The position numbers were made by a program, and so were the translations under genes. A DNA stretch of 64,000 bases, from assembly GCA_903885605.1 (NCBI GenBank), contig CAISJD010000137.1, positions 1 to 64,000 on the forward strand. Direction: 5' to 3'. Below are positions 1-64,000 of the stretch, one piece after another. Every line of letters starts with the position of its first letter. The first letter of the stretch is position 1. The stretch is from an uncultured Chthonomonas sp. GTDB taxonomy: Bacteria > Armatimonadota > Chthonomonadetes > Chthonomonadales > CAJBBX01. The notes beneath the pieces are model-generated. The model was not told the origin of the DNA. It was given only the letters and a program-made list of their open reading frames with translations, and ran no database searches.

Positions 1-5
1 CCGGA

Positions 6-25
6 CTCGGGCACGGAGGCCCGAG
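6..25. other. GC-rich hairpin at window edge
   Basis: A 7-bp inverted repeat (CTCGGGC / GCCCGAG) with a 6-nt loop lies downstream of the phage-module genes on the minus strand. It could be a weak terminator or part of an intergenic repeat. No U-tract follows, and the rest of the context is outside the window. Confidence 0.3.
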
Positions 26-63
26 CCACCGGAGAGGTTCTCACCCAGTCAGCCACCCGGCCG

Positions 64-122
64 TGCACCCGCTCACCCCTGCACCCCTTCACCCCCTCAC
101 CCCCTCACCCCCTCACCTCCTC
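64..122. repeat. C-rich tandem repeat (CACCCCCT-like units)
   Basis: About seven imperfect 7-9 nt units of the type CACCCCCT / CACCCCTG follow directly after the stop codon of the last phage-module gene. On the minus strand the array reads as repeated GTGAGGGG. It is not coding in any convincing frame. It may be a slippage-prone tract; I see no function. Confidence 0.6.
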
Positions 123-453
123 ACGCCGTCCGCCCTGCCTGCACCGTGAGGAGCACCGCGTCGGTGCGGCCCTGGTCGGTGCCTGTCACGTTGTAGGTGT
201 GGCCGCCGGTGGTGAGGCGGTCGCCACCGCGGATGTCGGCGTCGTACGGGAAGTGGAACTGCCAGAGCGTGACGCCCTCGAGGAGGCCCGAGTCGCCTCG
301 GGTGACTGACCGCTTGGGGCCGAGGCCGCAGGGGTGGGAGCCGACGGCCACCCAGCTCACCGTGAGCGGCTCCCAGCGCAGGACCTGGGCGGTTTCGGGC
401 ATCCAGCGGAGGACCTCGGCGCGCATTCGGGCGAGTTCCCGCGTGCTGAGCAT
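121..453 (-). CDS. Phage head-tail stopper-like small protein
   Basis: This 110-residue protein is the last gene of the head module within the window. Size, position directly after the connector-like gene, and a C-terminal beta-rich part (GGDRLTTGGHTYNVTG) fit a head-closure or stopper protein such as the SPP1 gp16 / DUF6093-like families. That assignment rests mainly on context. The ATG follows a good Shine-Dalgarno (GGGGAGG, 5 nt spacing), and the gene begins 12 nt after the previous stop. No catalytic motif is expected or seen. A minor tail protein is an alternative. Confidence 0.55.
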   Translation of the reverse strand: MLSTRELARMRAEVLRWMPETAQVLRWEPLTVSWVAVGSHPCGLGPKRSVTRGDSGLLEGVTLWQFHFPYDADIRGGDRLTTGGHTYNVTGTDQGRTDAVLLTVQAGRTA

Positions 454-465
454 GGTGGCCTCCCC

Positions 466-987
466 TCAGGCGCTGATGGCGACGCGCGCCCGGCGGCGCA
501 TGGCACGGGCGGCCGCGAAGAGCCGGTCGGCCGCGGCGCCGCGGGCGAAGGACTGGTCGCCGGACTTGAAGTCGTACTCGCGAGCCAGGCGTGCGGCCCA
601 GGCCTCCAGGGCGGTGGAGGCGGCGAGGTGGATGTCGTAGGTCTTGCCGAGGATGTGGATCGGTTCGTCCTGCGAGGACGCGAAGGTCCAGTGGCCCACG
701 GCGTGGTCGGACGTAGCGGGCGTGAGCGGCTGGTAGTCGGGGCCGCAGAGCTGGGCGTCGGCCTCCCAGTCCGTGAGGCCGTTCGGCGCGTAGGCATCCA
801 GCACGACGGCGGAGCCGCCGGGCAGGACGGTCTCCATGGCCATGGCGCGGAGGTAGCGGACGTCGGTGCGGGAGTGGTCGAGGAGGTCCTGCAGCTCGTC
901 GTCGCTCCAGGTCTGGTCGGCGCCGGCGGGGTCGCCGATGAGGGCGCGAAGGCGGGCGATGATCGCCTGCATGGTGGGTCTGGGCAT
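466..987 (-). CDS. Phage head-tail connector-like protein
   Basis: This 173-residue protein has an N-terminal helical region (QAIIARLRALIGDP, then WSDDELQDLLDHSR) typical of gp6/gp15-type head-tail adaptors that dock under the portal. A C-terminal helical part (TALEAWAARLAREYDFKSG) follows. The start at 987 is set by GAAAGGAGACC, 6-7 nt upstream; the longer reading frame upstream lacks such a site. It lies between the capsid gene and the stopper-like gene, the normal order for siphovirus and GTA head modules. Family call by pattern and context; no search was run. Confidence 0.6.
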   Translation of the reverse strand: MPRPTMQAIIARLRALIGDPAGADQTWSDDELQDLLDHSRTDVRYLRAMAMETVLPGGSAVVLDAYAPNGLTDWEADAQLCGPDYQPLTPATSDHAVGHWTFASSQDEPIHILGKTYDIHLAASTALEAWAARLAREYDFKSGDQSFARGAAADRLFAAARAMRRRARVAISA

Positions 988-1053
988 GTTCGGTCTCCTT
1001 TCGAGGCTGCGGGCCGGTCCGGCGCAGCGGGCACGCCGGACCGGCCCCAAGGG

Positions 1054-1911
1054 CTACGAGGAGGGCTTGTTGGCCGTGAGCAGGGCGAGGGCCGTGGGGC
1101 GCACGACCTTGGCGCCGTAGAGGTGGAGGCCCTTCACGGCGTCGGCGAAGCGGCGCTCGACGCGGTAGGCCTCCAGCTTGCGGAGCTGCCCGGCGAAGGT
1201 CCAGGCCTGCGGGACGCCGGCGAGGATCTTGTACTTGGCGCCGGAGGTGTTGGGCACGCTGTTGCTGACCAGCACCTGGAAGCCGGCCGCCTGGCCGACG
1301 ACGCCGTTCATGAGGACGGAGGTCGCCATGGGCGTCACCTGCTTGACGAAGCGGTCATCCTTCTGCAGGAGGCCGTGGGCCCAGGGCGGGAGGACCACCC
1401 AGCGGCCGGTGCGCGGCACGTTGTTCTCGTCCAGCAGGACGCAGAGGTCGACCAGGCGCTCGTAGAGGCTGGTGGCCGTGGGCGTGATCGGCGAGGCGTC
1501 GGAGCCGATGCTCGTGGCCGACGAGACGTCGGTATAGAGCGCGGCGGCGAAGCTGTCGGCGTCGTCGTTGAGGGCGTAGGCCGCCTCGTCCATGGCGGCA
1601 TCCATCACCTTGGGATGCTGCTGGGCGGCGTCCAGGTCGTCGACCTGGAAGTTGAAGCTCCGGGCGCGGCTGATGAGCAGCGTGGTCTGGCTGTCGCTCA
1701 GGGCCTGCGGCGCGGAGAGGTCCACGTTGCGCGTGTAGTCGCTGACGGTGACGGCGCCGATCCAGTTGATGCGGACGGTGTCGCCCTTCTCGCGGATGTC
1801 GCCCTGGAAGTCGCGGTTCATGACGCCGGGCTGCGTGTAGACCTGCACGCGGTGGAGGCTCTGGAGCAGGCGGGCGGCCCAGACCTCGGGGATGAAGTTG
1901 TCGAGTGCCAA
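1054..1911 (-). CDS. Phage major capsid protein (P22/HK97-fold type)
   Basis: The 285-residue product starts with MALDNFIPEVWAARLLQSLH, has the RDFQGDIREKGDTVRI segment and a region rich in alternating helices and strands (FNFQVDDLDAAQQHPKVMDA). This resembles P22 coat-like major capsid proteins of tailed phages, which form the icosahedral shell on a scaffold. No protease-type delta domain is visible at the N-terminus. The gene follows the scaffold-like gene by 33 nt and has an AGGAGA-type Shine-Dalgarno (GAGAGGAGAAGC). The reading frame is intact with no stop or frameshift, so the protein may still be made. Confidence 0.75.
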   Translation of the reverse strand: MALDNFIPEVWAARLLQSLHRVQVYTQPGVMNRDFQGDIREKGDTVRINWIGAVTVSDYTRNVDLSAPQALSDSQTTLLISRARSFNFQVDDLDAAQQHPKVMDAAMDEAAYALNDDADSFAAALYTDVSSATSIGSDASPITPTATSLYERLVDLCVLLDENNVPRTGRWVVLPPWAHGLLQKDDRFVKQVTPMATSVLMNGVVGQAAGFQVLVSNSVPNTSGAKYKILAGVPQAWTFAGQLRKLEAYRVERRFADAVKGLHLYGAKVVRPTALALLTANKPSS

Positions 1912-1944
1912 GTTGCTTCTCCTCTCTTCGGATGGTTGACGGGG

Positions 1945-2343
1945 CTAGCCGCGCAGTGCGATCTGCACGGCGTCCCAGTCGGCGTTGATCTCATCGGCGG
2001 TCATGCGGCGCACGTCGTCGCGGGTGAGGCGGCGGCGGGACGCGGCGGGGTTGGCGGCGGTGGCGGGCTCGGAGGTCCGGCCGGCCAGCCACGGGCGCTT
2101 GCGGGCCATGTCGGCCAGCAGCGCGGGGAGGTTGACGGGCCGGCCGTCGTCGCCGGTCTGCACCGCGGCGCGGTCGAGCAGGCGGACGGCGGCGTCCTCG
2201 TCCACGAGGCCCAGTTCGCGGGCCGCGCGGGCGGCCTCGGCGGCGAAGAGGGCCTCGCGGAGCTGAACCTGCAGGTCGGCCTCGCGGGCCAGCGCCGCGG
2301 CGAGGGCCTCGTCGGCGGCGGGCGGGGGTGCGGCATCGGGCAT
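1945..2343 (-). CDS. Phage scaffold-like protein
   Basis: This 132-residue, Ala/Arg/Asp-rich, mostly helical protein has an N-terminal coiled-coil-prone stretch (LAREADLQVQLREALFAAEA) and a charged C-terminus ending DEINADWDAVQIALRG. It precedes the capsid gene, where scaffolding proteins normally lie. The frame stays open further upstream, but the ATG at 2343 has AAAGGAG with 7-8 nt spacing and is preferred. A short basic C-terminal segment (RRRLTRDDVRR) could contact the coat protein. The role is inferred from composition and position. Confidence 0.55.
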   Translation of the reverse strand: MPDAAPPPAADEALAAALAREADLQVQLREALFAAEAARAARELGLVDEDAAVRLLDRAAVQTGDDGRPVNLPALLADMARKRPWLAGRTSEPATAANPAASRRRLTRDDVRRMTADEINADWDAVQIALRG

Positions 2344-2376
2344 GGGAAGGCTCCTTTCCGGGAGGAATGGGACGGA

Positions 2377-2416
2377 CACACGGACGAACACGGACCGGCA
2401 CGGACGAACACGGACA
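2377..2416. repeat. Dispersed ACACGGAC repeat, copy 1
   Basis: Four spaced units of the ACACGGAC / CACGGAC type fill the gap between the scaffold-like gene and the 114-residue protein upstream of it. The same unit recurs at 13307-13332 and 24477-24560. It lies in a non-coding gap inside the otherwise tightly packed phage module. Confidence 0.7.
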
Positions 2417-2428
2417 GAGGGGCGGGTT

Positions 2429-2773
2429 CTAGATGCCCGGCTCGCGGAGGGCCATGAGGGCTCGGGTCTGGGCCCAGCTCCAGGGCAGGCCCACACGGGC
2501 GTCGGCTCCGGGCTCGCTGTCGCTCATGTGGCGGCCGGAGGCTTCGTCGGCGATGACCCAGCGGATGGGCGCCTGGGCGGCGGCCAGGGCCGTCAGCATG
2601 GCCAGGCGCAGTGGCTCGTCGGCCACCAGGTCGGCCACGCGCCACGGTGCGCCCTGGGCGTCCAGCACGCGGGCGCCGAAGGTCGCGGCGGCCTCGGGAC
2701 CGGCGACGGCCTCGGCGAGGGCGTTGGCCCCCGGTGCGTCCTCCTCCGGCACCAGCACGGTGACACGGTGCAT
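2429..2773 (-). CDS. Small phage-module protein of unknown function
   Basis: This 114-residue protein starts MHRVTVLVPEEDAP. It is translationally coupled to the preceding LamG-like gene: the stop and this ATG overlap as TGATG, and an AGGGGAGG Shine-Dalgarno lies within the end of that gene. The sequence is mixed alpha/beta with no motif I recognise. An 85-nt gap containing the ACACGGAC repeat separates it from the scaffold-like gene downstream. By position it should be a minor virion or assembly protein. Confidence 0.55.
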   Translation of the reverse strand: MHRVTVLVPEEDAPGANALAEAVAGPEAAATFGARVLDAQGAPWRVADLVADEPLRLAMLTALAAAQAPIRWVIADEASGRHMSDSEPGADARVGLPWSWAQTRALMALREPGI

Positions 2774-3552
2774 CAGATGCCTCCCCTGGCGCGGAGCCAG
2801 GCCGCCAGGCGGGCGCGGTCCTGCAGCCCGAGGGCGCCCTGGCAGACGACGAGCGACTGCAGGTAGCCGTTGAGCGGGTAGAAGAGCGTGCCGCCCCGGT
2901 CGAGCATGCCGACGCAGCAGGTGTTGAAGAGCGCCGCGGCCACGTCGAGGTCGGCGGTGACGCCCGGCTCGGAGCCCTCCAGCGTGTTGCGGCCCACGTA
3001 GCCCGGCGTCTCGCCCTGCACCCAGATGAGCGCGTGGGGCGAGCCGACGCCGACATCCGGCCCGGCGCACTGCTTCGACGTGCCGCAGACGCGGAGCTGG
3101 AACGCGCGGCCCAGGTCGGTGAGGCCCGCGAAGGCGTAGTAGTCGGAGGCCGACAGCGTCCTGCCGAGCCCGAGTACCGAGCCGAACGATCCCGTGGCCG
3201 AGGGCCGGAAGAGCGCCGCCACGGTGAAGGGCGTGTCGGTCCCGGTGAGGAGCGGGGCCAGCCCGTCGACGCGGAGGCAGTCGTCCACCGCGAAGAAGAC
3301 GCCGGGACGGCCGCTGGGCGAGATGGCCCCGCCGCCGGTGAGCTGCGTCTTGTAGGTGGGCCGGGCGGCCGGCGAGCCCTGGACGGCGGCGGAGACGACG
3401 CCCGCGCCGCTCCAGTCGGCCCAGCCGGCCACCGAGGCGCCGTCGGCCGTGCCGTCCAGCGCGGCGGCGTCAAGCCAGAGGACCACGCCGGGGAGGCTGC
3501 GCGGCGTCCAGGAGCTACGGGCGCAGAGCAGCGTGAGGAGCGCGGCGCTCAC
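2773..3552 (-). CDS. LamG/concanavalin-like protein in phage head module
   Basis: This 259-residue protein begins with a GTG at 3552 that overlaps the upstream stop as GTGA. Its core has the pattern of concanavalin A-like (LamG) domains: GVVLWLDAAALDG near the start, WADWSG, TPFTVAALFRPS, a DYYAFAGLTDLGRAFQLRV strand region, and a C-terminal helix QDRARLAAWLRARGG. LamG-like domains bind carbohydrates or act as structural spacers in phage fibre and decoration proteins. It has several cysteines. Finding it between portal and scaffold genes is unusual, because tail-tip or decoration functions are usually encoded later. Virion decoration or receptor binding is an inference. Confidence 0.6.
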   Translation of the reverse strand: MSAALLTLLCARSSWTPRSLPGVVLWLDAAALDGTADGASVAGWADWSGAGVVSAAVQGSPAARPTYKTQLTGGGAISPSGRPGVFFAVDDCLRVDGLAPLLTGTDTPFTVAALFRPSATGSFGSVLGLGRTLSASDYYAFAGLTDLGRAFQLRVCGTSKQCAGPDVGVGSPHALIWVQGETPGYVGRNTLEGSEPGVTADLDVAAALFNTCCVGMLDRGGTLFYPLNGYLQSLVVCQGALGLQDRARLAAWLRARGGI

Positions 3553-3893
3553 AGCTGCCTCGCGTGGAGCTGGACCGTGCGCTCGGCGGCCTGGGCGACG
3601 GGCGTCGCCGAGGTCCCGCTGCGGACGCGGAGGTAGCGGACGCGGGCGAAGTCGGCGGGCGGGAGCAGGACGCAGCGGCCGGCGGCGGCCTTGACGGTGT
3701 ACTCCGTGCCGTCGGCGGAGTGGAGGTTCATCCAGCCGCCGAGGCCGTCGCCCACCTGGAAGGTGAGGTCGGCGGCGGTCCAGGCCGAGGGCAGGCCGAT
3801 CATGAGGACCGTGGCGCCGCCCGTGTCGACATCGGCGCTGACGCTCTGGCCCGAGGCGATGACCGCCGGGAAGAGCACGAACTTGGAGACCAT
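3549..3893 (-). CDS. Small beta-rich phage-module protein
   Basis: This 114-residue protein, MVSKFVLFPAVIASGQ..., is strongly beta-rich (TFQVGDGLGGWMNLHS, ARVRYLRVRSGTSATPV) and ends at a GTGA overlap with the LamG-like gene, so the two are translationally coupled. A GAAAGGAGCG site lies about 8 nt before the ATG. The pattern is seen in small phage structural proteins of unknown role. Decoration or fibre-attachment protein is a guess from its partner gene. Confidence 0.55.
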   Translation of the reverse strand: MVSKFVLFPAVIASGQSVSADVDTGGATVLMIGLPSAWTAADLTFQVGDGLGGWMNLHSADGTEYTVKAAAGRCVLLPPADFARVRYLRVRSGTSATPVAQAAERTVQLHARQL

Positions 3894-3907
3894 ACGGGTC
3901 GCTCCTT

Positions 3908-4126
3908 TCAGGCGCCGCGAAGGGCGCGGAGGTCGGCTTCGACGGGCGCCCAGAGGGCCTTGAGGGTCTGGACCTGGGCGGCCAGGGCGGGGTCCATCTG
4001 CATGGCGGCCTCGCCGCGGGCGCGGAGGACCGGGTCCGCCACGGCGGCGTCCAGGGCGCGCTTGAAGAGGTCCCAGTCGATCATGAGCCGGGCCACGAGG
4101 CCCAGCTTGCGCAGGATGCTTCTCAT
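3908..4126 (-). CDS. Small helical phage-module protein
   Basis: This 72-residue, mostly helical protein starts MRSILRKLGLVARLM and has a strong GGAGGAGAG Shine-Dalgarno directly before the ATG. It follows the portal stop by 12 nt. I do not recognise a family; its amphipathic helices and small size suggest an assembly or structural accessory. Confidence 0.5.
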   Translation of the reverse strand: MRSILRKLGLVARLMIDWDLFKRALDAAVADPVLRARGEAAMQMDPALAAQVQTLKALWAPVEADLRALRGA

Positions 4127-4138
4127 CTCTCCTCCTTC

Positions 4139-5359
4139 TCAGGTCGTGGCGGCGTCGGGCGTGTCGTCCTCGGGCAGCGGGTCGGGCCAGTGGAGCCGCA
4201 CGCCCAGGCGGCCGGTCGGCAGGCCGGGGGCCAGGGCATCGGCGGCCACGGTGAGCGCGGCCAGCGAGACCCGGCGGACGAGGTCGCCGTAGAGCAGCCG
4301 CTTGGTCATGGTCTTGTCCAGCAGCGGGCGGTAGAGGATCCTCAGGGCCGAGCCCGAGAGGCGTCCCATGCCGTCCATCCGGCTTCCGGTGGCCTCGGGC
4401 ACGCGGGTGATCTCGTGCAGGGCCTCCTTGAGGCGGGTGAACATGGAGAGCGACGCCGAGAGGTCGCCGCGCATCTCCAGGCTCCCCACGGAGCAGTCGG
4501 GCGAGGGCAGGAAGAGGATGCCGTCCTGCTCCAGGTCCAGGTCGGTGCGCCGGGCGCCGGTGATCCAGAGCCTCGGGAAGGCGTGGAGCCGCAGGATGCG
4601 GGCCATGCTCCCCATGACCTTCTCCAGGTCGCCGCAGAGCTGGAGGACATCGGGCTCCAGGTCGCTGACGCCCCAGTAGGCGTTCGGCGCGGGCAGGTTC
4701 TGGCAGGCGACGAGCGGAGGCCACGGATAGGGCCACGCCCGCACCGACCTCGAGGCCCAGCCGCCTCCGCCGGACGGCCTCTCCATGTCGCGCTCCACCC
4801 AGCGCGCGCCGGCCGGGTCGAGGCACCAGGCGCGGTCGGCCCGGGCCGCATCGCCCTCGGTCCAGCAGACCCGGTATCCGTCGATGCGCTCCACGTCATC
4901 GGCGGCGGATCGGACCCAGACGGCCCGCGGGTCCGGCGCGATGATGCGCGGCAGGCCCTCCTCGGCGCCCTGCGGGGCCTCGCGGCTGATGCGTGCGAAG
5001 GCCTGCCCGCAGACGGCGCCCGCCACGGCGAGCCGGTGCAGGAAGAGGTCCTTGTGGTTGGCCAGCCAGACGCGGTCCAGCAGCGCCTGGGCCTCGGTGA
5101 GCGCGGCGGCATCCTCGGCCGCGCCGGGCGCCATGACGGCCTCGATGCCCAGGCCGCGGCCCACGAGGAAGCCGACGCCGGCGTCCACGATGAGGCGTGC
5201 GAAGCTGAGGCGCACGTTGTCGTCGTGGCCCCAGCGGTCGACGGCCAGCGGCCGATCCGCGCGGCCGTAGTAGGCCTCCCAGGCGCGGTCCATGGCCGAC
5301 CGGTGGGCCAGCTCCTCCCAGCCGGGCGGGGCGCCCGGGTCCCACAGCTGCTTGCTCAA
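4139..5359 (-). CDS. Phage portal protein (SPP1 gp6-like)
   Basis: This 406-residue protein has the features of SPP1 gp6-type portals: N-terminal LWDPGAPPGWEELAHR, a stem/wing region with NVRLSFARLIVDAGVGFLVG and IIAPDPRAVWV, and a late segment EITRVPEATGSR, RLSGSALRILYRPLLDKTM, equivalent to the crown entry. Portals form the dodecameric DNA channel that binds terminase. The start is TTG at 5359, chosen because GGAAAGGAGGGG ends 6-7 nt upstream; the ATG ten codons earlier has no such site. The protein is slightly shorter than SPP1 gp6. No terminase gene precedes it. Confidence 0.75.
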   Translation of the reverse strand: MSKQLWDPGAPPGWEELAHRSAMDRAWEAYYGRADRPLAVDRWGHDDNVRLSFARLIVDAGVGFLVGRGLGIEAVMAPGAAEDAAALTEAQALLDRVWLANHKDLFLHRLAVAGAVCGQAFARISREAPQGAEEGLPRIIAPDPRAVWVRSAADDVERIDGYRVCWTEGDAARADRAWCLDPAGARWVERDMERPSGGGGWASRSVRAWPYPWPPLVACQNLPAPNAYWGVSDLEPDVLQLCGDLEKVMGSMARILRLHAFPRLWITGARRTDLDLEQDGILFLPSPDCSVGSLEMRGDLSASLSMFTRLKEALHEITRVPEATGSRMDGMGRLSGSALRILYRPLLDKTMTKRLLYGDLVRRVSLAALTVAADALAPGLPTGRLGVRLHWPDPLPEDDTPDAATT

Positions 5360-5386
5360 GTTGCCCCTCCTTTCCGGGCAGACGCG

Positions 5387-5425
5387 CAAAAGGGGACCGC
5401 CTCCCGGTTGGGAAGCGGCCCCCTT
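5387..5425 (-). terminator. Intrinsic terminator between DUF3467 gene and portal
   Basis: A 16-bp stem (arms 5390-5405 and 5410-5425, two G-T-type mismatches) is followed on the minus strand by TTTT at 5388-5391. It ends the DUF3467 transcript and lies about 30 nt before the portal start codon, so it also insulates or attenuates the phage module. Confidence 0.7.
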
Positions 5426-5463
5426 GATGGGTCGTCTGTGTCCTGTCGGTTCAGGCTTCGGCG

Positions 5464-5784
5464 CTACACCTCGCCGGCCATGTCGTCCTGCACGCCCAAA
5501 TCCTTGTAGAGCCCCTCGGGCAGGATGATGGTGCCGATGCGGCGCTCATACTCCTGCACGTTCTTGCGGAGCAGCAGGGCCATGATCTTGGCGTGCTGCG
5601 GGCTCATGCGGACCCGCACGGTCGTCTGCGGCGGCCGGTCCTGCGCCTGCATGACGCCGAAGTCCAGCGTAAATCCGTAGACATTTGTCATAAAGTTCAC
5701 GGAGTCTGCGTAGAACTCCGGGGTTTCGTCCATATCCTCAAACTCCACATCGCCCTCCGTGGACCCGTCTGTCGTGTCGTCCAA
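5464..5784 (-). CDS. DUF3467 family protein
   Basis: This protein of about 106 residues contains the DUF3467 pattern: an N-terminal FYADSVNFMTNVYGFTLDFG strand pair, then TTVRVRMSPQHAKIMALLLR and NVQEYERRIG. DUF3467 proteins are small, widespread and of unknown function. The TTG at 5784 is chosen because GGAGGGG lies 5-6 nt upstream; a later ATG at DMDETPEF is possible. The acidic N-terminal tail (DDTTDGSTEGDVEFEDMDE) is probably disordered. The gene has its own terminator and probably belongs to the chromosome rather than to the phage module. Confidence 0.7.
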   Translation of the reverse strand: MDDTTDGSTEGDVEFEDMDETPEFYADSVNFMTNVYGFTLDFGVMQAQDRPPQTTVRVRMSPQHAKIMALLLRKNVQEYERRIGTIILPEGLYKDLGVQDDMAGEV

Positions 5785-5882
5785 CGAGACCCCTCCAATA
5801 TATAGCCCGTGGCGGAGGCCCAATATCAACAAGCCGGCCGAAAATCGCCCCAAAATCGCGTCCGGCGGCCTGTTTTGGGCCT

Positions 5883-7433
5883 CTAGCCTGCCAAAGCGAC
5901 CGCCGCCTGGGCCGCAAGGGCGTCCAGGATGCGGGCGTGGTCCTGCGAAAAGATTTCGTGTTCCTCGCCTAAAACCTGGATGGCTCCGACCACTTTTCCG
6001 TGGAGTTTCATGGGTGAGATGACCGCGCGGGTGGCCGTCGACCTGACCTCTGATTCGTCGTAGACCGTCCCATCCTCCTCCACGGTGATGTTGACCGTCG
6101 AGGTGGCGGTGGCCGCCGCGAAGTCGTCGAAGATGATGGTCTTGCCCGACCGGAGCACCTGGCTCTGCGCCCCCATGCCCTCCGGTTGCAGCTCGATGGG
6201 CGGCAGTTCCGAGACGTCCATGCGCCCCTCTGTGGACCAGCCGTAGAGGCATCGGATGAGGCCGTCCTCCTGCGTGTACCGCGACACGAGGAACATGAAG
6301 CCGGGCAGCATCTGGGTGATGGCCCGGTGGAGCAGCGCGAAGATCGTCTCGGGATCCTCGGTAACCGCGAGTTCGGACGTGACCTGATGCAGCGCCTCCA
6401 TTTCGCGGCCCCGGGCTGCCAACCGGCTCTCGGCCTCGGTGCGCTCGGCCAGCTCCGCGGCCAGGCTCTGGGTGGCCCCCGTGCTGTCGATGGCCGCGCC
6501 GGCGATGGCGGCGAAGGGCATCAGCGCGTCCATATCGGCTTCGGTGATGGGCCGATCGCTGAGCAGGTTATCCACCGTGATCGCCCCGACGATGCGCTCG
6601 CCGGCCTTCAGCGGCACCGCGAGGTGGTGGTGGACGCCGGACATGGTGCCGCCTGCCGGGATGCGGTGCTCGGCCTCAAAGTCGGTTGTGAACGAGTAGG
6701 GTATCTCGCCGCGCATCAGCCGGGCAAGCGGGTACCCAGGGGTCCTGGCCAGATCGATGGACGCTCCTATGAACTCCTCCACCTGCCCTTCGCGGTTCGT
6801 GCCCCAATAGGCGCGGAGGATACAGGTCGGCGAGTCGTAGAGGAAAACGGCGCCCCGGTCGAACCCGCAGACGGTGGTCACCGCCCCGTGGACGATCTGC
6901 AGCACGGTGCGCAGGTCCCGGCCGGCGTAGATGGCCGCGGCCACATCCATGACGGCTCGCAGCCTGCCCATCTGGCCTTCAAGGCTTCGCGCACGCTCAG
7001 CGACCTGCTCCTCGAGATGGGCGCGGTGCCGCTCGTTCTTTTCGGTCAGCACACGCTTCTGGCGCAGCACATCGGCGAGATCGGAGGCGGCGCCCACGGC
7101 CCGCACGATGGCCTCCTTGTCGACGGGCTTGAGGAGGAAGTCATAGGCACCGTGCTGCACGGCCTCCTGGGCGGTCTCCAGCGTGGGTGCGCCCGTGATG
7201 ATGATGACCTGGGCGTCGGGTAGCTCCCGGCGGATGTCGCGCAGCAGGTCCAGGCCGCTGCCCTGGGGCATCACCACGTCCGTTACGACGATGTCGGGCC
7301 GAAGCTCCAGCGCCAGCCTGAGGCCGTCGATGGGGTTATCGCAAGATGTGACGGAATGCCCCGCCCCACGCAGGAAGTGGGACAGGGTGATACGTATCCC
7401 CGACTCGTCGTCCACCAAAAGGACATTGGACAT
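5883..7433 (-). CDS. Response regulator with two GAF domains
   Basis: This 516-residue protein has a receiver domain (residues 1-120): acidic pocket D8/D9, phospho-acceptor D52 in VVTDVVMP, T79 and K101 in LLKPVD. A coiled coil (about 125-155, EKNERHRAHLEEQVAERARS) and two GAF domains (about 160-320 and 350-515) follow. No DNA-binding, GGDEF, EAL, HD-GYP or kinase output domain is present, so it may act by binding a small ligand or a partner protein. The first GAF keeps VPLKAGERIVGAITVDN, a typical beta-strand block. No kinase gene is adjacent. It starts 28 nt after the GH106-like gene on the same strand. Confidence 0.8.
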   Translation of the reverse strand: MSNVLLVDDESGIRITLSHFLRGAGHSVTSCDNPIDGLRLALELRPDIVVTDVVMPQGSGLDLLRDIRRELPDAQVIIITGAPTLETAQEAVQHGAYDFLLKPVDKEAIVRAVGAASDLADVLRQKRVLTEKNERHRAHLEEQVAERARSLEGQMGRLRAVMDVAAAIYAGRDLRTVLQIVHGAVTTVCGFDRGAVFLYDSPTCILRAYWGTNREGQVEEFIGASIDLARTPGYPLARLMRGEIPYSFTTDFEAEHRIPAGGTMSGVHHHLAVPLKAGERIVGAITVDNLLSDRPITEADMDALMPFAAIAGAAIDSTGATQSLAAELAERTEAESRLAARGREMEALHQVTSELAVTEDPETIFALLHRAITQMLPGFMFLVSRYTQEDGLIRCLYGWSTEGRMDVSELPPIELQPEGMGAQSQVLRSGKTIIFDDFAAATATSTVNITVEEDGTVYDESEVRSTATRAVISPMKLHGKVVGAIQVLGEEHEIFSQDHARILDALAAQAAVALAG

Positions 7434-7461
7434 CGCTCTGAGCTTACCCGACGGCTCCAGA

Positions 7462-10400
7462 TCAGTACCACGCCAGCCTCACGCCCGTGGGCCCGAAGGG
7501 CTCGATGCGGATCTGGTTGGCTCCCTTTCGGAGCAGGCGGCCCACTTCGAGCCGCATGGGTGCGCCGATGACGCCGCCGGCGTCGCGGCCGTTGACGGTG
7601 ACGCGGGCGGCCTCCTCGGGCGCGACGCCGGCCATCTCCAGGTAGACCGGGCCGGTGGGCGCCGATTGCAGGACGACGCCACCCGTGAAGGGAGCCGCGC
7701 GGGCAGGGCTGAGCGTGAGCCCGCCGCCCAGAGCGCCCCAGGGCCCGCCGCCGAAGGGCGCGGCGACCACGGCGGCCGGCCATTCGTTGGCCTGGCCGGG
7801 ACCGGCCTCGGGGTCAAGGGCCACGGCGGCGGCACGCCATGAGGAGTCTGTGCGGAGGACGACGCGCCGGGAGCCCTCCACATCCACCGTCAGCGCACCC
7901 ACGAAGCCCGCTGGGCTGGGCTTGTCCGTGGCGTTGACGGCCTCCACCTGCACGAGGTTGGGGCCGGCCTGCAGGCAGGCGGCCACGTCGAGCCGGGCCG
8001 GGCTGCGCCAGCCCTCGCCGCTATCGCCGCCCCGGCCCGCGTCCTTACCGTTGATGATGAGGCGGAACGAGTTGTCCGCGGTGCCCACGAAGAGCGCCGA
8101 GCGGATGCGGCCGGCGGGCACGTCCAGCATCGTGGAGAAGGAGCATGGCCCCGGCTTCGCCGATGAGGCGGGATTGCCGCCGGCGGCCCAGATCCACTCC
8201 GAGCCCTTCAGCGCCTCGCCGATACTGCCGGCGGCGGCGGCGGGAGCCGCCTGCGGCTTGCGGACGACCTTGCCCGGCACTGGGACCACGCGGAGCGGCG
8301 CGGCGCCCGGCTCCAGCCGCCGCGGCAGGGGCCTGGCCGACGGCGCGAAGATGATCAGGCGGCTCTCCAAAGGCTCCATGGTGAGGTCCAGAACGACGCG
8401 GTCACCCTGGCGCCGGAAGGGGACCGAGTTCACCTCGGCGCGGATGGGGTCCCAGACCTCAGGCACGCCGGGGGCGGTCACGGCGAACTTGAAGCGGGTG
8501 GCGCGGCCCTTGTGCATCTGGTTGGCGACATAGAAGAGGTCGCGGCCGGCCTTGTTTCGGTGGACGACGTGGAGCCAGTTCCGCGTGTCGCCGGAGAGGA
8601 CGTCGAGCGTGGGCTTGACGCCGGCTTCGGACAGGACCTGGCGGAGCATCTTCGGCGTGGGAGCGGCGGGGAGCAGGTAGGCGCGGCCCCCGGCGGTGTT
8701 GGCCGCGCAGGGCTTCAGGCCGGGCAGGGCCGAGGCGCCCCAGACCTGGCGGACGAGGGCCTGCACCTCGGCGTCAGGCACTCCCATATCCGCCGAGCGG
8801 CTGGGCAGGAAGCCATGGCCGAGGACGATGCCGCCGGCCAGGTAGAAGTCGCGCACCTTGCGCAGGACCGCCGCGGGGAGGGTCTCCACGCCCGGCACGA
8901 CGATGACGCGGTAGCGCTCTGTGCGGAGCTGCAGCTCGCGGCCGGAGACCTTCGCGGGGCTCTGGAGGACGTCGTAGGGGATCCAGTCGCAGTCGTAGAG
9001 GGCGTCCTGCAGGGCCTCGCTCATCTGCTCGGGCGTGATGTACTTCCCGGCGTGGGCGCTGTTGCCGAGGTAGAGCAGGGCCACGGGGCAGACGTGCCGG
9101 CCGCCGGTGAGGAGGCTGCTGAGGCGGGAGGCGTAGTCCGCGTAGACGCGGTAGAGCGGCCAGCGGGGCTCGTAGCCGCCGTTGTAGAAGTAGGGCGGGC
9201 AGTCCGTATCGAACGGGGCGCGGACGTTGAACGAGTGCGGGATCATGAAGTTGAGGCCGGAGACGAACATGTGGTCCGTCCACCACTTCATCTCGGGGTA
9301 GGTCAGGTCCTGGCCGCGGGCGCCGAAGATCTCCACCATGGCCACGTCGTCGGGCTTGCCGTAGGCGTGGCTGATGCTGCTGCCCAGCTTGGGCGTCTGC
9401 CAGATCGGGTTGTCACGGGTGAGGCGCTTGCCCCAGACGAACTGGTCGAAGACCGCGTCGATGCCGCCCATATCGTTGTACTTCATGAGCTGCATCATGT
9501 TGCCCGCGCAGATGTCGGGGTTCAGGTAGCCGTTGCCGTGCTCAAGGAAGTGGCCGATGGAGACGACGCGGTGGCGCCGGCACCAGGCGGAGATGCCGCC
9601 GTAGAGGGTGCGGCCCCAGGCCTCGGCGTAGGCGTCCTGGTACTGGTAGGCCGCGGCTGTCTGGGCCGCTCCCGCGAGCTTGCGGGTCTTGGCGAGGAGG
9701 GCGGATTTCCAGTCGATCTTGCGCTCGGCCAGCACGCGCATGACCTCGGTCCCCCAGTCGCCGTGCGTCTCGGGCTCATCAAAGAAGAAGCCGGCGATGG
9801 TCTTGCCGAAGTCGGCGCCGAAGCGGTCGAAGTGGGGCTGGTAGACCGTGCGGAGGTACCAGTCCACGGCATCGCGGCTGGCGCCGTCGACCAGGTAGCG
9901 GCTGCCGCTGATGCGCGGCTCCCAGGCGAACTGGACCACCTGCCATGCGCCGTCGGGGGCGTCCCAGACGATGCGGCGGGTGCCGGGCATGGGGCGCAAC
10001 TCGGTGAGAGAGGCGGGATCGAGGCCGCCGGGCAGGACGCGGGCCGCCACGGCTCCGATGCGGCGATCCGGCTGGAAGACGGGTATGTCCACGCGCTCGC
10101 CGGCGCGGGCGTCGGTTACGCGGGTGACGAGGCGCTTGCTGCCGTAGCGCTCGGGCACCTTGCCGCCCACCTCGCCGGAGGGCCACCACTTCTCGTCGAA
10201 GATCCACATGCGGAGGTTGTGCTTCTTGGCGGCCTCCAGGCAGATCGCCAGGTCGCGGAACCAGCCGGGGCCGAGCCAGTCGGTATGCGGCCGCGACTCC
10301 ACCGTGAAGGAGCCGTTGCCGCCCTCGGCGACCCTGGCCACGTAGTCGCGGATCTGCTTGGGCGTGTCGTCACCGTGGAGCCAGAAGAGCGGCCCGGTGA

Positions 10401-10536
10401 GACGGCGCTGGGCCATGGCGGGGCGGCGGAAGCCGGCCTCCAGGGCGACCCACGGGTCGGCCGCGCGAGACGGCGAGGCGGCGAGGCCGGCCAGGGCGAG
10501 GAGCAGAAGCGGGCGGAGCAGGCGGCACGGCAGCAT
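7462..10536 (-). CDS. Secreted GH106-like glycoside hydrolase
   Basis: This 1024-residue protein has a Sec signal peptide (MLPCRLLRPLLLLALAGLAA, cleavage near SRA-AD). The large catalytic region resembles PF17132 (GH106, alpha-L-rhamnosidase-like): FWLHGDDTPKQIRDYV, MWIFDEKWWPSGEVGGKV and GFFFDEPETHGDWG, in which an acidic residue is probably catalytic. A C-terminal galactose-binding-like beta-sandwich (about 750-1024) ends in a domain with VYLEMAGVAPEEAARVTVNG. The ATG at 10536 has CTGGAGG 7-8 nt upstream; the open frame further upstream is spurious. It is divergent from the GH2 gene, so both probably act on the same plant or microbial polysaccharide. Substrate is not proven. Confidence 0.75.
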   Translation of the reverse strand: MLPCRLLRPLLLLALAGLAASPSRAADPWVALEAGFRRPAMAQRRLTGPLFWLHGDDTPKQIRDYVARVAEGGNGSFTVESRPHTDWLGPGWFRDLAICLEAAKKHNLRMWIFDEKWWPSGEVGGKVPERYGSKRLVTRVTDARAGERVDIPVFQPDRRIGAVAARVLPGGLDPASLTELRPMPGTRRIVWDAPDGAWQVVQFAWEPRISGSRYLVDGASRDAVDWYLRTVYQPHFDRFGADFGKTIAGFFFDEPETHGDWGTEVMRVLAERKIDWKSALLAKTRKLAGAAQTAAAYQYQDAYAEAWGRTLYGGISAWCRRHRVVSIGHFLEHGNGYLNPDICAGNMMQLMKYNDMGGIDAVFDQFVWGKRLTRDNPIWQTPKLGSSISHAYGKPDDVAMVEIFGARGQDLTYPEMKWWTDHMFVSGLNFMIPHSFNVRAPFDTDCPPYFYNGGYEPRWPLYRVYADYASRLSSLLTGGRHVCPVALLYLGNSAHAGKYITPEQMSEALQDALYDCDWIPYDVLQSPAKVSGRELQLRTERYRVIVVPGVETLPAAVLRKVRDFYLAGGIVLGHGFLPSRSADMGVPDAEVQALVRQVWGASALPGLKPCAANTAGGRAYLLPAAPTPKMLRQVLSEAGVKPTLDVLSGDTRNWLHVVHRNKAGRDLFYVANQMHKGRATRFKFAVTAPGVPEVWDPIRAEVNSVPFRRQGDRVVLDLTMEPLESRLIIFAPSARPLPRRLEPGAAPLRVVPVPGKVVRKPQAAPAAAAGSIGEALKGSEWIWAAGGNPASSAKPGPCSFSTMLDVPAGRIRSALFVGTADNSFRLIINGKDAGRGGDSGEGWRSPARLDVAACLQAGPNLVQVEAVNATDKPSPAGFVGALTVDVEGSRRVVLRTDSSWRAAAVALDPEAGPGQANEWPAAVVAAPFGGGPWGALGGGLTLSPARAAPFTGGVVLQSAPTGPVYLEMAGVAPEEAARVTVNGRDAGGVIGAPMRLEVGRLLRKGANQIRIEPFGPTGVRLAWY

Positions 10537-10656
10537 GGGCGGACCTCCAGGGCGGTGTGGCATGGCGCAACGTTGGCCGCGAGGCGGCATGATTCCTGCT
10601 TGCGACGGCGATGAGGGGGTGAAGGGGCGGGGGCGCATGGGTCGGAGGCATGGTGC

Positions 10657-10665
10657 TGCTACAAT
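10657..10665 (+). promoter_or_regulatory. Extended -10 promoter for GH2 gene
   Basis: TGC-TACAAT forms an extended -10 element about 49 nt before the beta-mannosidase start. No convincing -35 is seen. Confidence 0.4.
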
Positions 10666-10713
10666 GCCGGGCGGCGCCGACGCGCCGCTAACCCCGCCCC
10701 CTGGAGAGCCACC

Positions 10714-13278
10714 ATGCACCATCCCGCACCGTCCACCGCGACCCGCACGCTCGACGCCGGCTGGCGCGTCCGCGAGCTGCATCCCCGCGGCACGTCGCCC
10801 TGCAGCGAGCTGGGATGGCTGCCCGCCGAGACGCCGGGGCATGTGCACCTGGACCTGATGCGCGCCGGGGTGATCGAAGACCCCTTCAAGCGCATGCACG
10901 AGCGCGGTTGCGCCTGGGTGGATGAGACCGACTGGGTCTACGAGACCCGCTTCGACGTGGATGACCCCGAGGCCCACGCGATCCTCCGCTTCAACGGCCT
11001 GGACACGGTGGCTGAGATCACGCTGAACGGCGCCGAGCTCGGCCGCACCGCCAACATGCACATCCCGCACGAGTTCTGCGTCGACGGCCGGCTCCAGTGC
11101 GTCGGGAACGTGCTGACGATCACCTTCGCCTCCGCCCTGCGCACCGGCCGCGAGCTGCGGCAGGCTTGGGCCGACGCGGGCAACGACGCGCCCGGGCCGA
11201 ACTGGTTCTCCTGGGGCCCGCGCTCCTTCGTGCGCAAGGTGCAGAGCATGTTCGGCTGGGACTGGGGCCCCGAACTGGTCTCCTGCGGCATCTGGCAGCC
11301 CGTGGAGCTGATCACCATGCCCGTGGCCCGGATCACGGACCGGCGCCACGCGCCGGCCTTCGACGCCGACGGGCCGGCGCGGGTCACGGTCACAGTGGAG
11401 GTGGAGCGCGCACCCGGTCAGGCCGATGCGCCGCTGGATGTCGTCATCGGCCTCCCCGCGCTGCTGGCTCCCACGGACCCGGAGGGCGACGCCGAACGCC
11501 TGCCCACGGGCCTGGCGGCGCAGCGCGTGAGCGTGCCGTGCGGCGACGGACGGGCGACCGTTTCCGCCACGTTCGAGATTCAGGAGCCGAGGCTCTGGTC
11601 GCCCTGGGAGCTGGGTGCGCCGAACCTCTACGAGCTCGGCCTTCGCCTGGAGCGCCCCGACGGCGCCCTCGTGGAGCCTGAGCGGACGCACCGCATCGGA
11701 CTGCGCCAGGTCGAGCTGGTGCGCGAGGCCGAGGCAGACGGCGGCGAGTCGTTCCGCTTCCGCATCAACGGGTGCGACCTCTTCGCCAAGGGAGCGAACT
11801 GGATCCCCGCCGACAGCTTCCCGTCGCGCGATCCGGGCGGCGTGGCGCTTCGCATCGACGGCCAGATCGCCGCGGCCCGGCGAGCCGGCATGAACATGCT
11901 GCGCGTCTGGGGCGGCGGGCTCTATGAGGGCGAGGCCTTCTACAACGCCTGCGACCGGGAGGGCATCCTGGTCTGGCAGGACTTCGCCTACGGGTGCGCC
12001 TACTACCCGGACACCGGCCGGTTCGCCGAGGTGGCGGCCCACGAGGCGCTGGTCAACGTGCGGCGCATCGCCGGGCACGCCTCCATCGCCCTCTGGTGCG
12101 GCAACAACGAGAACCACATGATGCACGCCGACGCCTGGGGCGGGCGCGAGAACCGGCCCGCGCGCTACCTGGGCGAGAGGCTCTACCACGAGATCCTGCC
12201 GAGCGTGGTGGCCCAGGAGGACCCCGCCACGCCCTACTGGCCCTCGTCGCCCTACGGCGGCGCCTCGCCCAACGCCTCCGAGGCGGGCGATCGGCACAAC
12301 TGGGATGTCTGGCACGGCAGCGGCGACTGGACGCGCTATACCGAGGACAACGCCCGCTTCCTCTCGGAGTTCGGCTTCGCGGCCTCCTGCGGCATGGCCG
12401 CCTGGGAGGGTTGCCTGGCCCCGGCGGACAAGTCGCCCCGCTCGGCGGCCGTGCGCTGGCACGACAAGACGCAGAAGGGCTATGAGACCTACATGGGCTA
12501 CCTTCGCGACTTCGTGCCGGAGCCGCGCACGCTCGAGGACCTGGTCTACTTCAGCCAGATCAACCAGGCCGAGGCGCTGAAGTGCGGCATCGAGCACTGG
12601 CGGCGGCTCAAGGGGCGTTGCTGGGGCGCCATCTTCTGGCAGTTCAACGACTGCTGGCCCGTGCAGTCCTGGGCCGTGGTGGACCACGCGCTGGAGCCGA
12701 AGCTCGCCTACTACGCCGCCCGCCGTTTCTACGCGCCGCTGCTGGTCTCGCTGGTGCGTCACGGCAACACGGTGGAGGCGCACGTCACCAACGACCGCCT
12801 CACGCCCGTCAGCGGCGGGTTGCGGATGACACTGGCGACGTTCGAGGGCGAGGAGATCGCTTCATCCTCCGCGGCGGCGTCTGTACCGGCCGGCGGAACC
12901 GGCTGCGCGGGCACGCTCGACATGACTGCCGCAACCGGGCGTGAGCGCCACGTGGCCGTCCATGCCCGCCTGACGGAGCCGGACGGGGCGGAGCAGATCA
13001 ACCTCCTGCTTCTCGCCCGCACGAAGGAGTTGATCCTGCTCGATCCGGGCCTCACGGTGGAGGTAGCCCAGGGCGCCGACGGTCCCGAGGCCTACCTGGC
13101 GGCCAAGCGCTTCGCTGCCTACGTCTGGCTGCGGCTGGAGGGCGAGGGAGGCCTGAGCCGCGGGCTGGAGATCGGCGACAACGGCTTCCACCTGCTGCCG
13201 GGCGAAATCCGCCGAGTGGCGCTGCCCAAGCTCGGGCTGGAGGAGCTACGCGCCAGGCTACGAGTGCGGACGCTGTAG
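10714..13278 (+). CDS. Beta-mannosidase, GH2
   Basis: This 854-residue cytoplasmic-type enzyme lacks a signal peptide. It has the GH2 order: sugar-binding jelly roll (1-200, with WVYETRFDVDDPEA and LRFNGLDTVAEITLNG), Ig-like domain, TIM barrel (about 340-640) and C-terminal sandwich. The acid/base is E466 in LWCGNNENHM and the nucleophile is E552 in FLSEFGFAA. GWDWGPELVSCGIW is typical of beta-mannosidases rather than beta-galactosidases. It hydrolyses terminal beta-mannosyl residues from oligosaccharides. The ATG is preceded by GGAG at normal spacing. With the divergent secreted GH106-like enzyme it could finish degradation of imported oligosaccharides. Confidence 0.88.
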   Translation: MHHPAPSTATRTLDAGWRVRELHPRGTSPCSELGWLPAETPGHVHLDLMRAGVIEDPFKRMHERGCAWVDETDWVYETRFDVDDPEAHAILRFNGLDTVAEITLNGAELGRTANMHIPHEFCVDGRLQCVGNVLTITFASALRTGRELRQAWADAGNDAPGPNWFSWGPRSFVRKVQSMFGWDWGPELVSCGIWQPVELITMPVARITDRRHAPAFDADGPARVTVTVEVERAPGQADAPLDVVIGLPALLAPTDPEGDAERLPTGLAAQRVSVPCGDGRATVSATFEIQEPRLWSPWELGAPNLYELGLRLERPDGALVEPERTHRIGLRQVELVREAEADGGESFRFRINGCDLFAKGANWIPADSFPSRDPGGVALRIDGQIAAARRAGMNMLRVWGGGLYEGEAFYNACDREGILVWQDFAYGCAYYPDTGRFAEVAAHEALVNVRRIAGHASIALWCGNNENHMMHADAWGGRENRPARYLGERLYHEILPSVVAQEDPATPYWPSSPYGGASPNASEAGDRHNWDVWHGSGDWTRYTEDNARFLSEFGFAASCGMAAWEGCLAPADKSPRSAAVRWHDKTQKGYETYMGYLRDFVPEPRTLEDLVYFSQINQAEALKCGIEHWRRLKGRCWGAIFWQFNDCWPVQSWAVVDHALEPKLAYYAARRFYAPLLVSLVRHGNTVEAHVTNDRLTPVSGGLRMTLATFEGEEIASSSAAASVPAGGTGCAGTLDMTAATGRERHVAVHARLTEPDGAEQINLLLLARTKELILLDPGLTVEVAQGADGPEAYLAAKRFAAYVWLRLEGEGGLSRGLEIGDNGFHLLPGEIRRVALPKLGLEELRARLRVRTL

Positions 13279-13306
13279 GCGGGTCTCCGTGGCATGGGTG
13301 GCGCAT

Positions 13307-13332
13307 CCACGGACGGACACGGACCGTGTTCG
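13307..13332. repeat. Dispersed ACACGGAC repeat, copy 2
   Basis: CCACGGAC-GGACACGGAC followed by CCGTGTTCGG lies between the convergent GH2 and Uma2 genes. The centre ACACGGACCGTGT is palindromic, so this short copy can form a hairpin. Confidence 0.6.
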
Positions 13333-13355
13333 GCAAGGGCCACCGGGGTCGGGCC

Positions 13356-14012
13356 TCAGGCTTCGCGGTAGAGCGCGGCGAGGGCGGCGTGGCAGGCCTT
13401 GTCGTCGAACAGGGCGCGGATCGGCACGCGGAAGCCGGGGATCGCCGCCGAGGCCAGGTCGCCCTGGCCTATCGGGGCCACGCTGGGGTAGGCCGCGCCC
13501 TGCAGGGCCAGCGGTTCAACCGTCTCGGCCTCGGGGTCGATGATCCAGTACTCGGCCACGCCATGGGCGGCGTAATCGACCCGCTTGACGCCGCGGTCGT
13601 TGGCCTCGGTCGATGGGGAGAGCACCTCCGCCACGAAGTCCGGCGCCGGGAATCGGCGCTGCTCCGGCCTCAGTTCAGCCGCTTTGGCCGGGCCGAACCA
13701 GCAGATGTCGGGCTCGTAGTCGTTCCGCGAGAGCGAGATCATCAGCTTCTCGATCCCGACCTTCCCCAGGGCCAACCGTTGGCAATGGGCTCGGAGCAGC
13801 GTGGCGAGCCGTGATGAGACTTCGTTGTGGCGCAGTGTAACCGGCGAATGCACGACGACCTCCCCGTAGATGAACTCCGCTTTCTCGTCTTCGCGCACGG
13901 TGTCGATGAAACGGCGGCGGCGCGCCCGCTCACGGGTGCGCAACCGCACCAGTGCATCGATCGGCTCATCCCACTTCACCATTCGTGTGATCGGTTCGAT
14001 GACGACGCTCAT
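13356..14012 (-). CDS. Uma2 family endonuclease-like protein (DUF820)
   Basis: This 218-residue protein carries the PD-(D/E)XK-like Uma2 core: EFIYGEVVVHSPVTLRHNEV at residues 45-65, NDYEPDICWFG, then DFVAEVLSPSTEANDRGVK (the E-V-LSPST signature) and VAEYWIIDPEAETVE. Members are multicopy in Armatimonadota and cyanobacteria; their biological role is unsettled. The start at 14012 has GGAGGAGC upstream. A TATAAT box lies 31 nt before it. A second Uma2 gene is at 40551-41147. Confidence 0.8.
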   Translation of the reverse strand: MSVVIEPITRMVKWDEPIDALVRLRTRERARRRRFIDTVREDEKAEFIYGEVVVHSPVTLRHNEVSSRLATLLRAHCQRLALGKVGIEKLMISLSRNDYEPDICWFGPAKAAELRPEQRRFPAPDFVAEVLSPSTEANDRGVKRVDYAAHGVAEYWIIDPEAETVEPLALQGAAYPSVAPIGQGDLASAAIPGFRVPIRALFDDKACHAALAALYREA

Positions 14013-14042
14013 GTGCTCCTCCGCCTGCGGCCCTTCCAGTGC

Positions 14043-14048
14043 ATTATA
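14043..14048 (-). promoter_or_regulatory. -10 box (TATAAT) of Uma2 gene
   Basis: A perfect TATAAT on the minus strand, in the context TATAATGCAC, lies 31 nt upstream of the Uma2 ATG. The same box and flank occur before the second Uma2 gene at 41176-41181. Confidence 0.55.
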
Positions 14049-14170
14049 CGGCAAGCGCGGTTGCAGCGCTACGGCCGGGAGCCGCGCACCGGACGTGCAT
14101 AATACGGGGTACGCGGCGCGGCGAACGGCATGGAGCCGGCGCACCGGAACAGGCCGCGGGAGGGAGCAAC

Positions 14171-15427
14171 ATGCTGCGAAGGATCATGACGACGGCGGTG
14201 GCGCTGCTGGCGCTGACGCTGGCGACCGGGGCCTGCCTGGCCCAGTTCGCGCTCAAGCAGGGCGACCGGGTCGTCTTCTACGGTGACAGCATCACCGACC
14301 AGAGGCTTTATACAACCTTTGTGGAGACCTTCGTGGTCACCCGCTTCCCCGGCCTGAACGTCACGTTCACCCACTCGGGCTGGGGCGGCGACCGCGTGAC
14401 GGGCGGCGGCGGCGGACCCATCGACGTGCGGCTGAAGCGCGACGTCCTCCCGTACAAGCCCACGATGATGACCATCATGCTGGGCATGAACGACGGCTCG
14501 TACCGCGCCTTCGACGAGGGCATCTTCAAGACCTACGCCGACGGCTACCGGGGCATCGTCAACACCATGAAGGGCGCCCTGCCGAACCTGCGCATGACGC
14601 TCATCCGCCCCTCGCCGTTCGATGACGTGACCCGTGCGCCGTCGTTCCCCGGCGGCTACAACAGCGTGCTCGTGCGCTACGGCGACTTCGTGCAGCAGCT
14701 TGCGGGCGAGAAAAAGCTGGGCGTCGCCGACCTCTGCACCGACGTGGTCGCCATGCTCAAGAAGGCCGACGCCACCGACCCGGCGCTGGCGCAGAAGATC
14801 ATCGCCGACCGCGTGCATCCCGGCCCCGCCGGGCAGTTGACCATGGCCGCGTGCCTCCTGAAGGCATGGAAGGCCCCGGCGCTGGTCTCCTCGGTGGAGA
14901 TCGACGCCCGAGCGGGCAAGGCCGCCCGCACCCAGAACTGCACCGTCAGCGCCGTCACGCCCGGCTCCAAGCTCACCTGGACCCAGCTGGACAAGGCGCT
15001 GCCCATGCCCGTCGATGCCAAGGACCCGCTCTTCGCGCTGGTGCTGGCCTCGTCCGACTTCGAGGAGACCCTCAACCGCCAGATCGTGCGGGTGACGGGC
15101 CTCTCCGGCGGCAGCTACCGGCTGAGCATCGACGGCGCCGAAGTGGGTGTCTATCCTGCGGCCGACCTCGCCCAGGGCGTCAACCTGGCCTTCGCTGCCA
15201 CGCCCATGGCGCAGCAGGCCGCCCGCGTCCACGCGCTGACGCTCTCCCACAACCAGGTCCACTTCACCCGCTGGCGCACCGTGCAACTGCCGCTGGAGTG
15301 GTGCAAGTCGCGCAAGAGCGACGCGGCTTTGGCGGCTATGGACGCCTGGGACGCCGACATCGCCCGGCAGCAGCGGCAGGCGGCCCGTCCGATCCCGCAC
15401 ACCTACACGGTGGAGGCGGCGCAATAG
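14171..15427 (+). CDS. Secreted SGNH/GDSL hydrolase
   Basis: This 418-residue protein has a signal peptide (MLRRIMTTAVALLALTLATG, cleavage near CLAQ). The SGNH fold shows block I VVFYGDSITD (nucleophile S40), block II with WGGDRV, block III GMNDG, and block V DRVHPGPAG with the catalytic Asp/His. Such esterases remove acetyl or other acyl groups from polysaccharides, or act on lipids. A C-terminal part of about 180 residues, ending PHTYTVEAAQ, has no family I recognise. The ATG follows GGGAGGGAG; the open frame upstream has no such site. A TAATAC-like -10 is present near 14098. Neighbouring glycosidases support a carbohydrate esterase role. Confidence 0.78.
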   Translation: MLRRIMTTAVALLALTLATGACLAQFALKQGDRVVFYGDSITDQRLYTTFVETFVVTRFPGLNVTFTHSGWGGDRVTGGGGGPIDVRLKRDVLPYKPTMMTIMLGMNDGSYRAFDEGIFKTYADGYRGIVNTMKGALPNLRMTLIRPSPFDDVTRAPSFPGGYNSVLVRYGDFVQQLAGEKKLGVADLCTDVVAMLKKADATDPALAQKIIADRVHPGPAGQLTMAACLLKAWKAPALVSSVEIDARAGKAARTQNCTVSAVTPGSKLTWTQLDKALPMPVDAKDPLFALVLASSDFEETLNRQIVRVTGLSGGSYRLSIDGAEVGVYPAADLAQGVNLAFAATPMAQQAARVHALTLSHNQVHFTRWRTVQLPLEWCKSRKSDAALAAMDAWDADIARQQRQAARPIPHTYTVEAAQ

Positions 15428-15437
15428 CCTCGCCCGA

Positions 15438-15480
15438 GCAGGTCGGCCGCTCCGGGTGAACCCCTGGGCGGCCGACCTGC
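15438..15480 (+). terminator. Perfect 13-bp GC-rich hairpin after SGNH gene
   Basis: Arms 15438-15450 and 15468-15480 are perfectly complementary and start 11 nt after the stop codon. There is no clear U-tract. Confidence 0.55.
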
Positions 15481-15577
15481 GTATTCATGGTTAGCACGAC
15501 GCGCGGCGCTCGAATCCTCTTGATCGCCACGGTGTCCCACGCGGATTCGGGTGATCCCGTCGCTGGGAGTGTGCGCC

Positions 15578-15910
15578 ATGCAGCGAGTCGTCCATATTGA
15601 CCACAGCGGGTCGCACGGCGTCCCGCCGATCCACAGCCACGGCACCCACGAGCCGCATCGCCGGGTGAGCCGCGACCTCATCGTCTGGCTCGGCGCGCTG
15701 ATCCTGGCCCTGGCGCTGATGGCCCTCGTCACCAATCGGCGGTCGCCGGAGCCCGCCAGGTCCGATGCCGCACCGCGCTCCAGCGCGGCCGCACGCCCCG
15801 GCTCGACCGGCGAGGTCGCCGGCGGCATCCTCGGCTCCGCGTCGGGCCGCGATGCCCAGTCCCACCTGCTGGAGGAGGAGGACGCCCTTGGCGGCCGCGC
15901 CGTGCCGTAG
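15578..15910 (+). CDS. Small single-pass membrane protein, unknown
   Basis: This 110-residue protein has a His-rich N-terminal tail (HIDHSGSHGVPPIHSHGTHE), one transmembrane helix (about residues 32-50, LIVWLGALILALALMALVT) and a low-complexity Ala/Ser/Gly/Arg outer segment. GGGAG lies about 9 nt before the ATG at 15578; an upstream ATG at 15551 is possible. The His-rich stretch could bind metal. I recognise no family. It is convergent with the glycosidase gene at 15928. Confidence 0.5.
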   Translation: MQRVVHIDHSGSHGVPPIHSHGTHEPHRRVSRDLIVWLGALILALALMALVTNRRSPEPARSDAAPRSSAAARPGSTGEVAGGILGSASGRDAQSHLLEEEDALGGRAVP

Positions 15911-15927
15911 CCCGATGCCTGCGCCCT

Positions 15928-18639
15928 TCAGCGCCCCACGATGGTGACCGGCGACGCCGAGAGCCTCAGCGCCCGCTCGGCGCCCCGCGTCGGCACGGGG
16001 AAGCCGTAGAGGTCGGTGGCGACCGCACCGCGCGGCAGCCGTATGGTCGCAGGTCCGGCCATGCTCCACAACACCTCGACATCGCCCCGGGCGGTCCTGA
16101 AGCGCCGCGAGGCCACTCCCGGCCCGCGCGTGCCGTCGCCGAGCGCGGTGGAACCGGCCAGCATCGCCCGGGTGGCGCAGAAGGCCGCCAGCGGGAGGGA
16201 GGGGCTGCCGTCGGGCCGCACCAGGGCGAACGAGCCGTAGTCGCCGCCGTAGAACGAGAACCAGAGCACGCGATCCACGCATCCGCTTGACCGCGCCTCG
16301 ACCAGCTCCTTGGCCAGGATGCGCGCGGCCTCGGGCTCCGGGCGGCCCCAATCGGGCGCCAGGAAGTCATTCCGATAGGGCTGGCCCGCCTCGTCCAGCC
16401 AGAGCTTCTGGGCGCCCCCATAGCGGCGGATCAGCGCGCCCGCAGCCCGAAGCCCCTCGCGCCACGTGTCGCGCCGCGATGCCGGGTCCATGATGTTGAT
16501 CGGCGCCGCCTCGTCGGGGTCGCGCGGGCAGTTGTAGGGGTGGACGCCCACGGCGTCGCAGTGCTTCAGTGCGCCCGCCTTGAAGCACTCCTCCATGAAG
16601 CGCAGGTCGATCCCCGACGCGCTCAGGCCCAGGATGCGCGCGGTCGGGTCGGCCCGGCGCGCCGCCTCGCGGGTCTGCCGGAGCAGGTCGGTGTAGGCGC
16701 GGGCGTCGGGCTTCGGGTGCCAGTACCGGGCCAGGTTCGGCTCGTTGGCCGGGATCCACCAGTGGATCGTCGCCTTGTACCGCGCAACCACCGCGCCCAC
16801 GAACCGGCGCCACCGGGCCATGTCGGTGGGCGGGTAGCGCTCCTGGCTCTCCAGGCCCCCCTTGGCCTCGCCGGGCCCGGCCCACGCCGGCTGCGGCTTC
16901 TCCCAGATGAACGTGGGGATCAGCTCCACGCCGTGCCTGGCCGCCCAGGCGACGATGCGGTCGTACTTCTCCCAGGCGAAGCGCCCCTCCTGCGGCTCGA
17001 TCTCGAACCACTCGAAGGGCATCCGCAGCGTCTGGACGCCCGCCTCCCGCGCCAGTTGGAAGAAGCGCTCGCCGTCGCGCATCTCCGCGTAGCAGGCCGA
17101 CCCGCCGAAGAAGGGGTCGCGCGGGATGGCGGCCCTGGGCGTCACGCGGAGCCACTCGTCGGCCGTGCCCGCCGTCACGCGGTAGAAGCCGGGCGCTGCC
17201 GGGGGCGATGATCGAAGGGCTCCGGCGGAGGGCGTGAGCGACGCCGCAGCTCGCCCGCCTGCCTCGGCGATGCGTCCCCGGACAGGCTGTGATCCGGACA
17301 CCGTCAGTGCGATGGGTTGCCCCGACCGGAAGGTGTGCCAGGGCCACGCGCCGCCCGTCAGCGCAGCCGGCGGGGCGGGGGAGCCGTCGAACCGCTCCAG
17401 CGCCACGGTGTCCGCGTCGCGGGCGATCGGCTCGGTTCGGCGCGCCGAGGCCATGATCTCGGCGTCGGAGCGCTGACGCGAGGAGACGCGCAGGTCGTCG
17501 AAGGCCATCATCGATGGGCGCGAAGAGACGATGGTCCATGCGTGGCTGCCCACCACCAGGTCGCCGGCCGGAGCCGACGGGCCACCCGTGATGCGGCCGG
17601 AGCCCGCCGCGACGCCGTCCAGGTAGATCCTCATCCCCGCCGGGCCCCAGGTGACGGCCACGTGGCGCCGGCGGCCGGCCTTCCACTGCAGGGGTAGCGA
17701 CGCGGCCAGGTTCTCCATGGAGCCGTTCAGCATGAACGCCAGCTGGTGCGAACCGGTCATGAAGAGCTGCAGGCTCCCCTTGAAGCCGGGCATGAAGGGC
17801 TCCTGCTGCAACGAGACGATGCCGCTGCAATCCGGGATGGCCGCCACGTCGACCGTGGGGCAGAGCCACATCTCGATGGCGCCCTGCTGCCAGCGCCACC
17901 CGGAGCCGTCCGCGGCGACGCGCACCGGCACGAGCCCCTGGGCCCCCGGAGTGTCGGCCACCATGGCCCGACCGAACTTGCCCGGCGTATACCGGACGCC
18001 CCGCGTGGCCCGGCTACCCGATGCCGATGGGGGTCCGCAGGGCAGCAGCGGCGTGTAGGGGCTCGCGCCCGCGCCCGCCACATCGGCGCCGACGTCAATG
18101 TCATCGAGCCAGAGCGTCCGGTCCATGCCGGTGGTGGGCATGAAGCCGCCCGCGTCGGCGATGACCACGTTGGCCGCCTGTTCGAGGTCCAGGGCGCCGT
18201 TCTCGTCCCTGGAGTCGTCGCTCAGCGTCAGGGTGCTGAAGGCCGCCTCGAAGCGGACCCACTCCCCGGCCCGTGTCTGCAGCGTGCGCATGTAGGAGGA
18301 GCCGTCGCGCTCGATGCAGCCGACCACCAGCGTCGTGGGCGTGTCGGTCCTGGCGCGCACGCGTATGCCGCCGCCCAGGAGGCCGTCGACGGGATGGATG
18401 ATGCCCGCGAGCTTCTTCGGGGTCACCGTGTAGCGCAGGCGCAGCGAGCGGCTCGCCGGCGGACCCTCGGTCAGGCCGATCTGTGTGGGCGGCGCGGTGG
18501 GAGGCGGCACGGCCTGCCAGCCATCCTGCCCATCGGCGAACCGGGCCGTCAGACGCTGCGGAGGGCGCGTCAGTGCGGCGGTCAGCGCGACGCAGGCCAG
18601 TGCGGCCGCGCCGAGCGCCGCCGAGCGAAGGAGCCTCAT
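15928..18639 (-). CDS. Secreted clan-A glycosidase with LamG-like domain
   Basis: This 903-residue protein has a signal peptide or N-terminal anchor (LLRSAALGAAALACVALTAA). A concanavalin/LamG-like region covers about 210-430 (AIEMWLCPTVD, RRHVAVTWGPAGMRIYLDGV), followed by a TIM barrel (about 540-830) of the GH39/GH5 type. Likely acid/base is E in PANEPNLARYW; likely nucleophile is E in LWLDEAGQPY. A short beta-domain follows. The ATG at 18639 is preferred because the signal peptide starts there; the ATG at 18696 would sit directly behind a CATAAT box and give a leaderless mRNA with 19 extra residues. Polysaccharide hydrolase; substrate unknown. Confidence 0.72.
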   Translation of the reverse strand: MRLLRSAALGAAALACVALTAALTRPPQRLTARFADGQDGWQAVPPPTAPPTQIGLTEGPPASRSLRLRYTVTPKKLAGIIHPVDGLLGGGIRVRARTDTPTTLVVGCIERDGSSYMRTLQTRAGEWVRFEAAFSTLTLSDDSRDENGALDLEQAANVVIADAGGFMPTTGMDRTLWLDDIDVGADVAGAGASPYTPLLPCGPPSASGSRATRGVRYTPGKFGRAMVADTPGAQGLVPVRVAADGSGWRWQQGAIEMWLCPTVDVAAIPDCSGIVSLQQEPFMPGFKGSLQLFMTGSHQLAFMLNGSMENLAASLPLQWKAGRRRHVAVTWGPAGMRIYLDGVAAGSGRITGGPSAPAGDLVVGSHAWTIVSSRPSMMAFDDLRVSSRQRSDAEIMASARRTEPIARDADTVALERFDGSPAPPAALTGGAWPWHTFRSGQPIALTVSGSQPVRGRIAEAGGRAAASLTPSAGALRSSPPAAPGFYRVTAGTADEWLRVTPRAAIPRDPFFGGSACYAEMRDGERFFQLAREAGVQTLRMPFEWFEIEPQEGRFAWEKYDRIVAWAARHGVELIPTFIWEKPQPAWAGPGEAKGGLESQERYPPTDMARWRRFVGAVVARYKATIHWWIPANEPNLARYWHPKPDARAYTDLLRQTREAARRADPTARILGLSASGIDLRFMEECFKAGALKHCDAVGVHPYNCPRDPDEAAPINIMDPASRRDTWREGLRAAGALIRRYGGAQKLWLDEAGQPYRNDFLAPDWGRPEPEAARILAKELVEARSSGCVDRVLWFSFYGGDYGSFALVRPDGSPSLPLAAFCATRAMLAGSTALGDGTRGPGVASRRFRTARGDVEVLWSMAGPATIRLPRGAVATDLYGFPVPTRGAERALRLSASPVTIVGR

Positions 18640-18765
18640 GGGACCCGCCTTCCGCCGACCGCGCCAACGCGAACGCGGCAGTACGGGATCGGCCATGGCC
18701 CATTATGCGCTACGCCCGCGCGGCAGTGGGTACCATGCCTCCATCTACTCCAATGGAGGCGCGGC

Positions 18766-19533
18766 ATGGGTTGGCTGGGTCGACTTCTGGGCGTCGGCAA
18801 GGCGAAGGCCGAGGCCGCGCCGGTTCCGCAGGGCTTCCCATTCGAGACCATCACCGTCCCCGGCGCCGAGGCGCTGCAACGTCGGGCGCAGATGGCCGCC
18901 GAGGCCGAAGGGCGCTTCGTGCCCATCATCCTGGGTGGCCCGGACGATGTCGCCGATCTGCTGGAGGTCTATCGGCAGGGCGAACAGGCGCCCGAGGACA
19001 TCCTCTTCGCGTCCCGAAACTGGACTGCCGAGGCCGTCCTGCAGACCCTGCAGGAGGCGCTCGACGAGGACGAGGACGAGGATCCCGACGGGCCCGGTCC
19101 CGTGGAGGTCGGCGAATGGCCCGATGACGATGCGGTGGAGCCCATCACGCCGACCGCCCACATTGATGCACGCACCCGAAAGCCGTTTGCCGAGGTCATC
19201 ATCGCCCGGATCCCCTGCGCGAGCGGTTGGCAAGCCCCGGCCTACCTGCGTTTCGGCGACTGGTTCGCGTGCCCCCCGCCGGAGCAGCACGTGGCGCTCC
19301 TGCGCGACTGGCAAGTCCGCTACGGGGCCGAGGTGATCGCCATTACCGGGAGTTCAATCGAGTGCAGCGTGACCCGGCGACCCGCCGATGAGAGCGAGGC
19401 GCTGGCCCTCGCTCGCGAGATGGTCGCCTACTGCCCGGACCTGCTCGATTTCCAGGACACGCTCTCCGAGCCGGCTGCGTCGTTGATGGTGTCGGACTTC
19501 TGGTTCTTCTGGTGGGACGCCGACGAGGAGTGA
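18766..19533 (+). CDS. DUF4253 domain protein
   Basis: This 255-residue protein ends in a DUF4253-type domain: WQVRYGAEVIAITGSSIECS, ESEALALAREMVAYCPDLLD and the C-terminal SDFWFFWWDADEE. The N-terminal half has an acidic linker (DEDEDEDPDGPG) that suggests flexibility. DUF4253 has no known function. GGAGG lies 6 nt before the ATG. It precedes the efp operon by 102 nt and is probably transcribed separately. Confidence 0.75.
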   Translation: MGWLGRLLGVGKAKAEAAPVPQGFPFETITVPGAEALQRRAQMAAEAEGRFVPIILGGPDDVADLLEVYRQGEQAPEDILFASRNWTAEAVLQTLQEALDEDEDEDPDGPGPVEVGEWPDDDAVEPITPTAHIDARTRKPFAEVIIARIPCASGWQAPAYLRFGDWFACPPPEQHVALLRDWQVRYGAEVIAITGSSIECSVTRRPADESEALALAREMVAYCPDLLDFQDTLSEPAASLMVSDFWFFWWDADEE

Positions 19534-19635
19534 GCCCGCGTGGGCGGCCTCGGGAGGGCGTCGGCGGGCCTATGGTAAACTAACCGTCTGCGAGTTGGGG
19601 GCGCATGCCCCTGCGCTACGGGAGGGTTGCGTCAG

Positions 19636-20196
19636 TTGATCGATACCAGCGATTTCAGGAATGGCCTGTCCATCATACAGGACAACGATATTTTCACTAT
19701 CGTTGAGTTCCAGCACGTCAAGCCGGGCAAGGGCGGCGCGTTCGTTCGCACGCGGATCCGGAACCTCAAGACCGGGGCCACCATCGAGAAGACGTTCCGG
19801 GCCGGAGAGAAGATGGAGCAGGCGCACATCGAGCGCAAGCCCATGCAGTACCTCTACAACCAGGAGGAGGAGTACTTCCTGATGGACGGCCAGACCTATG
19901 AGCAGGTCTCGGTCACCAGGGCGGCCATCGGCGATCCGGTGAAGTACCTGAAGGACGGCATGGAGGTCCAGGTGGTGGACCACGCAGGCGTCATCATCGG
20001 CGTCGAAGTGCCCTTCTTCGTGGAGCTTGAGGTGACGGAGACGGACCCGGGCGTCCGCGGCGACACGGCCTCCGGCGGCAGCAAGCCCGCCACCGTTGAG
20101 ACCGGCGCCGTCGTCAACGTGCCGTTCTTCATCAATGTCGGCGACCGGATCAAGATCGACACCCGAACCGACAACTACCTGGAGCGAGCCAAGTAG
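19636..20196 (+). CDS. efp: Elongation factor P
   Basis: This 186-residue protein relieves ribosome stalling at proline stretches. The start is TTG at 19636 (giving M-IDTSDF, matching the usual M-ISTNDF), with GGGAGG 10 nt upstream; the earlier TTG at 19627 lies on top of the Shine-Dalgarno. The KOW-like domain I carries the loop KPGKGGAF, with K32 as the residue normally modified. Two OB domains follow, ending in FINVGDRIKIDTRTDNYLER. The length is typical. It heads an operon with accB and accC, a pairing known in many bacteria. A TAAACT -10-like box lies at 19576. Confidence 0.93.
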   Translation: MIDTSDFRNGLSIIQDNDIFTIVEFQHVKPGKGGAFVRTRIRNLKTGATIEKTFRAGEKMEQAHIERKPMQYLYNQEEEYFLMDGQTYEQVSVTRAAIGDPVKYLKDGMEVQVVDHAGVIIGVEVPFFVELEVTETDPGVRGDTASGGSKPATVETGAVVNVPFFINVGDRIKIDTRTDNYLERAK

Positions 20197-20221
20197 CCTT
20201 GGCGGCCGCGCCGATCGGGGG

Positions 20222-21496
20222 ATGCGCCCGGTGAGAAGGAATAGGTCCAGAACCTCCGGCGGCGCCGAGAAAGTCACGCAGTGGCTTCTGGACGCGTCGC
20301 GCAAGCTGATGTTCCTGTCCGGCCTGGCCGTTCTCGTCCTGGCGGGCTATCTGGTCTATGGCTTTGTGGGCGGCGGGCTCGGGCAGTGGGAGTCGCTCAC
20401 CCACGAGGCGCGCGTCCGCATCATCGGCAACATCCAGGGCGCCATCTCGTACCTGAACATCTCGCTGGCGGTGCTGCTGCTCACCTCGTCGATCCTCTAC
20501 TGGGCTGAGGAGGGGCTCGGCTACGCACTGGTCCTCCTCGCCGCCGGGTTCTACTACGGCGTGCCGCTGGGCGTCGAGTTGGGTGCGCCGGGCCTGGTTA
20601 CCAACTGGCTGACCGGCCGCAACACCGCCGCGCTGGCCGTCTACAACGAAGCGCGGATCGCCGGCCTCGTGCTGGCTATCCCCGGCATCATCCTGGTCAT
20701 CATCGACCTGGTGAACCGCGTCCGCTACGGCTCCTCGCGCAAGAAGACCCAGCGCTCGGCCATGCAGTTCGGCGCCGAGGTCGAGGAGGAGGAGCCGATC
20801 CGGCCGCCCCTCATCGGCGCCCTGGCCAAGTGCTACCAGCTCCCCTTCTGCCGCGAGTTCGTCCGCAGCCACTGCCCGGTCTTCCACCTGCAGAAGCGCT
20901 GCTGGCGCGTGCGCGTGGGTTGCATGTGCGAGGAGCAGGTGATCCGCACCGCCATGGTCGGCATGGCCCACGAGGCGGCGCGGGCGCGCTCCATGGTGCC
21001 CGACGACAACGAGCCGGTCGATATGGCCAAGCGGTACAACCTGGACGATCCGCTGGGCGCCGCCAAGCCGGAGTCGCCCTTCAAGCCGCTGGTGGCCACG
21101 CCTCCGCCCAAGGTGGTGGGCGCAGAGGTCAAGATCCCGCAGAACAACGCCTTCAGCCCGGCGCAGAAGCGCGAGCGCTGCCGCAACTGCATCATTTACA
21201 ATGAGCACCAGCGCTTGAAGTACCAGTTGGTTTCGCCGCTGGTCGTGCTGGCGGTTCCTGCCCTGGCCGTCTCGCAGTTCAGCGCCATGAAGTCCGCCAT
21301 GGAGGTCGCACTCCGGTCGGCCGACACGGTGATGTCCCGCCTGTCGCTGGAGCAGACGGCCCGCGGCATCGATATCGGCCAGCTCGCCTCCAGCAATGAG
21401 ATCGCCAACATCGTGCTGCTGGGCAGCCTCATCCTCATGGTCCTCACCTGGGCCCTGCACTTCACGGAGCACTGCATATTCCAATGGAAGATTTGA
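20222..21496 (+). CDS. Cys-rich integral membrane protein of unknown function
   Basis: This protein of about 424 residues has roughly three or four N-terminal transmembrane helices (about 30-50, 75-95, 100-120, 145-165) and two near the C-terminus (about 337-355, 395-412). The loop between the two groups holds C204, C210, C218, C227, C234, C236 and the pair C320-x2-C323, a spacing suited to a metal or Fe-S site. I recognise no family. The start is uncertain: ATG 20222 lies too close to its GGGGG, and GTG 20231 is a good alternative. It lies between efp and accB and overlaps accB by 13 nt, so it is part of that operon. Confidence 0.7.
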   Translation: MRPVRRNRSRTSGGAEKVTQWLLDASRKLMFLSGLAVLVLAGYLVYGFVGGGLGQWESLTHEARVRIIGNIQGAISYLNISLAVLLLTSSILYWAEEGLGYALVLLAAGFYYGVPLGVELGAPGLVTNWLTGRNTAALAVYNEARIAGLVLAIPGIILVIIDLVNRVRYGSSRKKTQRSAMQFGAEVEEEEPIRPPLIGALAKCYQLPFCREFVRSHCPVFHLQKRCWRVRVGCMCEEQVIRTAMVGMAHEAARARSMVPDDNEPVDMAKRYNLDDPLGAAKPESPFKPLVATPPPKVVGAEVKIPQNNAFSPAQKRERCRNCIIYNEHQRLKYQLVSPLVVLAVPALAVSQFSAMKSAMEVALRSADTVMSRLSLEQTARGIDIGQLASSNEIANIVLLGSLILMVLTWALHFTEHCIFQWKI

Positions 21497-21927
21497 TCCG
21501 AGAGGTCGAGGCCATCGCGAGCCTCCTGGCCGGATCCACCGCGCGCGAGGTCTCGGTCCGAGCCGGCGACCGCCGCATCCTCCTGCGCCGCGAGCCGAGC
21601 GCCGCCGGCCGGCATGCCTCTGAAGCGCCCGCGTCGGCCGGCGGCCCTCCGGCTGACGGGCAGGCTCCCGCTCCGGCCGGCGCCGAGCCGGAGGCGGAGC
21701 AGGTCACCGCTTCGCTGGTGGGCGTCTTCCACCACCTTGAGAGGCCCGTCGCCGTGGGAGACCTGGTGAGCGTGGGACAGGTCGTGGGCGGCGTCGAGTC
21801 GATGAAGCTCATGTCAGAGGTCCGTAGCGAGACGACCGGCGTGGTGCGCGACGTGCTGGTGGAGGACGGCGCCTCGGTCGAGTACGGCCAGCCGCTCTTT
21901 GCCATCGCCGCGGCCGACGAGGACTGA
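21484..21927 (+). CDS. accB: Biotin carboxyl carrier protein of acetyl-CoA carboxylase
   Basis: This 147-residue protein carries biotin on K108 in ESMKLM, the hammerhead motif (the common form is EAMKLM). It passes carboxyl groups from AccC to the carboxyltransferase in fatty-acid synthesis. An N-terminal helix (MEDLIREVEAIASLLAGS), a Pro/Ala linker (about 40-72) and the C-terminal biotinyl domain with the thumb-like FHHLERPVAVGDLVSVGQ are in the usual order. The ATG overlaps the preceding gene by 13 nt, implying translational coupling. It is followed by the pseudopilin-like gene and accC. Confidence 0.92.
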   Translation: MEDLIREVEAIASLLAGSTAREVSVRAGDRRILLRREPSAAGRHASEAPASAGGPPADGQAPAPAGAEPEAEQVTASLVGVFHHLERPVAVGDLVSVGQVVGGVESMKLMSEVRSETTGVVRDVLVEDGASVEYGQPLFAIAAADED

Positions 21928-21932
21928 ACGCC

Positions 21933-22286
21933 GTGCGCCGCGCATTCGGGCTCATCGAGATCCTGGTCGTGGTGGTCGTGCTGGTCCTCCTGGCCGCGGT
22001 CCTCGTGCCGCGCCTCACGGGCGGCAAGACGCCCGACGGCAAGAAGGCCAAGGGCGTTATCACCTACGCAAAGGACAGCGTCTGCGTCCAGAACCTGCGT
22101 TCGGACCGGCAGTGCATCGAGGCCGCGCAAGCCTCGGACCCCGACGGCGGCTACCCGGCAGACCTCTCGCAGGTCCGCGAGATCAGCGGCGAACTCCGCA
22201 AGTGCGCCGTGGGCGGCGAGCCCTACCGCTATGACCCGGCCACCGGCCGCATCTCCTGCCCGCACCCCGGGCACGAGGGGTTCTGA
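21933..22286 (+). CDS. Pseudopilin-like short protein
   Basis: This 117-residue protein starts with GTG at 21933, with GAGG about 10 nt upstream in the end of accB. Its N-terminus MRRAFGLIEILVVVVVLVLL resembles a type IV prepilin: the Glu falls at +5 only if cleavage occurs after Ala4 (A-FGLIE), so the usual -1 Gly is replaced. The soluble part is short, with three Cys and a CPHPGHEGF end. It could be a minor pseudopilin or an anchored small protein. Its placement between accB and accC is unusual. Confidence 0.65.
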   Translation: MRRAFGLIEILVVVVVLVLLAAVLVPRLTGGKTPDGKKAKGVITYAKDSVCVQNLRSDRQCIEAAQASDPDGGYPADLSQVREISGELRKCAVGGEPYRYDPATGRISCPHPGHEGF

Positions 22287-22346
22287 CCAGCGCCGGGTCG
22301 ACCCCGCACACTCCGGCCGCCCGCGGCCTGCAAGTGAATGGAGCGC

Positions 22347-23702
<1,356 letters not shown>

Positions 23703-23726
23703 CCAACCTCGGAAGGGAGCCATACC

Positions 23727-24470
23727 ATGGTCCAGCTCGTCGCCTTGTGCGCCATCGCGGCCCTGCCGCCGGCCGAGCCCGCGCGTGACACGCGCTGCTT
23801 CGAAATCCGCACCTACTACGCCGAGCCCGGCAAGCTGGACGGCCTGAACGCGCGGTTCCGCACCGCCACCGTGCGGCTCTTCCGCAAGCACGGCATCGAG
23901 AACGTCGGCTACTGGGTCCCCGTGGACAACGCTCAGAACAAGCTGGTCTACATCATCGCCTGCCCCACCCAGGAGGCCCGGGACGCCTCGTTCGCGGCTT
24001 TCGTGAAGGACCCCGCCTGGCAGAAGGCCGCCCGGGAGTCCGAGGCCAACGGCAAGCTGGTGACACGCATCACATCGCAGTTCCTCACGGCCACGGACTA
24101 CTCGCCGGCGATCCGCCGCTCTTCTACTCGTACCGAGCGGCTCTTCGAGATGCGCATCTACACCGCCGCTCCCGGCAAGCTCGACGCGCTGAATGCCCGC
24201 TTCCGCGACAACACCCTGCGCCTCTTCCGCAAGCACGGCATGACGAACATCGGTTACTGGACCCCCACGGGCCAGGAGCAGGGGATGAACGACACGCTGA
24301 TCTACCTGCTGGCCCACAAGAGCCGTGAAGCCGCCGACAAGTCATGGCGCGAGTTCGGGCAGGATCCCGAGTGGACGCGCGTCCGAACCGAGTCAGAGCG
24401 CGACGGCCGGCTGGTGGACAAGGCGGAGTCGATCTACATGACGCCCACGGACTACTCGCCGATCAAGTAG
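23727..24470 (+). CDS. Tandem NIPSNAP domain protein
   Basis: This 247-residue protein contains two dimeric alpha/beta-barrel NIPSNAP repeats (about 24-125 and 137-247). They share FEIRTYYAEPGKLDGLNARF / FEMRIYTAAPGKLDALNARF, the LFRKHGI/M segment and a closing TDYSP. A short hydrophobic N-terminus (VQLVALCAIAALPPAEPA) suggests export. The internal duplication gives one polypeptide with both halves of what is usually a homodimer. Function in bacteria is unclear. GGGAG precedes the ATG by 7 nt, and the gene follows accC by 24 nt. Confidence 0.8.
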   Translation: MVQLVALCAIAALPPAEPARDTRCFEIRTYYAEPGKLDGLNARFRTATVRLFRKHGIENVGYWVPVDNAQNKLVYIIACPTQEARDASFAAFVKDPAWQKAARESEANGKLVTRITSQFLTATDYSPAIRRSSTRTERLFEMRIYTAAPGKLDALNARFRDNTLRLFRKHGMTNIGYWTPTGQEQGMNDTLIYLLAHKSREAADKSWREFGQDPEWTRVRTESERDGRLVDKAESIYMTPTDYSPIK

Positions 24471-24476
24471 AAGGGC

Positions 24477-24560
24477 ACACGGACGAACACGGACCCACAC
24501 GGACCGACACCGACGCCGTAGAAGTCGGGCTTGTCCGTGTGGGTCCGTGCCAGTCCGTGT
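24477..24560. repeat. Dispersed ACACGGAC repeat, copy 3, as long inverted repeat
   Basis: Arms 24477-24504 and 24533-24560 form a 28-nt inverted repeat with one 4-nt mismatch, and each arm holds three ACACGGAC-type units. It lies exactly between the convergent NIPSNAP and pfkA genes, and the right arm reaches the pfkA stop codon. It could serve as a bidirectional transcription stop. Confidence 0.75.
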
Positions 24561-25654
24561 CAATCCCCCAGGCAGACGCCGATCATCCGCGCCGTCTCGA
24601 CCATGGGATGGTCCAGCGGGATGGTCTTCTTCAGGCCCGCTACCTGGTCCAGCGGCACGGGCTCGAAGCGGGAGCCGCGCACGGCCACCATCACGCCGAA
24701 AACGTTCTCATGGATGAGCCGCGCCGCGGTGCAGCCAAGCTGCGTGGCGAGTAGCCGGTCGGTGGGCGTCGGCGTGCCGCCGCGCTGGACGTGGCCCAGC
24801 GTAGTGACGCGCGTCTCGATGCCCAGCGCCGCCTCCATCTCCGTAGCCAGGCTCAGGCTGGTGACGGTCTCCAGCGGCTCCTCGGTCGCCTGGTCGGCCG
24901 GTCCGTCGCCCACCGGGACTTCGCGCTCGGGAACGGCCGGGCGCGCGCCTTCCGCCACCGAGACGAGGCTGAACCGCCGGCCCTTGGTGCGTCGCGATTC
25001 GACAGCCTTGAGCACGGCTTCCTTGCTATAGGGGATTTCGGGGATCAGGCAGACGTCGGCGCCTCCGGCCAGCGTGGCGCCCAGGGCGAGCCAGCCTGCG
25101 TTGTGGCCCATGATGTCCACCAGGATCACCCGCTGGTGGCTCGACGCGGTCGTGTGCAGGCGGTCGATGGCCTCGGCGGCGATGAACATGGCGCTGTCGT
25201 AGCCGAACGTCAGGTCCGTGCCCGCCACGTCGTTGTCGATGGTCTTGGGCAGCGTGATGATGTTCAGGCCCTCGTTGGCGAGGCGGATGGCGTTCTTGGC
25301 CGTGCCGCCGCCGCCGATGCAGATCAGGCAGTCGAGGTCCAGCCGGTGGTAGGTGTCCACGGCCGCGCCGGTCATATCCCGCGTGGTGCCGTCGGCCCGG
25401 GGCATCTTGTGGGGCTTGTTTCGGCTGGTGCCCAGGATGGTGCCTCCCAGCGTCAGCAGGCCGATCATGTCACGCTCGGTCAGATGCATGACGCGGTTCT
25501 CGACCAACCCCGTGAAGCCGTCCAGGACGCCGATGACATCCATGCCGTAAGTGCCCATGCAGGCCTTGGCCACGCCGCGGATGGCCGCATTGAGGCCGGG
25601 GCAATCCCCGCCTGACGTAAGGATCCCCACTGTCCGAGCTTTTCGATGCCTCAT
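24560..25654 (-). CDS. pfkA: 6-phosphofructokinase
   Basis: This 364-residue enzyme phosphorylates fructose 6-phosphate in glycolysis. It has [16 protein letters not shown], the catalytic [20 protein letters not shown] and MGHNAGWLA. At the donor site the sequence is [10 protein letters not shown] (residues 113-122): the usual Mg-binding Asp of GGDGS is Gly, and the position that separates ATP (Gly) from PPi (Asp) enzymes is Gly. PKTIDND carries the Lys typical of PPi-type enzymes. The phosphoryl donor therefore cannot be read with certainty. The start at 25654 has a GGGGAGAGG site; the frame is open further upstream. It is convergent with the NIPSNAP gene. Confidence 0.85.
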
Positions 25655-25736
25655 CTGGCCTCTCCCCGGGCCTATCGCCGCCTGGTTGGCAGGCGCGGCC
25701 TCACACGGCTCTATGGTACCGTGCATGGCCGCCGGG

Positions 25737-25742
25737 TAGAAT
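25737..25742 (+). promoter_or_regulatory. -10 box (TAGAAT) for GH127 gene
   Basis: TAGAAT lies 31 nt before the GH127 start in the divergent region with pfkA. No clear -35 was found. Confidence 0.4.
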
Positions 25743-25773
25743 CCGCGCAGATCGAACGCCCCTGGAGAACGCC

Positions 25774-27687
25774 ATGCCTGCCACGCCTGCCGCCGACCGG
25801 CCCGGACTTCAGCCCGCCGCCTTCGCGCCCCTGCCGCTGGGTTCCGTGCGTCCGCTGGGCTGGCTCAAGGCCCAGTGCCGCTTGCAGGCCGACACCATCA
25901 CGGGGCGGATCGAGGAGTTCTGGCCCGACCTGGGTCCGGGCAACATGTGGCTGGGCGGCGGCGTGGAGGGTTGGGAGCGCGGACCCTACTACCTGGACGG
26001 CCTGACCCCGCTGGCCCACGTGCTGGATGACCCGCGCCTGAAGGCGAAGGCGCAGCGCTGGATCGACAGCATCCTGGGCATGGTCCGACCCGACGGCTGG
26101 ATCGGCCCCGTGCAGGCGCCGGACCGGCAAGCCTACGACCACTGGCCCGTCTTCCTGGTCCTCAAGGTGCTGGTGCAGCACGCCGAGGCCACCGGCGACC
26201 CGCGCGTCGTGCCGGCCGTCACGGGCTTCTGCCGCTGGCTCCGCGACAACCTTGCGGCCGTGCCGCTTCGTGACTGGGGCAAGCACCGTTGGGCCGACGG
26301 CGTGCTCTCCATCCACTGGCTCTACCAGCGCACCGGAGAGGCCTGGCTGCTCGACGTGGCCGCGCAGCTGGCCGAGCAGGGCTATGACTGGCGCGCCCAC
26401 TTCGCCGACTTCGTCCACACCGCCAAGACCCCGCGCGAGGCCTGCGTGCTGCATACGCACGTCGTCAACAACGCCATGGCCGTGAAGACCGCCGGCGTCT
26501 GGTGGCGGCAGAGCGGCGATCCGGCCGACGCAGCAGGCCCCCGGCAGGCGCTGGAGGCGTTGGACACCTGGCATGGACAGGCCACGGGCATCTTCACCGG
26601 CGACGAGCACTACGCCGGCGTCGACCCCACGCAGGGCACGGAGCTCTGCGCCGTGGCCGAGATGATGTACTCGCTGGAGGAGCTGCTGCCCATCCTCGGC
26701 GCGCCGGAGCTGGCCGACCGCCTGGAGCGCATCGCCTACAACGCCTTGCCCGGCGCGTTCACAGAGGACATGTGGGGCCACCAGTACGACCAGCAGGCCA
26801 ACCAGGCGCTCTGCACTGTGGCGCCGCGCCACTGGACCAACAACGACGACACCTCCAATACCTTCGGACTGGAGCCCAACTACGGCTGCTGCACGGCCAA
26901 CCTGCACCAGGGGTGGCCCAAGCTGGTTCGCAGCCTCTGGATGCAGGCGCCCGACGGCGGGCTGGTGTCGGCGGTGCTGGGCCCATCGGTGGTTCGCGCC
27001 CAGGCGGGCGGCGCCGAGGTGGTGATCGAGGAGCGCACCGGCTACCCATTCGAGATGGATGCCACCTACCATGTGGTCAGTGGCGCCCCCGAGCCCTTCG
27101 GCCTGACGGTTCGCGTGCCGGGCTGGTGTGAGGGGGCGGAACTGACCAGCCCCGACGGCTCGGAGGAGCTCGAGCCCGGATGGCATACCGTGCGCCGCGT
27201 CTGGAGCGCCGGCGACGAGCTCCACCTCCACCTGCCCATGCGCGCGCGGTGCGAGCGGCGCTATCGTGGCGCGGCCGCGCTCCACTACGGTCCGCTGGTC
27301 CTCTCGCTGCAGGTGCCCGCGGAGTACCGGATCATCGCCGGCCACCCGGACCCGGAGCCGGGGCAGCGGAGCGCCGACTACGAACTCCTGCCCGCGGGCG
27401 AGTGGGCCTACACGCTGGAACTGGGCTCCGACGAGACACCGCATGTGGCCATCGAGCGGCGCGAGGTCCGCGACGATGTCTCGCCCTTCACCGAGACCGG
27501 AAGCCCGCTGCGCGCCTGCGTGTTCGCCCGGCGCGTGCCGGAGTGGGGCCTGGTGATGAACTCGGCGGGTCCCACGCCCGAGAGCCCCTGCGCGGGTTCG
27601 GGCGAGAAGGAGTTGGTGACGCTCGTGCCCTACGGCGCCACCCGCCTCCGCATGACGGAACTGCCCACCGTGTCGGCGCCGGGCTGA
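25774..27687 (+). CDS. GH127 (DUF1680) beta-L-arabinofuranosidase-like enzyme
   Basis: This 637-residue enzyme has the (alpha/alpha)6 barrel of GH127. All Zn-site residues known from HypBA1 are recognisable: E290 and C292 in [12 protein letters not shown], and C372/C373 in [12 protein letters not shown], where the first Cys is the nucleophile. A candidate acid/base is E278 in FTGDEHY. A beta-sandwich follows from about residue 400. No signal peptide is present, so it acts inside the cell on oligosaccharides, most likely releasing beta-L-arabinofuranose or a related sugar. Length is typical. Confidence 0.87.
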
Positions 27688-27696
27688 GGCGGCAGG

Positions 27697-30141
27697 CTAC
27701 CGCTTCCAGCCCAGCCGCACCACCGCGCCGTCCGCCGGGGCCGCCACCCGCACGGCCACGGTGCGGCTGTTCTCCTGCACCTGCACGGCCAACGGCTCAC
27801 CCCAGAGGCTGAAGGCCTTGGCACCCGTGGGCCGGCTACGACCGCGAGAGATGCGCGTGGTAACTCGTCCCTCGGGGCCGGCCGCCACCGCGTAGCCCGT
27901 TGTCTGCAGACCCTCGGAGACGGCCACCAGGGGCCGGTCCGACGCCGCCACTCGCGGACGCCGGCCCGGCGGCACTTCGGCCAGCACGGCGGACGTGCCG
28001 GGCTGCAGGCTGGGATCCAGAGCCTCGGAGAGGTCGGCGTCCAGCAGGTCCACATAGGCGCCGTCCACCTGCTGCGGCCTGAGCGCCGCGTGGGCGGTGA
28101 CCAGCGAGCCGCGGCGCCAGACCACGAGCCCGGCCTCGGCGTACTGGCCGTCGGTGCGGTCGAATGCCCGGCGGACCAGCGCACGGAGCAGCCTCGCGGC
28201 CCGCACCGAGGAGCCGAAATGGAGCGGGTCAAGCCCGGCGTAGGCCACGCGCCCCTTGCCGCAGGGCGCCTCCCACGCGGCAGGCTCGCCACCCTGGCGT
28301 ACCTTCAGCAGGAGCGTGGCTCCGGACGGCGCGCCACAGGGCGCAACGTACTCGGGACGCGCGGCCCGCACAGTGGCGAACAGGGCTCCAAGCCCCGCGC
28401 CCTCCGCCTCCAGCAACGGGCCGGCCGGCGGGGCCGCGGCGACCGAGACGCGGCAGGCGCCGCGCAGGCGCAAGGTCAGCCGGGCGGGCCCGGCGCCGGG
28501 CAGGGAGGCGAACCGGTAGGTCCAGGCGCCCTCGGCTGCGGGAGTGCGCGCGTTTCCGGCGATGATGGTGCCGTCGTCGTCCCAGAGGAAGCGTGTCTCT
28601 GTCTCCGTGCCGCAGCGGAAGGCCACCGCGGGCCTGCCTGCCACACGGAGGTCGATGGACTCCACCGCCGGCAGGGGCAGGCCCGCCGCGCCCGGCTCCA
28701 AGCGCAGCAGCCAGTCGCCGCCGCGGAGGACCGGCGAGGCCAGGTCCAGCGCCCACTGCCCGGCCTGCGCGGCCTCGGCAAGCGCCCCGGCCTCCACCCA
28801 CGGGATGGGTAGGTCCAGCGCCGTCGGGGCCGCCTTATGGGGGACGGCGCCCTGCAGACCCGCCTGCGCGAAGAGGGCCGCGGTGGCGCTGGGCTGGCCG
28901 GCAGCCTGCCACCAGGCGCCTGCGTCGGGCGCCGTGTCGGCGTCGGCTCCGATCACCAGGAGCACGCCGCCCGCCCGCGCCCATTCGGCAAGGGAACGGA
29001 CGGCCGCCGCGTCCTTCGGCGCCTCCACGGCGAACGAGACGATGAGTACCGAAATGCCGCGCAGGGCCGAGGCATCCTGCAGCATGTCGGATCGGATCAG
29101 CGCAGGCGCCGCGCCATTCTCCGCCAGGGGGATATAGAGGGCCCGGAGGGCCTCCATCGGCGCGCTGTTCGGCGCGGAGAGCGGATCGCCCACCAGCAGG
29201 CCGAGGCGGCCCGCGGCAGGCTCCACGGGAGGCGTGACCCAGAGGCCGGCCAGCGCCGTGCGCAGCCCCGCCGGGAGACCCGCGCCCGGCACGGAGCCCT
29301 GCTCGGCGAACAGGTCGCCCTGCGCCCCGGCAAGAGCCCCTGCCAGCGCGTCGGCGGCAAGGGCGGCCGCGGGGTCGTTCGGAGCCGCCACGGGAAGCTC
29401 AAGCCGCAGGGGCCGGCCCTCCTGGCGTGCGGCGGCCGCGTGGAGCGCGGCCCGAAGGCAGGCCTCGGCGTAGGGCCGCGGCTTGCGGATACCCATGGCC
29501 CGCACCGGCGCCGCCACGTCGGCCAGCGTCAGGCGCACGCTCCGCTCGCCCCTGGCCGGCGGCGTCCAGGCGGTGGTGGGCTGTCCTGTGGCATCGACTT
29601 CGAGGATCGACGGCGCGTCGCGCACGGCCGCGGGAGCCACCCGCTCCCCGCTGGGATCGCCGAGCAGCCGCTCCACGAGGTCGGAGACGCCGTCGCCGTC
29701 ATTGTCCGGCAGGGAGGCACGCACCTCCACGCTGCTCACGGCAAGCGGCACGGCCGCCGCCTTGACCTTCACGCGGATGCGGCCGCCCACGGGGTGCGCC
29801 GCAGGGACCGTAAAGCGCACGTAGACGGTCTGTCCGCCCACGGTTACGGCGCAAGGCACCTTGACGGCGGCGCTGTCGGCCAGGGTGATCTGGGCGCGCC
29901 CCTCGCGCACCAGGCGCAACTCGACCTTGGCTCCGGGCGGCATGGTGAGCGCGTAGATCCACCCGCCGCCAACCTCAGCCCGGCGCACGCCACCGGAGAC
30001 CGCCGAGCCGTTGTTGAGCATCAGCGCCGCCTCTTCGGCGGGGGTGCCCGGCGTCAGGCCCATGGTCAGTTCGGTCACGCCGGCGCAAGGCGCAGCGGCG
30101 AACGCGATCAGGCTGAGCAGGGCGGCGGCGCGTAATGTCAT
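27697..30141 (-). CDS. Large secreted protein of unknown function
   Basis: This 814-residue protein starts with a signal peptide (MTLRAAALLSLIAFAAAPCA). An early beta-rich region contains a thrombospondin-3/dockerin-like calcium motif, DNDGDGVSDLVERLLG (about 148-163). A middle segment (about 335-440) resembles a glutamine-amidotransferase-like fold (ISVLIVSFAVEAPKDAAAV, AGGVLLVIGADADTAPD). The second half is beta-rich. No catalytic triad is evident. Its ATG overlaps the upstream small gene by 4 nt (ATGA), so it is the third gene of an operon with the DUF6807 protein. A surface or carbohydrate-related role is inferred from context. Confidence 0.6.
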   Translation of the reverse strand: MTLRAAALLSLIAFAAAPCAGVTELTMGLTPGTPAEEAALMLNNGSAVSGGVRRAEVGGGWIYALTMPPGAKVELRLVREGRAQITLADSAAVKVPCAVTVGGQTVYVRFTVPAAHPVGGRIRVKVKAAAVPLAVSSVEVRASLPDNDGDGVSDLVERLLGDPSGERVAPAAVRDAPSILEVDATGQPTTAWTPPARGERSVRLTLADVAAPVRAMGIRKPRPYAEACLRAALHAAAARQEGRPLRLELPVAAPNDPAAALAADALAGALAGAQGDLFAEQGSVPGAGLPAGLRTALAGLWVTPPVEPAAGRLGLLVGDPLSAPNSAPMEALRALYIPLAENGAAPALIRSDMLQDASALRGISVLIVSFAVEAPKDAAAVRSLAEWARAGGVLLVIGADADTAPDAGAWWQAAGQPSATAALFAQAGLQGAVPHKAAPTALDLPIPWVEAGALAEAAQAGQWALDLASPVLRGGDWLLRLEPGAAGLPLPAVESIDLRVAGRPAVAFRCGTETETRFLWDDDGTIIAGNARTPAAEGAWTYRFASLPGAGPARLTLRLRGACRVSVAAAPPAGPLLEAEGAGLGALFATVRAARPEYVAPCGAPSGATLLLKVRQGGEPAAWEAPCGKGRVAYAGLDPLHFGSSVRAARLLRALVRRAFDRTDGQYAEAGLVVWRRGSLVTAHAALRPQQVDGAYVDLLDADLSEALDPSLQPGTSAVLAEVPPGRRPRVAASDRPLVAVSEGLQTTGYAVAAGPEGRVTTRISRGRSRPTGAKAFSLWGEPLAVQVQENSRTVAVRVAAPADGAVVRLGWKR

Positions 30142-30422
30142 GTCTCCAGCATCTCAGCCAGGCCGGCGCCGATGGCCGCCTGCAGGAACTCGGCGCAGGA
30201 GTTGGGAAGCGGGTGCCTGGCGCCGGACTGCTCGTTGTGGAGCCGCACGGCCTCGCGTGCGAAGGCGAGCGGCGACAGCGCCAGGATGGCCATGCGCACC
30301 AGCAGCCCGGCGCGGTTCGCCGCCTCGCGCTGGATCGCCCCCACCACCTGCTCGGCGTTGGACCCGGTGAAGGTGCCCTCCAGAGTCTGATCCTTGGCCC
30401 GGAGCCGCACGCGGATTTTCAC
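30138..30422 (-). CDS. Small conserved-looking protein, unknown
   Basis: This 94-residue protein starts with GTG at 30422, with GGGGAG 7 nt upstream; the frame is open further 5' but without such a site. The N-terminal KIRVRLRAKDQTLEGTFTGS looks like a beta-hairpin, and the rest is helical (AEQVVGAIQREAANRAG). It begins 4 nt after the DUF6807 stop and overlaps the next gene by 4 nt. I recognise no family; the packing suggests a function linked to its neighbours. Confidence 0.6.
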   Translation of the reverse strand: MKIRVRLRAKDQTLEGTFTGSNAEQVVGAIQREAANRAGLLVRMAILALSPLAFAREAVRLHNEQSGARHPLPNSCAEFLQAAIGAGLAEMLET

Positions 30423-30426
30423 TCGG

Positions 30427-31533
30427 CTACTCCCCTGCGGCCCGCGGCGGGGCCACGAAATCAAGGTAACGCGCCCGCGCGTCTAACGCACCGGCATCGC
30501 CCGCGTGGATGAGCGCGCGGTAGCGGAAACGCAGCGTCTCGCCCTGCTTCAGCAGGTGGCTACCCTCCTTGCGGCCCTGGGTGTAGTCGTGCAGGGCGAA
30601 GGGGTTCGCGGTGAAGAGGCCGTAGTCGCGCACGTGCCAGTAGGTGGGGTACCGGAAGCTGTCCGGGTGGTCCATCACGCAGATGCCGACGGCCTTGCCC
30701 TCCGCCGTGCCGCTGTAGTCGCACCAGTGGGCTGCAAGGCCCCAGTTCTCGGGCTCGTTGATGCCGCCCCATGAGTTCTCGATCTTGCCGCCTCGGGGCA
30801 CATCCATGGACGATGCGACGCGGAAGCTGATGAGGCCGCCCTCTTTGGTATCGCCGAAGCGCACATCGCAGGTGTCGGCGGTTAGCCGCAGGTCGACATC
30901 GACCATCCGCAGGTCGGCGCCCGTGTTCCAGAAGGTGAGGGCCAGCTTCTGCTGCAGGACGTGCTCGCCGGCGGCGCCCAGCCAGTCCGACGTGGTCTCC
31001 AGCAGGCCGTAGACCGGGCCGGAGACAATGCGGTCGATGGTCCGGTGCTCGGTGCGGCCATGGCCGGGCTCCTCGCTCCAGTTGTCCACGCCGTTCACGT
31101 CGCCGTAGGCGAAGTACATGGATCGGTGGTGCTTGTGGTCATGCGTCTCGCCGGCGACGTCCGGGATCATGGGGTAGGCGCGCGTGGCCTGGACCTCGCC
31201 GGGCGCCATCACGGGCCAGAGGTAGGGCCGCGCCGGCACGTCGGCGTAGTGATAGGACGTGAATAGCCGTCCGCCGATCTCCACATCGACCTGCTTGCCG
31301 TTGTCGCGCAACGAGACGCCGGCGCCGGGCGGAGCGGCGGGCGCGGCATCCAGGGCGGCGCGGCTCTCCGCGGCCAGTGTGGGCAGGACGAACGCGAGGC
31401 CCTGGTCGTGCGCCTGCGCGGCCGTCAGCACTCCCTCGGCTGCCAGGCCCTCCGGCGCCGGGCCATCCCAGGGCGCCACCACGGGGCACGCCGCGCGGGC
31501 GTGTCGGCCCGCCTCGATGACGACTCGCTTCAT
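30427..31533 (-). CDS. DUF6807 / PmoA-like protein
   Basis: This 368-residue protein matches the DUF6807 (PF14100, named 'methane oxygenase PmoA') pattern: LWPVMAPGEVQATRAYP, GETHDHKHHRSMYFAYGDVN, and late FRYPTYWHVRDYGLFTANPF and LKQGETLRFRYRALIHAG. These proteins are related by fold to aldose epimerases and galactose-mutarotase-like domains and usually occur with sugar catabolism genes. The name PmoA does not imply methane oxidation. The start at 31533 has GAGGAGAG. First gene of a three-gene operon. Confidence 0.82.
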   Translation of the reverse strand: MKRVVIEAGRHARAACPVVAPWDGPAPEGLAAEGVLTAAQAHDQGLAFVLPTLAAESRAALDAAPAAPPGAGVSLRDNGKQVDVEIGGRLFTSYHYADVPARPYLWPVMAPGEVQATRAYPMIPDVAGETHDHKHHRSMYFAYGDVNGVDNWSEEPGHGRTEHRTIDRIVSGPVYGLLETTSDWLGAAGEHVLQQKLALTFWNTGADLRMVDVDLRLTADTCDVRFGDTKEGGLISFRVASSMDVPRGGKIENSWGGINEPENWGLAAHWCDYSGTAEGKAVGICVMDHPDSFRYPTYWHVRDYGLFTANPFALHDYTQGRKEGSHLLKQGETLRFRYRALIHAGDAGALDARARYLDFVAPPRAAGE

Positions 31534-31598
31534 GGATGCTCTCCTCATAGGTTTGGCGTCACGGAGCCGCCTCCAGGCCCACCGGAGGCGCTCCATCC

Positions 31599-32363
31599 TC
31601 ATCCGTCGGCCTCGTCAGGCTGGGGCACCCCCAGTCGCGCCGCATTGGCCCGGAGCCAGTTTCGCGCGGCGTCGTAGTCCGGCATGGCCTGCCGCACCAG
31701 GGCCCAGAACTCCGGGCTGTGGTTCATATGCTTCAGGTGCGCCAGCTCGTGGATGATCACCGAATCGAGCACGCCGGGCGGCGCCATGAGCAGCCGGAAG
31801 TTGAGGCTGATGGTCCCGGAGGCCGAGCAACTGCCCCATCGTGAATACTGGTCGCGCAGCATGACCCGTCGCACGGGTACGCCGAAATGCCTCTCGTTCA
31901 GCTCCGCCACGCGCATGGTGACGCCCGGCAAGGCCTCGGAGGAGACGAGCCTCCGGACCAGGTTGCTGATGTGCTCAACGCGCTCGACGGCCGTGAGGCC
32001 TGCGGCCAGCGATACGCGGAGTGTCCGGTCCTCCCTGCGTCCGCTGCTGGAGCCTGCATGCCCCTGCTCCACGGCGACGACATATCGCCGGCCCAGGATC
32101 TCTACCGTGTCGCCGTCGGCGAACTGCAGCGGCTGCACGCCGGTCTCCGTGGGCGGCCCGCCGGCCAGCATGGAGCGGAGCTTGGCCTCCAGTTCAGATA
32201 GCATAGTCCGACGCAGGTGCGGCTCGGCGGTGGACGGCACCCGGACCGATATCTGTGCCCCCCGCACCCGCGCGGTCGCCCTGCGGCCCGTGGACGAGGC
32301 GATCCGTACCAGATACTCGTGGCCCGCCACCCGCAGCACGCTGCCGTCTTTCAGTTCGCTCAT
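31599..32363 (-). CDS. YgjP-like zinc metallopeptidase (DUF45)
   Basis: This 254-residue protein ends in a YgjP/WLM-type gluzincin domain: RWGSCSASGTISLNFRLLMA followed by the zinc motif HELAHLKHMNHSPEFW (HExxH and a third His). The N-terminal half is of unknown fold and has a repeated DGxxxxxxGxxYxV-like strand (DGSVLRVAGHEYLVRI, DGDTVEILGRRYVVAV). Substrates are unknown for this family. No strong Shine-Dalgarno precedes the ATG. It is divergent from the glycosyltransferase gene. Confidence 0.82.
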   Translation of the reverse strand: MSELKDGSVLRVAGHEYLVRIASSTGRRATARVRGAQISVRVPSTAEPHLRRTMLSELEAKLRSMLAGGPPTETGVQPLQFADGDTVEILGRRYVVAVEQGHAGSSSGRREDRTLRVSLAAGLTAVERVEHISNLVRRLVSSEALPGVTMRVAELNERHFGVPVRRVMLRDQYSRWGSCSASGTISLNFRLLMAPPGVLDSVIIHELAHLKHMNHSPEFWALVRQAMPDYDAARNWLRANAARLGVPQPDEADG

Positions 32364-32502
32364 TGGCCCAGCGTTCGCTCCCAGCCGGTCGTCGGCGCAC
32401 TCAGACTACCCCAGCAGAGGCCCGTGACCGCAGGCTCCCGGCGCTCTGGGGTATGCTTCGCCCATCTCCACCCGCCCGGAAGCCGGGCCCGCGATCGGCG
32501 CC

Positions 32503-33378
32503 ATGGACGACCTCTGCATCGTAATCGTGAGCTACAACACGCGTGACATGCTGCGCGACTGCCTCCGGGCGCTACCCGCAGCCACGCAAGGCCTCCGCAC
32601 GTCCGTCTGGCTCATCGACAACGCCTCCACGGACGGCAGCCCCGAGACGGCCTCGAGCGAGTTCCCGGAGACCCGCGTGGTAGCCAACGACCGCAACGTG
32701 GGCTTCGCTCGGGCCAACAACCAGGCGCTGGAGCAGGCCGACGCGCGCTACCTGCTCCTGCTGAACCCCGATACCGAGGCGCGGCCGGGATCGCTGGCGC
32801 TGGCCGTGGCGCACATGGACGCCGATCCGCGGATGGGCGCCTGCGGCCCCATGCTCCTCAACACGGACGGATCGCTGCAGCGCAACGGCGGCCGCTTCCC
32901 CACGCCACTGCGCGAGTTCCTCCACGTCACGGGCCTCTGGCGCCTGGCGCGCAGGCGCTACGCGCTGGCCCTGGAGCATGGGCGCGAGGACTTCAGCGCC
33001 GCGGCGGAGGTCGACCAGGTCTCCGGCGCGTGCCTCTTCGTCCGCGCCGAGGCGGCGAAGCAGGTCGGCTTGCTCGACGACCGCTTCTTCATGTTCTACG
33101 AGGATGTCGAGTGGTGCTGGCGGCTGCGGCGGGCCGGCTGGTCGGTGCGGTACCTGCCGGACGTCCAGGTGGTGCACCACTGGATGGGGAGCGTGCGGCA
33201 GTCGAGCCGGCGGATGACCGAGCAACTGCTCAGGAGCCAGCTCCTCTACTTCCGCAAGACGGGCGGGCCGGCGGCCGCGGCGGCCGTGCTGGGGGTCATC
33301 GCGCTGGGCCTCTGCAAGAATGGAATGCTCCATGCGGGCTCCGCAGTCAAGCGCCTGCTGCGAAGCGTTAGGCCTTGA
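32503..33378 (+). CDS. Glycosyltransferase family 2, rhamnosyltransferase-like
   Basis: This 291-residue GT-A enzyme has VIVSYNTRDMLRDCL at the start, the nucleotide-binding VWLIDNASTDGS, LLLNPDTEARPGSL in the DXD position, QVSGACLFVRAEA, and FFMFYEDVEWCWRLRRAGW with the acidic ED pair. The pattern matches WbbL/RfbF-type dTDP-rhamnosyltransferases of cell-wall polysaccharide synthesis. A hydrophobic C-terminal segment (AAAAAVLGVIALGLC) may associate with the membrane. A TATGCT -10-like box lies about 50 nt upstream. The acceptor is unknown. Confidence 0.85.
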   Translation: MDDLCIVIVSYNTRDMLRDCLRALPAATQGLRTSVWLIDNASTDGSPETASSEFPETRVVANDRNVGFARANNQALEQADARYLLLLNPDTEARPGSLALAVAHMDADPRMGACGPMLLNTDGSLQRNGGRFPTPLREFLHVTGLWRLARRRYALALEHGREDFSAAAEVDQVSGACLFVRAEAAKQVGLLDDRFFMFYEDVEWCWRLRRAGWSVRYLPDVQVVHHWMGSVRQSSRRMTEQLLRSQLLYFRKTGGPAAAAAVLGVIALGLCKNGMLHAGSAVKRLLRSVRP

Positions 33379-33392
33379 AGCCGCCTCCAAGC

Positions 33393-33421
33393 TTGACACG
33401 TCCCCACCTGTCCGCTATACT
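33393..33421 (+). promoter_or_regulatory. Consensus sigma-70 promoter of PQQ-repeat gene
   Basis: TTGACA (33393-33398), a 17-nt spacer and TATACT (33416-33421) form a near-perfect housekeeping promoter. The predicted start near 33428 leaves a leader of about 105 nt before the gene at 33533. Confidence 0.8.
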
Positions 33422-33532
33422 TGCCGATGATTGGGTCACTGTCCCGGGATTGCGCACGTCCAACCCCGTGTAGAGTGAACGAGCCGTCCCTGCCCAGACA
33501 CTTTCTCGAACGAAACAGGGGGTGCGATAGCC

Positions 33533-35248
33533 ATGCTCCACGCGCGCAGCCGACGTATGCCGAGCGCCAGGGTGCCCCGGGTCCTACTTGCCGCCGCCGG
33601 TCTTCTGGTGCTGACGGCATCTGCGAACTCGGCTTACGCCGCGGGCAAGCTAGCACTGCCCCTGGCACTGGACTGGAAGTACACCGCAAACCGTGACGGC
33701 AACAACCCGGCCTCGCCTGTGGCCGACGCCGACACGGTCTACTTCGCCTCGGGTGACCGCATGTACGCCGTTGACATCACGTCCGGCGCCATGAAGTGGC
33801 GATATCCCGAGGACCAACCCCTCAACACGCGGATTCGAACAACGCCCGTCATCGTCGGCGACATGCTCTATGCCGGCGCCGAGGACGGTAAGCTCTACGC
33901 GCTCCAGACGGCCAACGGGCACGGCAAGTGGCTCTTCGACACTCGCAGCCAGGTCGGTTCGTCGCCTGTGGCGGCCGACGGCGTGCTCTACTTCGGCTCC
34001 GCCGACGGACGCGTCTGGGCCATCGATACCCGCACCGGCAACGAGGTGCCTACCTGGCGCGGCGGCTACAACGCCGGCGACGAGGTGGCCGCGGCGCCGG
34101 CAGTGGCGAACGGCCTCGTGTTTGTGCTCTCGCTGGACCAGGTCCTGCACGCGGTCGGCGCGGCCAGCGGCAAGCAACGGGCCACCGTGCGCCTCGGCGG
34201 CAGCGTCCTCGGCATGGCCCCGGTCGTCTACGGCGACAACGTTTATGTAGCCGCCGGCTCCACGCTCTACTGCTTCTCCAGCCGGAACCTCTCGTTGCGC
34301 TGGACGCAGATGCTGCCCAACGACATCGCCTGCAGCCCGGTAGCCAACGAGCTGGGCGTCTACGTCGTCACCCGCGATAGCCGCCTCTACAGCTTCGAGA
34401 CGCGTCTTGGCCGGCCGCGCTGGAAGGCCGCGCCGAAGCTGGAATATGATGTCCTGGCCACCCCGGCCGCCGTCGGCGACATGCTCGTCGTCGGCACCGT
34501 GCTGGGCGCGGTCTACGTCATCGACGGCAACACCGGCGCCAGCAAGTGGCTCTACACCACCCAGCCCGCCGGCACCGACCCCGATGCGCTACCCACCTGG
34601 ACCAACGTCGCCGCCACCCCGGTCGCGGCCGACGATCGGTTGCTGGTGCTCTCCGATGACGGCTCCCTGGCCTGCTTCCGGACGGGCGCGCTGGATTCGC
34701 TGTCGCCGGATGTCACGATCCTTGAGCCGGAGATGGGCGTCGTCATCAACGGTAACCCGCCGATTCGCTTTGAGGCCAAGATCGCCGACGTGGGTTCCGG
34801 CGTGAACCCCGCCACCGTCCGCGTCCTCATCGACGGCGACGGCATCGTCCGGCGGCCCGACGGCAAGGAGAACGACGACAAGCCCGGTTACTACTTCGAC
34901 CTCCGCTACGCCACCGTCACCTATGACACGCCCGAGCCCACCACGGCCGCACTGGTCCGCCCGTTGCCCGACGGTCGCCATACGGTCACCATCTCGGCCG
35001 CGGACTGGGCCGGCAACATGGTGAACAAGACCTGGTCGTTCACGGTAGACAACTCTGTGGCCAAGCGGCCCCGCAGGAAGCCCACCGACCAGATGAACAA
35101 CATGGGTCCCGGCGGCATGGGCGGGATCCGCGGCGGCCCCGGTGGCTCGGGAATGCCCGGCATGGGCTCCGGCTCCGGTAGCGGCGGCAGGGGCGGTCGC
35201 GGCTCGGGCCGTGGCGGCGGACGCAACATGGGGATGGGCGGCGGCTAA
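33533..35248 (+). CDS. Secreted PQQ-like beta-propeller protein with RGG-type tail
   Basis: This 571-residue protein has a signal peptide (VLLAAAGLLVLTASANSAYA) and seven or eight propeller blades (about 45-395). They carry the repeated pattern GDRMYAVDITSGAMKWRY, DGKLYALQTANGHGKWLFD and GAVYVIDGNTGASKWLY, typical of PQQ-like (BamB-type) repeats without evidence for PQQ binding. An Ig-like domain follows (about 400-510, DGRHTVTISAADWAGN). The C-terminus is low complexity, rich in Gly, Met and Arg. Such propellers scaffold protein complexes in the envelope. The gene lies behind a strong promoter, suggesting high expression. Confidence 0.82.
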   Translation: MLHARSRRMPSARVPRVLLAAAGLLVLTASANSAYAAGKLALPLALDWKYTANRDGNNPASPVADADTVYFASGDRMYAVDITSGAMKWRYPEDQPLNTRIRTTPVIVGDMLYAGAEDGKLYALQTANGHGKWLFDTRSQVGSSPVAADGVLYFGSADGRVWAIDTRTGNEVPTWRGGYNAGDEVAAAPAVANGLVFVLSLDQVLHAVGAASGKQRATVRLGGSVLGMAPVVYGDNVYVAAGSTLYCFSSRNLSLRWTQMLPNDIACSPVANELGVYVVTRDSRLYSFETRLGRPRWKAAPKLEYDVLATPAAVGDMLVVGTVLGAVYVIDGNTGASKWLYTTQPAGTDPDALPTWTNVAATPVAADDRLLVLSDDGSLACFRTGALDSLSPDVTILEPEMGVVINGNPPIRFEAKIADVGSGVNPATVRVLIDGDGIVRRPDGKENDDKPGYYFDLRYATVTYDTPEPTTAALVRPLPDGRHTVTISAADWAGNMVNKTWSFTVDNSVAKRPRRKPTDQMNNMGPGGMGGIRGGPGGSGMPGMGSGSGSGGRGGRGSGRGGGRNMGMGGG

Positions 35249-35274
35249 CCGCGCGGCCTGAACCCCGTCGAACT

Positions 35275-35306
35275 CGACAGGCGTGAGAGCCATCTCACGC
35301 CTGTCG
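35275..35306 (+). terminator. 14-bp perfect hairpin after propeller gene
   Basis: Arms 35275-35288 and 35293-35306 pair perfectly around a GCCA loop. No U-tract follows. It separates the propeller gene from dprA. Confidence 0.6.
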
Positions 35307-35334
35307 GCACATCAGGAGCCTGATCGGCACATCC

Positions 35335-36420
35335 ATGGCGCTTGAGCACTGGTTACACCTGGCCAACGCACAGCTCCCCGCGCGGCGCCTTCGCCTCCTG
35401 CTGGAGGAACTGGGCTCCCCGGAAGCGATCCTGGCGGCCGATACCGACGGATTGTCCGAGCTCTCGGGCATCCATCCGGCCACGCTCTCCAAGCTCCGCG
35501 ACCCTCGCCACGCGCCCACGGAGGCCGACCTCGGCCGCTTCCGCGCCCTTGGCGCAAGCCTGCTCACGATCCAGGACGCCGGCTACCCCGAGGCGCTCCG
35601 CGAACTGGACGACGCCCCACCGATCCTCTTCGTGCGTGGCGAACTGGACGAGCGCGACCGCTTCGCCGTGGCCGTGGTCGGCTCGCGACATGCCAGCCCC
35701 TACGGCAGGGCCGTCACCAAGACCATCGTCGGTGACGTCGCGGCGGCGGGCCTCGCCGTCATCAGCGGCGGGGCCATCGGTATCGACGCGGCCGCGCACC
35801 GGGCCGCGCTGGACGCCGGCGGACGCACCATTGCCGTGCTTGGGTGCGGGCTGGACAAGTGCTACCCGCAGGACAACATGCCGTTGTTCGAGCAGATCGT
35901 CCGTGAGGGCAGAGGCGCGTTGCTCACCGAGTTCCCGCTGGGCTCCGGGCCGGAGCCGTGGCACTTCCCGCAGCGCAACCGGATCATCAGCGCCCTCGGC
36001 ATGGGGTTGCTCGTGGTGGAGGCGGGGCTGCAGAGCGGCGCCCTCATCACCGCCCAGCAGGCCGTCGAGCAGGGGAGGACCGTCATGGCCATCCCCGGCA
36101 ACGTGGACAGGCCCTTCTCGCGGGGCACCAACGACCTGATCCGCGACGGGGCCCTGCTCATCCAGTCGGCCGACGACGTGCTGCTGGCGCTGAACATCCG
36201 CACCCAGGAGCCCGGCCAGAGGGCCACCGTGCCCACGACGCAGATGGACCCCGCCCGGCGGCGCGTCCTGGAGGCCCTGAGCCTGAGCCCGCAGCATGTC
36301 GACGGACTGGCGGCCGAGCTGTCGCTTCCCTCCTCGGAGCTGGCCGTGGAGCTGACGATGCTGGAGCTGTCGGGCCACGTGCGTCGCCTCCCCGGCAACA
36401 CCTACGTGCGGGTGCTCTGA
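35335..36420 (+). CDS. dprA: DNA processing protein DprA
   Basis: This 361-residue protein loads RecA onto incoming single-stranded DNA during natural transformation. It has an N-terminal SAM/HhH-like domain (LLEELGSPEAILAADTDGLS), the Rossmann-like core with AVAVVGSRHASPYGRAV, VISGGAIGIDAAAHRAAL, TIAVLGCGLDKCYP and FPQRNRIISALGMGLLVVEA, and a C-terminal winged helix (MDPARRRVLEALSLSPQHVD). The full length suggests competence, consistent with type IV pilin genes nearby. It is convergent with dapF, 7 nt away. Confidence 0.93.
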   Translation: MALEHWLHLANAQLPARRLRLLLEELGSPEAILAADTDGLSELSGIHPATLSKLRDPRHAPTEADLGRFRALGASLLTIQDAGYPEALRELDDAPPILFVRGELDERDRFAVAVVGSRHASPYGRAVTKTIVGDVAAAGLAVISGGAIGIDAAAHRAALDAGGRTIAVLGCGLDKCYPQDNMPLFEQIVREGRGALLTEFPLGSGPEPWHFPQRNRIISALGMGLLVVEAGLQSGALITAQQAVEQGRTVMAIPGNVDRPFSRGTNDLIRDGALLIQSADDVLLALNIRTQEPGQRATVPTTQMDPARRRVLEALSLSPQHVDGLAAELSLPSSELAVELTMLELSGHVRRLPGNTYVRVL

Positions 36421-36427
36421 GCGGCCG

Positions 36428-37291
36428 TCAGGTGGTGTAGACGCCCTCGTAGACCGTCTCCGCGCCTCCGGTCTGCCGGATCGAGCCGCCCGGCGCCCAC
36501 TCCACGTGGATGATGCCGCCCCGGCTCACCACGTCCACCGCGCCGTCCGCCTCGCCCCGCAGGATCGCCGCCACGCCCACGGCGCAGGCGCCGGTGCCGC
36601 AGGCCAACGTCTCGCCTACGCCGCGCTCCCAGATCCGCACACGGATCGTGGAACGGTCCATCACCTGCGCCCACATGACGCTGGTGCGGGCGGGGAAGAC
36701 GGCGTGGCGCTCCACCAGCGGGCTCACCACGCTGAAGCGGCCGTCGTCGGGTAGCTGGTCCACGAACGTGACGGCATGCGTCGAACCGGTTGAGAGCGCG
36801 CTGATGGTGATGGGTCCGGCGGCGGTCTCCAGGTCGTAGTCAAGCACACGCGGGCCCGGAGCCATCACGGGCACGCGCTCAGGCTCGAAGGCGGGAGGAC
36901 CCATCGTCACGGCCACGCGGATGCCGCCGGGCGTATCCAGGAGCCGGGCCTGCCGCACGCCGGCCAGGGTGCAGATGCTGAGCTCGCCGCGGCGTGCGCG
37001 CTCCATGGCTTCGGGGTCGCGCTCGGCGATGAACCGGGCGATGCACCGCAGGCCGTTGCCGCAGACATCGGGCGTGCCGTCCGGGTTGAACATGCGCATG
37101 GCGGCATCGGCCCGCCTGGCGCCGTCCACCACCAGCAGGCCGTCGGACCCGATGCCCGTGTGCCTATCGCAGACCTCCAGCGCGAGGCTCGACCAGTCGA
37201 CGCCGCGAACGCCCCGGCCGTCCACCACTACGAAGTCGTTGCCCGCTCCCTGCATCTTGGTGAACGGGATGGACCGGTGGCTGCGTCTCAT
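36428..37291 (-). CDS. dapF: Diaminopimelate epimerase
   Basis: This 287-residue enzyme converts LL- to meso-diaminopimelate for lysine and peptidoglycan. Both catalytic cysteines are present: PDVCGNGLRC (first) and ETLACGTGACA (second). FTKMQGAGNDFVVVDG at the start and GIGSDGLLV are typical. The ATG overlaps the stop of the upstream glycosidase gene by 4 nt (ATGA), so it is translated from the same message. An alternative ATG at residue 13 is unlikely because it would lose the first strand. Confidence 0.94.
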   Translation of the reverse strand: MRRSHRSIPFTKMQGAGNDFVVVDGRGVRGVDWSSLALEVCDRHTGIGSDGLLVVDGARRADAAMRMFNPDGTPDVCGNGLRCIARFIAERDPEAMERARRGELSICTLAGVRQARLLDTPGGIRVAVTMGPPAFEPERVPVMAPGPRVLDYDLETAAGPITISALSTGSTHAVTFVDQLPDDGRFSVVSPLVERHAVFPARTSVMWAQVMDRSTIRVRIWERGVGETLACGTGACAVGVAAILRGEADGAVDVVSRGGIIHVEWAPGGSIRQTGGAETVYEGVYTT

Positions 37292-39546
37292 GGGCTTCCC
37301 TTTCGTGGTGCGATTGTGACCGGAACCGTCACGAAGCGGTCCGCCACCGTCGTGATCCTGTGGCCGAAGAGTGTGCCGCTAATGCTCCCCGTATCGCAGA
37401 GGAGGCCGGCCCGACCGTCGCGCACGACCAGTTCCCAGGCGCCGTCCACCATGCCGAGGCTCAGAAGGGTCTGCCCGTGCAGCGTGAGGATGGTGGCCGT
37501 CCCGGAGGCGCGGCCCAGCGTGACCACGGGCGACCTGCCCCAGTCGGCGATGCGGAAGCGTGCCGGCGCCCCGGGCCCCGCGGGTTCCATGCGCTGGCCT
37601 GTGTTGGCCGCCTGCGTCACCATCTTCACCGTGTAGTGGCGCGAAGAGCCGAAGGGCTTGCCGTCGAGGCTGGTCGCCATCAGGGCCGCGATGGAGCTAC
37701 CGGTCTTGAGCCGCCAGGGACCGAACGCATGCCCGGCGGCCGGCGTCATCTCGCCCGCCAGCGAGGCGGAAAGGAGCGTCTGCGTTCGCATGCGGCCCGC
37801 CGCCGTATTCCGGACCACACGGCCGCCCAGCGCGATGTACACGCCCTCTGTGGCCGTGGCGAGCCGGTCGGGCGCGTAGCCGGGGATCAGCGCCTTCACG
37901 GCGCCGCGCATGCCCGCCTCGGCGTGGGCCGCGGCGCCGCGGGAGGTGGCCTGCGTGGGACCTGCGAGGTTATCCGCGCCGCCGAACCAGCCCACCCGAT
38001 GCACATCGCTGACGGTGCAGGGCCATGCGGCCAGTCGTTCAGGCGAATGGAGGACGCGAACTCGGGCGGCCGCCGGCGCGCCGGGGCGCAGGAAGGCCGC
38101 GGCGCCGTGGCCGAAGAGGCCCCAGACGGCGGGATCGGCCTGGTGGTCGAAGTCGGAAAGCTCCTCCGGCTTGGTCGCGATCTGGTACCCGAAGAGCAGG
38201 ACGGCGTCCACGTCGTGTAGCGCGGCGTAAGCCGCCATCTCCGGCACGGCGGTGCATCGGTAGCGGTTGGGCCAGACGGTGGCCCACTCGCGCACCACCA
38301 CGGGCTTACCGCGCCAGCGGAGCGACGCCAGGGCGGCCCCTGCGTGCCACGCCGACGCGCCGCGGAGCGGGTTGGCATCGTTGAAGAGGAAGGCGCCCTG
38401 CCAGTCGCGCCCGGCGAAGACCGGGTGGTCGGCGTAGATATTGCCTGCCGTGAAGTCCATGCCGCTGGTGGACGCCACATCGGCCATGCTGTCCGACGAG
38501 ACCGTGGCCGTCACGGGCACGCGCAACCCGATGGAGCGCAGGTGGGCGCGCATCTCGGCGAAGTAGGCGGCCTGCGTCGCGGTGCAGAACCGAACCCCGT
38601 CGGCCACGCGAACCCGGGAGGCGGCCGCGAGGTCGGGGAGCCGCACCGTGCCGAGCGCCGGGTCCTCGCCGGGCGCCAGGGAGGTTGCGCCGCCCGCTGC
38701 CCAGGCCGAGGCGATCCGGGCCCGAGAGCCGTAGCGCGCCAGCAGCCAGGCGTTCCATTTGCGTTGCAGGGCCTCGGCGTAAGGGTCGGCCAGGGATCCA
38801 AGCGCCTGGGGGCGGATGAGCAGGCCGTGCTCGTTGCAGATTTCGACCAGGGCCAGCGCCGGGTCATCGACATACCGCAAGCCGGTGCGCGGGTTCCGGT
38901 GCGTCAGGAGCTGCGTGGCGTACTCCTTCTGCAGGGCGATCAGGCGCCTGTCGAAGCAGGCATAGGGCCGAGCGGCCCGGCCCACATCGGCGACCGACGC
39001 CACGCCGTCGTCAGCGCGGAACTGCCGGAAATCGAGCAGGTCGAAGTAGTAGTAGATGCCCCGCCGCCGAAGCTCGAAGGCCCAGGCGTCGATGAGGGCC
39101 AGCCGCGCTTCGTCCAGCCGACGCGACGTGGTGGCGTTGGGCGCGTCCAGCAGGCCGCCCGCGGAGTCGATGGCCTCGAGCCGCACCATGTTGCAGCCCG
39201 CACGAGCAAGCACATCGGCCACCCGCACGATGGTTGCCTCGGGCACGAAGACGCTCTTGCCGCTGATGTTCACGCCCCAGAAGCGGGCGCGGCGGCCGTC
39301 GCCAAAGACGAAGCCCTTGCCCGGCTTGCCCACGCCCACGAAGCCGCGCCTGCCCGCCGGGGCGTCGAGCAGGTACTTGAAGTCGACGGCGGAGGCCGAC
39401 GGGAAGGGGCCCTGCGCCGGGTTGGTATGCCCGTCAGGCGTCTGGGCGGAAGCCGTGGAAAGGACCGCCAGAGCCGACAGCGCCGACAGCGCGGCCGACG
39501 CCCAGCGCAGATGACGGCGCAACCGGCGAGTGGGCGAGGTGATCAT
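37288..39546 (-). CDS. Secreted GH5-like glycosidase
   Basis: This 752-residue protein has a signal peptide (LRWASAALSALSALAVLSTA, cleavage near SAQ). The TIM-barrel region (about 50-470) starts FKYLLDAPAGRRGFVGV and RARFWGVNISGKSVF. Candidate catalytic residues are E239 in LVEICNEHG and E420 in KPVVVREWATVWPN, the clan-A spacing. The C-terminal 280 residues are beta-rich. The ATG at 39546 is set by CGGAG upstream. It overlaps dapF by 4 nt, an unexpected operon of a secreted glycosidase with a housekeeping enzyme. Confidence 0.75.
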   Translation of the reverse strand: MITSPTRRLRRHLRWASAALSALSALAVLSTASAQTPDGHTNPAQGPFPSASAVDFKYLLDAPAGRRGFVGVGKPGKGFVFGDGRRARFWGVNISGKSVFVPEATIVRVADVLARAGCNMVRLEAIDSAGGLLDAPNATTSRRLDEARLALIDAWAFELRRRGIYYYFDLLDFRQFRADDGVASVADVGRAARPYACFDRRLIALQKEYATQLLTHRNPRTGLRYVDDPALALVEICNEHGLLIRPQALGSLADPYAEALQRKWNAWLLARYGSRARIASAWAAGGATSLAPGEDPALGTVRLPDLAAASRVRVADGVRFCTATQAAYFAEMRAHLRSIGLRVPVTATVSSDSMADVASTSGMDFTAGNIYADHPVFAGRDWQGAFLFNDANPLRGASAWHAGAALASLRWRGKPVVVREWATVWPNRYRCTAVPEMAAYAALHDVDAVLLFGYQIATKPEELSDFDHQADPAVWGLFGHGAAAFLRPGAPAAARVRVLHSPERLAAWPCTVSDVHRVGWFGGADNLAGPTQATSRGAAAHAEAGMRGAVKALIPGYAPDRLATATEGVYIALGGRVVRNTAAGRMRTQTLLSASLAGEMTPAAGHAFGPWRLKTGSSIAALMATSLDGKPFGSSRHYTVKMVTQAANTGQRMEPAGPGAPARFRIADWGRSPVVTLGRASGTATILTLHGQTLLSLGMVDGAWELVVRDGRAGLLCDTGSISGTLFGHRITTVADRFVTVPVTIAPRKGSP

Positions 39547-39669
39547 AGGCTCCGAAGTGCGGGAGAGAGGCCCATTATGGCATACGCCGAGCGGGGCTTC
39601 GCGGTATCGTATCGGTACCAACTCGGGGTCTGTGGGCCGGCCGCCCATTGACCGAAGGAGCATATCGCG

Positions 39670-40182
39670 ATGTCTTCTCCCATCAAAGTGGGACTGGCCG
39701 CCCTGGCCCTGGCCGGCCTCCTGATGCCCGCTTCGGCGCAGTCCGGGGCTACCCGAGCGCCCAAGCCGCAGCACCAGTATGTCACCGTGGATGAGTACGT
39801 GCGCACCAAGCTGCCGGCCAAGACCCTGGCCTCGGTGGAGGGCTATGTGGTCGTCGGCGTGAAGGCCGGCGCGGGCATCCGCCTCGACCTGACCGATTCG
39901 ACCGACAAGGTCCTCACCGCCAAGGAAGCCGACGCCACGGCGCGCACCGCCTGCCACGCGACGGTCCCGCCTGCCCTGGCCCGCAGGCCGGGCTTCGCCT
40001 GGAGCCGCAGGGGAGTGCAGCGCTTCATCATGTTCACCGGCGCGGCGAAGGCCCAGAAGAAGCTGAACGACACCATGCCGAAGCTACGTGTGACCGGGCA
40101 GGCCGCCGGCAAGGGCGCCATCAGCCCCGTGACGCTGGTCGAGTACATGGACGACAACGGCGACTGGCGCGCCGTCCGGTAG
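39670..40182 (+). CDS. Secreted small protein, unknown
   Basis: This 170-residue protein has a clear signal peptide (KVGLAALALAGLLMPASAQS). The mature part (HQYVTVDEYVRTKLPAKTLA, SVEGYVVVGVKAGAGIRLDL, RVTGQAAGKGAISPVTLVEY) looks like an OB-type small beta domain. I recognise no family. AAGGAG precedes the ATG by about 10 nt. It lies between the divergent glycosidase gene and convergent glnB. Confidence 0.65.
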   Translation: MSSPIKVGLAALALAGLLMPASAQSGATRAPKPQHQYVTVDEYVRTKLPAKTLASVEGYVVVGVKAGAGIRLDLTDSTDKVLTAKEADATARTACHATVPPALARRPGFAWSRRGVQRFIMFTGAAKAQKKLNDTMPKLRVTGQAAGKGAISPVTLVEYMDDNGDWRAVR

Positions 40183-40211
40183 CCCGAAGTCAAGCCGATG
40201 CGGCGGCGGGG

Positions 40212-40550
40212 CTACAGCACCTCGTCGCCGCTCTCCTCGGTCCGGATCCGGACAGCCTCCTCCAGCGGCAGGACGAAGATTTTGCCGTCGCCCGGCTCGC
40301 CGGTTCGCGCATGGCGCACCAGCGTCTCGATGATCTCCTCGGCGTCCTCGTCGCGGACCATCATCTCGATCTTGACCTTCGGCGGCATCTCGACGGCGTA
40401 CTCGGCCCCGCGGAACCGCTCCGTGTGGCCCCGCTGGCGGCCGAAGCCGCGCACATCGCTGATCGTCATTCCGGTCACGCCGATCTCGCTGAGGGCGATC
40501 TTCACCTCGTCGAGCTTGTGGGGCCGGATGATGCACTCAATCTGTTTCAT
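40212..40550 (-). CDS. glnB: Nitrogen regulatory protein P-II
   Basis: This 112-residue trimeric sensor integrates 2-oxoglutarate and ATP/ADP levels and controls glutamine synthetase and ammonium uptake. It has MKQIECIIRPHKLDEVKIAL, the T-loop around GHTERFRGAEYAVEMPPK with Y51 (the uridylylation position), and the C-terminal GDGKIFVLPLEEAVRIRTEE. The ATG directly follows the stop of the Uma2 gene (TGA-ATG), so the two are coupled. It belongs to the glnA - uma2 - glnB run on the minus strand. Confidence 0.94.
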   Translation of the reverse strand: MKQIECIIRPHKLDEVKIALSEIGVTGMTISDVRGFGRQRGHTERFRGAEYAVEMPPKVKIEMMVRDEDAEEIIETLVRHARTGEPGDGKIFVLPLEEAVRIRTEESGDEVL

Positions 40551-41147
40551 TCAGGCGATGATCCCCCACTCACGCAGGACCGAGAGGATGGGCGGGCGAT
40601 CCCAGAGCCAGCCGACGCGAACCCAGAACCCTCCGATCACCACGCTCTCGTAGCGGCCGTCCTCGGCAGGCAGGGCCGCCTCGTAGGCGCCGTCGCCGCC
40701 CAGCCGATAGAACTCGGCGCGCTTGCGGTCCGGGTCGATGATCCAGTACTCCCGCACGCCTGCCTTCTCGTACTCGTAGAACTTGTCGCCCCGGTCGCGG
40801 ATGCGGCTTTCGGGGCTCACGATCTCGACTGCCAGGTCCGCGGGCCCTTCCAGATGCGTGGGCCTGATGCGGTCCAGATGCTCGGAGCTTACGAACATGA
40901 CGTCGGGAGCGCGCCCGATCTCCGACGCAACGGGCCTCATGACGTAGGGGTCACCAAGGACGCGCCCACCGGCTCCCTGTTCAGCAAAGAGCCTGAGGAG
41001 GGCGCCGACGAAGCAACTGATATCCGAGTGCTCGTCTGAGATCGGAGACATTTCGATCGCCTCTCCATTGACGTACTCGTAGTGCCCCTCCAGACGCAGG
41101 AACTCCTCGAAGGTGATGCCGCTCGTTGCGTCGATGATGGTAGTCAT
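40551..41147 (-). CDS. Uma2 family endonuclease-like protein (second copy)
   Basis: This 198-residue protein has the Uma2 signature: GHYEYVNGEAIEMSPISDEH, IGRAPDVMFVSSEHL, DLAVEIVSPESRIRDRGDK and VREYWIIDPDRKRAEFYRL. The core acidic residues of the PD-(D/E)XK-like fold appear kept. It has its own TATAAT box 29 nt upstream and sits between glnA and glnB, with a TGA-ATG junction to glnB. GGAGG lies about 10 nt before the ATG. Function unknown. Confidence 0.82.
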   Translation of the reverse strand: MTTIIDATSGITFEEFLRLEGHYEYVNGEAIEMSPISDEHSDISCFVGALLRLFAEQGAGGRVLGDPYVMRPVASEIGRAPDVMFVSSEHLDRIRPTHLEGPADLAVEIVSPESRIRDRGDKFYEYEKAGVREYWIIDPDRKRAEFYRLGGDGAYEAALPAEDGRYESVVIGGFWVRVGWLWDRPPILSVLREWGIIA

Positions 41148-41175
41148 TGCCGGGGAGCCTCCTGCCCCTGGGTGC

Positions 41176-41181
41176 ATTATA
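41176..41181 (-). promoter_or_regulatory. -10 box (TATAAT) of second Uma2 gene
   Basis: TATAAT on the minus strand in the context TATAATGCAC, 29 nt before the ATG. The same ten bases precede the Uma2 gene at 13356-14012. Confidence 0.55.
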
Positions 41182-41217
41182 CAGCGGGTGCGGCGCGGTG
41201 CGAAGGCCCCATGTGGG

Positions 41218-41251
41218 CGAGGCCCGCCCCCGGTGGCGGGTGCGGGCCTCG
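41218..41251 (-). terminator. GC-rich hairpin after glnA
   Basis: Arms 41218-41227 and 41242-41251 pair perfectly, with a second short GC helix inside the loop. It lies 24 nt after the glnA stop on the minus strand and has no U-tract. Confidence 0.6.
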
Positions 41252-41275
41252 CAGATCGGTCGTGGGTTCGTTCGC

Positions 41276-42691
<1,416 letters not shown>

Positions 42692-42913
42692 CGTGTTGCT
42701 TGCTCCTTATGGGTTGAGGCGGTGTCGCGCGCGCCGCATGCAGGGGTTCAGGGCGCCTGCACGGCGCGCTCACAACAAAAAACGCCCCGGCGTTCTCCGC
42801 ATGTGCGGATAGGCCTGGAGCGTCTGTGCTTGCCGGGTCACCACGATGTGCCCACAGCCATTGCAGATTGCCGAGGCTCATGCGAACCTCAAGAGAGGCC
42901 CGAGGGCCGCTCG
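42692..42913 (-). ncRNA. Structured glnA leader, candidate attenuator or riboswitch
   Basis: The predicted transcript start near 42913 leaves about 220 nt before glnA. On the minus strand the leader holds GGCCC-TC-GGGCC, CCTC-TCTT-GAGG, an imperfect stem-loop (42824-42857), the palindrome TCCGCATGTGCGGA (42796-42809) and an intrinsic terminator (42777-42794), about 85 nt before the start codon. This is the layout of a premature-termination leader. It does not match the glutamine, SAM, TPP or c-di-GMP consensus sequences I know. A short independent sRNA of about 135 nt is an alternative. Confidence 0.5.
42777..42794 (-). terminator. Intrinsic terminator inside the glnA leader
   Basis: The palindrome AACGCCCCGGCGTT (42781-42794) is followed on the minus strand by an unbroken T-run (42777-42782, partly in the stem). 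It has one of the clearest U-tracts among the hairpins in the window, and it lies between promoter and gene rather than after a gene. Confidence 0.7.
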
Positions 42914-42919
42914 CCAACC

Positions 42920-42948
42920 ATTATACCAGCGCCGGCGGTCGCTGTCAA
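42920..42948 (-). promoter_or_regulatory. Perfect sigma-70 promoter of glnA
   Basis: On the minus strand TTGACA (42943-42948), a 17-nt spacer and TATAAT (42920-42925) match the housekeeping consensus at all twelve positions. It lies between the cupin gene and the glnA leader. Confidence 0.88.
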
Positions 42949-42979
42949 ACGCAACCGCGGCCGACCGGCTACCCCGGCG

Positions 42980-43336
42980 CTACCGGCAGCAGGCCTGCTC
43001 CACCGGGATCATGCAGAGGAAGCGCATGGGGAACTCGCCGTCGTTGATGAAGGAGTGCTCCTCGCCCGGGGCCACCAGCACGGCGTCGCCCGCATGGACG
43101 GACCGCTCGTCGCCGCCGGTCGTGAGGATGTGCCCTTCGCCCGAGATGATGAAGACCTCGTGCTCCCACGCGTGGCTGTGGAACGGCGTGTTACCGCCGA
43201 TGCCCAGATCGAACTGGCGCATGGCAAACGTGGGCGCGCCGTCGGCGGCGGTGATCAGCTCGCGCATCCGGCACTCAGCGGCGCCATCCTGCGCGACCTC
43301 GCGATATGGAACGGTCTCGGATTGCAGAACCTTCAT
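42980..43336 (-). CDS. Cupin domain protein
   Basis: This 118-residue single-domain cupin has motif 1 around FHSHAWEHEVFIISGEGH, with His/His/Glu metal ligands, and motif 2 APGEEHSFINDGEFPMRFLC with the last His. The start at 43336 has GGAGGAGC upstream; the longer open frame is spurious. The metal site appears complete, so an isomerase, dioxygenase or small-molecule sensor role is possible. The C-terminal EQACCR has a Cys pair. Confidence 0.82.
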   Translation of the reverse strand: MKVLQSETVPYREVAQDGAAECRMRELITAADGAPTFAMRQFDLGIGGNTPFHSHAWEHEVFIISGEGHILTTGGDERSVHAGDAVLVAPGEEHSFINDGEFPMRFLCMIPVEQACCR

Positions 43337-43373
43337 GCCGGTGCTCCTCCGGGATGTCATACCGCCAACCGGT

Positions 43374-44639
43374 TCAGGGCGTTCCCGATGCCGGCGGCGG
43401 ATTGGTTGCGGGCGGCGGATCGCCCGGGGCCGCGGGCGGCGGCGAGACGCCCGGATCATCCGGCGCCGGCGCCGGGACGGGGTCGGAGCCTGGGTCTGGG
43501 CCGATGTCGCCCGCCTGGGTATCGTCGACCGGGGCGTCAAGCGCCTCGGAACCCGTGTCGCCCCCATCAGCCCCACGCCTCGACCGGCGTCCCCGGCCAC
43601 CTCCGGAAGCAGCGGCGCGGCTGAATGACGGCACGTTGATCGTCACCGCCGCGGGATTGCCGTCGAAGAAGAGCTCTGCCACCAGTTCCGCGGTCGGGTC
43701 GGGGTCGGCCGCGAGGAAGGCCCGGCTGGCGGGGCGCGTGGGAATGGTCTTAATGACGACGTTCTCTTTGGGCAACCCGCGGGCAAAGTTGGCGATAGCG
43801 AAGAGCCGGTCCTCGCTGAGCCGTGGCGACCGCTTCACGTTGCCTGCAAGCTTCTCGACGGCCTCCGCGAGGTCGAAGAAGACGGTGGGCTGCTTGAGCC
43901 GGTTGCGAACGGCCTCGATGAACTCATGCTGCCGCTCGGCTCGCATCAGGTCGCTGTCGTTGTGGCGCATCCGTACGAAGCCCATGGCCTGGTAGCCGGT
44001 CATGTGCTGGAAGCCCGGGTGGAGGTCGATGTGCAGGTGGCCCCAGTTGTCGTCGTACTTCATGCGCTTCTTAACCGTGATGTCGACGCCGCCGATGGCA
44101 TCGATCAGCTGCTCGAAGCCCTTGAAGTTGAGGGTGGCCCAGTAGTCTGTCTCAACCCCGAACGAGTCGCGGAGCATCTGTGCCGTCAGGTCGGGCCCGC
44201 CGAACTGGTGCGCCGCGTTGGCCTTGTAGATGCCCCGCCGGCCGGGGATCTCCATGGCGGTGTCACGCGGGAGCGTCATGGCGGTGATGCGGCGCTTGGC
44301 GAAGTCGATGTGCGCCAGTAGAATGGTGTCGCTGCGCCCGTGGGTCTTGAGTATCTGGTTCTTGTTGCTGTAGTCGTAGTCGACGCCGAGCACCAGGATA
44401 TTGATGCTGCTGACGCCGGGGAACTGCCTGTACGGCTGCCAGATGGCCAGGGGATCGAGGCTGGGGTGCTTGAAGCCTTCGCCGACCATCCGCACGAAGG
44501 CGCCTCGGATGGAGCTGCTGCCCCAGAAGAGTATGCCGAACATGGTGCCGCCGGCCATGGAAAGCAGGCACGCGATGATGCCGAGCACGCGTCCCGCCAC
44601 AAACCAGCGCCTGGCACCCGCCTCGGCGCGCTGCGCCAT
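43374..44639 (-). CDS. LytR-CpsA-Psr (LCP) family ligase
   Basis: This 421-residue membrane protein has an N-terminal transmembrane helix (about 17-40, VLGIIACLLSMAGGTMFGIL) and an LCP domain: INILVLGVDYD, GRSDTILLAHIDFAKRRITA, SLPRDT-like TLPRDTAMEIPG, INAIGGVDI-like IDAIGGVDITVKK and GFVRMRHNDSDLMRAERQHE. LCP enzymes attach glycopolymers from undecaprenyl carriers to the cell wall. The C-terminal 90 residues are disordered and Pro/Asp/Ala-rich. The start at 44639 lacks a strong Shine-Dalgarno; upstream in-frame starts exist. It fits with the glycosyltransferase and GDP-sugar genes in the window. Confidence 0.85.
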   Translation of the reverse strand: MAQRAEAGARRWFVAGRVLGIIACLLSMAGGTMFGILFWGSSSIRGAFVRMVGEGFKHPSLDPLAIWQPYRQFPGVSSINILVLGVDYDYSNKNQILKTHGRSDTILLAHIDFAKRRITAMTLPRDTAMEIPGRRGIYKANAAHQFGGPDLTAQMLRDSFGVETDYWATLNFKGFEQLIDAIGGVDITVKKRMKYDDNWGHLHIDLHPGFQHMTGYQAMGFVRMRHNDSDLMRAERQHEFIEAVRNRLKQPTVFFDLAEAVEKLAGNVKRSPRLSEDRLFAIANFARGLPKENVVIKTIPTRPASRAFLAADPDPTAELVAELFFDGNPAAVTINVPSFSRAAASGGGRGRRSRRGADGGDTGSEALDAPVDDTQAGDIGPDPGSDPVPAPAPDDPGVSPPPAAPGDPPPATNPPPASGTP

Positions 44640-44835
44640 CGTCACTCGTGTTTGCCCTCTCGTCGGCTCCCGTGCTGCCGCCCGGCCGCGCCGCAGGAAC
44701 CCATGGCGGATTGCGGCGTACTGGGGTCTAACATAGTACCGCGCAGGCGCGCCGGCCAATGCCATTACGGCGCGCAGTAATCGCGTCTGCCTGCCCACGG
44801 CCGCCTGACGGCCGGCAGGTGCATGGAGGTTGGGT

Positions 44836-47800
44836 ATGGCTTCTCTCGGCTCTACTGCGTCGCTGCGCCGCCGCGCGGCGGTCTTGTCCGCGATGCTCGC
44901 CCTGGCCGGCGCATCGGTATCAGTCGCCGGCGCGCAGACCGCCATGGCGTTCGGCTCGACCTACCGCGGCTTCATTGCGGCGCCCGCCACCCCGGGGGTC
45001 TACACCTTCACAGGAGCCCTGAACGACGTCGTCTTCCTCCGTGTCGCTCTGCCGCACGGAAGCGGCATCTGGCCGGGCCTCCGGGTCTTCGACCCCAACG
45101 GCGCCATGATCGTCAGCGCGTACAGCTCGCAGACCATCGACAAGGCCATCAACATCGACATGCCGGGCATCTACACCGTGCAGGTGTACGACGGCTTCAA
45201 CAACTCCCGCACCGGCGGGTACCTGGTCTATGCCCAACGCCTCAACAACCCCGGTAACGCGGCCGCGCTCTCATACGGCTCGACGGCCAACGGGCGCATC
45301 AACGTGACGACCGGCACGCCGAGCCTCTTCTCCACCTACACCGTGCAGGCCGCCGCCGGTGATACGCTCTTCGCTCGACTGGCCAGCCTCACGACCTCGG
45401 GCTTCTATCCGCGCATCTGGCTCTGCGCCCCGGACGGGACGATGCTGCTGAAGGCGGACGGCAACCCCACCGCCGAGCACCGGAAGACCGTGTCGGTCGC
45501 AGGGACCTACACCTACCTCGTCTGCGACTACTTCGCCGGCGAGGCGTTCGAGGGCGACTTCGCATTCGCTGCGCAACGGATCAACAACCCCGGCGGCGCG
45601 CTGGACCTCAACGTGGGCCACTACACCAATGCTGTGATCACGCCGTCGAGCGCCGGTAGCGCCAACCTGGTCTCCACCTATGTGTTTGAGGGCTCGGCCG
45701 GCGATGTCATCTATGCGCGCTGCGTCCACCCCTGGAGCGGCGCGGGCGACCTCTGGCCGGGAATGCAGCTCTATGGGCCGAACGGCGACCAGCTCTTTCT
45801 GCAGACCGGCAGCGTCATGGCTCAGGGCATCGCGACGTTGCCCTCGTCAGGCCGGCACGTGCTGCTCGTCCATGACGGATTCAACGGCCTACGAGGCGGC
45901 CGGCTCGGTTTCACGCTGCAGCGGATGAATGATCCGCAGAACGCCACGCCGTTGGCGCCCGGCGTGCAGGTCTCGCCCGGCCCGTCCATCGCGAGCATCG
46001 GCCAGGTCGATACCTACACGTTCAACGGCTCCATCGGCAACCTCGCCACGCTGACGGCCGCGCGGACCAGCGGCAGCCTCTGGCCCTGGGTGCGGGTCTT
46101 CCTGCCGCCGGCCGGCTGGTTTGACCCGGCCTCCTCGTCGGCCACCACCGTCTGGTCGCAGACCCTGGCCAACGCGGGCCGCTTCACCGTCCTTGTCTCC
46201 GACGGGTTCGACGGCACCTACGCCGGCTCCTACTCCATGCGGCTGGATCGCAGCGGCAGCCTCGTGCCCACGGCGCTGGCCGTGCCTGACGCCTCCGGCC
46301 CGGGCGGCTCCACGGTGAACCTGCAGGCGACGCTGACGCGCACCGACGTGGGACAGCCCGTGCCCGGCAAATCGGTGGCGTTCACGCTGGGCGGCACGGC
46401 CGTGGGCTCTGCCCAGACCAGCGTGGCCGGCGTCGCGACCCTGGCCACCGTCATCACCGGCGAGCAGGCCTCCCGCACCATCGGAGCCGCGGCGGCTGCC
46501 GACTACGACTTCGCGGCGGCCTCGGGCTCCGGCACGCTGACGCAGACCGCATCGGCATCGACGCTCACCATGCCCGACCGGAGCGGCCAGATCGGAGCCG
46601 CCGTCGCCCTCACCGCCACGCTCAAGCGCACCGCCGACGCCGCCCCTCTGGCCGGCAAGGCCGTGAGCTTCGTCTTCAACGGCACCGCCATCGGCGCCTG
46701 GAACACCAACGCCTCGGGCGTCGCCACGGCGGCCACTACCGTGCCGCCGACGCTCACCACGGGCGCCAAGCCCCTTGCCTCGGACTTCGGCGGCGACGCC
46801 CTCAACCTGTCGGCGCACGCTACCGCCACCTTCTCCGTTCTCAAGGCAGACACCACGGTCACCGTCCCGGCGGCGGCGGGCGTCATCGGCGCCTCGGTCA
46901 CGCTGGCGGCAACGCTCAATCGATCCTCCGACGGCGCCGCACTGGCCGGCCGCTCACTCGCCTTCTCGGTGGAGGGCGCCACGGTGGGCTCCGCCTTGAC
47001 CGCCGCCGACGGCCAGGCCCGCCTGCCCTACACCGTGCCGGCGGGCTCGGGACCCGGCGTCCGTACGCTGGGCGCGATCTTCGGCGGCGACGCCTCGCAC
47101 AACACAGGCAGCGGCTCGGGCAACCTGCAGGTCCGCGCCGCCAGCAACCTCTATGTGCCCGACCGGAGCGGTATCATCGGCGAGGCGACCTACCTCCGCG
47201 CCTACCTGCGCCGCAGCACCGACAGCGCCACGCTCCCCGGCCGAACCGTCGCCTTCTCCGTTGCGGGCGCCGACGTGGGAACGGCCGTCACCGACGCCTC
47301 GGGACAGGCGTCGCTGGCGTGGGTCATCACGGCGGGCGACGCCACGCGGACGCTGTCGGCCTCCTTCGCGGGCGACGACCTCTATACCGGCAGCGCCGGT
47401 TCCGCCACCCTCACCGCCCAGACCCTGGCGACCAAGGTGTATGTCGTCGACCGTACGCAGAAAATCCGGCAGTACACCGTCCTCAAGGCCTACCTCTACA
47501 CCCTGGCCAACGCGGTCATCCCGAACAAGCCGATCACGGTGAAGGTCGACGGCGCGCCGGTGGGCACGGGCAACACCAACGCCTCAGGCTATGTGCAGTT
47601 CGGCTATACCGTGCCGGAGGGCGGCGGTTCCGGCCTCCGGACCATCAGCGGCGCGTTCGCCGGCGATCCGGGCTACCTGGCCTCCAGCAATACCGGCAAG
47701 CTCACCGTGACCAAGGGCGCCCTCTACGTCTGGCCCTACATCCGCTCCGGCAAGCGCGGCGCCGACCACCCGCTGCGCGCCTACGTTCGGAGCCTGCCGG

Positions 47801-48012
47801 ACTACGTGATCCAGCCCGGCAAGAGCATCACCTTCAAGGTTAACGGTTCGGTGATCGGAACGGCTGTGGTGGCCGCTGACGGATGGGCCGCGGTGACGTG
47901 GGCCATCCCTGCCGGTGAGCCCACCGGCGCCCACACCGGCGCCGCCGAGTTCGCCGGCGATGCCTGGTACTCGGCGACCACGGCCACCAGCTCCTTCAAC
48001 GTGGTTCCGTAG
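44836..48012 (+). CDS. Large secreted repeat protein (PPC-like and Ig-like domains)
   Basis: This 1058-residue protein has a signal peptide (AVLSAMLALAGASVSVAGAQ). Four repeats of about 108 residues in the first 480 residues each end like YDGFNNSRTGGYLVYAQRLN or HDGFNGLRGGRLGFTLQRMN and resemble bacterial pre-peptidase (PPC) domains. About six Ig-like repeats of about 90 residues follow, with the pattern VPDRSGIIGEATYLRAYLRR, GKAVSFVFNGTAIG and FGGDA. No sorting motif or C-terminal anchor is visible. The ATG at 44836 has GGAGG 6 nt upstream. Likely surface or extracellular matrix protein. Confidence 0.75.
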   Translation: MASLGSTASLRRRAAVLSAMLALAGASVSVAGAQTAMAFGSTYRGFIAAPATPGVYTFTGALNDVVFLRVALPHGSGIWPGLRVFDPNGAMIVSAYSSQTIDKAINIDMPGIYTVQVYDGFNNSRTGGYLVYAQRLNNPGNAAALSYGSTANGRINVTTGTPSLFSTYTVQAAAGDTLFARLASLTTSGFYPRIWLCAPDGTMLLKADGNPTAEHRKTVSVAGTYTYLVCDYFAGEAFEGDFAFAAQRINNPGGALDLNVGHYTNAVITPSSAGSANLVSTYVFEGSAGDVIYARCVHPWSGAGDLWPGMQLYGPNGDQLFLQTGSVMAQGIATLPSSGRHVLLVHDGFNGLRGGRLGFTLQRMNDPQNATPLAPGVQVSPGPSIASIGQVDTYTFNGSIGNLATLTAARTSGSLWPWVRVFLPPAGWFDPASSSATTVWSQTLANAGRFTVLVSDGFDGTYAGSYSMRLDRSGSLVPTALAVPDASGPGGSTVNLQATLTRTDVGQPVPGKSVAFTLGGTAVGSAQTSVAGVATLATVITGEQASRTIGAAAAADYDFAAASGSGTLTQTASASTLTMPDRSGQIGAAVALTATLKRTADAAPLAGKAVSFVFNGTAIGAWNTNASGVATAATTVPPTLTTGAKPLASDFGGDALNLSAHATATFSVLKADTTVTVPAAAGVIGASVTLAATLNRSSDGAALAGRSLAFSVEGATVGSALTAADGQARLPYTVPAGSGPGVRTLGAIFGGDASHNTGSGSGNLQVRAASNLYVPDRSGIIGEATYLRAYLRRSTDSATLPGRTVAFSVAGADVGTAVTDASGQASLAWVITAGDATRTLSASFAGDDLYTGSAGSATLTAQTLATKVYVVDRTQKIRQYTVLKAYLYTLANAVIPNKPITVKVDGAPVGTGNTNASGYVQFGYTVPEGGGSGLRTISGAFAGDPGYLASSNTGKLTVTKGALYVWPYIRSGKRGADHPLRAYVRSLPDYVIQPGKSITFKVNGSVIGTAVVAADGWAAVTWAIPAGEPTGAHTGAAEFAGDAWYSATTATSSFNVVP

Positions 48013-48022
48013 GGCGCGGGCT

Positions 48023-48052
48023 CCGGGGCCGCCCCTCGTCGGGCGGCCCCGG
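48023..48052 (+). terminator. 12-bp perfect hairpin after repeat protein gene
   Basis: Arms 48023-48034 and 48041-48052 pair perfectly, starting 10 nt after the stop. No U-tract follows. Confidence 0.6.
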
Positions 48053-48149
48053 AACGCTGAGGTAGGCCGGCGGCGTATCTATCGCGTCCGTTCACACTCG
48101 GCGGGTGGCGCGGCCATAGGGTGTCGCCTCCCGCCTGCTGGGAGCCCCT

Positions 48150-49112
48150 ATGGTCGAAGTCGAAGCGCTCACGAAGTACTACGGCAACCACGTCGCCATC
48201 GAGGATGTCTCGTTCTCCGTCACCGAGGGTGAGATCCTGGGCTTCCTGGGCCCCAACGCCGCTGGAAAGACCACCACGATGCGGATCGTCACCGGCTTCA
48301 TGCCGCCGACCAGCGGCACAGCGCGCGTGGCAGGCTTCGACGTCGTGAGGCAGCCACAGGAGGCCCGGCGCCGGCTCGGCTACCTGCCCGAGCAGGTGCC
48401 GATGTATGACGACATGAGCGTCCGCGACTTCCTCACCTTCTGCGCCCGCGTTCGCGGCGTATCGGGCCCGGCCGTGGCGCAGCGAGTGCGGGCTGTCATG
48501 GAGGCCACCCAGATCGTCGAGCGCGCGGACTCCCTCATCCTCAAGCTCTCCAAGGGCTTCCGGCAGCGCGTGGGCATCGCTCAGGCCATGGTGCACGATC
48601 CCCCCATCCTGGTGCTGGACGAGCCCACGGTGGGGCTGGACCCGCGCCAGATCGTGGAGGTCCGCGAGATGATCCGCGGCCTGCGGGGCAGCCACACGGT
48701 CATCCTCAGCACGCATATCCTGCCCGAGGTGCAGATGCTGTGCGACCGCATCGTCATCATCAACGAAGGGCGCATCACGGCCGTCGATACCCCGGAGAAC
48801 CTGACGGCGCGCCTGCGAGGCAACCAGCAGGTGACACTGGTGGTGCGCGGCCCGGTGGACGCCGTGACGCAGGCGCTGGGCGCGACGCCCGGCGTGGCCT
48901 CGGTGCAGCATCAGCCGCTGGACGAGGGGGTCGGCCGCTACGACCTGGAGGCGCTTCCGGAGGCCGATATCCGCGAGCCCGTGGCCGCCTGCGTGGTGGG
49001 CGCAGGCTGGGGCCTGCGGGAGATGGGCAGCGTCGAGATGTCGCTGGAGGACGTCTACATCAAGCTCACGGCCGACGAACAGCCCGAGCCCGCGGAGGAG
49101 GAGGCGGCATGA
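48150..49112 (+). CDS. ABC transporter ATPase, Gld type
   Basis: This 320-residue ATPase has Walker A GPNAAGKTT (K40), signature LSKGFRQRVGIAQA, Walker B PILVLDEPT and switch His in LSTHILPEVQ. The C-terminal 90 residues are an accessory domain ending in an acidic tail. It pairs with the permease gene by a 4-nt ATGA overlap and with the GldG-like and DUF4340 genes downstream. This four-gene set is common in bacteria that do not glide; its substrate is unknown. GGGAG lies before the ATG. Confidence 0.9.
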   Translation: MVEVEALTKYYGNHVAIEDVSFSVTEGEILGFLGPNAAGKTTTMRIVTGFMPPTSGTARVAGFDVVRQPQEARRRLGYLPEQVPMYDDMSVRDFLTFCARVRGVSGPAVAQRVRAVMEATQIVERADSLILKLSKGFRQRVGIAQAMVHDPPILVLDEPTVGLDPRQIVEVREMIRGLRGSHTVILSTHILPEVQMLCDRIVIINEGRITAVDTPENLTARLRGNQQVTLVVRGPVDAVTQALGATPGVASVQHQPLDEGVGRYDLEALPEADIREPVAACVVGAGWGLREMGSVEMSLEDVYIKLTADEQPEPAEEEAA

Positions 49113-49816
49113 CAGCCATCCTCGCCATCGCCCGCCGCGAGTTGCGGGCCTACTTCGGATCGCCCATGGGCTGGGTCGTGCTGGCGGCGTTCCTGGCGGT
49201 GGGCGGCTACTTCTTCGTGGCCGGCGTCACCCTGGCGGGTTTCGGCGACCTGCGCGCCTGGTTCAGCAACGTCACGATCTACCTCATCATGCTCGCTCCG
49301 GCGCTGACCATGCGTCTGATCGCCGAGGAGCGCCAGCGCGGCACGATCGAGGTGCTGATGACCTCGCCGGTCACCGACACGCAGATGGTGCTGGGCAAGT
49401 TCCTGGCCGCGTGGGGCTTCTATGCCTTCATGCTCGCGCTGACGCTCCAGTACCCACTGGCGCTGACCCGGCTGGGAACGCCGGACCGTGGCCCGATCAT
49501 CGCCGGCTACCTCGGCCTGCTCCTCTTCGGCGGCGTCTTCCTGGCCGTGGGGCTGCTCATCTCGGCCATGACCAAGAGCCAGGTGGTGGCCTACGTGGGC
49601 ACGCTCTTCGTGCTGCTCTTCCTCTGGCTGCTGGTCTGGGCCTCCAACGGCGAGGCCTGGTGGCAGAAGCTGCTGGCCTACATCGCCGTCCCGACGCATC
49701 TCGAGTCGTTCGCCAAGGGGCTCATCGATACCCGTGACCTCTTCTTCTACCTCTCGTTCATCGGCGGCATGCTCTTCCTCTCGGTTCGAGCCGTGGCCGC
49801 CTGGAAGTGGAGGTAA
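49109..49816 (+). CDS. ABC transporter permease, Gld/ABC-2 type
   Basis: This 235-residue protein has about six transmembrane helices, starting MTAILAIARRELRAYFGSPM and with RLIAEERQRGTIEVLMTSPV, the amphipathic coupling segment typical of ABC-2 permeases. It overlaps the ATPase gene by 4 nt and precedes the GldG-like gene by 3 nt. It should form the membrane part of the same transporter or motor-like complex. Confidence 0.88.
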   Translation: MTAILAIARRELRAYFGSPMGWVVLAAFLAVGGYFFVAGVTLAGFGDLRAWFSNVTIYLIMLAPALTMRLIAEERQRGTIEVLMTSPVTDTQMVLGKFLAAWGFYAFMLALTLQYPLALTRLGTPDRGPIIAGYLGLLLFGGVFLAVGLLISAMTKSQVVAYVGTLFVLLFLWLLVWASNGEAWWQKLLAYIAVPTHLESFAKGLIDTRDLFFYLSFIGGMLFLSVRAVAAWKWR

Positions 49817-49819
49817 CCC

Positions 49820-51406
49820 ATGGCGCGCAGGGATCGCACCACAGAGATGTCGCGCCTTCAGTGGGTCGCCGCGCAGGCGGGATGGATGGCCGTCGTGGCG
49901 GCGCTGGGGACGCTCCTCTACTGGCTCTACCTCTCCAGCATGGCGGAGCCGCGCAACTGGATCGTGAACGCGGGCCTCGGCGCTTCGGTCGGGCTCACGG
50001 TGCTCTTCCTCTACGGGATGGGCGCCGCCATCGTCGCGGCCGTCCGGTCACCGGAGGGGCGGAGTTCGCTCCGGTCGGCGGCCCTGATCGCGGCGGTGCT
50101 GGCGGCCATCGGCATCGCCAACGTGATCGCGTACCGGCGGCACGTGCAGTGGGACATCACGGGCAACCGCCGCCTCACCCTGGCGCCCATGACGCAGCGC
50201 GTCCTGAAGGGGCTGAAGCAGCCCATCACGGCCACGGCCTACTACACCCGCAGCGCGCAGAAGCCCACCGAGGCGCGCCAGGCCCGCGAGGTCCGCGACC
50301 TGCTGGAGCAATACGCCGACCGATCGCCCAGCTTCCGGTTCAGCGTGGTGGACTACCTCCGCGAGCCGGACAAGTTCATCAGCGCCCAGGCCGGCGGAAT
50401 GCCGCCCATGGTGGTCTTCACCAACGCGGCGGGCGGGCGCGAGGAGGTGAAGGGAACCACCGAGAAGGACTTCACCGGGGCCGTACTAAAGCTGAGCCGC
50501 ACCGAGCGCAGGACGGTGGCCTTCACCACCGGCCACGGCGAGCTGAACCCGGAGAGCTACGAGCAGGACGCGGCCTCGCTGGTGCGCCAGGCCCTGGCCG
50601 AACAGCAGCACACCGTGACCACGCTCGACCTGATGGGCCGCGCGCGCGCCGTGCCCAAGGGCATCGACGTCCTCGTCATCGCGGGCCCGCGCATCGACTT
50701 CAAGCCGGACGAGGTGAAGGCCGTCAACGCCTACCTGGCCTCCGGCGGACGCGTGCTGCTCCTGCTTCGTGTGGGCGGCCCGGCGCTGCCGGGGATCACC
50801 GCCCCTCTCGGCCTCCGAGCCGGCGACAACGTCGTGGCGCAGCTGGTGGACTACGCGGGAATGCTGGCCGTCTCCAAGGAGGTGAACGTCCGCAAGTTCG
50901 AGGCCCACGACGTGAACCGCGGCCTGGCCAACGTCACCTTCCCGCTGGTGCGGACGCTGGACAGCGTCGTGCCCGCTCCCAAGGGCGTTGTGGTCACGCC
51001 GATCATCCGCTCGGGACCGGAGACGCTCACCAAGCCGCTGAAGCCCGGCCAGAGGAGCATCGACCTGCGCCCGGCGGACGCCGACAAGAAGGGGCCGTTC
51101 AACCTCGCCGTCGTGGCCGAGAACGCCGCCACCGGCAAGGGCCGCCTGCTGGTCGTGGGCTCCACCGAGTTCGCCGACGACATGATGGCCGGCGAGCCCA
51201 CCTCCAGCAACAGGTACCTCTTCACCAACGCGGTGAACTGGCTGGCCGAGGACGACGCCCTGGTGGACATCCCCCCGCGCGACGAGAAGCCGGACGAGCT
51301 CTACCTGAAGCCCGAGGAGACCGTGAAGGTCGTCATCTTCAACCTCCTGCTGCCGCCGCTGGCCTGCCTCCTCATGGCCGGCTACAGCTGGTGGAAGCGG
51401 CGCTGA
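49820..51406 (+). CDS. GldG-like ABC-associated membrane protein
   Basis: This 528-residue protein has three N-terminal transmembrane helices (about 15-110), a large outer domain of the PF09822 (ABC-type uncharacterised, GldG) type with AFTTGHGELNPESYEQDAAS, LVIAGPRIDFKPDEVKAVNA and GRVLLLLRVGG, and one C-terminal helix before a basic end (GYSWWKRR). The IFT/GldG-like domain is thought to bind extracytoplasmic partners. Spacing of 3 nt to the permease gene shows co-translation. Confidence 0.88.
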   Translation: MARRDRTTEMSRLQWVAAQAGWMAVVAALGTLLYWLYLSSMAEPRNWIVNAGLGASVGLTVLFLYGMGAAIVAAVRSPEGRSSLRSAALIAAVLAAIGIANVIAYRRHVQWDITGNRRLTLAPMTQRVLKGLKQPITATAYYTRSAQKPTEARQAREVRDLLEQYADRSPSFRFSVVDYLREPDKFISAQAGGMPPMVVFTNAAGGREEVKGTTEKDFTGAVLKLSRTERRTVAFTTGHGELNPESYEQDAASLVRQALAEQQHTVTTLDLMGRARAVPKGIDVLVIAGPRIDFKPDEVKAVNAYLASGGRVLLLLRVGGPALPGITAPLGLRAGDNVVAQLVDYAGMLAVSKEVNVRKFEAHDVNRGLANVTFPLVRTLDSVVPAPKGVVVTPIIRSGPETLTKPLKPGQRSIDLRPADADKKGPFNLAVVAENAATGKGRLLVVGSTEFADDMMAGEPTSSNRYLFTNAVNWLAEDDALVDIPPRDEKPDELYLKPEETVKVVIFNLLLPPLACLLMAGYSWWKRR

Positions 51407-51416
51407 TGGACCGGGC

Positions 51417-52349
51417 ATGGGCCGCGTGAGGATCAACAGCGCGTGGGCTTGGGCCGTCGTGGCCCTCCTCCTGGGAGGGTGGCTCTGGCTCGACCTGCGC
51501 CGACCCGTGATGGAGCCCGGCGAGGCGCCGAAGGTGGGCGCGGCGCTGGGCCTGCGGACCGAGGACGTGACGGCGCTCACCTACCGTTCGGCAACTCGGA
51601 CGCTGTCGCTGGCTCGCTCCGGCGACCGGTGGCGGCTCACGGAGCCCATCCAGGCGCCTGCCGACGCCGAAGCCGTGACGGCCCTCCTCGAGGAGCTGCT
51701 GGAGCAGCCGACGGAGATGCTCATCGAGAAGCCGACCAACCTCGCGCGTTACGGCCTGGCGACGCCCGACGGCGAGGCCACGCTGACCGCACCGGGGCAT
51801 CCGATCACGCTCCGCCTCGGCGGACCCGACCCGGGCAAGGGCGCGGTCTACGCGCAGGAGGCCGCCTCGGGACGCCTCCTGCTGCTCTCCAGCGGCGCGG
51901 CGGCCTCGGTGCGGACCAAGCCGGCGGCGGACCTCCGCTCCAGGAAGATGGTCGAAGCCGAGGTCGATCAGATCGTCGGCCTCTCGGTCGCCACGCCGAA
52001 GCTCCGCTGGAGCGTGCGCCGCACCGGCGAGGAGTGGAGCTACGCTACGCCGAGGGCCGGCAAGAAGCCGGACCGCTTCACGGTGGACGACATCCTGTTC
52101 GACACGGTGGCCACCGCGACGGGCGTGGCCGCCGAGCCGCCCGCCGACGCCGCGCGCTACGGCCTCCTGCGGCCCGACCTTCGCGTGGAGATCACCCTCA
52201 AGGGCGGCGGCACCGGGTGGCTGGAGGTCGGCGGCAAGGCGCCCGGCGGCGGCCGCTACGCCCGTGGGAGCGCCGGGGGCGGAGCCGTCTTCACCCTGGC
52301 CGCGGAGACCTTCCAGCGCCTCTCCAAGGACCCCGCCGCGGGCAAGTAG
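51417..52349 (+). CDS. DUF4340 protein of Gld-type ABC locus
   Basis: This 310-residue protein has one N-terminal transmembrane helix (AWAWAVVALLLGGWLWLDL) and a periplasmic DUF4340 repeat domain (about 45-300: DVTALTYRSATRTLSLARSG, NLARYGLATPDGEATLTA, DAARYGLLRPDLRVEITLKG). Members sit next to GldG-like genes in many phyla. GTG at 51426 is an alternative start. Its role is unknown; it probably completes the outer part of the ABC complex. Confidence 0.85.
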   Translation: MGRVRINSAWAWAVVALLLGGWLWLDLRRPVMEPGEAPKVGAALGLRTEDVTALTYRSATRTLSLARSGDRWRLTEPIQAPADAEAVTALLEELLEQPTEMLIEKPTNLARYGLATPDGEATLTAPGHPITLRLGGPDPGKGAVYAQEAASGRLLLLSSGAAASVRTKPAADLRSRKMVEAEVDQIVGLSVATPKLRWSVRRTGEEWSYATPRAGKKPDRFTVDDILFDTVATATGVAAEPPADAARYGLLRPDLRVEITLKGGGTGWLEVGGKAPGGGRYARGSAGGGAVFTLAAETFQRLSKDPAAGK

Positions 52350-52573
52350 CGCGTTTTCGTCGCTCGGAGTACCTGCGTACCCTCACCCCGGCCCCTCGCC
52401 TAGCCAAAGCGCCGCTCCAGAATCCTTAGCATGGCGTAATATTGTGTCGTGTGCTCGGTCTGGTGTGTTGCGTCTCACTGCCTCTAGGTCCGGCACGCAA
52501 CGTCGCAGAAACCCATGCAGATTCAGCTGCGACCTCGGCCAGATGCGCCGCAGGGCGCTTCAGGGGGAAAACA

Positions 52574-55500
52574 GTGCTACGCAAGTCTCTTCGAGCCATG
52601 GCGTTCATGGCCCTGTTCGCAATAACAGCCACCGTCTCGTTCGGGCAGTTGGTATCGGGCCTTCCCGACGCCGATCCCCGGAGCGGGCGTTTCGTTAACG
52701 TAACCCGCGGCCTCTCCAGCATCGGCGAGGACGGCGCGCACTTCGGCATCATCGCGGCCGGAGCCGACCAGGCGTTGCAGTTCGGCATCTTCGACGGCGA
52801 TCTCGGCGGTAAGTGGGATCCCATTCCCACCGGCGCGCCGGACCTTGTGCGCTTCGCGCTCTATGCCGACCCGCTGGCCGCAAAGAACACCGCTCCCGCC
52901 GACCTCGTCGGCGAGTGGTTCTCCACATCCATGCCGGACGACGCCTGGTTCGACGTCATCGTCAGCAACGTGCCTGCGGCCCTTAACCTCGGCACGGGCG
53001 AATACCGGTACAACCTGCGGGTCAGTTGGGTCACCACCGCGACCACCGGCGAGCAGAACAACTTCAAGCTCCGCACCGTCGGCTCCGTCTGCGCCACCGG
53101 GCGCTCCAGCTTCGGCTTCATCGGCTACGGCCCCACGGACCCGAACTCGAGCCTCTACCCGCGCTCGAAGTACTCCGGGGCCTGGAACTTCTACATGGAC
53201 GTCAACACCGTCCCGGCCGTGCTGAGCACCTGGAACGGCGACTTCGACCGGGCCGATGACGCCTCCGACCCGCACGTCCCCGCGTATCCGCCCTTCCCGT
53301 ATGCGGCCAGCACCCAGGCTGAGGGCGTACACCCCGGCCTTCCGGCCGACGACAGCGCCGTGCCCGGTTCCCTCACCATCTCGCCGGCCATCTACCACAA
53401 GCTGAGTAGCCCGGACCGCTCCTGGACCGTAACCGACAACAACCCCTCCGGCGACAAGGAGTGGGAGAGCGCCGCTATCGCCGCCGACCCCTCGGTGACC
53501 GGACCCGTCTTCGCCAATCCGGTGAACGTGGGCGACATCGACTGGAAGGTCCCCTCGCTGCCCACCGGCTACTACCGATGGGATATCATCGGCGCCGACG
53601 GCCGGAACACGCTCTTCCTCCATCCCGACTTCGACCTGTACGGCGCCTGCGAAGTGGGCGACACGGTCTGGGAGGATATGGACGGCGACGGTGTGCAGGA
53701 TCCCGGCGAGCCCGGCGTTCCCGGCGTCACCGTGGACCTCCTTGACGCGAGCCTGGCCGTCATCAAGACGACCACAACCGACGCGGCCGGCCAGTACGAG
53801 TTCGACAACCTCGATCCCGGCGCATACTCAGTTCGCATCCACCTGCCCTCGGGCTACGCCTTCACCGTCGTGAACCTGGTGGCCGACATCGAGGCCCGCA
53901 GCCATGCCGACGCCGGTGGCTTCACCGAGGCCGTTACACTGAAGCCCGGTCAGTCGGTCTACTACCTCGACGGCGGCCTTGTGCGGCCCGCATCCATCGG
54001 CGACCGCGTCTGGCTCGACAATAACCGCGACGGCCTGCAGACTGCCGGCGAACCCGGCGTGGCCGGCGTCCCGGTGGACCTGCTTGACGCGGGCGGCTCG
54101 GTAATCGCCTCGACGACCACCACCGGGTCCGGCGGCTACCTCTTCGACGGACTGGGTATCGGCACTTACTCGGTGAAGTTCGGCCTGCCTGCCGCACACC
54201 ATCGCACCCTGGCGCTTGTCGGTTCCGATCGCGCCGTCGACAGCGATGCCGATGCGACGACGGGCGTCTCGGCCAGTGTCAACCTCCTCTCCGGCGACAA
54301 CGTCACGACCGTGGACGCGGGCCTCTTCACCCATGCCCGCATCGGCGACTTTGTCTGGGAGGACCTGAACGGCAACGGCCTGCAGGAGGCCGGTGAGCCG
54401 GGCGTCAACGGCGTGACGGTGCAGATCGTCAAGGACGGCGTGCCCGGAGCGACCACCACCACCAACGGCGTCGGCTTCTATAGCTTCGAAGACCTGACGC
54501 CCGGCAGCTACTCCGTGATCGTCACGCTTCCGGCCGGAGCCCTCTTCACAGCGGCGTATGTCGGTGGCGACCCCACCGTCCAGAGCCATGTCGACATCAA
54601 CGGCGCCACCGAGACGGTGACCGTGGCGGCCGGGCAGGCCGTGCTGACGCTGGACGCCGGCATCATCCGTCCCGCGGCCATCGGCGACCGCGTCTGGCTT
54701 GACCTGAACGGCAACGGCATCCAGGATGCCGGCGAGGTGGGCCTGGCCGGCGTGACCGTCCGCCTGCTCGACGGCGCCGGCCAGACCATCGACCAGACGA
54801 CCACCGATGCGAGCGGCTACTACCGCTTCACCGGCCTCAAGCCCGGCGTCTACAGCGTCGTGGTGGACGTGCCGGCCGGCTACATCGTATCGCCCAGGAA
54901 CAGCGGCGGCGTGGCAGTCGATAGCGACATCACGGCCGGCACCGGCGCCACCGGCGTCGTAACACTGGCCTCGGGCGACACCAACCTGACGCTGGACGCA
55001 GGCCTTTTCCAGACCGCCTCGCTGGGCGACTTCGCCTGGCTGGACGCCAACGGCAACGGCATCCAGGACGCCGGCGAGCTGCCCGCCGCAGGCGTCGCCG
55101 TCACGCTGCTCACCACCGCCGGCGCGCCGCTTCAGACGCAGGCCACCAGCGGAACGGGCTCCTACCTCTTCACCGACCTGGCGCCCGGGTCCTACAAGGT
55201 TCGCTTCGGAACGGTGGCCGGCTACACGTTCACCCTCGCACTCCAGGGAGGCAATCCCGCCCTGGATAGCGACGTGACATCGGCCACGCTGGGCGAGACC
55301 GGCGGCGTCACGCTGGCGTCGGGCGAGACCAACCGCACGATCGACGCGGGTTACCGCATCATCCCGCCGACCGGCTCATTCACCACCTACACCCAGGGCG
55401 GGTGGGGCGCACAGCCCAACGGCAGCAACCCTGGCGCTCTGCTTGCGGCGAAGTTCAGCACGGTCTATCCGTCAGGCTCCGTGACCATCGGCGGCATCAA

Positions 55501-55870
55501 GACGCTCAAGTTCACGAGCGCCGCGGCCATCGAGGTCTTCCTTCCGCAGGGCGGCACAGCGCTGGCCCTGACGGCAAGCGCGGTGAACCCGACCGGCAGC
55601 CTCTCGGTCCTGGCGGGTCAGGTGCTGGCCATGCGGCTGAGCATCGACTTCTCCAACGCCGGCATCACCCGGTCCGGCCTGGGCGCCCTGACGATCCAGT
55701 CCGGTCCCTTCGCCGGCCTCACGGTGAACCAGTTCTCGGCCATCGCCAACACCGCGCTGGGCGGCGGCGCGTTGCCCGCCGGCAAGACCCTTGCCGACAT
55801 CAACAACACGGCCACGGCGATCAACGAGAACTTCGACAACGGTACGACCAACAAGGGCTACCTGCTCTAG
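52574..55870 (+). CDS. Secreted SdrD B-repeat protein
   Basis: This 1098-residue protein starts with GTG at 52574, about 7 nt after a GGGGG-AAAACA site; the frame upstream is open but lacks a signal peptide. The signal peptide is AMAFMALFAITATVSFGQ. The N-terminal part (to about 360) is unknown. Five SdrD/Cna-B type calcium-binding repeats of about 112 residues follow, each opening like GDTVWEDMDGDGVQDPGEPG or GDRVWLDLNGNGIQDAGEVG. A C-terminal domain (from about 930) begins FTTYTQGGWGAQPNGSNPGA. No LPXTG or other anchor is visible. Likely adhesive or matrix protein. Confidence 0.85.
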   Translation: MLRKSLRAMAFMALFAITATVSFGQLVSGLPDADPRSGRFVNVTRGLSSIGEDGAHFGIIAAGADQALQFGIFDGDLGGKWDPIPTGAPDLVRFALYADPLAAKNTAPADLVGEWFSTSMPDDAWFDVIVSNVPAALNLGTGEYRYNLRVSWVTTATTGEQNNFKLRTVGSVCATGRSSFGFIGYGPTDPNSSLYPRSKYSGAWNFYMDVNTVPAVLSTWNGDFDRADDASDPHVPAYPPFPYAASTQAEGVHPGLPADDSAVPGSLTISPAIYHKLSSPDRSWTVTDNNPSGDKEWESAAIAADPSVTGPVFANPVNVGDIDWKVPSLPTGYYRWDIIGADGRNTLFLHPDFDLYGACEVGDTVWEDMDGDGVQDPGEPGVPGVTVDLLDASLAVIKTTTTDAAGQYEFDNLDPGAYSVRIHLPSGYAFTVVNLVADIEARSHADAGGFTEAVTLKPGQSVYYLDGGLVRPASIGDRVWLDNNRDGLQTAGEPGVAGVPVDLLDAGGSVIASTTTTGSGGYLFDGLGIGTYSVKFGLPAAHHRTLALVGSDRAVDSDADATTGVSASVNLLSGDNVTTVDAGLFTHARIGDFVWEDLNGNGLQEAGEPGVNGVTVQIVKDGVPGATTTTNGVGFYSFEDLTPGSYSVIVTLPAGALFTAAYVGGDPTVQSHVDINGATETVTVAAGQAVLTLDAGIIRPAAIGDRVWLDLNGNGIQDAGEVGLAGVTVRLLDGAGQTIDQTTTDASGYYRFTGLKPGVYSVVVDVPAGYIVSPRNSGGVAVDSDITAGTGATGVVTLASGDTNLTLDAGLFQTASLGDFAWLDANGNGIQDAGELPAAGVAVTLLTTAGAPLQTQATSGTGSYLFTDLAPGSYKVRFGTVAGYTFTLALQGGNPALDSDVTSATLGETGGVTLASGETNRTIDAGYRIIPPTGSFTTYTQGGWGAQPNGSNPGALLAAKFSTVYPSGSVTIGGIKTLKFTSAAAIEVFLPQGGTALALTASAVNPTGSLSVLAGQVLAMRLSIDFSNAGITRSGLGALTIQSGPFAGLTVNQFSAIANTALGGGALPAGKTLADINNTATAINENFDNGTTNKGYLL

Positions 55871-55901
55871 GCCGGCAGCCGCAACTCCAGGTCGCAAGCT
55901 C

Positions 55902-55931
55902 CGAGGCCCCCGCCGCAAGGTGGGGGCCTCG
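55902..55931 (+). terminator. 10-bp GC hairpin after SdrD-B gene
   Basis: Arms 55902-55911 and 55922-55931 pair perfectly, 31 nt after the stop. The tail is GCTGCG, so a U-tract is absent. Confidence 0.55.
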
Positions 55932-56002
55932 CTGCGCCAATGCCCCGGTGGTACCATTGTGGTCAGCCGCCGACCGCGCGGCTGGAGCAAGGGAGGCACC
56001 CA

Positions 56003-57055
56003 ATGGCAGTCGCGCACCCTGGGCCCGTGGACCGTGATCTCGGCCTGGATGACCTGATCGTGATCGCCGGCGCCGGCGGTTTCATCGCCGGGGCGCTGGT
56101 GCGCCACTTCAGCGACCTCGGGTTTCGCAGGATACGCGCGGTGGACCGCAAGCCGGTGGGCGAGTGGTACCAGCGCGTTCCCGGCGTGGAGTGCCTCTGC
56201 CTCGACCTTCGCGAGCAGGCCAACGCCGTGCGAGCCGTGGAAGACGCGACCGAGGTCTACAACCTGGCCGCGGATATGGGCGGCATGGGCTTCATCGAGC
56301 GCTTCCGGGTGGAGTGCCTCCGCAGCGTCCTCATCAACACGCACCTGATCGACGCGGCATGGCAGGCCGGCGCCCGGCGCTACTTCTACAGCTCCTCGGC
56401 CTGCGCCTACAACACCGATCTGCAGCAGGACGCCGACGTCACCGCGCTGAAGGAGTCCGACGCCTACCCCGCCATGGCCGAGCGCGGCTACGGCTGGGAG
56501 AAGCTCATCTCCGAGATGTTCTGCCAGGAGTACACCGCCGAGCGCGGCTTCGAGACGCACATCGCGCGCTTCCACAACGTCTACGGCCCCTTCGGCACCT
56601 GGTTCGGCGGACGAGAGAAGGCCCCGGCGGCCATGTCCCGCAAGGTGCTCGAGGCCGTCGAGAGCGGCGACCTGAGCATCGAGATATGGGGCGACGGCTC
56701 GCAGACGCGCAGTTTCTGCTACATCGACGACTGCATCGCCGGCATCGACGCCATCATGCACTGCCCCAAGCTCATCGCCACGCCCATCAACCTCGGATCC
56801 AGCGAGCTGGTGAGCATCAATGAGCTGGTGAGCATCGTCGAGGAGATCGCGGGCGTGACGCTCGACCGGCGGTACGACCTCGACGCCCCCAAGGGCGTGG
56901 CCGGCCGCAACAGCGACAACACCTTCATCCGGCAGGTGCTGGGCTGGGAGCCGTCCACCCCGCTGCGCGACGGCATGAGGGTGACCTACGACTGGATCGC
57001 CTCGCAGATGGCCGACCGGAAGGCCGGCAAGCGCATCGTCGAGGAGCGCTGGTAG
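56003..57055 (+). CDS. GDP-mannose 3,5-epimerase
   Basis: This 350-residue short-chain dehydrogenase-type enzyme has the GME hallmark NLAADMGGMGFIERF. Catalytic residues match the plant enzyme in spacing: C134 in SSSACAYN, Y163/K167 in YGWEK and K206 in GGREKAPAA. The NAD loop is IAGAGGFIAG, and GRNSDNTFIRQVLGW closes the family pattern. It should convert GDP-D-mannose to GDP-L-galactose and GDP-L-gulose. GGGAGG lies 6-7 nt before the ATG. It is the first gene of a four-gene cassette that ends with the GDP-mannose-forming enzyme. Confidence 0.9.
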   Translation: MAVAHPGPVDRDLGLDDLIVIAGAGGFIAGALVRHFSDLGFRRIRAVDRKPVGEWYQRVPGVECLCLDLREQANAVRAVEDATEVYNLAADMGGMGFIERFRVECLRSVLINTHLIDAAWQAGARRYFYSSSACAYNTDLQQDADVTALKESDAYPAMAERGYGWEKLISEMFCQEYTAERGFETHIARFHNVYGPFGTWFGGREKAPAAMSRKVLEAVESGDLSIEIWGDGSQTRSFCYIDDCIAGIDAIMHCPKLIATPINLGSSELVSINELVSIVEEIAGVTLDRRYDLDAPKGVAGRNSDNTFIRQVLGWEPSTPLRDGMRVTYDWIASQMADRKAGKRIVEERW

Positions 57056-57059
57056 GCCC

Positions 57060-57860
57060 ATGCCGCTGACTTCGGTGATCGGCCCGCTGCCCTACCGGCT
57101 GGCGCTGGCGGGCGGATGGATCGACCAGCCCTTCGTGTCGCGCCTCAACCCGGAGCCGCCGGGCTCCATGGTCGTCGTCTCGCTGGAGCCCGACGTCCGC
57201 TACATGGAGCGCTGCGGCCTGGCCACGGGCACGCGAAAGGTGGCCCAGCGGCTCTGGCCCATGGGCCTGCCGGCAGGCGACCGCATGGAGCAGGTGCGCG
57301 CCCTCTACCGCGCCGAGAACGGCGACCGGCCGGACCCCTCCGGGTCGCAGGATATGATCGGGCTCATCTATCCCGGCATCTGCCGCCTGGACTACCGCGC
57401 CGACCATGAGGGCGGCTTCTTCCCGGTCCACATCGAGCAGTGCCTGGACCCGGCCGTGGCCGCCTGGCTGGAGGGTGTGCTCCACCTCATCCCCGTCAAC
57501 CAGCGACCCGAGGGCTACCACCCGCTCGGCGAGAAGAACCTGACCCCCGACGGCGTCCGCGCCCTGGGCCGGACCGGCTCCGCCTGCTTTGATGCCATCG
57601 TGCGGCGCGACGCCGGAGGGCTGGGCGCGGCGATGAACGCCTGCATGGCTTGCTGGGAGGCGCTGCTGCCGCAGACGGTGCTCCACCCGCTCGTCGATAT
57701 CGACCTGCGCGGCCTGCTGGCCTGGTACCAGCGGCGGCACGCCGGGGCGATGTACTCGGGATGCGGCGGAGGCTATCTGATCGTCGTCTCTGAAGCGCCG
57801 CCGCCGGGCTCGGTACAGGTCCGCATCCGGCTGGGCGACCCGACGACGCAGGAGGGATAG
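57060..57860 (+). CDS. GHMP kinase-like protein (sugar kinase homologue)
   Basis: This 266-residue protein has the GHMP layout: motif 1 LPYRLALAGGWIDQP, a GSQDMIGLIYPGICRL segment like the GSQDQ loop of heptose and fucose kinases, and motif 3 MYSGCGGGYLIVVSEA. It is shorter than typical family members (about 320-350), and the glycine-rich phosphate loop GLGSSA is not recognisable, so activity is uncertain. It starts 4 nt after the epimerase stop and ends 3 nt before the next gene. A monosaccharide 1- or 7-kinase role is an inference. Confidence 0.65.
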   Translation: MPLTSVIGPLPYRLALAGGWIDQPFVSRLNPEPPGSMVVVSLEPDVRYMERCGLATGTRKVAQRLWPMGLPAGDRMEQVRALYRAENGDRPDPSGSQDMIGLIYPGICRLDYRADHEGGFFPVHIEQCLDPAVAAWLEGVLHLIPVNQRPEGYHPLGEKNLTPDGVRALGRTGSACFDAIVRRDAGGLGAAMNACMACWEALLPQTVLHPLVDIDLRGLLAWYQRRHAGAMYSGCGGGYLIVVSEAPPPGSVQVRIRLGDPTTQEG

Positions 57861-57863
57861 GAC

Positions 57864-58652
57864 ATGCGCATCGTGGTGACGGGCGCGTTCGACGATACCC
57901 GCTCGCCGGGAGTACGGCTACTGGAGCGCGCAGCCCGGATGGGCGACGTGACGGTGGCTCTCTGGAGCGACGGCCTGGTCGAGGAGATCACCGGAGCCGA
58001 GCCCCGCTTCCCGGAGGAGGAGCGCTGCTACTTCCTGGAGGCCTTGCGGCAGGTCGCGGCCGTCACGGTGCTTGAGGCGTTGCCCGCCGCAAGCGTGGGG
58101 TCCGTCCCGTGGGCCGTGGCCGGCGGCGCTCGCGGCGTCGCGGCGCGCCTCGAGCGGGCCGGCATGGAGGTCCTGGACCTGGGCGACGGCGGCTTGGAGC
58201 CATTCCCGCCGATCAGGCCCGACTTCACGGTACGCCCGGAGATGCGCCGCGCGGTGGTGACCGGCTGCTTCGACTGGATCCATACGGGCCACGTCCGCTT
58301 CTTCGAGGAGGCCTCGGCCTACGGCGACCTCTACGTCTGCCTGGGCAACGACGCCAACATCGAGAGCCTGAAGGGCCCGGGGCACCCCCTCTTCCCTGCC
58401 GAGGAGCGGGCCTTCATGGTGGACTCGGTGCGGCACGTCTACCGGGCCGTGGTCTCACGCGGCATGGGATGGCTGGACGCCGAGCCGGAGATCGAGTGGA
58501 TCCGGCCCGACGCCTACGTAGTGAACGAGGACGGCGACAAGCCCGAGAAGCGGGCGTTCTGCGCCTCCAAGGGCATCGAATACGTGGTGTTGAGGCGATT
58601 GCCGAAGCCGGGCCTGCCGGCTCGCCAGAGCACCGACCTGCGCGGCTATTGA
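57864..58652 (+). CDS. Tandem cytidylyltransferase-like protein, first half degenerate
   Basis: This 262-residue protein contains two nucleotidyltransferase-like units. The second (about 127-262) is intact: VVTGCFDWIHTGHVRFFEEA with HxGH at H140/H143 and PARQSTDLRGY near the end. The first (about 1-100) aligns along VVTGAFDDTRSPGVRLLERA and PRFPEEERCYFLEALRQV, but RSPG replaces HxGH, so it should lack catalysis. AGGAGGGATAGG precedes the ATG. It could activate the sugar phosphate made by the kinase-like neighbour. Confidence 0.78.
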   Translation: MRIVVTGAFDDTRSPGVRLLERAARMGDVTVALWSDGLVEEITGAEPRFPEEERCYFLEALRQVAAVTVLEALPAASVGSVPWAVAGGARGVAARLERAGMEVLDLGDGGLEPFPPIRPDFTVRPEMRRAVVTGCFDWIHTGHVRFFEEASAYGDLYVCLGNDANIESLKGPGHPLFPAEERAFMVDSVRHVYRAVVSRGMGWLDAEPEIEWIRPDAYVVNEDGDKPEKRAFCASKGIEYVVLRRLPKPGLPARQSTDLRGY

Positions 58653-58663
58653 GGAGGCGCCCC

Positions 58664-59779
58664 TTGAGCAACGAGACCAGGTCAGACCACCGTTACGCAC
58701 TGATCATCGCCGGCGGGTCGGGGACGCGCCTGTGGCCCATGTCGCGGCGGAGCCTGCCCAAGCAGCTCATCCCGTTGCCCGACGGCCGTAGCCTCCTGCA
58801 GACCGCCGCGGAGCGGCTGCGCGGGCTCGTGGAACCGGCGCACCTGTACGTCTGCGCGTCGCAGGCGCACGAGGAGGTGATCCTGCAGGCCCTGCCCGAC
58901 CTGCCCGCGGCGAACTTCCTGGGCGAGCCCGTTGGGCGAGACACGCTCAATGCCGTGGGGCTGGGCGCCGCCGTCCTGGCCGCCCGCGACCCGGAGGCCG
59001 TGGTGGGCGTCTTCTCCGCCGATCAGATCATCGTGCCCGAAGACCGCTTCCGCGAGGCCGTGGCCAGGGGTTACGCCGTGGCCGAGGAGGAGCCCGAGGC
59101 CCTGGTCGCGTTCGGTGTGCGCCCCACCTGGGGTGCGCCGGGGTTCGGCTACGTCCGCATGGGTGAGCCGGGCCCGCACGGCTCCTCCTGGGTGGAGGTC
59201 TACCACGAGAAGCCGGGCGCCGAGCGCGCCGCCGACTACGCCGCCCAGCCCGAGCGGTACGCCTGGAACGCCGGCAACTTCGTCTGGCGCGCCGGGACGA
59301 TCCTGGCGGCCATGGAGCGCCACTGCCCGGTGAACCACGCTACCCTCACGGCTCTGGCGGAACGGTGGGACACGCCGGACCGCGCCGCCGCCCTGGCCGA
59401 GGTCTACCCGACGCTGCCGAAGACGAGCATCGACTACGCCGTCATGGAGCAGGTAGGCAAAGACCCGCTGGTGCGCGTGGCGGCCATCCCGCTGGACCTG
59501 AGCTGGATGGACGTGGGCTCGTGGCCCATGTTCGCCAACACCTGCCCCCGCGACGAGCACGGCAACGCGCTGGGCCCGGGCCGGAGCCTCCTGCTCGACT
59601 CGCGGAACACGCTGGTGGCCAGCTCCGATCCGGAGCACCTGCTGGCCGTGATCGGTTGCGACGATCTGGCGGTGGTCCACACGCCGGATGCCACGCTCGT
59701 CTGCCGTGCCGACCGGGCGGAGGCCATCAAGGAGATGCACGCCCTGGTGTCGGAGCGCTACGGCGACAGGCTCCTCTAA
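58664..59779 (+). CDS. manC: Mannose-1-phosphate guanylyltransferase
   Basis: This 371-residue enzyme makes GDP-mannose from mannose 1-phosphate and GTP. It has ALIIAGGSGTRLWPMSRR with PKQLIPL, FSADQIIVPEDRF, the sugar-binding VYHEKPGAERAADYA and DLSWMDVGSWPMFA. The C-terminal isomerase domain of bifunctional ManC is absent, so it is the short form. The start is TTG at 58664 with GAGGAGG 7 nt upstream; no ATG fits. It closes the cassette and supplies the substrate of the epimerase. Confidence 0.92.
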   Translation: MSNETRSDHRYALIIAGGSGTRLWPMSRRSLPKQLIPLPDGRSLLQTAAERLRGLVEPAHLYVCASQAHEEVILQALPDLPAANFLGEPVGRDTLNAVGLGAAVLAARDPEAVVGVFSADQIIVPEDRFREAVARGYAVAEEEPEALVAFGVRPTWGAPGFGYVRMGEPGPHGSSWVEVYHEKPGAERAADYAAQPERYAWNAGNFVWRAGTILAAMERHCPVNHATLTALAERWDTPDRAAALAEVYPTLPKTSIDYAVMEQVGKDPLVRVAAIPLDLSWMDVGSWPMFANTCPRDEHGNALGPGRSLLLDSRNTLVASSDPEHLLAVIGCDDLAVVHTPDATLVCRADRAEAIKEMHALVSERYGDRLL

Positions 59780-59796
59780 GCGCCGGCCGCAACGCA

Positions 59797-59829
59797 AGGG
59801 GCCGCCCACTGCGAGAGTGGGCGGCCCCT
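59797..59829. terminator. 14-bp perfect hairpin between convergent genes
   Basis: Arms 59797-59810 and 59816-59829 pair perfectly around a 5-nt loop. It lies between the convergent manC and prepilin genes and may serve both. There is no U-tract. Confidence 0.6.
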
Positions 59830-59891
59830 GTGTCCATCATGCGGGCATTGCGGGCTCGAGTGCAGCCTCCGGGCCTCGCACCTGTACGGGT

Positions 59892-60656
59892 TTACTGGTA
59901 CTCGGTGTTGACCGTGCGGATGCCGTTCAGGAAGTTGGTCCTGTCGGTCTCGTTCACGTTGCCCTCGTACCACATCCAGGTCGGGCTGGCGGTGGCGCCG
60001 AGCTTCATGGCCTTGGCGTGACCGTCGGCGAACGTCCAGTTGAGCATACCGTCGTGGCTGATCCAGGCGCCGGCGCCGGTCAGCTGGAAGACGCCGCTAA
60101 GATCCCAGGGGGTGCACCAGTACCCGAGGTCGGGGTACTCCATGCGGGTCTCCTGGATCATGAGCACCTGGGCCGGGGCCTGGATGCGGGCGCCCTTGAC
60201 GCCGGTCGAGGTGTTGAACACGCCGCCGTTGTAGGCATACGACAGATGGTAGTTGCCGCGGTCGCCGGAGCCGGTGCAGTTTCCGCCACGGTAGAGCACG
60301 CAGTCGAGGTATGCCTCGGACCAGTTGACGTTACGGGCGTCGTCCGGGCAGTTGAAGATCTGCTTGTTCTTGTGGTAGGGGAACACGGCCGCGCGCCAGG
60401 TGGCGCCGGTGGGCGGGTTGGCGTTGTAGTCGCTGGTTCCCGGCGGGAACATGCGGTTCGGCGCGTAGACCTCGTCGTAATCCTGGGTGTACATCATGAC
60501 GGCCAGGCCGATCTGCTTCATGTTGCTGAGGCAGACAGACTTGCGGGCGGCTGCGCGGGCGCGGGCGAAGACCGGGAACAGGATCGCGGCCAGGATCGCG
60601 ATGATGGCGATCACCACCAGCAGCTCGATCAGGGTAAAGCCTCTACGTCTCGACAT
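59892..60656 (-). CDS. DUF1559-type prepilin-like protein
   Basis: This 254-residue protein has a type III prepilin signal, [11 protein letters not shown] with cleavage after Gly6 and Glu at +5, and the helix [20 protein letters not shown]. The C-terminal region has CPDD, a YAYNGG segment, and the H-x-DG-like end [12 protein letters not shown] typical of the DUF1559 family expanded in Planctomycetes and Armatimonadota. It probably forms surface fibres or pseudopili. The ATG at 60656 has GGAGGG upstream. It is related to the gene at 61058. Confidence 0.88.
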
Positions 60657-60980
60657 GCGACTTCCCTCCATGCGTACTTTGACCTTCGTGGGTCAGGCAC
60701 AGGACGACGGCGAATGCGCCTGCGTCGTCCGCGTACTTGGATGCGACACACTATGGTACTGCATTGTTCCGCCTGCCGCGTCACGATTCCTGCACCGAGG
60801 GTTCCGGCGTCGGCAAAAAGGCTCTGATCTGGGAACCCGAAGGATGGATAGGCCGTCTATCAGGGTGCTAGCCCTCCTTAGCGCCGGTTGACATGCGGCC
60901 GGATGCAGCGCCGGCACCGCAGTCGGCAGGCTTGCCTCAGGTTGGGCCATTTGGGTCCGCATGAGGCGATGCAAGCAAAC
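60657..60980. other. Intergenic region upstream of first prepilin gene
   Basis: About 320 nt without a convincing gene. On the minus strand it holds a weak -10-like CATAGT near 60752, and one TTGACA occurs on the plus strand near 60888 without a -10. Several GC-rich imperfect palindromes are present. I see no known riboswitch consensus, and specifically no c-di-GMP (GEMM) core. Confidence 0.4.
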
Positions 60981-61032
60981 AGAGGGGCCGCCCCTTCCCT
61001 GGTGTCTGGACAGGGAAAGGAGCGGCCCCTCT
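60981..61032 (-). terminator. Long GC-rich hairpin after second prepilin gene
   Basis: A stem of about 20 bp with one bulge or mismatch (arms 60981-61001 and 61011-61032) follows the stop of the 61058 gene. On the minus strand TGTTTGC follows, a weak U-rich tail. Confidence 0.65.
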
Positions 61033-61057
61033 TGCCGTCCGGGCCGGCGGCGAACCG

Positions 61058-61732
61058 CTAGTTGGACATGTGTCCGAAGTAGGGCGAGTTCGGGTCGGCG
61101 GCGGTGGTGCCGTCGTTCAGGTCGCGCGGGCGGATGGACTGGCTGCGGAAGAACTTGGCGTGACCGTCGACGAAGCCGATGTTCTTGCCCTCGGTATGCG
61201 GGCCGGCAACGCTGTTCCAGTTGTCGTTCAGGGTGTTCATCGCGCGGCCGCGCCAGTCATACCAGGTCGTGAAGCAGAGGGAGTTGCCCTTGTCCATGAC
61301 CAGGAAGGTGCTGGCGGGGTTGCCGGTGCCGGAGAGCTTGACCGACCATGCGGCCGACTCATTCCAGGTGTAGTCGGTGGCGCGGTTCACGTAGCCGTTG
61401 ACCTGGTTCCAGCCGCCGGCCTGCGACACAGGGTCGGTGGCGGAGGGGCAGCGCCAGATCTGGGTGTTCTTGACGTACGGAGCCGTCAGGTCCTGCCAGT
61501 GGCGGCCCAGCGTGTTGTTGCCGTTCCACGCCAGGTAGGGGAAGCGCTCGTCGTAGTCCTGAACGTACATGAGGATGCCCAGGTCGATCTGCTTGACGTT
61601 GGACAGGCAGGACGAGCCGCGAGCCTTCTCGCGGGCCTGGGCGAAGACCGGGAAGAGGATCGCCGCCAGGATGGCGATGATGGCGATCACCACCAGCAGT
61701 TCGATCAGGGTGAAGCCGGAACGTCTTGACAT
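61058..61732 (-). CDS. DUF1559-type prepilin-like protein (second)
   Basis: This 224-residue protein starts [11 protein letters not shown], has the same helix as the gene at 59892, then [28 protein letters not shown] and the closing [16 protein letters not shown] lies 6-8 nt before the ATG. It is not co-transcribed with the other prepilin, because a hairpin and about 320 nt lie between them. Probably another fibre subunit; the two differ widely in the middle region. Confidence 0.88.
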
Positions 61733-61927
61733 GCAGCACTCCTTGAATGGTGCGCGGCGGCGCAGTTGCCCTCCTGATAGTGCAGCGGCATCCGCTCGCC
61801 GGGGCCGACACTATCGGTCCTTAACTAACGACTCTACCCCACGACGACGGGATTCCGCGTTGTCGTCGGCGACCCGGTCCGGCGGCGCCTCCGGCGCGCC
61901 GCTCCTCGGCCATGCCGTCCGCTGCGA

Positions 61928-61933
61928 TATACT
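61928..61933 (+). promoter_or_regulatory. -10 box (TATACT) of argC
   Basis: TATACT lies 47 nt before the argC start. No -35 consensus is seen. Confidence 0.45.
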
Positions 61934-61980
61934 GATAGCCAATGCTTCATACCGGAACCCGTTCCAAAGAGAGGACGCGA

Positions 61981-63045
61981 ATGCCCACCATCGCTATCGT
62001 AGGCGCTGCCGGATACGGCGGAGGCGAACTGATCCGCCTGCTGGCCCGACATCGGCGGGTGACCATCGGCGCGGCCGTCTCGTCCACCTACGCCGGCAAG
62101 CCCGTCTGGGAGGGCTTCCCGGGCATGGCGGGCCGCATCGACCTGGTATACGAGCCCACGGCGACGACGGACCGCCTCGCTCAGTGCGACTACGTCTTCC
62201 TGGCCCGCGACAACGGGGCGGCCATGCGGCAGGCGCCGGACCTGGTCGCCGCGGGTTGCCGCGTGATCGACCTGAGCGCCGACTTCCGGTTCCGCGACAC
62301 CGGCATCTATGACGCCTGGTACAAGGGTCCGCACGCCTCGCCCGACCTGAGCGCCGCGGCCGCGTACGGCCTGCCGGAGCTCCACCGCGAGGCCATCCGC
62401 ACAGCCTCCGTGGTGGGCAACCCCGGCTGCTACACGACGGCATCCATCCTGGCGCTGGCGCCCCTCTTCGCCGCGAGCCCGGCCACGCCCGGTGTGGGGG
62501 GCCTCGTAGACCCGCGTAGCATCGTGGTCGACGCCAAGTCGGGCATCTCGGGCGGCGGCAGGGCCAAGTACTGCCAGGAGTTCCACTTCGCCGAGGCCAA
62601 TGAGAGCACGACGGCCTACAAGATCGCAGGGACGCACCGCCACACGCCTGAGATCGAGCAGGAGGTCTCGCGGCTGGCCGGCGCCCCGCTGACGGTCACT
62701 TTCACGCCGCATCTGGTGCCCATGACGCGCGGCATCCTGGCCACCTGCTACGCCCAGCTCACCACCGATGTGGGCCGCGACGAACTGCTCGCGCGCTACC
62801 GAAGCTTCTATGCCGGGGAGCCCTTCGTCTGGATCACCGACGGACTTCCCTCCACCAAGCACACGGCGCTCTCCAACATGTGCCATATCGGCCTGGGTGT
62901 GGACGACCGCACCGGGCGCGTCACCGTGGTCGCCGCACTGGATAACCTTGGGAAGGGGCAGGCATCACAGGCGATCCAGAATCTGAACGTAATGGCCGGC
63001 TTCCCCGAGGCCGAGGGGCTTGAGATGTGCTCGATGTGGCCCTGA
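61981..63045 (+). CDS. argC: N-acetyl-gamma-glutamyl-phosphate reductase
   Basis: This 354-residue enzyme reduces N-acetylglutamyl phosphate with NADPH in arginine synthesis. It has the dinucleotide loop IAIVGAAGYGGGELIRLL, active-site Cys in VVGNPGCYTTA (the common form is CYPT), KSGISGGGRAKYCQEFHFAE and KIAGTHRHTPEIEQEVS with the catalytic His. The ATG at 61981 has a GAGAGGAC site. No other arginine genes are adjacent. Confidence 0.93.
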   Translation: MPTIAIVGAAGYGGGELIRLLARHRRVTIGAAVSSTYAGKPVWEGFPGMAGRIDLVYEPTATTDRLAQCDYVFLARDNGAAMRQAPDLVAAGCRVIDLSADFRFRDTGIYDAWYKGPHASPDLSAAAAYGLPELHREAIRTASVVGNPGCYTTASILALAPLFAASPATPGVGGLVDPRSIVVDAKSGISGGGRAKYCQEFHFAEANESTTAYKIAGTHRHTPEIEQEVSRLAGAPLTVTFTPHLVPMTRGILATCYAQLTTDVGRDELLARYRSFYAGEPFVWITDGLPSTKHTALSNMCHIGLGVDDRTGRVTVVAALDNLGKGQASQAIQNLNVMAGFPEAEGLEMCSMWP

Positions 63046-63093
63046 TCGCTGCGCGACCATGGCCGGCATCGGATAGCTTAGTATACGAAAGGG

Positions 63094-63099
63094 TACAAT
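63094..63099 (+). promoter_or_regulatory. -10 box (TACAAT) of SufR-like gene
   Basis: TACAAT lies 112 nt before the regulator start. A second AT-rich stretch (TAGTATAC) lies just upstream. No clear -35. Confidence 0.4.
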
Positions 63100-63211
63100 A
63101 GCCGCGTCCAACCGGTGGGTGGAACGAGCGCTGCGTGTACGGTTGCCTGCTTGAGCGAGCCCAATGGGGCCGCGGCTACACCGGAATACAAAGGGGAGCG
63201 TCACTACGAAC

Positions 63212-63847
63212 ATGTCAAAGACCAATGGCTTCACACGTCAGGAGATCATCACCGCCATCAAGCAGAGCGGGCCCATGACGGCAGACTCTCTCGGCGACGA
63301 GCTGCGCATCAGCCCCGTGGCGGTGCGCCAGCACCTGGCCGCCCTTGAGGCCGAGGGACTCGTTCGCACCACCATCGAGCGCCGATCCGTGGGTCGGCCT
63401 GTACACCGGTATGCCATCTCGGCCGCGGGCGACGAGACCTTCCCCCGCGCCTATGACGATCTGGCCAATGCCCTCTTGGATCACGCCTCGGATACGCTGG
63501 GAGCCGAAGGGCTGACCAAGATCTTCGACCGCCGCTGCGACCGTCTCGTAGCCCAGTACCGCTACCGCACCGAGGAGAAGGACGGCGCCGGCCGCGCTCG
63601 TGAGCTGGCCAAGATCCAGGCCGAGCTGGGCTACATGGCCGACCTCACCGAGAACGAGGACGGCACGCTGACCCTGACCGAACTCAACTGCGCCGTCTGC
63701 AAGGTGGCCAAGGAGCATCAGGGCCTGTGCGACACCGAGCTCCGCTTCTTCCAGGAGATCATGGGCAAGACCGGCAAGGTCGAGCGCACCTCGCACATCG
63801 CGTCAGGCGACTTCACCTGCTCGTACAAGATCAAGACCAAGGGCTAG
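63212..63847 (+). CDS. SufR-like winged-helix Fe-S regulator
   Basis: This 211-residue protein has an N-terminal winged helix (MTADSLGDELRISPVAVRQH, then VGRPVHRY in the wing) and a C-terminal domain with four Cys: C160 and C163 (NCAVC), C173 (GLCDTELRFF) and C203 (GDFTCSYKI). This fits SufR-type regulators that bind an Fe-S cluster and repress suf genes. The spacing differs from cyanobacterial SufR, so the cluster is an inference. No suf genes are visible in the window. AAGGGGAG lies about 13 nt before the ATG. Confidence 0.82.
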   Translation: MSKTNGFTRQEIITAIKQSGPMTADSLGDELRISPVAVRQHLAALEAEGLVRTTIERRSVGRPVHRYAISAAGDETFPRAYDDLANALLDHASDTLGAEGLTKIFDRRCDRLVAQYRYRTEEKDGAGRARELAKIQAELGYMADLTENEDGTLTLTELNCAVCKVAKEHQGLCDTELRFFQEIMGKTGKVERTSHIASGDFTCSYKIKTKG

Positions 63848-63870
63848 TCCCTTCTCAGTAGCCGATCCTG

Positions 63871-63902
63871 GAGGCCCCCGTGCGAACTCGCACGGGGGCC
63901 TC
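63871..63902 (+). terminator. Long palindromic terminator after SufR-like gene
   Basis: Perfect 15-nt arms 63871-63885 and 63888-63902 form a stem with a small loop, followed by TTGGTCTG. It probably ends the regulator transcript. Confidence 0.7.
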
Positions 63903-63931
63903 TTGGTCTGTCGGCGCCGCCGGCCCGGCCT

Positions 63932-64000
63932 TCAGGCCGCCCTCGGCGGCACGTACCAGTCCTCCCGGGTCATCGGTAGCCCGCTGCGGCCGGCGGCGTC
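63932..64000 (-). CDS. C-terminal end of a gene running off the window
   Basis: An open frame of 22 codons ends in TGA at 63932 on the minus strand and reads ...GLPMTREDWYVPPRAA. It follows the convergent terminator, as expected for a real gene end. The part seen is too short to name. Confidence 0.4.
   Translation of the reverse strand, partial: DAAGRSGLPMTREDWYVPPRAA

Follow-up and report, generated by a model that had tools for sequence, protein, structure and literature searches.

Encapsulins are domesticated HK97-type shells and are not known to carry a portal, a scaffold or a terminase. Satellites of the cfPICI type, going by the title of the paper by Alqurainy et al. cited in PMC11389934, reportedly consist of head and packaging genes without tails. 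In gene transfer agents (GTAs) genes can be dispersed: some genes of RcGTA and, in the GTA of Brachyspira hyodysenteriae, tail genes are located away from the main cluster (PMC6209664). Here, we describe a phage-derived head-and-packaging module that has very probably been domesticated in Chthonomonadales (Armatimonadota). Our literature search found no description of such a locus.

Results

The window, i.e. the entire analysed stretch of 64,000 nucleotides from an uncultured Chthonomonas sp. (genome G000), begins with base 1 at the end of contig C137. Nine adjacent and packed genes, all on the reverse strand, occupy positions 121-5359 and run from a portal gene to a probable stopper gene. Beyond the portal lies a gene for a DUF3467 protein, followed by ordinary genes:

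5464-5784, reverse strand: DUF3467 gene (PF11950 1.2e-12, above cut-off)
4139-5359, reverse strand: portal protein, 406 aa, SPP1 gp6-like (SPP1_portal 8.5e-10, above cut-off; phrog_64 8.6e-16; alignment)
3908-4126, reverse strand: 72-aa protein without assigned function, nearly invariant in congeners (dN/dS 0-0.05)
3549-3893, reverse strand: 114-aa protein in the position of the head-spike base protein of related genera
2773-3552, reverse strand: 259-aa fibre-like virion structural protein, candidate head fibre (phrog_10356 1.8e-9)
2429-2773, reverse strand: 114-aa protein without assigned function; similar-looking proteins (by eye) adjoin the fibre gene in relatives and at a second locus of congener G002
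1945-2343, reverse strand: probable scaffolding protein, 132 aa from ATG (PF06810 2.4e-4, below cut-off; phrog_2303 0.017)
1054-1911, reverse strand: major capsid protein (MCP), 285 aa (phrog_267 8.4e-69; PF25209 1.5e-12, above cut-off)
466-987, reverse strand: probable head-completion (adaptor) protein, 173 aa (phrog_1732 4.4e-6, a match to a family without assigned function; phrog_399 0.08; position)
121-453, reverse strand: probable head-completion (stopper) protein, 110 aa, final gene of the module (Phage_HCP 0.022, below cut-off; position)

A preliminary description of this DNA had recognised an intact and packed head module of portal, scaffold-like protein, capsid, connector and stopper. 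The module itself was recovered as such, but its scaffold, adaptor (connector) and stopper gave only weak matches. The genes at 3908-4126, 3549-3893, 2773-3552 and 2429-2773, which separate the scaffold from the portal, had been left unnamed. The scaffold scored 21.6 bits against PF06810 (cut-off 35). The names adaptor and stopper are tentative and based mainly on gene order; the stopper counterpart in the related genome G011 matched the head closure family phrog_501 at just 0.045. A profile of six cassette MCPs matched the solved capsid protein 8e16 (1.8e-42), and searches by sequence for solved-structure matches to the portal and the large terminase subunit (TerL) returned none. The portal gene has a TTG start with a Shine-Dalgarno sequence, and the portals of the window's genus end ~40 residues short of those of related genera at the C-terminus, with the profile match continuing past the stop; by gene coordinates, stops inside some capsid and portal matches are those genes' own last codons. 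The 259-aa fibre protein had no match in Pfam and its predicted fold was too poor for use (pLDDT 30), while the 114-aa protein at 3549-3893 was not matched by the spike-base profile NF048002 in the window's genome. Portal, MCP, TerL and DUF3467 protein had no PADLOC match at 0.01. Codon use of the module is host-like (GC3 0.959 vs 0.909 in 46 other window genes).

The terminase, reported as absent in the preliminary description, is missing only beside the portal. It is displaced: an open TerL gene lies at C68:4903-6357, on another contig of the same genome, and matches phrog_2 at 2.3e-28 with conserved ATPase (Walker) and nuclease positions. TerL is also intact in congener G001, and its dN/dS is 0.085. 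In congener G002, TerL lies 7.7 kb from the module and is broken into two frames plus a stop, which may reflect a loss of packaging or an assembly error. Taken by itself, this broken gene is a point on the side of decay, despite the low dN/dS of the head genes. Across the family, a large terminase was found in all 12 genomes (11 by profile, G007 by phrog_2) in a search that left out G012. The TerLs of type I loci (see below) are mixed with those of phages L347 and L119 in the tree and form no clear phage-free clade.

The terminator and DUF3467 gene said to precede the portal were both confirmed, the former as a terminator-like hairpin between the two genes. Of 11 folded stretches separating DUF3467 from the head genes, most contain hairpins. 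A role as attenuator was rejected, as strong hairpins at most 50 nt from the next start are common in this genome: the window has 17 gaps of 60-400 nt between co-directional genes, and 7 of them contain one. The DUF3467-portal hairpin is therefore not special. The DUF3467 protein shows zero amino-acid changes among congeners, and in the 11 genomes of families f1 and f2 where its subfamily was found, the gene adjoins head or packaging genes; viral contig L263 carries it as well. Of 291 genomes from the phylum, 35 contained PF11950, ten of them from f1. We examined 18 further DUF3467 places, drawn from 16 of the remaining 25 genomes (with two places in G055) plus a second copy in G009, and only that of G012 adjoined head genes; here, genes within ~4 kb were read by eye, and the DUF3467 gene itself was uncalled by the gene caller in five cases. 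A general link of DUF3467 to head genes was therefore rejected; the link holds solely for the f1/f2 subfamily. Fold prediction was too poor (pLDDT 51) and the literature search on DUF3467 found only unrelated work. The locus-type protein would most likely act as a particle component or regulatory partner of the module.

The same nine genes in the same order are present in three congeners, G000, G001 and G002, which share the right-hand neighbours, while the left-hand neighbours are common to G001 and G002. In these two, the module stops at the same gene, the probable stopper, with ordinary chromosome beyond. The dN/dS values among congeners were 0-0.25 for seven of the nine genes (portal 0.11-0.17) and 0.08-0.41 for the other two, and dS was 0.11-0.35 in module genes compared to 0.12-0.25 in five flanking genes (one pair each). 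All nine genes are thus under purifying selection, with synonymous divergence close to that of most neighbours. Reading the genes at the locus in the three congeners revealed no integrase and no satellite regulator, and no att-like repeats of at least 13 nt were found within ~450-530 nt of flank on each side in G001 and G002.

The preliminary description had left three origins open, i.e. a truncated prophage, a GTA head locus or a domesticated capsid, and had suggested comparing synteny for vertical inheritance and estimating dN/dS. Synteny gave the same module with shared neighbours in three congeners, and dN/dS was 0-0.41 over all nine genes. A truncated prophage is rejected by these values and by the common end gene with ordinary genes beyond it in G001 and G002. 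The complete prophage envisaged to the left did not materialise either, with neither integrase nor tail genes seen there in relatives. A strain-specific insertion bordered by att sites is rejected by the presence of the module in the congeners, and the two that were searched showed no flanking repeats of at least 13 nt. A domesticated capsid is supported by the shared neighbourhood, the purifying selection and the family-wide occurrence. A GTA head locus is possible, but the tail, a defining part of GTAs, was not found in the window's genome with three families.

The tail search covered three families (PF10145, phrog_1272, PF04984) and two kinds of gene, tape measure and sheath. None of the three profiles matched in G000, no tape measure or sheath was matched in G002, and PF10145 exceeded its cut-off in none of 12 genomes. 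Phrog_1272 detects the tail of a prophage in G017 (1.7e-50), and also matches ten of 14 control genomes, including archaea, so that its weak matches mean little. No tail genes stand beside the module in the stretches read in relatives; tail-like genes occur on other contigs in G009 and G011. Related cassettes carry a spike base belonging to the Rcc01079 family of RcGTA (NF048002, 3.3e-32 in G011). NF048002 matched nothing in G000 or G001, and its match in G002 lies away from the module, so that spikes are conjectural for the window's module.

Open head genes of one of two different types were found in ten of the 12 family genomes; G005 has a portal fragment at the end of a contig. In G030 the portal is the sole head gene left within the stretch read. 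All type I portals group together (98/99) to the exclusion of every sampled phage, which is compatible with the accC tree, a species tree of one gene from which G003 was excluded (only a paralogue was found) and in which family f3 is represented by eight of its genomes. Between the window's genus and other type I genera, capsid proteins are 62-65% identical and accC 71-76%. Type II capsid proteins from three families are 70-77% identical to one another, compared to 58% for the nearest viral contig that was kept, and cellular genes are interleaved in their cassettes. Portals entered the tree with an own-profile match at 1e-20 over at least 250 residues. The MCP and portal trees were read by eye; G007 was not joined to the other cassettes in the MCP tree, and the change counts printed for the two trees (3 and 6) make the scatter look larger than it is, since some cassette loci were entered twice with the second row unlabelled. 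The locus occupies different chromosomal sites in most genera, and vertical descent beyond the genus therefore rests on the trees. The one-gene species tree suggests that an older head with a Mu-type portal, present in three Chthonomonadales families, gave way to the type seen in the window, while the adjoining DUF3467 gene was conserved.

Discussion

Our preferred reading is a domesticated, vertically inherited head-and-packaging module that probably makes DNA-filled, tailless, GTA-like capsids, and as a whole we consider the case for it evenly balanced. Domestication is its strongest part; that the module makes DNA-filled particles with a GTA-like function is plausible but tentative. Portal, scaffold and capsid protein would assemble into a prohead that the terminase would load with cellular DNA, and adaptor and stopper would seal the portal as in SPP1. 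DNA-filled tailless capsids of SPP1 have been isolated, according to PMC9701221. Fibres on the capsid might let freed particles adhere to sugars of the cell surface, and the outcome would be a tailless GTA, with DNA entering by another route such as competence, or a protection of DNA. An order-wide version is rather doubtful: here, head and TerL would have been kept since early Chthonomonadales, with the head replaced once, DUF3467 retained and TerLs drawn from different phages, and DNA-filled, fibre-coated capsids, set free without a tail, would carry or protect genomic DNA.

Other explanations share parts of this evidence. A domesticated capsid might serve another purpose, such as storage or protection of cellular DNA, or interference with incoming phages whose assembly is poisoned by the supplied head parts. 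Head genes under purifying selection without a tail, the apparently single swap of the head type, terminases from different places in the tree and the broken terminase of G002 next to open head genes all fit, but G000 and G001 retain an intact TerL that is under selection, the genes through whose products DNA would pass (portal and head completion) are likewise present and PADLOC gave no match for portal, MCP, TerL and DUF3467, and we regard this purpose as unlikely. The chances of a cfPICI-like satellite with own heads and tails borrowed from a helper phage appear slim. Head and packaging genes without tails correspond to that plan and the position of the locus varies between genera; however, no integrase or satellite regulator was seen at the locus and no att-like repeats of at least 13 nt were found in two congeners, three species have it in the same place with a dS similar to that of most neighbours, neither a tape measure nor a sheath gene that would mark a resident helper was found in G000 or G002, and cellular genes are interleaved within type II cassettes.

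Equally slim are the prospects of an ordinary GTA whose tail genes lie elsewhere in the genome and are too divergent for detection. The terminase is split off here, like the dispersed genes of RcGTA and the Brachyspira hyodysenteriae GTA, yet the tape-measure and sheath profiles came back empty in G000 while phrog_1272 detects the order's own prophage tail. Old prophage remnants, in which structural genes decay slowly and the selection signal is a trace of past phage life, are very unlikely. The broken TerL of G002, the shortened portals of the window's genus and the lone portal gene of G030 would suit such decay, whereas open type I or II head genes in ten of 12 family genomes, low dN/dS, host-like codon use and a type I capsid that is not fast-changing compared to accC argue against it.

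A head and terminase retained in several families of an order without an adjoining tail, and with an apparent exchange of the head next to a conserved DUF3467, would mean that packaged capsids as such can be a target of selection, and it could be tested whether packaging DNA without injection benefits cells. DUF3467 would gain a functional setting. As a caution, virus databases list fragments of such host loci as viruses, e.g. the IMG/VR entries L092 and L093.

Among known systems, RcGTA and other GTAs likewise consist of phage-derived chromosomal head and packaging genes that are vertically inherited, under selection and split over loci. RcGTA further shares the Rcc01079-family spike base with related cassettes, and the N-terminal alternating hydrophobic-glycine stretch of some fibres resembles its head-fibre anchor (by eye). 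Unlike GTAs, the system belongs to another lineage, has no detected tail in the window's genome and combines two head types with the same DUF3467. With cfPICIs it has in common own head and packaging genes at a locus without tail genes, but no integrase or att repeats were found, inheritance is vertical at a fixed site within the genus and no tailed helper was found in G000. Tailed phages with D6E-type heads (phrog_267) possess a homologous MCP (58% identical in the deep-sea thermophilic phage D6E), as does the G017 prophage (50% identical), which also shares the portal; both have tape-measure genes and the G017 contig also an integrase, neither of which was seen at the cassettes. In contrast to encapsulins, the window's system retains a portal, a probable scaffold and a terminase, and it may represent a tail-free form of bacterial DNA-handling or DNA-sharing particles.

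Extent and conservation of the head module

The head genes lie at the very start of contig C137 (67,338 bases, window base 1 being its first base) and follow a DUF3467 gene in right-to-left order.

Gene order of the head module, all on the minus strand
5784-5464, minus: DUF3467 gene, start of the order, before the portal
5359-4139, minus: portal, over the curated cut-off
After the portal, before the first 114-aa gene, minus: 72-aa gene
Between the 72-aa and fibre-like genes, minus: first 114-aa gene
Between the two 114-aa genes, minus: fibre-like gene, 259 aa
Between the fibre-like gene and the probable scaffold, minus: second 114-aa gene
2343-1945, minus: probable scaffold, weak match below cut-off
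1911-1054, minus: major capsid protein, over the curated cut-off
987-466, minus: probable head-completion gene (adaptor), good match solely to a family without named function
453-121, minus: probable head-completion gene (stopper), weak match below cut-off

Upstream of DUF3467 lie a response regulator with GAF domains, GH106 and GH2-type glycosidases and a Uma2 protein. Short dispersed repeats with many genome copies occupy positions 1-34, 72-128 and 2372-2416, the last between two genes inside the head operon; a search of positions 1-3000 against the genome gave 48 matches, self-match counted.

The same nine genes are found in two congeneric species (G001 and G002), with 89-98% identity for the proteins compared (capsid, portal and fibre) and with DUF3467, the response regulator and GH106 as common right-hand neighbours. 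The stretch past the last head gene, common to both congeners, contains two convergent genes of 225 and 279 aa together with genes of 141-144 and 615 aa; in G002 a signal-peptidase-like gene follows (names here assigned by eye). Neither tail nor lysis nor integrase genes were seen in these flanks. The truncated prophage considered in the preliminary description is contradicted by this shared endpoint and its shared flanking genes: the head module is not cut off, although the window's contig ends there. In two other genera of the family (g5 and g8), parA and parB genes adjoin the locus (L022:8310-9960, L024:3271-4948, L025:5327-6965), their identities being confirmed for G011, and in G007 a ParA-type ATPase sits beside DUF3467.

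Among the window genome (G000) and its congeners, Nei-Gojobori dN/dS lay within 0-0.25 in seven of the head genes; the other two, the scaffold and second 114-aa gene, gave 0.08-0.41, and DUF3467 had zero amino-acid changes. Head-gene dS (0.11-0.35) compares with 0.12-0.25 in five neighbours, a single pair having been measured for each; the response regulator had a higher dS (0.51-0.65) and DUF3467 a lower one (0.07-0.10). GC3 was 0.959 in the module versus 0.909 in 46 other window genes. In the portal tree a single clade (98/99) takes in all cassettes of the window's head type (type I), that of G007 among them, and contains none of the sampled phages; the capsid tree unites genera g1 (the window's), g5 and g8 with metagenome contig L093 (93/72), the placement of G007 being unresolved.

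A terminase that moved

The terminase is missing only from the place next to the portal; its absence, as first described, does not extend to the genome, where a fully open large-subunit (TerL) frame lies on the 7-kb contig C68 (phrog_2, 2.3e-28). An alignment shows that it keeps the positions which we take to be Walker A, Walker B and the nuclease aspartates, and its dN/dS is 0.085 (G000-G001 pair). A 104-aa gene precedes it at the small-subunit position, with no convincing family match. A profile built from two related genera found TerL in 11 of the 12 family genomes; in the twelfth, G007, small (phrog_4044, 1.7e-32) and large (phrog_2, 3.2e-25) subunits precede the portal. In G006, G011 and L093 the cassette itself contains TerL, flanked by the capsid and adaptor genes; in G009 TerL keeps this order on a separate contig. 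The G002 TerL, on the head-module contig 7,740 bases from the module, is broken by a change of frame and a stop. Since TerL was found genome by genome at such varied positions, the terminase is moved and exchanged, not lost.

Beside the G000 TerL (L073:3198-4835) are also an ATPase resembling HEC-01A-type defence proteins (3.6e-20) and a 179-aa gene, both missing next to the G001 TerL, and possibly a defence insertion.

Tail genes

The PF10145 tail family was over cut-off in none of the 12 family genomes (one match below it in G009), as against 7 of 14 control genomes. Profile phrog_1272 had no match in G000, G002 and G005-G008, weak ones (1.9e-4 to 5.0e-4) in G001, G003, G004 and G010, and stronger ones on other contigs of G009 (9.0e-20) and G011 (6.3e-10), compared with 1.7e-50 for a prophage in G017, of family f3. 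Sheath PF04984 matched solely in G007, G009 and G011 among the 31 genomes searched. Given these mixed results, the tailless reading applies to the window genome and to several of its relatives, but not to every one.

The sheath-domain matches of G009 (L230, C152) and G011 (L232, C118), both of genus g8, are open frames of 655-658 aa that possibly belong to a contractile injection system. The G017 prophage (L029, L079; C215) carries an integrase, a tape measure and a type I-related head; a separate type II cassette there (L360) has no visible tail genes.

Two head types beside one DUF3467

A different portal (type II; Portal_Mu 2.2e-68 in G004 and 1.6e-26 in G005, a fragment at a contig end) adjoins DUF3467 and a terminase found with the same profile in G004, G005 and G008. 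The capsid protein also differs in G004 (phrog_1005, 4.1e-58) and G008, where the contig extends that far, and a DNA polymerase IV-like gene intervenes. Type II cassettes also occur in family f2 (G012, with DUF3467 and an MFS-like gene between) and in family f3 (G017 and G024, where DUF3467 was not found). From family to family their capsid proteins share 70-77% identity; among the 80 viral contigs retained out of 180 confirmed, the nearest reaches 58%. The accC tree groups the type I genera and G007 in a clade (95/91) within the family, with type II outside, a topology suggesting that type II is the older head, replaced by type I.

A DNA polymerase IV-like gene (IMS, 4.7e-38 and 1.1e-36) lies inside type II cassettes (L066:15197-16480, L068:14438-15763, L360:7735-8940, L362:3276-4658), with 50-58% identity between the window's family and f3; a NAD-dependent epimerase gene is also within the cassette in G004 and G017.

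The window's DUF3467 subfamily occurs in 10 of the 12 family genomes, adjoined each time by a portal or terminase gene, and is missing as assembled in G003 (78% complete) and G010 (terminase at contig end). At the other places inspected in the phylum, no head genes were seen next to DUF3467. The subfamily may also exist in phages, as the viral contig L263 (40.6 kb) encodes a DUF3467 protein (166-486) 50% identical to the window's; structural and lysin-like genes were also noted there by eye. Two contigs that IMG/VR files as viruses, L092 and L093, carry the DUF3467-portal-capsid locus and appear to be fragments of the host's own copy.

Comparison with known particles

Searches of open-licence literature on GTAs, tailless ones included, Armatimonad and Chthonomonadales prophages and capsid-forming satellites turned up no description of the locus; nothing was found there for Chthonomonadales with prophage, and only unrelated work for DUF3467.

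A spike-base protein of the RcGTA Rcc01079 family lies within the cassette in G006, G007, G009 and G011; that of L093 was matched by a home-made profile partly built from L093 itself. By eye, fibre N-termini share similar stretches of alternating hydrophobic residues and glycine, resembling the anchor of the RcGTA head fibre, in G011, G009, L093 and a second G002 locus; the stretch is less alike in G006 and absent from g1 fibres. Because the spike base is undetectable in G000 and G001, the likeness to RcGTA heads is suggestive only as regards the window's module. The second G002 head locus (positions 1-10786 of L367, C178:34000-48000) has its own TerL (phrog_38, 7.7e-72), portal (phrog_2662, 7.3e-49) and capsid protein (phrog_10, 4.4e-39), plus spike base, fibre and stopper-like gene, with no tail gene seen past it in the stretch read.

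The retained genes are the ones required for building, filling and closing a head. According to a part of the SPP1 literature (PMC9701221), adaptor and stopper close the portal of that phage once packaging is done, and DNA-filled capsids without tails could be isolated. Because of these retained functions and this precedent, we favour a DNA-filled tailless capsid as the proposed product, by analogy with SPP1.
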